26,929 bases of DNA from a virus. Below are positions 1 to 26,929 of the stretch, in pieces. The notes below the pieces were generated by a model. The model saw nothing but the letters and a program-made list of their open reading frames with translations. It did not search any database and was not told where the DNA came from. The stretch spans positions 1 to 26,929 of the IMG/VR virus record IMGVR_UViG_3300047678_000421. One strand, 5' to 3'. A program made the position numbers and the translations under genes. How positions within the stretch are numbered: the first letter of the stretch is position 1; every line of letters starts with the position of its first letter.

Positions 1-1
1 G

Positions 2-1330
2 GACCGGCCGGACATCGATCCGGTGCTGCTGCTCGGCTGGATCGGCGTCGCCTATCTCGGCGGCGCGCTCGACTGGCGATCGGCGGTGACGCTGGTCGGC
101 GACAAGGGCACCGGCAAGTCGACGCTGCAGGAGGCGGTGAAACAGATCTTCGGCGACGCGCTTTTCGACCGCGCCAACACCACCGCCGCGGACATCTACC
201 AGAAGCTCGGCCACGACACGCGCCCCGTCGCCGTCGACGAAATGGAAGCCTCGGCCGACAACCGCAATCTCATGAAGGTGGTCGAGCTCATGCGCCAGGC
301 ATCGAGCGGCGCGTTCGGCGGCCGCGGCGGGTCCGACAGCAAGGGCGGTGTCGAGATCCAGATGCGCTCGGCGTTTCTGTTCTCGGCGATCAACACGCCG
401 CCGCTCCTGCCGCAGGACCTCTCCCGGATCGCGGTGTTACGTCTGCGCGAGCTGCCGGCGAGCGCCGCGACGCCGCCGGCGATCGTCGACGTCGAGACGT
501 GCGGCCGCAAGATCCTCGCGCGGCTCATGCACGAGTGGCACCGCTTTCCGAAAACGCTCGCCGCCTATCGCGAGGCGCTGGGGCAGGGCGGCCACAACGG
601 GCGCGGCCAGGACACCTACGGCACGCTGCTGGCGGCCGCCGATCTCATCCTCGGGCCGGAGCTCGCCGACGAGCTCGGCATCGCGATGGTCGACGACCTG
701 TCGCCGTGGGCGAAGCTGTTGCACGTCGACACGCTGCCCGAAGTCGGCGACGCGATCCCGAACTGGCGGGCGTGCATCAACCACCTGTTCCAGAGCCGCG
801 TGCCGGCCTGGCGATCGGGCGAACGCGCGACGGTCGGCCAGCTCCTCGACGACATGGTGAAACCATACGGGCGCGCCGACGACGATCGCGGCGTCTCGAT
901 GGAGCACGCCAAGCGGCAGCTCGCCCAGGCCGGGCTCGGCATCAGCTGGGAACGGGATCGCGGCACGCTGCTGGCGGTGCCGAACCAGTCGTCGCTGCTC
1001 GAGCAGATGTTCTTCGGCTCGCGCTGGCAGGGCGTGCCCGGCGCCGGCGGATGGTCGGAGGCGCTCCGCCAGGGGCCGCGCGACGTCTGTCTGTTCGAGG
1101 CGAAGGGCAACCGCGTCAGGATCAACGGCGTGCAGCAGCGGTGCACGCTGATCGTACTCGACCGGATCGATGAAGACCAGACAAGAGGCGAGGAGCGACC
1201 GCAGGGAGCGACCGGGAAGGAACAAGAGGCGGGGAGCGCCGGAGGCGCGACAGGGAAGTGGGAGACTGACTGGGTGACGCCGGCGCCCGACGACGAGGTG
1301 CGCGCAAGCGTGCCGGGGACGAGCCCGTGA
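2..1330 (+). CDS. Phage replicative primase-helicase, C-terminal part (5' truncated by window)
   Basis: The reading frame is open from base 2, so the true start lies upstream; the first in-window GTG (23) is probably internal. Counting from that GTG, a Walker A motif GDKGTGKST lies at residues 26-34, a Walker B-like PVAVDEME at 68-75, and a third motif SAINTPPLLPQDLSR at 121-135 resembles the sensor/arginine-finger region of phage P-loop helicases of the primase-helicase (D5/SF3-like) type. This suggests an ATP-driven DNA-unwinding role in phage replication. The C-terminal ~50 residues (from EDQTRGEERP) are low-complexity and are encoded by two tandem copies of the dispersed repeat, so the ancestral protein probably ended near residue 385. 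The stop codon overlaps a third repeat copy. The family placement is by motif only; a primase or polymerase domain, if present, lies outside the window. Confidence 0.8.
   Translation, partial: DRPDIDPVLLLGWIGVAYLGGALDWRSAVTLVGDKGTGKSTLQEAVKQIFGDALFDRANTTAADIYQKLGHDTRPVAVDEMEASADNRNLMKVVELMRQASSGAFGGRGGSDSKGGVEIQMRSAFLFSAINTPPLLPQDLSRIAVLRLRELPASAATPPAIVDVETCGRKILARLMHEWHRFPKTLAAYREALGQGGHNGRGQDTYGTLLAAADLILGPELADELGIAMVDDLSPWAKLLHVDTLPEVGDAIPNWRACINHLFQSRVPAWRSGERATVGQLLDDMVKPYGRADDDRGVSMEHAKRQLAQAGLGISWERDRGTLLAVPNQSSLLEQMFFGSRWQGVPGAGGWSEALRQGPRDVCLFEAKGNRVRINGVQQRCTLIVLDRIDEDQTRGEERPQGATGKEQEAGSAGGATGKWETDWVTPAPDDEVRASVPGTSP
1181..1258 (+). repeat. Dispersed purine-rich repeat, two tandem copies
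   Basis: Two copies, about 1181-1219 and 1222-1258, each begin ACAAGAGGCG(A/G)GGAGCG and end with GCGAC(C/A)GGGAAG. They lie in frame in the helicase gene and encode its low-complexity tail. The second copy contains the small inverted repeat GCGCC-GGA-GGCGC, a variant also present in the copy at 23235. Confidence 0.8.
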
Positions 1331-1368
1331 CAAGAGGCGAGGAGCGAGCCTTGCGAGCGACCGGGAGG
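1330..1368 (+). repeat. Dispersed purine-rich repeat, copy at helicase/HNH junction
   Basis: It starts on the last base of the helicase stop codon with ACAAGAGGCGAGGAGCGAGC and ends with GCGACCGGGAGG. The terminal GGGAGG (1363-1368) lies 5 bases before the HNH gene's ATG at 1374, so this copy appears to supply the ribosome-binding site of that gene. Confidence 0.8.
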
Positions 1369-1373
1369 CAGCG

Positions 1374-1937
1374 ATGAAGCACGTCGTCGTCGGCGCGCAG
1401 CACCAGTTCGAGGCGATCGTTTCCGACGAGGATTATCTGTTCCTGGTGAACTGGCGCTGGAGCTTCGCGCGCTCGCATCCGCGATCGGGACGCGAGCTGA
1501 TCTACGCCAGGCGGTGCGTCACCGTCACCGACTTCGAGCTCGTCGATCGCTGGGGCGGGAAGACGATCGTCACCAAGAAATTCGACCTGTTCATGCACCA
1601 CGTCGTGCTCGCCCGCATGGGCTATCCGGAGCCGCCCAGGCCCGGCTGGACGGCCGACCACATCAACACCCGCACCATCGATAACCGGCGGGAGAACCTC
1701 CGGTGGGCCTCGCCGACGTTCCAGGCGTTGAACCGCGCATCGCATCACGACCGATCGCCCGAGCACGCCCGCATGGTCGCGGAGGCGCTTCTGCGGATGG
1801 CGCCGGAGCACACGATTTCCGCTCCTCTTGCTGTCCCGGTCGCTTCGCTCCGCGCCTCTTGTGGTCCCGCGCCCGCACCCGGTGGGACGGGCGATCCCGC
1901 TCTGGCGCGGCGGTTGACGGCGGAGGAGCGGCAGTAG
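1374..1937 (+). CDS. HNH endonuclease (HNH_3 / homing-endonuclease type)
   Basis: A 187-aa protein. Residues 74-115 hold the HNH_3 signature: MHHVVLARMG with paired histidines, then DHINTRTIDNRRENLRW with the DH pair at 95-96, Asn104 and Asn108. This arrangement is typical of free-standing phage HNH endonucleases of the homing type, which nick or cut DNA using one metal ion. The start is supported by GGGAGG 5 bases upstream, contributed by a repeat copy. Residues after about 140 are low-complexity; residues 150-163 are encoded by an inverted copy of the dispersed repeat, so the active protein probably ends earlier. It sits between the replication gene and the packaging genes, a common place for such selfish or packaging-associated endonucleases. 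Whether it is mobile, or assists packaging as some HNH proteins next to terminase genes do, cannot be decided here. Confidence 0.8.
   Translation: MKHVVVGAQHQFEAIVSDEDYLFLVNWRWSFARSHPRSGRELIYARRCVTVTDFELVDRWGGKTIVTKKFDLFMHHVVLARMGYPEPPRPGWTADHINTRTIDNRRENLRWASPTFQALNRASHHDRSPEHARMVAEALLRMAPEHTISAPLAVPVASLRASCGPAPAPGGTGDPALARRLTAEERQ
1821..1863 (-). repeat. Dispersed purine-rich repeat, inverted copy in HNH gene tail
   Basis: On the minus strand this reads CACAAGAGGCGCGGAGCGAA followed by GCGACCGGGACAGCAAGAGG. It is the same family as the copies at 1181, 1330 and 25577 but in the opposite orientation, and is read through in frame as the C-terminal tail of the HNH protein. Confidence 0.75.
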
Positions 1938-1945
1938 CGTAGCGT

Positions 1946-1987
1946 TCCCCCGGTGCGTCCGGGCTCTGCCCTGGCGGGCGCGGGGGA
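1946..1987 (+). terminator. Imperfect GC-rich stem-loop after HNH gene (possible terminator)
   Basis: TCCCCC (1946-1951) pairs with GGGGGA (1982-1987), and inside it GCG pairs with CGC and CCG with CGG, with a 3-base bulge and a loop of about 13 bases. It lies 9 bases after the HNH stop codon. There is no T-run after it, so intrinsic termination is uncertain. Confidence 0.3.
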
Positions 1988-2082
1988 GTGAGACACTTGG
2001 AGGCGGTGTCTCGGCTGTGTCTCGGGCAGTGTCTCGGGGTTAAGCCGCTGGCGTCGTTGCGTGATTGGCGTTTTGAGACACC

Positions 2083-2104
2083 GAGACACCGGCAACGGTG
2101 TCTC
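2083..2104. promoter_or_regulatory. Perfect 9-bp inverted repeat formed by two heptamers
   Basis: GAGACACCG and CGGTGTCTC are exact reverse complements separated by GCAA. The centre of the heptamer array is therefore either a symmetric protein-binding site for a dimer or an RNA/DNA hairpin with a 4-base loop. Confidence 0.7.
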
Positions 2105-2163
2105 CCTCATATGCGCGCGTGTGTGTACGAGGGAAAGTAAGTGTCTCATGTGTCTCAGTGTCT

Positions 2164-2198
2164 CAAAGTAGATAATAGATAGGTAGATCAATTGTTTA
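2164..2198. promoter_or_regulatory. AT-rich patch with three TAGAT repeats (possible unwinding element or promoter)
   Basis: This 35-base stretch is AT-rich in an otherwise very GC-rich window. TAGAT occurs at 2169, 2176 and 2184, 7-8 bases apart, directly after the heptamer triplet 2141-2164. GATAAT (2171-2176) also resembles a -10 element, with transcription toward the packaging genes; no clear -35 was found. An origin unwinding element and a promoter are both consistent. Confidence 0.45.
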
Positions 2199-2274
2199 GC
2201 CCGAGACACTTCGCGAGACAGTCCGTGACAGCGGATGGCCTTGCCTGGCGCGGACCAATTAAAAATGCCCGGAT

Positions 2275-2913
2275 ATGCTGGGTTTTGGTGCCGCGATGAG
2301 CCGATCGGGGAGCTCGGAGGCATTGCGCGGCGTCCTGGCCGGCGCGGCGGCGGCGATCGCCGGCGGCGACCAGGCGGCGGATCCGGAGCCCGAGCTCCTC
2401 GGCCTGTTGCCGCCCTCGCGCAACCCGGTCGGCCACAGCGAGCGCGAGAAAGTGGCGGAACAGGTGTTGGCAGCGGGCCGGGCGCGGGGGGCAGGGCGGC
2501 CGCCCGGTGCGCAGAACCTCGCCACGCGGGACGTGAAGGAATACGTCCGCCGCCTGTTCGGCGACCCGATGGTGGAAAGCGCGCGGTGGCTCATGCACAC
2601 GCCGCAGAGCCTCGCCATCGAGCTCAACTGCACGCTCGCCGAGGCGTTTGACCGGCTGGAAAGCATCCGCCGCGACCTCAGGCGGTACTTCTACGCGCCG
2701 CTGGCGAGCGTCGACGAGAAGGGCAACACGGTGGTGCCGAACTTCGCGCTGCTGATCGGCGATCGCGCGATCGGCGCGGCGGGCGGTATCGCGCCCTGGA
2801 TGACCGATCCGGAAGTGCGCAAGGCCATCGAACTGGAACACCAGCAAGATCAAGGGGTTAGCGATACGGCTCCGGGCGTGTCGCACGAAGAAAAGTCGCA
2901 CGATGGGCAGTAA
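2275..2913 (+). CDS. Putative terminase small subunit
   Basis: A 212-aa protein encoded just upstream of the large terminase. After an Ala/Gly-rich N-terminus comes a GRPPGAQNLATRDVKEYV segment at about residues 73-90, followed by FGDPMVESARWL. This resembles the GRPxGxxN...YL...GxPLE pattern common in phage small-terminase-like proteins. The rest is mainly helical and charged, with an acidic/His tail. Small terminases recognise the packaging start on phage DNA and regulate the large subunit. The call rests on position and this motif and is moderate. The frame is closed by TAA at 2260, so the start is ATG 2275 or the internal ATG 2296; neither has a strong ribosome-binding site. Confidence 0.5.
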   Translation: MLGFGAAMSRSGSSEALRGVLAGAAAAIAGGDQAADPEPELLGLLPPSRNPVGHSEREKVAEQVLAAGRARGAGRPPGAQNLATRDVKEYVRRLFGDPMVESARWLMHTPQSLAIELNCTLAEAFDRLESIRRDLRRYFYAPLASVDEKGNTVVPNFALLIGDRAIGAAGGIAPWMTDPEVRKAIELEHQQDQGVSDTAPGVSHEEKSHDGQ

Positions 2914-3216
2914 TGGCGGATTTCAGCCATTGCTGGCGTGTTCGCCGATGATCGAAAATCAGCGGGGAACCGGGCAGGGTCGCGCGCCTGGTGCAAGGTC
3001 GAGCGAGGGGCCGGCGTCTCGCGCGCGAGGGTGCCCCCCCGTCCGCGCGGGGGTGCCACCCCCAAGGTTGCCGGCGGCCGCGTCCCCATGCGGGGGAACC
3101 CTGAGATTGGCGCCGGCGCGCCTGAGCGGCGTGACGGCGGACCTATCCATTCTCGCCGGGACCGGGCGCGGGCACCGGGCGCGGCCTCGCCCCGCCGAGC
3201 CTGGAAGGGGCGCGGG
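2914..3216. other. Structured non-coding gap before the large terminase
   Basis: The frame stays open here, but its translation is a low-complexity Arg/Gly/Pro/Ala string unlike the protein that follows, so I read it as non-coding. It contains a perfect 12-base palindrome CTCGCGCGCGAG (3018-3029). It also has C7 (3034-3040), G5 (3049-3053) and C5 (3059-3063) tracts, where the G tract can pair with either C tract, and a TCCCC/GGGGA hairpin with loop ATGC (about 3083-3096). A packaging site, a leader RNA or an attenuator are possible. No promoter was recognised. Confidence 0.5.
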
Positions 3217-4797
3217 TTGAGCGGGCTCTACGATTTCGGAACGCTCAACCAGGTGCTCGAGCAGAGCTCCGCGGCGCGCAACCTTGCCAGCTGGGATCCC
3301 GACCTGGTCAAGGCGGAGACGCTCGGCGCGACGCAGAACCTCATGCGGAGCGCCGGCCCGGTTTCCGACGCCTACATTCTCGGTGCCGATGCGTTCGCGC
3401 TCCTCAACGGCCCGGGCGGGTCGGGGAAGACGGTCGCCAGCTGCAAGAAGGCCCTCATCAGCGCGCAGCGCATGGTGCCGGTCGGCTCTCGCGACGGGAA
3501 GCCGCTGCGGCGCTACGTGCTCGGCGTCTGGCGGCAGAAATACGCAAACCTGTGGAGCGCCACCATCCCGTCGTGGTGGGAGGTGTTTCCGAAGGACCTG
3601 CCCGGATCGTCGTGGACCGGCGCCAGCCCGCGCAGCGCCCAGCACATCATCCGCTTCGAGGACGCCTTCGGCATCATCGAGCTGATCGCGATGTTCGAGG
3701 CCTTCGGCGAAAGCGCCAACCCCGAGGACCTGCTCGGCAAGCGCTTCACCGACGTCTACCTCAACGAGCTCACGACCTTCCCCGAGGAGCTGGTGGCCTA
3801 CCTGGTCGACCGCGTCGGCCGCGACCCGCCGCAGGCGGTGACGCGGCGCACCGGACGCTTCTTCGCCGACTGCAACGCGCCGGACGTGACCGATTTCGTG
3901 TTCCGCGATTTCTTCGAAACGCCGAAGCCCGGCTACCAGCTCTATCGCCAGCCCGGCGGCCGCGACCCCGGCGCCGAAAACCCGGCGATGGGCCGCGCCT
4001 ACTACGAGAACAGCGCGCGGATGAACGCGCACCGGCCGTGGTGGGTGCGCCGCATGGTCGACAACGTGCCCGGCATGTCGGTCGGCGCCGACCTGGTCTA
4101 TCCGGCCTACGACGACGAGCGGATGCTGGCGTCGGGCACGATCCCGGTCGAGAAGCGGCTGCCGGTGATCGTCGGCGTGGACGGCGGTCTCACGCCCGGC
4201 GTGATCTATTCGCAGGAAATGCCGGACGGGCAGATGCGGTGGCTGGCCGAGATCGCGATGGAGCGCGGCGGCATGGAGGAGCTGGCCCGCTCGATGCTGG
4301 CGCTGGAGGCGTGGCGCTTCAAGGACTGCGAGTTCGTCACCGACTGCGATCCGTCGATGCTCGCCGGCGAGGAAAACGACAGCGGCGTGAAGCTCGAAAA
4401 GGGCTCCGACCGAGAGCGCCTGGCGGCGGCTCTCGGCCGCAAGGTCACGGAGGCGCGGACCAACGACCCGAACGTGCGCTGGGACGCGGTGCGCGACAAG
4501 CTCAACCTCAATCTCGGTCCCGGCCGGCCGGGCTTCCTCCTCGATCCGGGCTGCAAGACCGCGCGCCGCGGCTTCCTGCAGACCTACCAGTACCGGAAGA
4601 CGCGCGGCACCAACGACCTGTCGTCGGTCGCCAAATGCTTCGAAAGCCACGTCCACGACGCCGGCCAGTACGCGGCGCTGCGCAACGGCAGCGAGGACGC
4701 CCGCAAGCGCCGCACCGACATTGCCCGCGAGCGCCAGGCGCGCCGCGAGTCCGCGCGCGGGCAGGTCGCCCGCTACAGCCCGCTGCACCGGCGATGA
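3217..4797 (+). CDS. terL: Terminase large subunit (ATPase and nuclease)
   Basis: It powers DNA translocation into the capsid and cuts the concatemer. Counting from TTG 3217 (526 aa), Walker A GPGGSGKT is at 65-72, Walker B-like TDVYLNE at 178-184, and the coupling motif ADCNAP at 217-222. The C-terminal RNase H-like nuclease shows VGVDGG at 319-324, TDCDPS at 375-380 and a terminal SHVHDAGQYAAL, matching the usual acidic triad. The frame stays open upstream to an ATG at 2938. However, that extension has atypical composition, whereas TTG 3217 is preceded by GGAAGGGG with 6 bases of spacing and gives a family-typical length. The stop overlaps the next gene's ATG in ATGA, implying translational coupling. 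Confidence 0.93.
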   Translation: MSGLYDFGTLNQVLEQSSAARNLASWDPDLVKAETLGATQNLMRSAGPVSDAYILGADAFALLNGPGGSGKTVASCKKALISAQRMVPVGSRDGKPLRRYVLGVWRQKYANLWSATIPSWWEVFPKDLPGSSWTGASPRSAQHIIRFEDAFGIIELIAMFEAFGESANPEDLLGKRFTDVYLNELTTFPEELVAYLVDRVGRDPPQAVTRRTGRFFADCNAPDVTDFVFRDFFETPKPGYQLYRQPGGRDPGAENPAMGRAYYENSARMNAHRPWWVRRMVDNVPGMSVGADLVYPAYDDERMLASGTIPVEKRLPVIVGVDGGLTPGVIYSQEMPDGQMRWLAEIAMERGGMEELARSMLALEAWRFKDCEFVTDCDPSMLAGEENDSGVKLEKGSDRERLAAALGRKVTEARTNDPNVRWDAVRDKLNLNLGPGRPGFLLDPGCKTARRGFLQTYQYRKTRGTNDLSSVAKCFESHVHDAGQYAALRNGSEDARKRRTDIARERQARRESARGQVARYSPLHRR

Positions 4798-5288
4798 TCT
4801 TCATCGACGAAAAGCATCCCGAAATCGACGATGCCATCCGGTACGTCTGCCGCAACCTGCGGGCCGACGATCGCGCCGAGCAGTTCGCGGCGCGCTTCGA
4901 CGACGACGCCGACAAGCTCGCGGCCGAGATCATCCACGACCGGCCGATCGCGCTGAAGCAATGCGTTCTCCTCACCGACGACGGGACGCCGGCGGTGGTG
5001 GTCGCGGCCTACATCGCCGGCCCGGGCCTCGCGCGGTTCCACATGTGCTCGACCGGGCGCGTGGGCGAAATCGCCCGCCAGGGGCATCGCTGGGGGCGGC
5101 AACGATTTATCCCCGCGGTGCTGGTGCCAAATGTACGCCGGGCCGAAGCGCGGATCCTCGCCAGCCACGCACTCGCCCGCCGCTGGGTTGCGGCGTGCGG
5201 CTTCATCGAGGAGGGTCTGGTGCATCGGCTCGGCAGGAACGGCGAGGACTTCGTCCAGGTGGCCTGGTTGAACCCCGATGTGCTTTAA
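4794..5288 (+). CDS. GNAT-like phage protein (T7 gp13-type)
   Basis: A 164-aa protein starting at the ATGA overlap with the terminase. The C-terminal half has the RRAEARILASHALARRW helix followed by CGFIEEG, then RNGEDFVQVAWL. This is the typical end of a GNAT acyltransferase fold, in which the helix precedes a GF-x-x-EG strand pair. T7-like phages carry a GNAT-fold protein of this size (gp13 family) in the virion gene cluster, needed for correct particle assembly. No canonical acetyl-CoA pyrophosphate loop (Q/RxxGxG/A) is obvious, so catalysis is doubtful. A free-standing acetyltransferase acting on host or phage proteins is the alternative. The gene overlaps the next one by 11 bases. Confidence 0.65.
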   Translation: MIFIDEKHPEIDDAIRYVCRNLRADDRAEQFAARFDDDADKLAAEIIHDRPIALKQCVLLTDDGTPAVVVAAYIAGPGLARFHMCSTGRVGEIARQGHRWGRQRFIPAVLVPNVRRAEARILASHALARRWVAACGFIEEGLVHRLGRNGEDFVQVAWLNPDVL

Positions 5289-5541
5289 TTCCGGATCCGG
5301 CGACGAAAGCGCCGCCCAGGCGGCGGCCGCCCGCGCCAACGAGCGCGCCGACCTCGCCCTCGAAGCCGCCCGCGAGGCGACCAAGTACGCCGGCTCGGCG
5401 CTGATCGCGCCGGCCGACAGCGAGAAGGCCCGGCGGTCCGCCGAGGAACGGCAGCGCAAGATCCTGCAGTCCGGCGGCGGCATGGTGCCGATGCCGCTCG
5501 GCAATGCGCCGGTCGCCACCCAGATGCTGTTCGGAACATAG
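5278..5541 (+). CDS. Small conserved-style phage protein, function unknown
   Basis: An 87-aa protein that begins within the last codons of the GNAT-like gene. It starts MCFNSGSG, continues as a long Ala/Arg/Glu-rich helix (about residues 12-65, coiled-coil-like), and ends in a Gly/Pro/Met-rich tail GGGMVPMPLGNAPVATQM. I recognise no domain. A short protein with an N-terminal Met-Cys and an alanine-rich helix, immediately before the portal gene, is a plausible minor head or tail-assembly protein of the T7 gp6.7/gp7.3 kind, by position only. Confidence 0.6.
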   Translation: MCFNSGSGDESAAQAAAARANERADLALEAAREATKYAGSALIAPADSEKARRSAEERQRKILQSGGGMVPMPLGNAPVATQMLFGT

Positions 5542-5554
5542 GGCGCGCCAAGAC

Positions 5555-7168
5555 ATGTCCGCCGGCGACGATATCCTACAGGCACACGAAGCGCGGGCCG
5601 CGCGGCGCGCGCCCGAGGAGGGCAAGTGGCGCGATATCGCGCGGCTGATCGCCCCCGACGACGCGCACCTCAATCCGTCCTCGACGCAAAGGCGCGAGGA
5701 CGAGGACATCTACGACGCCTCGCCGCTCTACGCCCTCGACGATTTCGCCGCCGGCGTGTTCACCCAGGCGACCAACCCGGCCAACCGCTGGTTCGAGCTG
5801 ACGCTCGGCGACAAGGACCTCGAAAAGTACGCGCCGGTGAAGCAGTGGCTCTACAGCTGCGCCTCGATCCATTTCGCGTCGCTGGCGCCGTCGGTGTCGA
5901 ACTTCTACGCGGCGGCGCCGGCGTGGTTCGCATCGCTCGGCGCCTTCGGCCTCGGCACCCTGTCGCAGGAGGAGCGCGTCGGCGAGGGGCGTATCTCCGA
6001 TCGCGTGGTGCCGCTCGGGCAGGGCTATGTCGAGCTTGACGGTGACGGCGAGCTCAGGGCCTACGACAACCGCTTCGCGCTCCGCGGCGACCAGCTGAAG
6101 CCGTTCATGGCGGCGCGCGGCGGCTCGGTGCCGGGCAACGTTCGCGACGAGGCCACCTACGTCGTGGTGCACGCCACCTACCGGAACCCCGACTACAACC
6201 CCGGCCGCGCCGGCTGGCAGTTCATGCCCTGGCGCGGCTGCTACGTCAGCCCGGACGTGCGGGATCTGCGCGTCGAGGGCGGCTTTCACGAGCTGCCCTA
6301 CCATCCGATCTTCTGGTCGCGGCGGGCGGGGCGCGACTATCCGCGCGGCGTCGGCCACCTCGTGCTGCCGGACACGGCGACGCTCAACGAAATGGAGCGC
6401 ACCCACCTGGTCGCCGGACAGTTCGCGGCCGAGCCGCCGCTGATGCTGCGCGACGAGAGCGTGCTGTCGGCCGCCGACATCGTTCCGAACGCCCAGCTCT
6501 ACGGCACCATGAGCGAGCGCGGCGAAGCGACCGCGCAGTACCTCGAGCGCAAGGGCAGCCTGCAGCTCACGCTGGCGCAGTCACAGCAGAAGCGCGACGC
6601 GATCCGAACCGCCTTCCGCTTCGGGCTGATGCAGATCCTGCGCGACCGGCCGCAGATGACCGCGACCGAGTTCCTCGGCTTCCAGCAGGAAGGCCTCGAG
6701 CTGATCGGCCCGAACCTGATTTCGATCCAGATCGGGCTCGCCGCCTTCATCGCCCGCCGGCACGGGATACTCTTGCGCGCCGGGCAGCTGCCGCCGGCGC
6801 CGCCGGAGCTCGCCGGCCGGTCGATCGGCATCGAGTATGCCTCGCCGCTGGCGCGCGCGCAGAAACTGTCGGCGGCGCGCGGCGTCATCCAGCTGCAGCA
6901 GTCGATCGAGCAGATGGCGGTGACCGACCCTTCCGCGCGCGACTGGTTCGACGCCGACAAGGCGGTGCCAATCGTCGGCGAGGCGTTCACCAACGCGCCT
7001 GGCGTGATCCGCAGCGACAAGGCGGTGGAGGATCTTCGCCGCCGCCGCGCCGCCGAGGTCTCCCAGGACGTCGAGCTCGACCGTCTCGGCAAGCAGGTCG
7101 AGATCGGCGCCACCGCGAGCCACGCCATCCAGGCCAAGACGCTTGCCGACAAGCGGGCGCGAACCTAG
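5555..7168 (+). CDS. Portal protein (podoviral head-to-tail connector)
   Basis: A 537-aa protein, essentially the length of T7 gp8. It matches the bacteriophage head-to-tail connecting protein family in overall pattern. The N-terminus has a KWRDIARLIAPD helix. It is followed by a DDFAAGVFTQATNPANRWFELTL segment, where the family typically shows a hydrophobic LAxGL..TPxxrWF motif, then a long SNFYAAAPAW..LGAFGLG stretch, and a Gln/Arg-rich C-terminal helical part. Portals form dodecamers at one vertex, through which DNA is packaged and ejected and to which the tail attaches. An ATG further upstream (5504) would add 17 residues overlapping the previous gene; ATG 5555 (MSAGDDIL) is preferred because the extra residues look unrelated. 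Confidence 0.93.
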   Translation: MSAGDDILQAHEARAARRAPEEGKWRDIARLIAPDDAHLNPSSTQRREDEDIYDASPLYALDDFAAGVFTQATNPANRWFELTLGDKDLEKYAPVKQWLYSCASIHFASLAPSVSNFYAAAPAWFASLGAFGLGTLSQEERVGEGRISDRVVPLGQGYVELDGDGELRAYDNRFALRGDQLKPFMAARGGSVPGNVRDEATYVVVHATYRNPDYNPGRAGWQFMPWRGCYVSPDVRDLRVEGGFHELPYHPIFWSRRAGRDYPRGVGHLVLPDTATLNEMERTHLVAGQFAAEPPLMLRDESVLSAADIVPNAQLYGTMSERGEATAQYLERKGSLQLTLAQSQQKRDAIRTAFRFGLMQILRDRPQMTATEFLGFQQEGLELIGPNLISIQIGLAAFIARRHGILLRAGQLPPAPPELAGRSIGIEYASPLARAQKLSAARGVIQLQQSIEQMAVTDPSARDWFDADKAVPIVGEAFTNAPGVIRSDKAVEDLRRRRAAEVSQDVELDRLGKQVEIGATASHAIQAKTLADKRART

Positions 7169-7171
7169 GTG

Positions 7172-7462
7172 ATGATCCGGCTGGTCCACTGGCTGCGCCA
7201 GGTATGGCCGAACGCGCAGCGGCGGCGCCACCTCATCGGCGAATACGCCGCGATCGGCGCGCAGCACAAGCTGTTCCTCGCCGACGTGGCGCTCCGCGGC
7301 GGCCTCTACTCCGACATCCATGCCCGCGGCGACGACACGCAGACGTTCGTCAATATCGGCCGGCGCGAGCTGGCGCTGGAAATCATCCAGGCGTGCGGCG
7401 AGAGCGCCATGCGCCTGATCGAGCTGGTTGAGAGACCCGAGAAGAAGGACCCCGCAAGATGA
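7172..7462 (+). CDS. Small hypothetical protein between portal and scaffold
   Basis: A 96-aa protein beginning 3 bases after the portal stop; GTG 7169 directly after that stop is an alternative start. It opens with a basic, aromatic N-terminus (MIRLVHWLRQVWPNAQRRRH), then a helical stretch, a short polar region DIHARGDDTQTFVNIGRRELAL, and a second helix ending in charged residues. No family is recognised. It ends in an ATGA overlap with the scaffold gene, so its synthesis is probably coupled to that of the head proteins. A role in head assembly is inferred from position only. Confidence 0.65.
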   Translation: MIRLVHWLRQVWPNAQRRRHLIGEYAAIGAQHKLFLADVALRGGLYSDIHARGDDTQTFVNIGRRELALEIIQACGESAMRLIELVERPEKKDPAR

Positions 7463-8433
7463 CGACTGAAGCCTGGTATGCCGCCCCGACGCTCGGCCTC
7501 GACGCCGCCGGCGCCGACAAGGACATCGTGACCCATCTGGAGGCCGCCAAGTATCCCGACCTCAAGACGGCGCTGCGATCGGGCATCGCGGCGCCGAAGG
7601 GCCCCGATCTTGCGCCGTTCGAGAAGGTCGGCCTCAAGGGCGATACCGCCTTCCAGTTCGACCCCGACGGCGCCGACAAGGACGTCGCCGAGTTTCTCGC
7701 CGGCAAGAAGCCGCCGGACCTGAGGACGCTGCTCCGCTCGCACATGGAAGCCGATCGCGTGGCGCGGGCGCGCAACGTCTTCGAGAAGCCGGAGAAGGGC
7801 AAGGAGAGCGAGTGGAAGGGGTGGGCCGACCTCGGCTGGGTCGAGGATCCCTCGAAGTACGTCTTCACCGGCAAGGCCAGGGTGCCGGACGGCATCGAGT
7901 ACGACCAGGCGATGGAAGACGAGCTCCGGCTCGCCGCCCACGAAGCGCGCGTACCGCTGCCGGTCGCCGAGCGGCTCCGCGACCGGATGGTGGAGGCGCA
8001 GAACAAGCGTCTCGACGCCGTCAAGGCGAAGGGCGCCGGCGACACGGCGTCGCTGCAGGCGGCGCTCGACGCCAAGTGGGGCGCCGACAAGGCGCGCAAC
8101 CTCGAAATCGCCAAGCGGGCGATGGGGGCCTTCGGCGTCAAGCTCGACGACAGCAAGGAGCTCGAGCGGATCGTCGGATCGGCGCGGCTGGTCGAAATGT
8201 TCCACGCGATCGGCGCAAGGATCGGCGAACAGAACCTGCCCGCCGGCGACGGCGGATCATCGGGCCTGCCGGGATCGGAGAGCCAGCTGCGCGCCGAGCT
8301 GAACCGCCTGCACGGCGACAAGGATTTCATGGCGGCCTTCAACGACGAGCGCCATCCCCAGCACAAGGACCGCGTCGCGCAGCGCGAGGCAATCATCGCG
8401 AAGCTCGCCGCGCTCCAGCAGAAGGCCGCCTGA
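7459..8433 (+). CDS. Capsid assembly scaffolding protein
   Basis: A 324-aa, highly charged, mainly helical protein between the portal and capsid genes, where T7-like phages encode the scaffold (gp9, about 300 aa). It contains two related GADKDI/V repeats with a following PDLKTALRS or PDLRTLLRS (about residues 16-45 and 73-96). It also has long Lys/Glu/Ala-rich helical segments, a Gly/Ser linker GDGGSSGLPGS (about 258-268) and a C-terminal helical hook with basic residues. Scaffolds drive prohead assembly and leave before or during packaging. The call rests on position, size and composition. It starts in the ATGA overlap with the preceding gene. Confidence 0.8.
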   Translation: MTTEAWYAAPTLGLDAAGADKDIVTHLEAAKYPDLKTALRSGIAAPKGPDLAPFEKVGLKGDTAFQFDPDGADKDVAEFLAGKKPPDLRTLLRSHMEADRVARARNVFEKPEKGKESEWKGWADLGWVEDPSKYVFTGKARVPDGIEYDQAMEDELRLAAHEARVPLPVAERLRDRMVEAQNKRLDAVKAKGAGDTASLQAALDAKWGADKARNLEIAKRAMGAFGVKLDDSKELERIVGSARLVEMFHAIGARIGEQNLPAGDGGSSGLPGSESQLRAELNRLHGDKDFMAAFNDERHPQHKDRVAQREAIIAKLAALQQKAA

Positions 8434-8472
8434 GGGGCGAACGCTCACTCCGGGAAGAGAAGGGAAAAACCG

Positions 8473-8724
8473 ATGGCACCGAAGACGAAGGCAAAAGCGG
8501 CCCGCCCCGAGAAGCGGCAGACGATCACCCTCAACGCGCTCGCGGCGGGCTTCCTCGGCGCCCCGCCGCCGGAAGCTGCCGGCGGCAGCTACGGGCCGAC
8601 GGTCAACGATCACTGGACCCGGCTGGCGATCGACGCGCCGGACGGCGATCACGACCACAAGGGCTGGACATTCACGATCGCCGGCGGCCGCTTTGTCGGC
8701 GCGCGCCGGGCGGTCCACGGTTGA
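8473..8724 (+). CDS. Small hypothetical protein upstream of capsid gene
   Basis: An 83-aa protein with a good ribosome-binding site (AGAAGGGA before ATG 8473). The N-terminus is Lys/Arg-rich (MAPKTKAKAARPEKRQ), followed by a hydrophobic stretch TLNALAAGFLGAPPPEAAGG. A compact part then contains DHWTRLAIDAPDGDHDHKGWTFTIAGGRFVGARR. No family is recognised. The position between scaffold and capsid genes and a likely small beta-rich C-terminus suggest a minor head protein, but this is not shown by the sequence. Confidence 0.6.
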   Translation: MAPKTKAKAARPEKRQTITLNALAAGFLGAPPPEAAGGSYGPTVNDHWTRLAIDAPDGDHDHKGWTFTIAGGRFVGARRAVHG

Positions 8725-8772
8725 CGCCGGCAACGGCGAAGTAGCTTGACGGTTCAACGGGGAGCGCCGGCC

Positions 8773-8847
8773 ATGTCAAAAACGCCGGCGCCGGCGGAAA
8801 CGCCCGAACGCTCACGAACCTGCCGCCCCCGAGGCCAGGCCGGCTGA
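8773..8847 (+). CDS. Possible very small ORF in the gap before the capsid gene
   Basis: The 240-base gap 8725-8964 holds no clear gene. ATG 8773, after GGGGAG, opens a 24-codon frame starting MSKTPAPAETPERS and ending at TGA 8845. A +1 shift near 8812 would continue it as HEPAAPEARPADSHRKDGG, compositionally a natural extension, but that frame has no stop before the capsid start. It may be a decayed or frameshifted small Pro/Ala-rich gene, or chance. TTGACG at 8746 resembles a -35 box, but no -10 follows at the right distance. Confidence 0.2.
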   Translation: MSKTPAPAETPERSRTCRPRGQAG

Positions 8848-8952
8848 CAGCCACCGGAAAGACGGCGGCGAGAACGGCGCGCGACAGGCGCAAGGACAGG
8901 CCCGCCGGACATCCGGCCGCACCCTGGACGAAACCCCGCTCACGTTTCGACC

Positions 8953-8958
8953 AGGAGG
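8953..8958 (+). promoter_or_regulatory. Strong Shine-Dalgarno of the major capsid gene
   Basis: AGGAGG, followed by TG, lies 6 bases before ATG 8965. It is one of the two near-perfect ribosome-binding sites in the window, and decides the capsid start against the in-frame alternatives. Confidence 0.85.
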
Positions 8959-8964
8959 TGGCCC

Positions 8965-9849
8965 ATGGGCCCCGTCACAGACACCCACCGCATCACCTAC
9001 AAGGAAAACGTCGCGCTTGCGATCCAGGAGAAGAGAGCCGTCTTCGAGGCCGGCTTCGACTACACCTCCGGGATCAGCGGCAAGCAGACGCAGGTCCTCA
9101 ACGTCATCGGCAAGTCGGAAGCGCGCGTCGATGCGCCGGAAGGCGGCGACACGCCCGACATCGACAGCCAGCACGAGCCGATCTGGGTCCGCCCGACGCG
9201 TCTCGACTGGGGCAAGGTGCTGCGCAAGGAAGACAGCATCAAGGCGCTCACCGACTACAAGTCGGAGTACGTGCAGGTCGGCGCTTCGGCGATGACCCGC
9301 GGCAAGAACGCGATCATGGCGGCGGCGGTGTTCGGGCCGAAGCTGATCGGCAACGAGGTGCCGAGCTCGACCGCATGGGCCGGGCGCACCGTGGCGATCG
9401 ACGTCGGCGGCACCGGCTCGACCGGCTTCAACGTCAAGAAGATCCTGCGCGGCATCCAGCTCATGGAGACCGACGACGTCGAGGTCAACGAGGAGCAGCT
9501 GGTCATCGGCGCCGATCCCGTCGAAATCGAGCAGCTGTGGGGCGACATCACCTTCGTGTCGAAGGACTACCGCAAGGACGCCCAGCTCGACGACATGAAC
9601 AAGCGGGTGATGGCGATCTTCGGCATTCCGATCATCACCACCAAGCGCTTCGCCGACGCGGCCGCCAACCAGTCGGTCGCCGGGCTGTGGTGCAAGTCGG
9701 CGATGAAGTGGGGCGACGCCATGCCGCTCGACATCAACTCGGCGCCGAACCCGCAGAAGCAGTTCCGCGAGCAGGTCTACATGGAAAACTGGATTGCGGC
9801 GACGCGGACCTTCGACGCCAAGGCGGTGAAGATCCTCAACCTCTACTAG
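8965..9849 (+). CDS. Major capsid protein
   Basis: A 294-aa protein with the strongest ribosome-binding site of the early virion block and a hairpin after its stop, both usual for the most highly expressed virion gene. It directly follows the scaffold block. The sequence runs from VTDTHRITYKENVALAIQEKR through an acidic DTPDIDSQHEPIWVRP region to an invariant-looking INSAPNPQKQFREQVYMEN and the C-terminal AVKILNLY. The style matches capsid subunits of podoviral and related phages with the HK97 fold; the fold itself is inferred, not visible. It would form the icosahedral shell. The exact capsid family cannot be settled without a search. Confidence 0.85.
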   Translation: MGPVTDTHRITYKENVALAIQEKRAVFEAGFDYTSGISGKQTQVLNVIGKSEARVDAPEGGDTPDIDSQHEPIWVRPTRLDWGKVLRKEDSIKALTDYKSEYVQVGASAMTRGKNAIMAAAVFGPKLIGNEVPSSTAWAGRTVAIDVGGTGSTGFNVKKILRGIQLMETDDVEVNEEQLVIGADPVEIEQLWGDITFVSKDYRKDAQLDDMNKRVMAIFGIPIITTKRFADAAANQSVAGLWCKSAMKWGDAMPLDINSAPNPQKQFREQVYMENWIAATRTFDAKAVKILNLY

Positions 9850-9863
9850 GCCGGCGAAACACC

Positions 9864-9892
9864 GGCGCCGGCGGGATGATCCCGCCGGCGCC
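9864..9892 (+). terminator. Strong hairpin after capsid gene (attenuator or partial terminator)
   Basis: GGCGCCGGCGGGA and TCCCGCCGGCGCC form a perfect 13-bp stem around a TGA loop, starting 15 bases after the capsid stop. Only TT follows, so full intrinsic termination is unlikely. Partial termination or 3'-end protection of the capsid mRNA is more plausible. Confidence 0.6.
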
Positions 9893-9948
9893 TTCCGAAC
9901 ACCAAGCGTCAACCCGCGTCACCCCGATCACGAACGAAGGAGGCCACC

Positions 9949-10437
9949 ATGGCCGTCGTCACCAAGTACGGGCTCTCGATCAAGGACCCGAACCTCATCG
10001 GACTGCCTTTCGCCGGCAACGCCGGCGGCCGCGTGCTCGCGATCGCGAGCGGTGCGATCGCCGTCGCCAACGGCGACAGCATCAACTCGAAGCACTACCT
10101 CGGCAAGCTGCCGTCGTCGGCGATCCTCATCCCCTCGATGTGCATCCTGCACCACGGCTCGATCACCAGCCTCAACGACTACGACATCGGGCTGGAGCTG
10201 AACGGCGCCGTGATCGACGCCGACGCGCTGGCCGACGGCCTCGACCTGACCTCGGCCGGCACCAAGTCGGCGGTCGCCGCAGTGCCGCTCGCCAACCTCG
10301 GCCAGCGGGTGTGGCAGCTGCCGAACCTCGGCTACACCTCGGATCCGGCGGTCGAGTTCGACGTCGTCGGATTGCTCAAGGTGGCCTCGGGCGCGGCGTC
10401 GAACGTCGCGGCGTTCCTCGGCTACAGCGCCAAGTAA
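9949..10437 (+). CDS. Probable head protein (decoration or stabilising), function unknown
   Basis: A 162-aa protein with a near-perfect ribosome-binding site (AAGGAGG, 5 bases before the ATG), implying high expression. It directly follows the capsid gene. The sequence has alternating hydrophobic residues, small residues and few charges (for example LPSSAILIPSMCILHHGSIT and GLLKVASGAASNVAAFLGYS), consistent with a beta-rich structural protein. No catalytic motif or membrane segment is evident. I do not recognise the family. A capsid decoration or stabilising protein is the most economical reading from position and expected expression. Confidence 0.65.
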   Translation: MAVVTKYGLSIKDPNLIGLPFAGNAGGRVLAIASGAIAVANGDSINSKHYLGKLPSSAILIPSMCILHHGSITSLNDYDIGLELNGAVIDADALADGLDLTSAGTKSAVAAVPLANLGQRVWQLPNLGYTSDPAVEFDVVGLLKVASGAASNVAAFLGYSAK

Positions 10438-10448
10438 GGGCGCCGGCC

Positions 10449-11072
10449 GTGACCGAGCGGGCCGGCACCGAGACAGCCGCGGCGAACTCCGCGCTCGCCC
10501 ATATCGGCGAGCCGGGGATCGCCGGTCTCGATGCCGGCACCGCGGCGGCGCGCTGGTGCCGGCAGGAGTTCGGCAACGTGCGCGACGCGGTGCTGGCGAT
10601 GCACGAGTGGAACTTCGCCACCGCCTGGGCGCGCCCGGCGGCAAGCCCCGGCGAAGCGCTGGGACCGCTGAAGATCCGCTACCCGCTGCCGCCCGACTGC
10701 ATCACCGTGCGCTTCGTCGACGAGCTCGGCGAGGACGACTGGGCGGTCGAGGTGGCGAGCGTGACCGACGAGATCGGCGCCACCATCGAGACCAAGCTGC
10801 TGGTCACCAACGCGGAGGCGCCGACCGTCTGCTACACGCGCCGCGTCGAGAGCGTCGCCAACTGGGATCCGCTCTTCCTGAAAGTCTTCGGCTTCTATCT
10901 CGCCGCCAGGGTGGCGCCGGGGCTCGGCCGCGACGCATCGCTCGGCCGCGCGCTCGAGGAGGAGGCCCGCGCCTTCCTGCCGATGGCGAAGCGGCGCGAC
11001 AGCCGGGAGAAGGCGCCGCAGGCGACGACCCGCGACACGTCATGGGTGCGCGCGCGCCGGGGCTGGCGATGA
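10449..11072 (+). CDS. Tail tubular protein A (T7 gp11-type adaptor)
   Basis: A 207-aa protein from GTG 10449, preceded by AGGG with 8 bases of spacing; the frame is open far upstream, but only as a shadow of the capsid genes. The start MTERAGTETAAANSALAHIGEPGI matches the family's ExxN.ALx.IGE opening. It also has the REFGNVRDAVLAMHEWNFA-type segment (family R..y...rd..L....W.FA) and a C-terminal YLAARVAPGLG helix. T7 gp11 is 196 aa and forms the dodecameric ring joining the portal to the nozzle. The next gene is the tail tubular protein B partner, the conserved order. Confidence 0.88.
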   Translation: MTERAGTETAAANSALAHIGEPGIAGLDAGTAAARWCRQEFGNVRDAVLAMHEWNFATAWARPAASPGEALGPLKIRYPLPPDCITVRFVDELGEDDWAVEVASVTDEIGATIETKLLVTNAEAPTVCYTRRVESVANWDPLFLKVFGFYLAARVAPGLGRDASLGRALEEEARAFLPMAKRRDSREKAPQATTRDTSWVRARRGWR

Positions 11073-11088
11073 TCGCGAAGAGGCGGGC

Positions 11089-13272
11089 ATGATCCTCGAG
11101 CAGACGGTCGAGCGGACCACGTTCGCCGCCGGCGAGGTTTCGCCGGCGCTGCGCTGGCGGCGCGATCTTGCCGAGCACCAGGCCGGCGTCGAGAAGCTGG
11201 AGAACCTGGTGGTGCTCGCCGCCGGGGGCGCCACCCGCCGGCCGGGAACGCGCTTCCTGCTGACGCTCGCCAGCGAGGCCGAGAAGGCCGGCACCATTCC
11301 CTTCGAGCTCGACAAGATCGACGCCTACACGATCGTGGTCAACGGCGGCAAGGCGCGCTTCCTGCGCGAGGGCGGCTACATCCAGGCGACGTCGGGCTCG
11401 CCGTTCGAAATCGACGTGCCGTGGGCGTCGGCCGACGCCGGGCTGCTGCGCAGCGCCCAGGACGGCAACGTCGTCACCATCGCCTGCGCCGGCTACCGGC
11501 CGAAGGTGCTGACCCGCATCGAGCACCTCAACTGGCGGCTTGACGACTACCCGGTGACGCCGGTCGACATCCAGAACCTCGACACCGGCATGACGATCGT
11601 CGCCGACCAGGTGAGCGGCGCGGTCAACCTCACCGCCAACACGCCGAACACGTTCGCGGCGACCGACGTCGGCACCGTCTGGCGCCTCGACGAGCCGAGC
11701 CTGGCGGCGGTGCCGCAGTGGACGTCGGGAGAGACCGGCATCGGAGCCAACGCCCAGCGCCGCTACAACGGCAACGTCTATCGCGCGGTGTCGGGCACCG
11801 ATGCCGGCGTCAACCCGCCGACGCACGAGGAGGGACAGGTGCTGTCCGGCTCCGGCAAGGTGCTGTGGGAGTTTCTCCACAAGGGCTTCGGCTTCGTGCG
11901 CATCGACAGCTTCACCAGCTCGCAGCAGGTCGGCGGCACCGTGCTGTCGCGGCTGCCCGACAGCGTCAACGGCACGCCGACCTATCGCTGGTGGCCGGCG
12001 GCCTGGTCGGATGCCAAGGGCTGGCCGCAGATCGTGGTGCGCAAGCAGGGGCGGCTGGTCTTCTTCCGCGACGATCGCCACTGGATGACGCGGCCGTACG
12101 AGCCGACGTCGTTCGAGGTCGCCGGCGCCGACGACGACGCGATCATCGGGCGCATCCGGCGCGACGACGGCTCGCTGGCCTTCGTCGAATGGGCGCTGTC
12201 GTCGGGGGCGCTGGTCGCCGGCACACGCTCGGGCGAATGGATCTACGGCACCTCGGGCGACGACAACGGGCTGACGGCGGCATCGCTCGATCCGTTCGAG
12301 GACGGATCGGAGGGCTCGGCGCCGCACGTGCCGGCGATCGTCGACGGCGGCGCGGTGTTCATCGGGCGCAGCCGCGAGCGCCTGCACTTCATGAAGTTCA
12401 GCCGCGAGGCGACCGCCCTCGACATCGAGGAGATCACGATCGCCGCCGACCACATCCTCGCCGGCAAGGCGATCGCCGTGGTCTACCAGCGCGACCCGCA
12501 CCGGCTGATCTGGACGTGCACCGAAGACGGGGCGCTGATCGCCTTCACCTTCCTCCCGAAGAACCGCGTCATCGCCGCGCACCGTCATCCGATGGCGAAC
12601 TGCGCGGTCGAGCACCTGGCGGTGATGCCGTCGGCGGACGGCAGCCGCGTCGAGCTGATCCTGTTCACCCGCCGCGTCGTCAACGGGGCGACCCGCCGGT
12701 TCATCGAAATCCTGCAGCCGTTCTTCAAGCCGCGCGACCGCGCCGCACCGACCGCCGCCGGCGCCTGGTTCGTCGATTGCGGGCTCGGCTACCAGGGCCC
12801 GCCGGTGACGACGGTCTCCGGCGCCGGCCACCTTGAAGGCCGCGAGGTGGCGATCCATGCCGACGGCGCCATGCGCGCCCGCCAGATCGTGACCGGCGGC
12901 GCGGTGACACTCGACGCGCCGGCCTCGGAGATCGTCATCGGCGAGCCGATCGCGTGGCGGCTGCGCTCGCTGCCGATCGAGCTCGATACGCCGAAGGGAT
13001 CGTCGAAGGGATCGATGAAACAGGTGAAGCACGTCACCGTCGACATGGTGGAGACCGGCGGCGGGACGGTGGCGACCAACGACGGCGGCGCGGAGAAGCT
13101 GATCCTCACCGGCGCCGGCTACGGCGGCCCGGTGAAGCTGCAGACCTTGTCGCGCACGCTGACGCTGCAGTCGCCGACCGCGGAGGCGGCGATCGTCGAA
13201 CTCGCCGGCGACGACACGATGCCGGCGACGATCGCCGGCTTCGCTCCGCAGATCACGGCGCCGGGGAGCTGA
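11089..13272 (+). CDS. Tail tubular protein B (T7 gp12-type nozzle)
   Basis: A 727-aa protein (T7 gp12 is about 790 aa), beginning MILEQTVERTTFAAGEVSPAL.WRRDL. This is the family opening, in which a F..GEvsP.l..R.D segment is followed by LENLVVLAAGGATRRPGTRFL (family N....p.GG...RpGt.f). Later parts are beta-rich, including a YRWWPAAWSDAKGWPQIVVRKQGRLVFFRD segment (about residues 300-330) typical of the propeller region. The protein forms the hexameric nozzle below the gp11 ring, to which fibres and gatekeeping loops attach. AGAGGCGGG precedes ATG 11089. Confidence 0.9.
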   Translation: MILEQTVERTTFAAGEVSPALRWRRDLAEHQAGVEKLENLVVLAAGGATRRPGTRFLLTLASEAEKAGTIPFELDKIDAYTIVVNGGKARFLREGGYIQATSGSPFEIDVPWASADAGLLRSAQDGNVVTIACAGYRPKVLTRIEHLNWRLDDYPVTPVDIQNLDTGMTIVADQVSGAVNLTANTPNTFAATDVGTVWRLDEPSLAAVPQWTSGETGIGANAQRRYNGNVYRAVSGTDAGVNPPTHEEGQVLSGSGKVLWEFLHKGFGFVRIDSFTSSQQVGGTVLSRLPDSVNGTPTYRWWPAAWSDAKGWPQIVVRKQGRLVFFRDDRHWMTRPYEPTSFEVAGADDDAIIGRIRRDDGSLAFVEWALSSGALVAGTRSGEWIYGTSGDDNGLTAASLDPFEDGSEGSAPHVPAIVDGGAVFIGRSRERLHFMKFSREATALDIEEITIAADHILAGKAIAVVYQRDPHRLIWTCTEDGALIAFTFLPKNRVIAAHRHPMANCAVEHLAVMPSADGSRVELILFTRRVVNGATRRFIEILQPFFKPRDRAAPTAAGAWFVDCGLGYQGPPVTTVSGAGHLEGREVAIHADGAMRARQIVTGGAVTLDAPASEIVIGEPIAWRLRSLPIELDTPKGSSKGSMKQVKHVTVDMVETGGGTVATNDGGAEKLILTGAGYGGPVKLQTLSRTLTLQSPTAEAAIVELAGDDTMPATIAGFAPQITAPGS

Positions 13273-13277
13273 TCCAG

Positions 13278-13862
13278 ATGTGCACCGGACTGGAGCTGCT
13301 TGCTGCCGGAGCGCTCGGCGTCGGCGCCGCCGGCAAGGTGATCGAGGGCTTCGAAGGCAGCCAGGTCGCGAAGCTCAACGCCAACGTGGCGCGATCGAAC
13401 GCGGAGATCCTCGAAAAGACCGCCGAGATCCAGACGCTCGGCGCGGAACTGTCGCCGGCGCGCGCCGCCCTCGAGGAGGCGCGGCTCCGGACGCAGGTGA
13501 ACAAGGTGCAGGGGGCGGCGCGGGTCCACTTCGCCGCGCGCAACCAGGACCCGGCATTCGGCTCGCCGCTGCTGATCGCCGGCCTCAACGAAGCGCAGGG
13601 CGAGGTCGATGCCGGGATCATCCGCGCCAGCGGACAGGTCGAGCGGGCGGAGCGGCTGGCCGATGCCGCCTCGACGGCCGCCGGCGCCGCCGGCTCGCGC
13701 TGGCAGGCGGCCGCGGCGGAGCGCCAGTCGACCGCGTCGCTGCTGTCGGGCGTCTTCGGCGCGGCGACGACGCTGCTATCGGGCGTCGGCCAGTGGCCGG
13801 GGCTTTCGATCGGCGCAGGCGCCTCCGGCGCGATCGACATCCGTCCGGCCTGGGCACGGTAG
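13278..13862 (+). CDS. Internal virion protein (T7 gp14-type)
   Basis: A 194-aa protein, close to T7 gp14 (196 aa), encoded directly after the nozzle gene as in T7. An N-terminal hydrophobic Gly/Ala stretch (LLAAGALGVGAAGKVIEGF) is followed by a long Ala/Glu/Gln-rich helical region (about residues 30-150), consistent with a coiled coil. Another small-residue hydrophobic segment near the C-terminus contains LLSGVFGAATTLLSGVG. Proteins of this type sit in the capsid core and on ejection form a pore in the outer membrane. The GSPLLIAGLNEAQGE segment resembles the family's NIxxA.N.Q...D motif. ATG 13278 is used; upstream in-frame codons lie within the previous gene. Confidence 0.8.
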   Translation: MCTGLELLAAGALGVGAAGKVIEGFEGSQVAKLNANVARSNAEILEKTAEIQTLGAELSPARAALEEARLRTQVNKVQGAARVHFAARNQDPAFGSPLLIAGLNEAQGEVDAGIIRASGQVERAERLADAASTAAGAAGSRWQAAAAERQSTASLLSGVFGAATTLLSGVGQWPGLSIGAGASGAIDIRPAWAR

Positions 13863-13869
13863 CGCGCCA

Positions 13870-16581
13870 ATGGCCGACATCACCTACACCAGCCGCATCG
13901 CGCCGCCCTCGGCGCCGAATATCTCGATCCGGCCGCAGCCGCTGCCGAACCTGCCGACGCTCGGCATCGGCGCCGGCCTGCAGCAGGTCGCCGCCGCCGG
14001 CCTCGACTTTGCGTCCCAGCTCGTGGCGTCGCAGATCCAGACCCGCAAGGCGAAAGCGACGACTGCCTACCTCGACCAGCTGCAGGGGCTCGAGGACCGC
14101 TACGCGGAGGACCCCGACTACCAGACCGCGCCGCAGCGCTTCGAGCAGGAGGCCGAGCAGCTCACCGGCACGCTGCTTGCCGACGCGCAGCTGCCGGAGC
14201 CCGATCGCGCCGAGCTCGAAACCTCGTTCACGCGGCTCAGGCTTTCGTCGCGGGGCGGCGTCAAGGCAAAGGCGCTGGCGCGCGAGGCCTCAGCCAACGT
14301 CGCCGCGCTCGACGGCATGGAGCTGTCGCTGTCGCGGTCGGCGGCTTCGTCGGGAAGCCAGACCGAACGCGCCGCCTACTACGTCGAGTTCGGCCAGGCC
14401 GTCGACCGCGCGATCGCAAGCGGCTGGATCACCGCCGAGGGGGGAGAGAACTACCTGAACCGGTTCCGCGGCGCCGTCGACGAGACCGACGTGCTGCGCA
14501 TGTTGCGCGAGGATCCGGCGGGCGCGTCCGCCGCGCTCGCCGACCCGCAGGCATTCGCCGGCCTCGATCCGGTTGCGCGCGAGCGCTACCGCCTCAACGC
14601 ACAGAACGAAGCGGACCAGGCGGCGATCGACAATCTCGCGCTGATGGCCGAGACGCGCCCGGAAGCGGCGGCGGTGACGCTCAACCGCGCGATCGACGGC
14701 GCCACCGCGGAAGCGATCTTCGTGAAGGGCCTGCTGCCGACCGAAGGCGGGGTCAGGAACGGGCAGGGACTGGTCAGTTCGAAGAACGCGATCGGCGTCA
14801 GCCAGATGCTGATCGGCACCGCGCGGGAAATGGCAGGCGCGATCGGCCGCGCCGACCTTCTCGATCTGTCGGACGCGGACCTCAAGGAAACGCTGAAGAC
14901 CGACCACGACGTCAACTACCAGCTGGGGCTGGCGTACTGGCGGAAGCAACTTACCGATTTCGACGGCAACGTGGCGCTCGCCGCGGCGGCCTACAACGCC
15001 GGCCCCGGCAAGGCGCGCGAGTGGCAGCGAAAGGCGATCGAAAAGTTCGGCGAAGGCTTCAGCGCGTCGGAGCTGACCAGCGTGGTGAGCTACGCCGAGA
15101 CGCGCAACTACATCCAGGACGTCTTCGCGCGCGCCGGCGGCAAGCTCGCCGGCGCCGGCCTTTCCGCGCACGGCTACGCTCGGGCATGGGGGGCGGTGAG
15201 CTCGGCGCTCTCCGCGGCCGAGAGCGCCCGCGTCGCGGCGATCCGGGACATGGCGTCGGCGATCCGGGGGAGCGGCGCGCACGACGATCCGCTCGACCTC
15301 ATCAAGGACGGCTACCGGGGCGATCCGAACGCGCTTGCCGGCTACATCGCGGCGCAGCGCCAGGCGGCGGCGACCGGCGACGACGCGGCCGCCAGGGAGG
15401 TGCGCCGCGCGGACACGATGCTGTCGGTCAAGCCGATGATCGATGCCTTCTACGCGCAGCCGGCGGCCGAGACCGAGGCGATGCTGTCGGCGGCGGAGGC
15501 GGAGCTCGCCAGAAGCCCGACGCCGTCGCTCCGCGAGCGCGTCGAGGTGCTGCGCGAGGTGGCGGCGGCGATCGCCACGACGCGCAACGACAATCCGATT
15601 GCGCTGGTCGAACGCGCGCAACCGTCGTCGGCGGTGGCGATCGATCCGGCCGGACCGATCGACCGGACGTTCATCGCAACGCTTGCCCAGCGCGGCCGCC
15701 AGACCGAAATCGCCGTCAACCAGTTCGGCGGCCGCGCGCTGCCCTTCAAGCCGGTCGAGGCGGAGGGGCTCATCCAGCGCTGGGGGGCGTCTGGCGAGGG
15801 GGAGCGGCTGGAGCTCCTCACCGCGATGGCGACCGCGCTCCCCGAGCGGGCGCTTCGCGAGGGTGTCGACCAGCTAAAGCTCGACGGCGGCGCGAAGGTG
15901 GCGGCGATGTTCGCGGCCGCACGGCCGGAACTGGCGCGCAAGATCCTGCGCGGCAAGGCGCTGCTGGCGGTCGATGGCGTGCAGAAATCGGCGACCGACC
16001 TTGCGAGCGCGCTCGGCGCCACGGTCGACCGCGACCTCTATCCGGACCCGTCGATGCTGGCGGCGGTGGTCGATGCGGCGAGCGCGGTCTACGCGGCGAA
16101 CCGCGGCGCCGGCGGCACGATGTTCGATATCGGCGACACGGGAGCGCTGAAGGACGCGATCGAGGAGGTGACCGGCGAACTCATCACCCGCAACGGGGTG
16201 CGTGTCGCGTCGCCGCCGGGCATGAGCGGAAGCACCTTCGACGACTGGCTCGACGAGCTGACGGCCGACGACCTCGCCGCCGCCGGCGGAGCGCGTGACC
16301 GCAGCGGCCAGCCGGTTACGCCGGGAGACATCGCATCGTCGGGTGTCTTCAAGCAGCTCGGGCCGGGCTCGCCGCGCTACGTGGTCGGGCGCGCCGACCC
16401 GTCGTCGCCGGATGGCTTCGCGCCGTACATGACCGCCGATGCGCTGCCGCTGGTGTTCGACGTCGCCGCGCTCGCCCGCCGCCGCCCGGTCGCGCCGCGA
16501 AAGTCCGGACGGGAATGGCTGTTCGGCGACCGCACCGGTGGGGGCATCGGCGCGCTGTCAGGCGGAGCGCTCGGCAAATGA
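13870..16581 (+). CDS. Internal virion protein with lytic transglycosylase (SLT) domain
   Basis: A 903-aa ejection protein. Residues about 280-420 are a soluble lytic transglycosylase domain. It has the catalytic Glu in LLPTEGG (E292), SSKNAIGVSQM (303-313, family S..GA.G..Qm.p), AAYNAGPGKA (373-382) and AETRNYIQDV (409-418). This would locally open peptidoglycan as the phage genome enters. The N-terminal 270 residues and the long C-terminal part (about 430-903) are Ala-rich and helical, with an ordered AAARPELARKILRGKALL segment and no further recognisable domain. In T7 the equivalent domain is at the N-terminus of gp16; here it is internal to a gp15-sized protein. The stop overlaps the next ATG. 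Confidence 0.88.
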   Translation: MADITYTSRIAPPSAPNISIRPQPLPNLPTLGIGAGLQQVAAAGLDFASQLVASQIQTRKAKATTAYLDQLQGLEDRYAEDPDYQTAPQRFEQEAEQLTGTLLADAQLPEPDRAELETSFTRLRLSSRGGVKAKALAREASANVAALDGMELSLSRSAASSGSQTERAAYYVEFGQAVDRAIASGWITAEGGENYLNRFRGAVDETDVLRMLREDPAGASAALADPQAFAGLDPVARERYRLNAQNEADQAAIDNLALMAETRPEAAAVTLNRAIDGATAEAIFVKGLLPTEGGVRNGQGLVSSKNAIGVSQMLIGTAREMAGAIGRADLLDLSDADLKETLKTDHDVNYQLGLAYWRKQLTDFDGNVALAAAAYNAGPGKAREWQRKAIEKFGEGFSASELTSVVSYAETRNYIQDVFARAGGKLAGAGLSAHGYARAWGAVSSALSAAESARVAAIRDMASAIRGSGAHDDPLDLIKDGYRGDPNALAGYIAAQRQAAATGDDAAAREVRRADTMLSVKPMIDAFYAQPAAETEAMLSAAEAELARSPTPSLRERVEVLREVAAAIATTRNDNPIALVERAQPSSAVAIDPAGPIDRTFIATLAQRGRQTEIAVNQFGGRALPFKPVEAEGLIQRWGASGEGERLELLTAMATALPERALREGVDQLKLDGGAKVAAMFAAARPELARKILRGKALLAVDGVQKSATDLASALGATVDRDLYPDPSMLAAVVDAASAVYAANRGAGGTMFDIGDTGALKDAIEEVTGELITRNGVRVASPPGMSGSTFDDWLDELTADDLAAAGGARDRSGQPVTPGDIASSGVFKQLGPGSPRYVVGRADPSSPDGFAPYMTADALPLVFDVAALARRRPVAPRKSGREWLFGDRTGGGIGALSGGALGK

Positions 16582-19064
16582 GCGACTGGGCCGCCGCCGA
16601 AGCCGACTTCCTTGCCGGGCTCGCGCAAAGGCCGGCTGCGAAGCCGCCGGCGACGCTTGGCGAGATATGGCGCGACAGCTTCGCCGGCGCCGGCATGGAC
16701 ACCATCACCGACATCGCCGGCCTGGGCAACGAAGCCTTCCGCGAGCTCGAGGGCGCGGTCGGGTCGGAGACCGGGCAAACGCTGCGCGACTTCACCGACA
16801 ACTGGAACGGCTCCGGGTTCTCCGACTGGTCGCCGACCGAGCAGGCAGCGATGGTCGCGGATCGGCTGCATCGCCTCGACAAGGACGGCCGCGACCGGAT
16901 TGCGCCGCTCATCGACATTGCCGGACGTGCGTCGCAGAAGGCGCAGGCGATCGAGGAGCGGGCTGCCGAGACCTGGTCGCGGACCTACGGGCTCAGCGGG
17001 ATTGCCGTTTCCTATCTTGCCGGCATGGCGCGCCAGATGCTGGAGCCGCTCAACCTGGCCGGCATCGCGGCGGGCGGTCCAACGCGCGGGCCGGTCCTGA
17101 CGATGCTCGCCCGCGAGGCGGCGATCGGCGGCGGCATCCAGGCGCTCCAGGAGCCGGGGATCGAGCTGGCGCGATCGGGCGTCGGGCTAGATGCCGGGGT
17201 TACGCGCGGCGCCGTCAACGTGGCGACCGCGGCGATCGGTTCGGCCGGCTTTTCCGCCCTGCTGCGCGGGGTGTCCGCCGGCGCCAGGCTGGCGTTCCGC
17301 GGCCGGCGTCCCGCCGGAGAGGGGCCGGCCCACGCACCGGCGGCCGCCGATTTCGAAGCCGCGGCCATGGTCGCCGAGCGGAACGAGGTGCTCGACGCCC
17401 AGGCCGCGCCGCCGACGCAACGCGGCCGCGCCGAGGCGGCCGAGCGGATCGACGCTGCCGCCGCCGCCATGGAGCGGGGAAGATTTGACGGCTCCTCGCC
17501 GCTTGATGCTTCCCGGTCGCCTCCTGTGAGCGCCGCCATCTACGGCCCGCCGCGCCCCGATCCGACGCTGACCTTCCAGCCCGAGCGGATCGCCTACTTC
17601 GACGGCGATCGCCAGCAGATCATCCGGCCGGGCGGAAGACGTCTGGACGTCAGGCCGGCGGTGATGGAGCTTTCCGACATCACCGTCAGCCACACGCTCG
17701 ACGGCGCGCCGAACCCGAACTATCAGACGGCGCTGCAGCCGCGCGACCGCTCATCGGCGGCGTCGCGCTCGTTCGTCGCGGCCGGCGCGGCGGAGCTGGA
17801 GCCGGAGCTCCTCGGGCTGTCGCCGACGGCTGCGACCGGCGCGCCGGTGATCGGCCCCGACGCCCTGGTCGAGAGCGGCAACGGCCGCATCATGATGATC
17901 GCGCGCGCCTACGACCGCCACCCGGAACGCGCCGCCGCCTACCGCGCCCAGCTCGAGGGCATGGGCTACGATCTTGCCGGCTTCAAGCATCCGGTGCTGG
18001 TCAGGATCCGCGAAGGCGAGATCGAAGACAGGGCCGCGTTCGCGCGCGAGGCCAACGTCTCGCCGGTCGCCGGCCTCAGCGTGCGCGAGCGCGCCTTCGC
18101 CGACGGGGCCAACGTCGACGACACGCTCATGCAGCTCTGGCAGGGCGGCGAGACGGCGTCGCTCGCCAACGTGCGCTTCGTGCGCGCCTTTGCCGATCGC
18201 GTGGTTGCGCCGGAGGAGCGTCCGCAGTTCATCGACGCCGACAACCGCCTGTCGGCGGACGGCCGCGCCCGGATCGAGGCCGCCCTGGTCGCCCGCGCGT
18301 GGGGAGCGGAGGACATCGTGTCGGCGCTCTACGAGGCGGCCGACCCGACCTCGAAAGCGATCCTTGGCGCCTTCGCCGACACGGCGCCGCTTGCCGCCCG
18401 CGTCAAGACGGCGATCGCCGAAGGCCGCATCGCCGCCGCCGACGATCCGGCGCCGGCGATGCTGGAGGCCTTCCGCATCATCGACCGCGCGCGCGCGGCC
18501 GGCCAGAAGCCGCGGCTCCTGCTCGACCAGATCGACATCGAGAAGGGCGCGGTGCCCGACGACGTGCGCGCCGCCGCGCGGCTTTTCTTTCGCGACGACG
18601 ATCTTGCAATTCCGGCCGGCCGCGACATCGTCGCCGAGAAAATCCAGAACGCGATGAACCGGGCGATCGACAAACAGAACGCGATCGCCGACCTGTTCGC
18701 CGCGCGCGCAGACGTAGACGCCAATCTCCGCGCCGCGAAGCTCGCCGGCGAGACGATCGACGACCAGCCGCTTCCGGAAGTGAAGGCGCCGGCGATCGCG
18801 CCCGACGACGACGTCGCGGCCGCGCCGGCGCAGCTGCTGGACGGCTTCAGCGCCGAGGAGAAGGCGGCGATGGCGGCGACCAGGACGGAAGCCGACCGCG
18901 TGCTCGAGGAGGCCGGCGGCGACTTCGACATCTTCCTGCCCGGCGATGACGGCGAGTTTCGCCGCGTGTCGGCGAAGGTGGCGATCGCGGAAGCCGACGA
19001 GCAGGCCGCCGCCGCGGCCGAGCTGTCCGATTGCATCGTACGCGTTGCCGCGGAGGCCGCATGA
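16578..19064 (+). CDS. Internal virion protein with DdrB/ParB-like domain
   Basis: An 828-aa protein starting in an ATGA overlap. Residues about 136-240 include hydrophobic, small-residue segments (GIAVSYLAGMARQML, AVNVATAAIGSAGFSALL) that might insert in membranes. Residues about 356-480 match the ddrB-like ParB superfamily domain: RPAVMELSDITVSH, LQPRDRSS (386-393), then ESGNGRIMMIARAY (432-445). This domain is known from phage P1 DdrB and other large polyvalent phage proteins. The remainder is Ala/Asp-rich and helical. The context predicts ejection into the cell with the genome, so the ParB-like domain may act on incoming DNA or host defence; whether it cuts DNA or hydrolyses nucleotide is unknown. 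A repeat copy encodes the linker near residues 305-316. Confidence 0.75.
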   Translation: MSDWAAAEADFLAGLAQRPAAKPPATLGEIWRDSFAGAGMDTITDIAGLGNEAFRELEGAVGSETGQTLRDFTDNWNGSGFSDWSPTEQAAMVADRLHRLDKDGRDRIAPLIDIAGRASQKAQAIEERAAETWSRTYGLSGIAVSYLAGMARQMLEPLNLAGIAAGGPTRGPVLTMLAREAAIGGGIQALQEPGIELARSGVGLDAGVTRGAVNVATAAIGSAGFSALLRGVSAGARLAFRGRRPAGEGPAHAPAAADFEAAAMVAERNEVLDAQAAPPTQRGRAEAAERIDAAAAAMERGRFDGSSPLDASRSPPVSAAIYGPPRPDPTLTFQPERIAYFDGDRQQIIRPGGRRLDVRPAVMELSDITVSHTLDGAPNPNYQTALQPRDRSSAASRSFVAAGAAELEPELLGLSPTAATGAPVIGPDALVESGNGRIMMIARAYDRHPERAAAYRAQLEGMGYDLAGFKHPVLVRIREGEIEDRAAFAREANVSPVAGLSVRERAFADGANVDDTLMQLWQGGETASLANVRFVRAFADRVVAPEERPQFIDADNRLSADGRARIEAALVARAWGAEDIVSALYEAADPTSKAILGAFADTAPLAARVKTAIAEGRIAAADDPAPAMLEAFRIIDRARAAGQKPRLLLDQIDIEKGAVPDDVRAAARLFFRDDDLAIPAGRDIVAEKIQNAMNRAIDKQNAIADLFAARADVDANLRAAKLAGETIDDQPLPEVKAPAIAPDDDVAAAPAQLLDGFSAEEKAAMAATRTEADRVLEEAGGDFDIFLPGDDGEFRRVSAKVAIAEADEQAAAAAELSDCIVRVAAEAA
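17491..17526 (-). repeat. Dispersed purine-rich repeat, in-frame copy in the ParB-like virion gene
   Basis: On the minus strand this reads CAGGAGGCGACCGGGAAG, then a short spacer and GGCGAGGAGC. It is a rearranged or partial family member, lying in frame in the linker between the hydrophobic region and the ParB-like domain (residues about 305-316). Confidence 0.55.
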
Positions 19065-21685
19065 GCGTTCGTTCCTGCTTCATGCGCAAGATCAAGGCCG
19101 GGCGGGTCGGCGAGCGTGGCGCGCGCGAGATCCTCGACGCCCTCGACCGGCATCGCGGCTTCGACAAGGAGCGCTTCCTTGCCGCCGAGGGCGCCGGCGC
19201 CGACGCGATCGCGGCGGCCCGCGAGGTGGCCATCGAAATGGCGGCGAAGGCGGCGCGCAAGGCCGACCTCGCGCGCCGGTCGGCGATCGCGCAGGCGAAC
19301 GTGCTCCGCGCGTTCAACACCTACGACGAGCTCCTCTCCGGTCTGAAGGCCGAAGGCAAGGCGCCGCTGGCGATCCAGTTCGCCGACTGGCGCACCGGCA
19401 TCGACACCTCGCCGCTGTGGTCGGCGGTCCGCGCGATGCTGGGGCGCGATCCCCACGAGATCGCGACCTGGAACAGCGCCTTCTATCTGGCGCGCGACAT
19501 CCGCGGCCGCGCCCACGCGAAGTTCGCCGAGGCGATCGAGTTCCTGCGGCCGAAGCGGCTCGACACCAAGGCCGAGACCACGCGCGAGCTCGACGTGCTG
19601 CGGGCGCTCTACGGCGACCAGGCGGTGGCGCCGGAAGCCCGCGCCGTCGCCGACGCCTGGGGCGCGGCCACCGGCGTCGGCGAGGACCTGCGGCTGCAAT
19701 TCGTCGATGCCGGCGGCGCGCTGCCGCAGCGGAAGAACTGGCGGCTGCCGAACCCCGACATCGACGACGCCAAGGTGCGCGCGCTCGGCGCCGAGCGCTT
19801 CAAGGCGCTGGTGAGGGAGCACGTCGACCGCGCCGACATGCTGGACTTCGACACCGGCCGGCCGCTCACCGACGCGCGTTTCGAGCAGCTCCTCGACGAG
19901 GCGACGGCGGGCTTCATCAGCGGCCACGCCGAGGGCCCGCCGACCGGCGCCGGCGGCGGGCGCCCGATGCTCGCCAACGCGCGCGACTTCCCGCGCTTCT
20001 TCTCGTGGAAGAGCGCCGAGAGCTGGCAGGCGATCGCCGACGCGGTCGGCGCCCACGCCTCGGTCTACGAGACGATGATGAACCACATCCACGCAATGGC
20101 GCGCGACATCGGCATGATGCAGGTGTTCGGGCCGAACCCGGAGGCGACCAAGCGCTTCATCCTCGACCTCTTCGCCCGCGAGCCCGGCCGGCTCACGAAG
20201 ACCGGCGCCGAGCTCGGCGTCTCCGCCGCGAAAGGCGTGAAGGCAAACCGCAAGCTTGAAAGCTCGTTGCGCCGGCAGACGAAGGCCTTCGAGGGACTGT
20301 GGGCCGAGGTGACCGGCGCCAACCGCATCCCGGTCGACGTCGAGATCGCGCAGGGCGTCGGCAACATGCGCTCGCTGCTGGTCGCCGCGCAGATGGGCTC
20401 GGCGATCGTCTCCTCGATTTCCGACGTCGCAACGGTCGCCATGTCGGCGCGCTTCGCCGGCATCCCGGCGATGAATGTCTTCCGCCGGGCGACGGCGATG
20501 ATGGCCGAACCCGGCGCCGAGATCTTCGCCGCGCAGCAGGGGCTGGTCGCCGACGCGATCGCGCACGGCGTCGGCCAGGCCGACCGGGTGCTCGGCGAGA
20601 CGCTGAAAAGCGGCGTCGCCGCCAAGCTCGGGTCCGGCGTCATCCGGGCATCTGGCCTCCGGCGCTGGACGGCGATCTGGCGGAACGCCTTCGGGCTCGA
20701 AATGATGGCCCACGTCGCGCGCGAGCGGGGCACCACGTTCGCCGACCTCGACCCGACGTTCCGCGAAGCGCTCGGCCGCCACGGCATCGGCGAGGCCGAC
20801 TGGAAGATTATCGCCGAGGCCCAGCCGCACGAGCCGCGGCGGAACGCCTTGCTGACGCGGCCGATGGACGTCGCCGACCAGGGCGGCCCCAGCGCGCAGG
20901 CGGCGAGCGAAAAGCTGTCAAAGCTCATCAACGGCGAAATGGACTACGGGGTGATCGACAGCGATCCGATCGCCCGCGCGGTGCTGGTCGGCGACAGCCG
21001 GCCCGGCACCGGCTGGGGGGAGGCCCGCCGCGGCTTCGGCTTCTACCGCAACTTCACGACGTCGTTCATCGCGCTCCATTTCGCCCGCGCCTTCGCGCGC
21101 GGCTTCGACGGCCGCCGCCTGACGCACGGCGCGCTCACCTTTGCGGCGATGACCGTCATGGGGGCGCTGGCGCTGCAGGCCAAGCAGCTCAACCAGGGGC
21201 GCGATCCCTATTCGCTCGACCCGACCGACCCCAACGGTTTACGCGCCTGGGGCGCTGCCATTCTCCAGGGCGGCGGTCTCGGCGTCTTCGCCGACATCCT
21301 GTTTGTCGACAAGACCCGCTACGGAAACTCCTGGGCCTCGGTGATCGCCGGCCCGCAGGTCTCGGCGGTGGAAAGTGTGCTCGGCGACTTCCTCATCCGC
21401 AACATCCAGCGGGCAGCGCAGGGCGAGGAAACCCACTTTCTCGGCGACGCGCTCTACGTCGCCGGCCGCTTCGCTCCGGGATCATCGCTGTGGTACGCGC
21501 GGCTCGCCTTCCAGCGCGCGGTGCTGGACCAGCTCGCCATGATGATCGACCCGCGGGCGAGCGAGCGCTTCCAGCGCATGGAAAAGCAGGCGCGCAGGGA
21601 CTGGGGGCAGGAATACTGGCTGCCGCCCGGCGAAGGCGCCCGCCGCGCGCCGGACTTCGGCGCGATGCTCGGGGGCGAGAAATGA
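19061..21685 (+). CDS. Large internal virion (ejection) protein
   Basis: An 874-aa protein starting in an ATGA overlap with the ParB-like gene. The N-terminal 400 residues are charged and helical, with no recognised catalytic motif. Hydrophobic segments at about residues 434-475 (RSLLVAAQMGSAIVSSISDV), 688-710 (LTFAAMTVMGALALQA) and 728-748 (AAILQGGGLGVFADILFV) could span or line a membrane channel. The C-terminus ends EYWLPPGEGARRAPDFG, resembling the W.rpg.....P.. tails of large phage internal or polyvalent proteins. By position it is the functional counterpart of the C-terminal part of T7 gp16, forming the conduit across the inner membrane. This is inference from context and hydrophobicity; no specific family is claimed. 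Confidence 0.75.
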   Translation: MSVRSCFMRKIKAGRVGERGAREILDALDRHRGFDKERFLAAEGAGADAIAAAREVAIEMAAKAARKADLARRSAIAQANVLRAFNTYDELLSGLKAEGKAPLAIQFADWRTGIDTSPLWSAVRAMLGRDPHEIATWNSAFYLARDIRGRAHAKFAEAIEFLRPKRLDTKAETTRELDVLRALYGDQAVAPEARAVADAWGAATGVGEDLRLQFVDAGGALPQRKNWRLPNPDIDDAKVRALGAERFKALVREHVDRADMLDFDTGRPLTDARFEQLLDEATAGFISGHAEGPPTGAGGGRPMLANARDFPRFFSWKSAESWQAIADAVGAHASVYETMMNHIHAMARDIGMMQVFGPNPEATKRFILDLFAREPGRLTKTGAELGVSAAKGVKANRKLESSLRRQTKAFEGLWAEVTGANRIPVDVEIAQGVGNMRSLLVAAQMGSAIVSSISDVATVAMSARFAGIPAMNVFRRATAMMAEPGAEIFAAQQGLVADAIAHGVGQADRVLGETLKSGVAAKLGSGVIRASGLRRWTAIWRNAFGLEMMAHVARERGTTFADLDPTFREALGRHGIGEADWKIIAEAQPHEPRRNALLTRPMDVADQGGPSAQAASEKLSKLINGEMDYGVIDSDPIARAVLVGDSRPGTGWGEARRGFGFYRNFTTSFIALHFARAFARGFDGRRLTHGALTFAAMTVMGALALQAKQLNQGRDPYSLDPTDPNGLRAWGAAILQGGGLGVFADILFVDKTRYGNSWASVIAGPQVSAVESVLGDFLIRNIQRAAQGEETHFLGDALYVAGRFAPGSSLWYARLAFQRAVLDQLAMMIDPRASERFQRMEKQARRDWGQEYWLPPGEGARRAPDFGAMLGGEK

Positions 21686-21713
21686 AATCTCTTTGCGTCC
21701 CGGTCGCCTCCTG
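21685..21713 (-). repeat. Dispersed purine-rich repeat, partial inverted copy before the tail-fibre gene
   Basis: On the minus strand it reads CCAGGAGGCGACCGGGACGC then AAAGAGATTT. It fills the 37-base gap between the last ejection gene and the fibre gene, and its distal end overlaps the fibre's ribosome-binding site. Confidence 0.5.
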
Positions 21714-21718
21714 GAGGC
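21706..21718 (+). promoter_or_regulatory. Tail-fibre Shine-Dalgarno inside a small inverted repeat
   Basis: GCCTC and GAGGC are complementary around a CTG loop, and the GGAGG at 21713-21717 is the ribosome-binding site for ATG 21723. The SD can therefore be partly hidden in a 5-bp hairpin, which may dampen translation initiation unless ribosomes arrive from upstream. Confidence 0.4.
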
Positions 21719-21722
21719 AATC

Positions 21723-22829
21723 ATGACTGTTGCCAGCGAAACCGCGAGCGGCAGCTTCGCCTGGACCGGCGTCGAGACCAGCGCCGCGCCGGGCTTCAAG
21801 GCGCAGGCGACCGACCACGTCAAGGCAACCTTCACCACTCCCGCCGGCGTGTCCTCGCCGCTCATCAACGGCGTCCACTTCGCGGTGACGCTGGACGGCG
21901 CCGGCAACGTCGCCTTCCTGCCGCTGGCGCTGCCGCCGGCGCCGGGCACCATCTACGTCTACCGCAAGACGCCGGCGCTGCAGCAGACCGACTTCGCCAA
22001 TCTCGGCGACTTCGATCCGGCCGTGCACACGCGGCTTCACGACGCGGCGGCGCTGCGCGATGCCGAGCTCGCCGAGGCGATCCTGACCGCGCTCACGCCG
22101 GTCAACGGCTGGTCGCCGGTCCCGGCCGGCGTGGTCGACGGCAGCCGCGTGGTGCTGCAGATCGTCGCCTGGACGGGCGGAGCGGGCACGCCGCCGGCGA
22201 GCGGCCAGTACATCGGCGCGACCGGGCTGGTGGCGGCGATCGGCGATGCGACCAACTTCCGCGGGCCGACCGGCCCTGGCGGCGGCGACGTCACCGGGCC
22301 GGCCGGCGGCACGCTCGCGATGCAGTGGGCGTTCTTCGCCGACACCACCGGCAAGCTGCTGCAAGGGTCGGCGGCGATCCTGCCGTTGCAGCTCACAGCC
22401 AGCGTCTCCGACTACAACCCGACCGGACTTTCGACCGCGCTCCTCATCCGTCTCACAGCGAACAATCCGTGGTCGATCACCGGGCTTGCCGGCGGCGTCT
22501 CGCGCCGGCCGATCATCCTCATCAACGAAGCGGCGCCGCTGATCACGCTGGCCGCCGAGAACGCCGGCAGCAGCGCGGCCAACCGTTTCGGCTTCGACGG
22601 CGACGTCGTGCTGGGACAACGCGAGGCGGTGTTCCTCCTCTACGACAGCGGCGTCTCGCGCTGGCGCCGCGTCGGCGGCGCGCTGCCGAATGCGTCGGTG
22701 CAGAACCGGCACATGGCCGCCGCCTCGGTGGGCGCCGCGCAGATCATCGACGCATCGGTGACCGCCGAGAAACTCGGTCCCGGCATCGCGCCGGCGGTGA
22801 ACGCCTTCAATTTCGCGTGCTTCCGCTAA
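21723..22829 (+). CDS. Tail fibre protein with T7 gp17-type N-terminal adaptor
   Basis: A 368-aa protein. The N-terminus (about residues 25-130) matches the T7-like tail-fibre N-terminal domain. It includes FKAQATDHVKATFTTP, LINGVHFAVTLDGAGNVAF and the diagnostic YVYRKTPALQQTDFANLGDFDPAVHTRLHD (broken here at residues 79-108), the part that binds the fibre to the tail. A short collagen-like GPTGPGGGDVTGPAGG (181-196) follows, and then a beta-rich shaft. The C-terminal VQNRHMAAASVGAAQIIDASVTAEKLG resembles fibre shaft segments. At 368 aa it is shorter than T7 gp17 (553 aa), so it may act as an adaptor for the smaller fibre proteins encoded downstream. SD is GGAGG at 21713. Confidence 0.88.
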   Translation: MTVASETASGSFAWTGVETSAAPGFKAQATDHVKATFTTPAGVSSPLINGVHFAVTLDGAGNVAFLPLALPPAPGTIYVYRKTPALQQTDFANLGDFDPAVHTRLHDAAALRDAELAEAILTALTPVNGWSPVPAGVVDGSRVVLQIVAWTGGAGTPPASGQYIGATGLVAAIGDATNFRGPTGPGGGDVTGPAGGTLAMQWAFFADTTGKLLQGSAAILPLQLTASVSDYNPTGLSTALLIRLTANNPWSITGLAGGVSRRPIILINEAAPLITLAAENAGSSAANRFGFDGDVVLGQREAVFLLYDSGVSRWRRVGGALPNASVQNRHMAAASVGAAQIIDASVTAEKLGPGIAPAVNAFNFACFR

Positions 22830-22839
22830 GGAGATAAAC

Positions 22840-23232
22840 ATGGCTTCGACACCCGCCTTCGCCGCAACGCCCCGCGTCGGCATGGGCCTGATCTCGACCG
22901 CCAACACCAACCGCGACGGGACCGGCACGCTGGTGACGATCTTCACCGCCGGCGCCAACGGCTCGAAGATCGAGCGCATCCGCGTCAAGGCGATCGAGAC
23001 CACGGTCGCCTCGCTGGTGCGCATCTTCATCCACGACGGCTCCAACGCGCGCCTCTACGACGAGATCGACGTCGCCGCGCTCACCGTCTCGCAGACGGTG
23101 AAGGGCGCCGAGGGCGAGCTCGACCTCTCGACGCCGGGCAAGGCGCTGCTGCTGCCCGCCGGCTACTCGCTCCGCGCCGCGCCGCACGACGCCAAGCAGC
23201 ACATCGTCATGGCCTTCGGCGGGGATTACTAG
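22840..23232 (+). CDS. Small tail/fibre-associated protein, function unknown
   Basis: A 130-aa protein with a strong ribosome-binding site (AAGGAGAT, 6 bases before ATG 22840). The sequence is beta-rich, with a conserved-looking start TPAFAATPRVGMGLISTANTN followed by TLVTIFTAGANGSKIERIRVKAIETT. A single-domain jelly-roll-like sandwich is likely from the alternating pattern. Small proteins of this type sit between fibre genes in many phages and are usually annotated as hypothetical or head/tail-fibre proteins. It lies 10 bases after the main fibre gene. A virion component at the tail tip is the likeliest role; there is no enzymatic motif. Confidence 0.65.
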   Translation: MASTPAFAATPRVGMGLISTANTNRDGTGTLVTIFTAGANGSKIERIRVKAIETTVASLVRIFIHDGSNARLYDEIDVAALTVSQTVKGAEGELDLSTPGKALLLPAGYSLRAAPHDAKQHIVMAFGGDY

Positions 23233-23234
23233 GC

Positions 23235-23311
23235 CAAGAGGCGAGGAGCGCCGACAGGCGCGACAGGGAAAAAGCAAGAAGGCGTGGAGCGAGCTTTGGC
23301 GAGCGACAGGG
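23235..23311 (+). repeat. Dispersed purine-rich repeat, two tandem copies filling a gene junction
   Basis: Copies at about 23235-23270 and 23275-23311 begin CAAGAGGCGAGGAGCG and CAAGAAGGCGTGGAGCG, and end GCGACAGGGA. They make up nearly all of the 89-base gap between the two fibre-cassette genes. The first has the inverted repeat GCGCC-GACA-GGCGC. The end of the second, AGGGA, lies 9 bases before ATG 23322 and serves as its ribosome-binding site. Confidence 0.8.
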
Positions 23312-23321
23312 ACAGATAAAA

Positions 23322-24167
23322 ATGAATTTCGGCGCGTTCGGCATCGCCCCAGGCAACGCCTTCGATCCGCGGCGCAGGCTCGCGACGGAGAAGCTGCTGC
23401 CGTTCCTCGGCGGCCAGCGGGGCCTGCGCCTCGGCAACGCCGGCGTGATCGCATCGGGCACGCCGAACAGCCAGGTGAAGGTCACCGCCGACATCCTCGG
23501 GCTCGGCGACGGGCAGGGCAACTTCGTCGCGCTGACCAACTGGGACCTGACGCTGTCGACCGCAACCTCGGGACTTCTCGGCATCGATACCGGGTCGGTC
23601 GCATCGAACACCTGGTACGAGGTCTGGGCGATCTGGTCGTCAAAACGCAACGCCCGCTCGGCGATCCTCACGGCGGCGGGCTCGCCGCCGGTGATGCCCT
23701 ACCAGTACGACTACGCGCTCTATCTCGGCTCGGTCCGCACCGACGGATCGAACAACCTCTACCGCACGCAGCAGATCGGCAAGCTGACCGGCTACGTCGT
23801 CACCGCGGGCACCAACACCGCCGCCTACCGGCAGCTCGGCTCGGGCAGCACCGGCAACGTGACGACACCGACCTGGACGTCGGTGGCGGTCGCCGCCTTC
23901 GTGCCGACGCGGGCGGTGGCGATCGACGTGCTCCTGGCGCTGACGCAGCTGGGCTCGCAGCAGCGCGCGATCGCCGCGCCGAACAATGCCTTCGGCGGCG
24001 TCACCACCACCAGCAATCCGCCGCCGCTGCTGGCCCAGTCGAACAACACCGCCTCGAATTCATGGCAGCTCGGCCGCCTGGTGCTGGAAGGGGCGAACGT
24101 CTTCTGGGCGGCGGACGTCTCGGGCGCGCTCTTCTGCGTGACCGGCTGGCTCGACGGGAGCGACTGA
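23322..24167 (+). CDS. Putative tail fibre / receptor-binding protein
   Basis: A 281-aa protein rich in Ser, Thr, Asn, Gly and aromatic residues, with few charges, typical of trimeric beta-structured fibre proteins. There is a helical or extended N-terminal piece (MNFGAFGIAPGNAFDPRRRL), then a mixed beta region with TNWDLTLSTATSGLLGIDTGSVA. Next come YQYDYALYLGSVRTDGSNNLYR and a C-terminal ALFCVTGWLDGSD. It contains no recognised enzyme motif. Its place in the fibre cassette, after two repeat copies, suggests an acquired receptor-binding module. The stop TGA shares bases with the ATG of the following mini-ORF. Confidence 0.7.
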   Translation: MNFGAFGIAPGNAFDPRRRLATEKLLPFLGGQRGLRLGNAGVIASGTPNSQVKVTADILGLGDGQGNFVALTNWDLTLSTATSGLLGIDTGSVASNTWYEVWAIWSSKRNARSAILTAAGSPPVMPYQYDYALYLGSVRTDGSNNLYRTQQIGKLTGYVVTAGTNTAAYRQLGSGSTGNVTTPTWTSVAVAAFVPTRAVAIDVLLALTQLGSQQRAIAAPNNAFGGVTTTSNPPPLLAQSNNTASNSWQLGRLVLEGANVFWAADVSGALFCVTGWLDGSD

Positions 24168-24211
24168 TGCGCCGGCTCTATTCGGCAGGCTGGCGGAGAG
24201 CCCGCGCGTGA
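24167..24211 (+). CDS. Possible 14-codon coupled mini-ORF
   Basis: ATG 24167 overlaps the upstream stop (TGATG), and its own stop TGA (24209-24211) overlaps the next GTG start (GTGA). The frame encodes MRRLYSAGWRRARA. With GGCGGAG within it, this looks like a reinitiation or coupling element, or a remnant of a start region lost by frameshift. It is unlikely to encode a functional protein by itself. Confidence 0.3.
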   Translation: MRRLYSAGWRRARA

Positions 24212-24756
24212 CCGCCGGCATCACCCTTCCGATCGTCCGCACCGCCGTCATCCTCGACGGCAACGGCGAGCCGGTGAGCGTCCCGATCGAGGGCGACGAC
24301 GGCAGGGGCGTCACCCGCGAGGCGCCGTTCGGCCTCATCCTGGTCGACGGGGAAGGGCGGACGGTCGACATCTATTCGCTGCTCGGCGGCGCGAAAGGCG
24401 CGCCGGACGCGATCGTGGAGAACCTCGCCGGTCGCGACGAGTTCGACGACGCGCCGCGCTTCTTCGCGGTGCTGGTCACCGACACCGAGGAGCTCTACTT
24501 CAAGCTCTCCGCCGACCACGCCGACTGGTCCGGCCCGGTGCCGTGGCTGGAGGCCGATGCCCTCGACGGCTTCACGCACACGCAAGGCTCGCCGTCGGCC
24601 ACCTGGACAATCAACCACAACCTCGGACGCAAGCCGATCGTCACGCTGCTGACCACGGGCGGCGTCGCGTTCGAGGGGCAGATCACCCACGTCTCGGTGA
24701 ACCAGTGCGTCGTGAACCTCGCCGCCGCCACAGCCGGCACGGCGCGTTGCCTCTGA
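24208..24756 (+). CDS. Small tail-fibre/tip protein with C-terminal HN module
   Basis: A 182-aa protein from GTG 24208; the frame is open upstream across the mini-ORF, so the exact start is uncertain. The N-terminus (PIVRTAVILDGNGEPVSVPI) is beta-like. The C-terminus from about residue 130 (GSPSATWTINHNLGRKPIVTLLTTGG, followed by hydrophobic beta strands ending in AGTARCL) is similar in layout to the last 65 residues of the next gene, in which TSITVTHNF...RDIAVFV and NALRCIIFARG recur. This shared module is typical of C-terminal phage fibre or tip domains. The role in adsorption is inferred; GGCGGAG about 10 bases upstream may serve as the ribosome-binding site. Confidence 0.65.
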   Translation: MTAGITLPIVRTAVILDGNGEPVSVPIEGDDGRGVTREAPFGLILVDGEGRTVDIYSLLGGAKGAPDAIVENLAGRDEFDDAPRFFAVLVTDTEELYFKLSADHADWSGPVPWLEADALDGFTHTQGSPSATWTINHNLGRKPIVTLLTTGGVAFEGQITHVSVNQCVVNLAAATAGTARCL

Positions 24757-24775
24757 CCGAAGGAACCACAGTGCC

Positions 24776-25573
24776 ATGAGCAAGCCGATCAAGGTCGACC
24801 TCGACTTCGAGAGCGCCGCGAGGATCCTGAACCTCCTCGACCCGACCGCCGCCCAGCATCCGGCCACCAAGGCCTACGTCGACGCGCTGGTCGAGGGCCT
24901 CGCGTGGAAGGACAACTGCCGCGTCTCGACGCAGGGCAATCTCAACCTCGCCTCGCCCGGATCGACCATCGACGGGATCACCATGGCGACCGGCGATCGC
25001 GTGCTGGTGCGTCAGCAGACGTCGCAGCCCGAGAACGGCATCTACATCTGGAACGGCGCCGCGACGCCGGCGACCCGGGCGGCGGACTGCTCGACGTCCA
25101 ACGAACTCGAAAGCGCGGTGACCACGGTCGACGAGGGCACCGACGCCGACACCAGCTGGCGGCAGGACACGGTCAACTTCACCCTCGACAGCGGCAATGT
25201 GGTCTGGGTCGCGTTCGGCTCCGCGGTCGCGGCCGCGAGCGAGACGACCGCCGGCAAGGCCGAACTCGCCACCCAGGCCGAGACCGACGCCGGCACCGAC
25301 GATGCCAGGATCGTCACGCCGCTCAAGTTCAAGACGTCGAGCCTCAGGGTCGCGCGCCACGCCCAGGACGTCGGCGACGGTTCGGCGACGTCGATCACGG
25401 TCACCCACAATTTCAACACGCGCGACATCGCCGTGTTCGTGCGGGAGAACTCTGGCAACTATCGCCAGGTGGACTGCGAGGTGCGGGTGAACAACGTCAA
25501 CTCGGTCGACCTGCTGTTCGCCGCCGCGCCGGCGTCGAACGCACTCCGCTGCATCATCTTCGCGCGCGGTTAA
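24776..25573 (+). CDS. Tail fibre protein, paralogue A
   Basis: A 265-aa protein. The N-terminal 37 residues (KVDLDFESAARILNL, AQHPATKAYVDALV) match the N-terminus of the gene at 25628, marking a common attachment module. The middle contains DNCRVSTQGNLNLASPG and DRVLVRQQTSQPENGIYIWN, a pattern frequent in phage fibre proteins. TTAGKAELATQAETDAGTDDARIVTPL is a helical repeat-like linker common in fibres and tail-tip proteins. The C-terminal module (about 200-265) resembles that of the preceding gene. ATG 24776 is preceded by AAGGA. It probably forms a trimeric fibre or tip attached through its N-terminus. Confidence 0.8.
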   Translation: MSKPIKVDLDFESAARILNLLDPTAAQHPATKAYVDALVEGLAWKDNCRVSTQGNLNLASPGSTIDGITMATGDRVLVRQQTSQPENGIYIWNGAATPATRAADCSTSNELESAVTTVDEGTDADTSWRQDTVNFTLDSGNVVWVAFGSAVAAASETTAGKAELATQAETDAGTDDARIVTPLKFKTSSLRVARHAQDVGDGSATSITVTHNFNTRDIAVFVRENSGNYRQVDCEVRVNNVNSVDLLFAAAPASNALRCIIFARG

Positions 25574-25576
25574 AAG

Positions 25577-25614
25577 CAAGAGGCGCGGAGCGAGCATCGG
25601 CGAGCGACCGGGAG
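25577..25614 (+). repeat. Dispersed purine-rich repeat at the junction of two fibre paralogues
   Basis: It begins CAAGAGGCGCGGAGCGAGC and ends GCGAGCGACCGGGAG, filling the 54-base gap between two fibre genes. The GGAGG at its end (25611-25615) is the only ribosome-binding site candidate for ATG 25628, although the spacing (12 bases) is long. Confidence 0.8.
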
Positions 25615-25627
25615 GGCTTAACGACCA

Positions 25628-26374
25628 ATGGCTTCGAAGCCGATCAGGACCGACCTCGACTTCGAGAGCGTCTCGCGGATCATCAACCTGCCCGACGCAT
25701 CCTCGGCGCAGCATCCGGCCACGAAGGCGCAGCTCGACCTCAAGGCGCCGCTGGCGTCGCCGACCTTCACCGGGACGGTGACCGTGCCGGACGCATCCTT
25801 CGGTCCGGCGAAGCTCGACAACGGCGCCGCTGTCTCGGTGCTCGGGCGCTCGGCCAACTCCTCCGGCGTTCGCGCCGACATTGCCGCCGGCGCCAACGAC
25901 CAGATCCTCGCGCGGCAGTCGAACGCGCTCGCCTTCGTTGCGCTCGCCTACGCGATGATCGCCTCCGGCGCGATCGCCACGGCGGGCGAGTACCAGGCGG
26001 CGACCGCATCGAAGCTCCTCAACGCCGCCAACGTCTGGTCGGCGGCGGGGCTCACCGCGCTCACCGACGGCACCAACATCGCGGTCGACTTCGCCACCGG
26101 CATCAACTTCGGCGGAGCGTCGAACGCGGTGCTGGGGCTCGGCGGCAACCGCACGCTGTCGGCGCCGTCGAACCTCAAGACCGGGCAGTACGGGGTGCTG
26201 TGGTTCGGGGCCGTCACCTCGACCCGCACGCTGACGCTGAACGCGGCCTGGGAGCTGATGGACGGCATCGAGGCCGGACCGTACTCGATCACCACCGCGC
26301 AGATCCTCGGGGTTGCCTACGCCCTCAGGGACACCAAGAGCTACGTCACCGCGATCCTGAGGAGGGCGGCATGA
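25628..26374 (+). CDS. Tail fibre protein, paralogue B
   Basis: A 248-aa protein. Residues 3-37 repeat the N-terminal module of the preceding gene (SKPIRTDLDFESVSRIINL, AQHPATKAQLD). The next segment, LKAPLASPTFTGTVTVP, is a common tail-fibre shaft pattern. A Thr/Ala-rich beta region follows, including GAVTSTRTLTLNAAWELMDG and SITTAQILGVAYALRD at the C-terminus. The N-termini are homologous but the middle and C-terminal parts are unrelated, so the two genes look like alternative receptor-binding ends on one type of attachment module. The stop is in an ATGA overlap with the next gene. Confidence 0.8.
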   Translation: MASKPIRTDLDFESVSRIINLPDASSAQHPATKAQLDLKAPLASPTFTGTVTVPDASFGPAKLDNGAAVSVLGRSANSSGVRADIAAGANDQILARQSNALAFVALAYAMIASGAIATAGEYQAATASKLLNAANVWSAAGLTALTDGTNIAVDFATGINFGGASNAVLGLGGNRTLSAPSNLKTGQYGVLWFGAVTSTRTLTLNAAWELMDGIEAGPYSITTAQILGVAYALRDTKSYVTAILRRAA

Positions 26375-26835
26375 TCGTCCGCAAGCTGAAAGACGGCATC
26401 GGCTACGAGCGGGTCGCCGGCGAGATCGACGCCGAGCGCATCGTCGATACCGCCATCCTCACCTACCACGATGGCCGGCGCACGGAGATCGACGTCGATC
26501 CGTACCCGGTCACCGAGCGGCTCGACGTCGGCAAGGTCGACCGGCTGGCGGCGGACGGCACCTGGGGCGACGACGAACTCGGCGCCTACGGTCTGGCGGT
26601 GGCGTCGCCGTTCGTCGTGCCGGAAGGCAAGCGCGCGATCGGCGAGCCGGCCTACATCGCGGCGCCGGACGGAACGGTGGCCGAGGTGTTCGAGGTGGAG
26701 GATCTGCCGCCGCCGCCGCCCGATCTCACCGTCGACGAGAAAGTCGACGCGATGCTCGCCGCCCACGGCCTGACGCGCGACGATTTCAGGAAAGCGATCG
26801 CCGAAACCGACGCCGGCGAAGCGGTGAAGCGGTAG
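26371..26835 (+). CDS. Small accessory protein at the end of the fibre cassette
   Basis: A 154-aa protein starting in an ATGA overlap, with GAGGAGGG 4 bases before its ATG. It is acidic. The N-terminal two thirds are mixed (DAERIVDTAILTYHDGRRTEIDVDPYPVTERL and a WGDDELGAYGLAVASPFVVPEGKRAIGEPAYI beta region). A Pro-rich linker DLPPPPPDLT (about residues 113-122) then leads to a C-terminal helical hairpin EKVDAMLAAHGLTRDDFRKAI. No domain is recognised. Phage fibre cassettes often end with a chaperone or small accessory protein needed for fibre assembly; that is a possibility here, but nothing in the sequence proves it. Confidence 0.65.
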   Translation: MIVRKLKDGIGYERVAGEIDAERIVDTAILTYHDGRRTEIDVDPYPVTERLDVGKVDRLAADGTWGDDELGAYGLAVASPFVVPEGKRAIGEPAYIAAPDGTVAEVFEVEDLPPPPPDLTVDEKVDAMLAAHGLTRDDFRKAIAETDAGEAVKR

Positions 26836-26843
26836 CCGGCGCC

Positions 26844-26929
26844 GTGCTCGACATCGGCCCGCTGCTGCTGATCCCGCCGCCGCCGGCGATCATCCGCCCG
26901 GCGCCCGCCGCGCTCCTGCGCTACGACAA
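26844..26929 (+). CDS. Start of a further small phage gene (3' truncated by window)
   Basis: GTG 26844 opens a frame to the window end: MLDIGPLLLIPPPPAIIRP... with a hydrophobic LLLI followed by a proline run and IIRPAPAALLRYD. It lies 8 bases after the previous stop. Composition and position match a further fibre-cassette protein, but only 28 codons are visible. Confidence 0.4.
   Translation, partial: MLDIGPLLLIPPPPAIIRPAPAALLRYD

Follow-up and report, generated by a model that had tools for sequence, protein, structure and literature searches.

Heptamer iterons in a conserved dyad form a probable replication origin of temperate podophages related to BPP-1

We found that a short non-coding array of heptamers in a temperate podophage related to BPP-1 is very probably its replication origin, at which the C-terminal region of the phage primase-helicase would bind the heptamers, two facing hexamers would form, an AT-rich patch would melt and synthesis would run in both directions. 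With this reading, a broad group of temperate phages gains a predicted origin. The DNA studied, here called the window, is one whole IMG/VR record of 26.9 kb, an incomplete phage record with a GC fraction of about 0.70.

The window opens with the C-terminal part of the primase-helicase gene (2–1330, plus strand; PHROG 21086/35358), which is cut by the record start and encodes the putative origin-binding initiator. An HNH endonuclease gene (1374–1937, plus strand; PHROG and Pfam HNH, the Pfam match falling just below the cut-off) lies between the helicase gene and the array. The small terminase (TerS) gene (2275–2913, plus strand) lies beyond the array, outside the proposed origin; its product had no match of its own in PHROG or Pfam and is homologous to TerS of the related loci L006, L004, L007 and L046. 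Past it come the large terminase (TerL), an acetyltransferase-like ORF, the portal (PF12236) and the capsid (PF19821); from primase to portal (primase, HNH, TerS, TerL, acetyltransferase, portal), the genes are arranged as in the Bordetella phage BPP-1. In L006, the closest relative (helicase 76% identical), the HNH gene is upstream of the primase, unlike in the window, and it is thus outside the array module. An Rfam search of 1300–3300 gave no match. A repeat of 17–38 bp (ACAAGAGGCGAGGAGCGA...), present in three direct copies and one inverted copy (window 1180–1366 and 1819–1862; helicase 3′ end, helicase–HNH gap and HNH 3′ end), looks like a mobile or host-type repeat.

GTGTCTC occurs 11 times on the two strands of the window, every copy within 1990–2209; whole-window shuffles averaged 3.0 copies and never gave more than 8. 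An earlier, sequence-only reading of this DNA had listed eleven exact heptamers and one near-copy, which was borne out (the near-copy is GAGACAg, 2215–2221), as were its spacings (triplets at 11–12 and 8–9 bp, a pair 8 bp apart), its three TAGAT words and its placing of the array in non-coding DNA, between the HNH end at 1937 and the start of the small-terminase ORF at 2275. The distance from the helicase gene, put there at about 650 bases, measured about 660 bp from the stop at 1330. A change in GC skew, which had been suggested as a sign of an origin, was not seen at the array within the window.

What that reading noticed as an array, it did not recognize as a dyad: two nested inverted repeats (2018–2043/2195–2220 and 2072–2089/2150–2167) share a centre at 2119, which falls inside an alternating purine-pyrimidine tract. 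From the left, the array begins with an outermost iteron (1990–1996, minus strand), followed by the outer-left triplet of GTGTCTC (2006–2035, plus; starts at 2006, 2017 and 2029, 11–12 bp spacing), the inner-left iterons GAGACAC (2075–2089, minus; starts at 2075 and 2083, 8 bp spacing), of which L006 has a third copy, and an extra iteron off the canonical slots (2098–2104, plus). At the dyad centre stands the strictly alternating pyrimidine-purine tract CATATGCGCGCGTGTGTGTACG (2108–2129), flanked by CCCTC and GAGGG (2104–2108/2129–2133). To its right are the inner-right triplet (2141–2164, plus; starts at 2141, 2150 and 2158, 8–9 bp spacing), an AT-rich patch with the TAGAT words (2165–2199), which is a candidate DNA-unwinding element, and the outer-right triplet (2203–2231, minus), composed of GAGACAC (2203–2209), the near-copy and a degenerate GTGACAG (2225–2231), which from its position is probably the third site of that triplet.

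An IMG/VR search with TerS alone found nothing, and relatives were obtained through portal and helicase searches; a helicase profile search yielded 80 loci in viruses and 6 in bacteria, namely in Pseudovibrio, Methylobacterium, Zavarzinia and other alphaproteobacteria. L006 carries nine copies of GTGTCTC with the place and plan of the window, and the enrichment for which the sequence-only reading proposed a test was found: the rest of the window contains no copy, and the whole 41-kb record of L006 has one stray copy beyond the nine. L027 and L046 have the same heptamer in the same location, and the more distant L004 and L007 keep the plan with GTGTTGC-like and GGTTAGA-like words, respectively. 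A scan for triple GTGTCTC picked out L027, L046 and L105 as true relatives, most of the other loci being without these genes; among the latter, the viral contigs L050, L053, L055, L039 and L119 hold GTGTCTC clusters, some of mixed orientation, with no helicase or terminase relatives detected.

We then scanned 91 loci (some redundant) de novo, taking with no preset word the densest mixed-orientation heptamer cluster per 300 bp. A strong array, with a score of at least 11, was present in 79 of the 91, and the maximum among 62 Markov-simulated loci was 7.1; the window array scored 23.7 (−log10 Poisson, uncorrected for word choice). No scanned locus held a second cluster scoring at least 11 elsewhere. 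Where both genes were present (76 loci), the array without exception lay between helicase and small terminase and downstream of the helicase, the shortest gap to the end of the helicase match being 79 bp. Seven of the 12 weaker loci had a cluster in the same interval, and the other five were without a TerS match in the DNA examined. The array lies 52 bp past the helicase stop in L006, and in the window the HNH gene intervenes; over the phage loci the median distance was 28 bp from array to the start of the TerS match and 478 bp (up to 4.8 kb) from array to helicase. Outside the 76-locus set, Acinetobacter phage Acjo_20 (L217) is an exception: here the array precedes the helicase gene, and the DNA examined contained no related TerS. 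L007 (4061–8368) encodes a lone helicase of 611 aa without Prim-Pol fusion and, upstream, a separate DNA-primase-like gene, so that exchange of the primase leaves the helicase and its array in place. Two GC-rich, microsatellite-like direct repeats, GCCGTA/GCCGTC units in L006 (1293–1497) and ACGGCTACGGCG units in L027 (876–990), also reached high scan scores and were rejected as iterons, being simple repeats.

We measured the layout in 64 dereplicated loci from the centre of the longest alternating run, which served as the zero point, the iteron clusters having been found independently of the tract. Four clusters recur: an outer-left one on the plus strand (11–12 bp spacing, −110 to −85), an inner-left one on the minus strand (8–9 bp, −50 to −25), an inner-right one on the plus strand (8–9 bp, 25/34/42) and an outer-right one on the minus strand (11–12 bp, 87/99/111). 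The plan is its own reverse complement, with clusters convergent around the dyad and a canonical full occupancy of 3+3/3+3 = 12. The sites in canonical slots (at most one mismatch) averaged 8.8, and at least 12 were counted in 9 of the 64 phage arrays; the twelve-site count depends on degenerate copies. The AT fraction peaks at 0.68 between +45 and +75, flanked by the inner plus and outer minus clusters, compared with about 0.35–0.45 in the outer flanks, and the left side of the dyad shows a weaker rise. The family keeps its layout while the heptamer word differs between lineages. The conservation anticipated for relatives with the same flanking genes thus holds for the array and its layout and fails for the iteron sequence, which differs family-wide.

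A strictly alternating purine-pyrimidine (R/Y) run at or near the centre exceeded the expectation of its own locus in 63 of the 64 arrays (empirical p≤0.05), with a median length of about 20 bp (range 10–51). Runs of at least 18 numbered 44 in 17 kb of arrays versus 4 in 796 kb outside, an enrichment of about 500-fold. The base sequence of the tract is not conserved and its step usage roughly follows the genome, so that the pattern itself seems to be the thing kept. A preference for Z-DNA was considered and rejected, pyrimidine-purine step usage following the genome with no special bias, and TA lying above expectation (78 versus 38). Alternating runs of the Arsenophonus plasmids described below are shorter (10–13 bp), those of L223 and L225 are not above chance, and in BPP-1 inverted pairs enclose a run of 14 bp. 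Tentatively, and at somewhat below even chances, we suggest that the tract works as part of the origin and that selection acts on its R/Y pattern, through DNA shape or an alternative helix, instead of on the bases themselves. It could then be a torsional hinge, or a left-handed switch, separating two helicase hexamers that face each other. If so, base class and not sequence would encode this element of the origin. We found no earlier description of such a conserved tract, and it appears to be undescribed.

The CCCTC/GAGGG arms around the window tract also bring to mind a stem-loop origin of the pRN1 type, in which the central hairpin would be essential and the repeats secondary. The architecture of the initiator, Prim-Pol plus an SF3-like helicase, fits this, and pRN1 and BIP-1/BPP-1 provide a precedent (PMC4234260). 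However, predicted hairpins were no more stable than shuffles that preserve the R/Y pattern (5 of 64 below a z of −1.64; only 16 of 64 stood out when flanks were shuffled), for which reason hairpin or cruciform formation was rejected as the conserved feature. What is conserved is the iteron layout and the R/Y alternation, and BPP-1 itself has inverted TTTGCCTC pairs around its hairpin. We thus regard a stem-loop origin as highly improbable.

In the phages the array is nearer to TerS than to the helicase, and position alone is therefore ambiguous as to which protein reads the iterons. The array could be a packaging start (pac or cos), with the heptamers as sites of the TerS encoded downstream, which would recruit TerL to cut; TerS follows the end of the array at once even where the helicase is kilobases off, and 15 of the 64 loci share a conserved AATTAAATATTnCCG motif in the array–TerS interval. 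However, linear plasmids of Arsenophonus (L219–L222) hold an array of phage-like layout 52–74 bp past the helicase stop (4+2/2+4 = 12 sites in L219, L221 and L222, L220 departing from this), while their TerS, which gives no match to the phage TerS profile and may not be homologous to the phage protein, is 3–6 kb from the array in three plasmids and was not found by tblastn in L219. Furthermore, the iteron changes among these plasmids while TerS remains 93–96% identical, and the TerS genes have a separate, constant CTACAAG repeat of their own. L220 and L221 differ in their iterons with TerS 93% identical, and their helicases are about 98–100% identical over most of alignment columns 50–450, then 70–80%, then 36% at the C-terminus.

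Statistical association points the same way. In partial Mantel tests, the iteron correlated with the helicase C-terminus given TerS (0.27, p=0.002) and did not track TerS given the helicase C-terminus (0.04, p=0.11), the iteron–helicase covariation being modest (rho 0.30). Sliding-window contact mapping gave no significant result, with 0.195 for the best helicase window versus 0.197 for a 25-residue TerL window, and since the TerL window equals the best helicase window, the contact region was not localised. Together with the arrays that accompany the helicase in L217 and in phage-plasmids with other terminases (L224 and, weakly, L225), these sequence comparisons favour linkage of the array to the helicase and not to the terminase, and a packaging start, an alternative that the sequence-only reading had offered as a pac site, is unlikely. 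The CTACAAG repeats, nearly all in one orientation near TerS (L220 6987–7172, L221 9038–9275, L222 6619–6777), are a candidate packaging site of this protelomerase-bearing plasmid group, apart from the helicase array.

The same reading had also offered a multi-operator, at which a phage repressor or activator bound to the heptamers would control late (terminase, head) transcription. The array is intergenic and upstream of the packaging and head genes, and repeats in both orientations could suit a dimeric regulator. However, a consensus scan of 1800–3000 revealed no sigma-70-like promoter or terminator, and the dyad and AT-rich patch persist, still linked to the helicase, where the next gene is different, as in the plasmids and in the phage-plasmid L224. 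L224 and L225 have other terminases; the array is directly 3′ of the helicase gene in L224 and likewise, weakly, in L225, both arrays being weak. We consider a purely regulatory array quite improbable, though an origin could additionally regulate nearby transcription.

Just before TerS, 131–170 bp (once 257 bp) to the right of the tract centre, we noted a motif, AATTAAATATTnCCGnTTATTC, whose TTAAATA core is present in 15 of the 64 loci (background 0.14% per 340 bp). Examples are in L006 (about 9677–9700), L128, L129, L136 and L140, and the window has a degenerate form near 2258–2275. A role as late promoter or as packaging site is conceivable for this motif.

The origin reading, with the phage's own primase-helicase as the iteron-binding initiator, was the leading suggestion of the sequence-only reading, and it gains support from sequence and model comparisons alike. 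The primase-helicase of L006 is 1043 aa long with a Prim-Pol domain (PF09250) at its N-terminus. An AlphaFold (AF2) model of the helicase part encoded in the window had a mean pLDDT of 87, and its Foldseek matches included papillomavirus E1, the NrS-1 CTR, pox D5/E5, SaPI5 Rep and PriRep1 with dsDNA (7ola and 7pds among them). By VIA-align it matched SCCmec Cch (5dgk) with a Z of 14.7 over residues 2–390, MCM ATPase matches being lower and covering only about 1–250. Modelled helices at 254–264, 278–286 and 300–308, followed by strands at 313–317 and 321–327, are consistent with a winged helix, judged from the secondary structure of the whole-chain model and the match to Cch; a sequence profile of the C-terminal region found no significant solved relative. 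The window initiator is thus predicted to have the helicase fold of Cch and SaPI Rep.

We propose that the primase-helicase is an SF3/Cch-like ring helicase (a Prim-Pol fusion in L006) whose C-terminal region would bind the heptamer iterons. Monomers would load on two mirror half-arrays, each made of one outer and one inner triplet that point towards one another (nominally six sites). Two hexamers would form in this way on either side of the central alternating tract, facing each other, and the tract may give the pair of rings a torsional or flexible hinge. Sites spaced by 11–12 bp would lie roughly on one helix face and those spaced by 8–9 bp would wind round the helix, and both arrangements may aid ring assembly. 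Melting would start where the AT-rich patch separates the inner-right cluster from the outer-right one, whereupon the primase would begin synthesis in both directions. The nominal two-by-six layout would provide a concrete geometry for double-hexamer loading. The family would also constitute a natural library of helicase–iteron pairs, with one layout and many words, which makes the recognition code of self-loading SF3-type helicases testable.

A literature search on iteron origins in temperate phages, confined to open-licence papers, turned up no description of the present array. Among known systems, pRN1 requires a 100-bp stem-loop located 3′ of its replication gene, and a stem-loop origin was also proposed for BIP-1/BPP-1, no origin-like iterons having been found in BIP-1 (PMC4234260). 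As in ours, the initiator of these systems combines Prim-Pol with SF3 and the origin lies 3′ of the initiator gene, but their origins are described as a stem-loop without iterons, whereas the present arrays are dominated by iterons. Small inverted iteron pairs between primase and TerS do occur in two cultured phages, in BPP-1 (L218, 26601–26710) and at the ends of L216 (BcepC6B), and are possibly a reduced form of the same origin. The primase-polymerase of NrS-1 (PDB 6lrb/6k9c) has a helicase region related in fold and forms hexameric rings (PMC7102993); in the portion of that paper drawn on here, two 8-nt recognition sites in mid-genome are suggested as possible origins, and, unlike here, no iteron array is reported.

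P4, which the sequence-only reading took as its model, is alike in its short iterons in both orientations (type 1, bound by alpha) and in having crr directly 3′ of the alpha gene. However, P4 has two separated sites, a different layout and no R/Y tract (the longest run in ori and crr is 7), and its primase is of the Toprim type (PMC4234260). Its type 1 iteron, a GGTGAACA-like 8-mer, is split between ori and crr, whereas the window heptamer is different and, in this incomplete record, is found in one place only. The SaPI/PICI origins, in which a Rep or Pri-Rep has iterons downstream (PMC6092414, PMC7581432), are closer to the present arrays in position and in their two-winged layout. There too a non-coding array lies 3′ of the primase/helicase gene with iteron sets around an AT-rich region, and the initiator has the SCCmec Cch/SaPI Rep-like fold. 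Recognition of the downstream iterons is attributed to the C-terminus in SaPI Rep, and the C-terminal domain of Cch2 binds its repeats (PMC7581432); the window initiator would read its iterons likewise. In contrast to a PICI, a helper-dependent satellite without head genes of its own, the window encodes TerL, portal and major capsid, and the present arrays are in complete temperate podophages, phage-plasmids and small linear plasmids, with a Prim-Pol primase in L006. The dyad of four clusters in two spacing classes also sets them apart, as may the central R/Y tract. By comparison of sequences, then, the array of this temperate podophage family appears to be an iteron origin of SaPI/PICI type, to which the dyad layout and the conserved alternating tract would be new additions.
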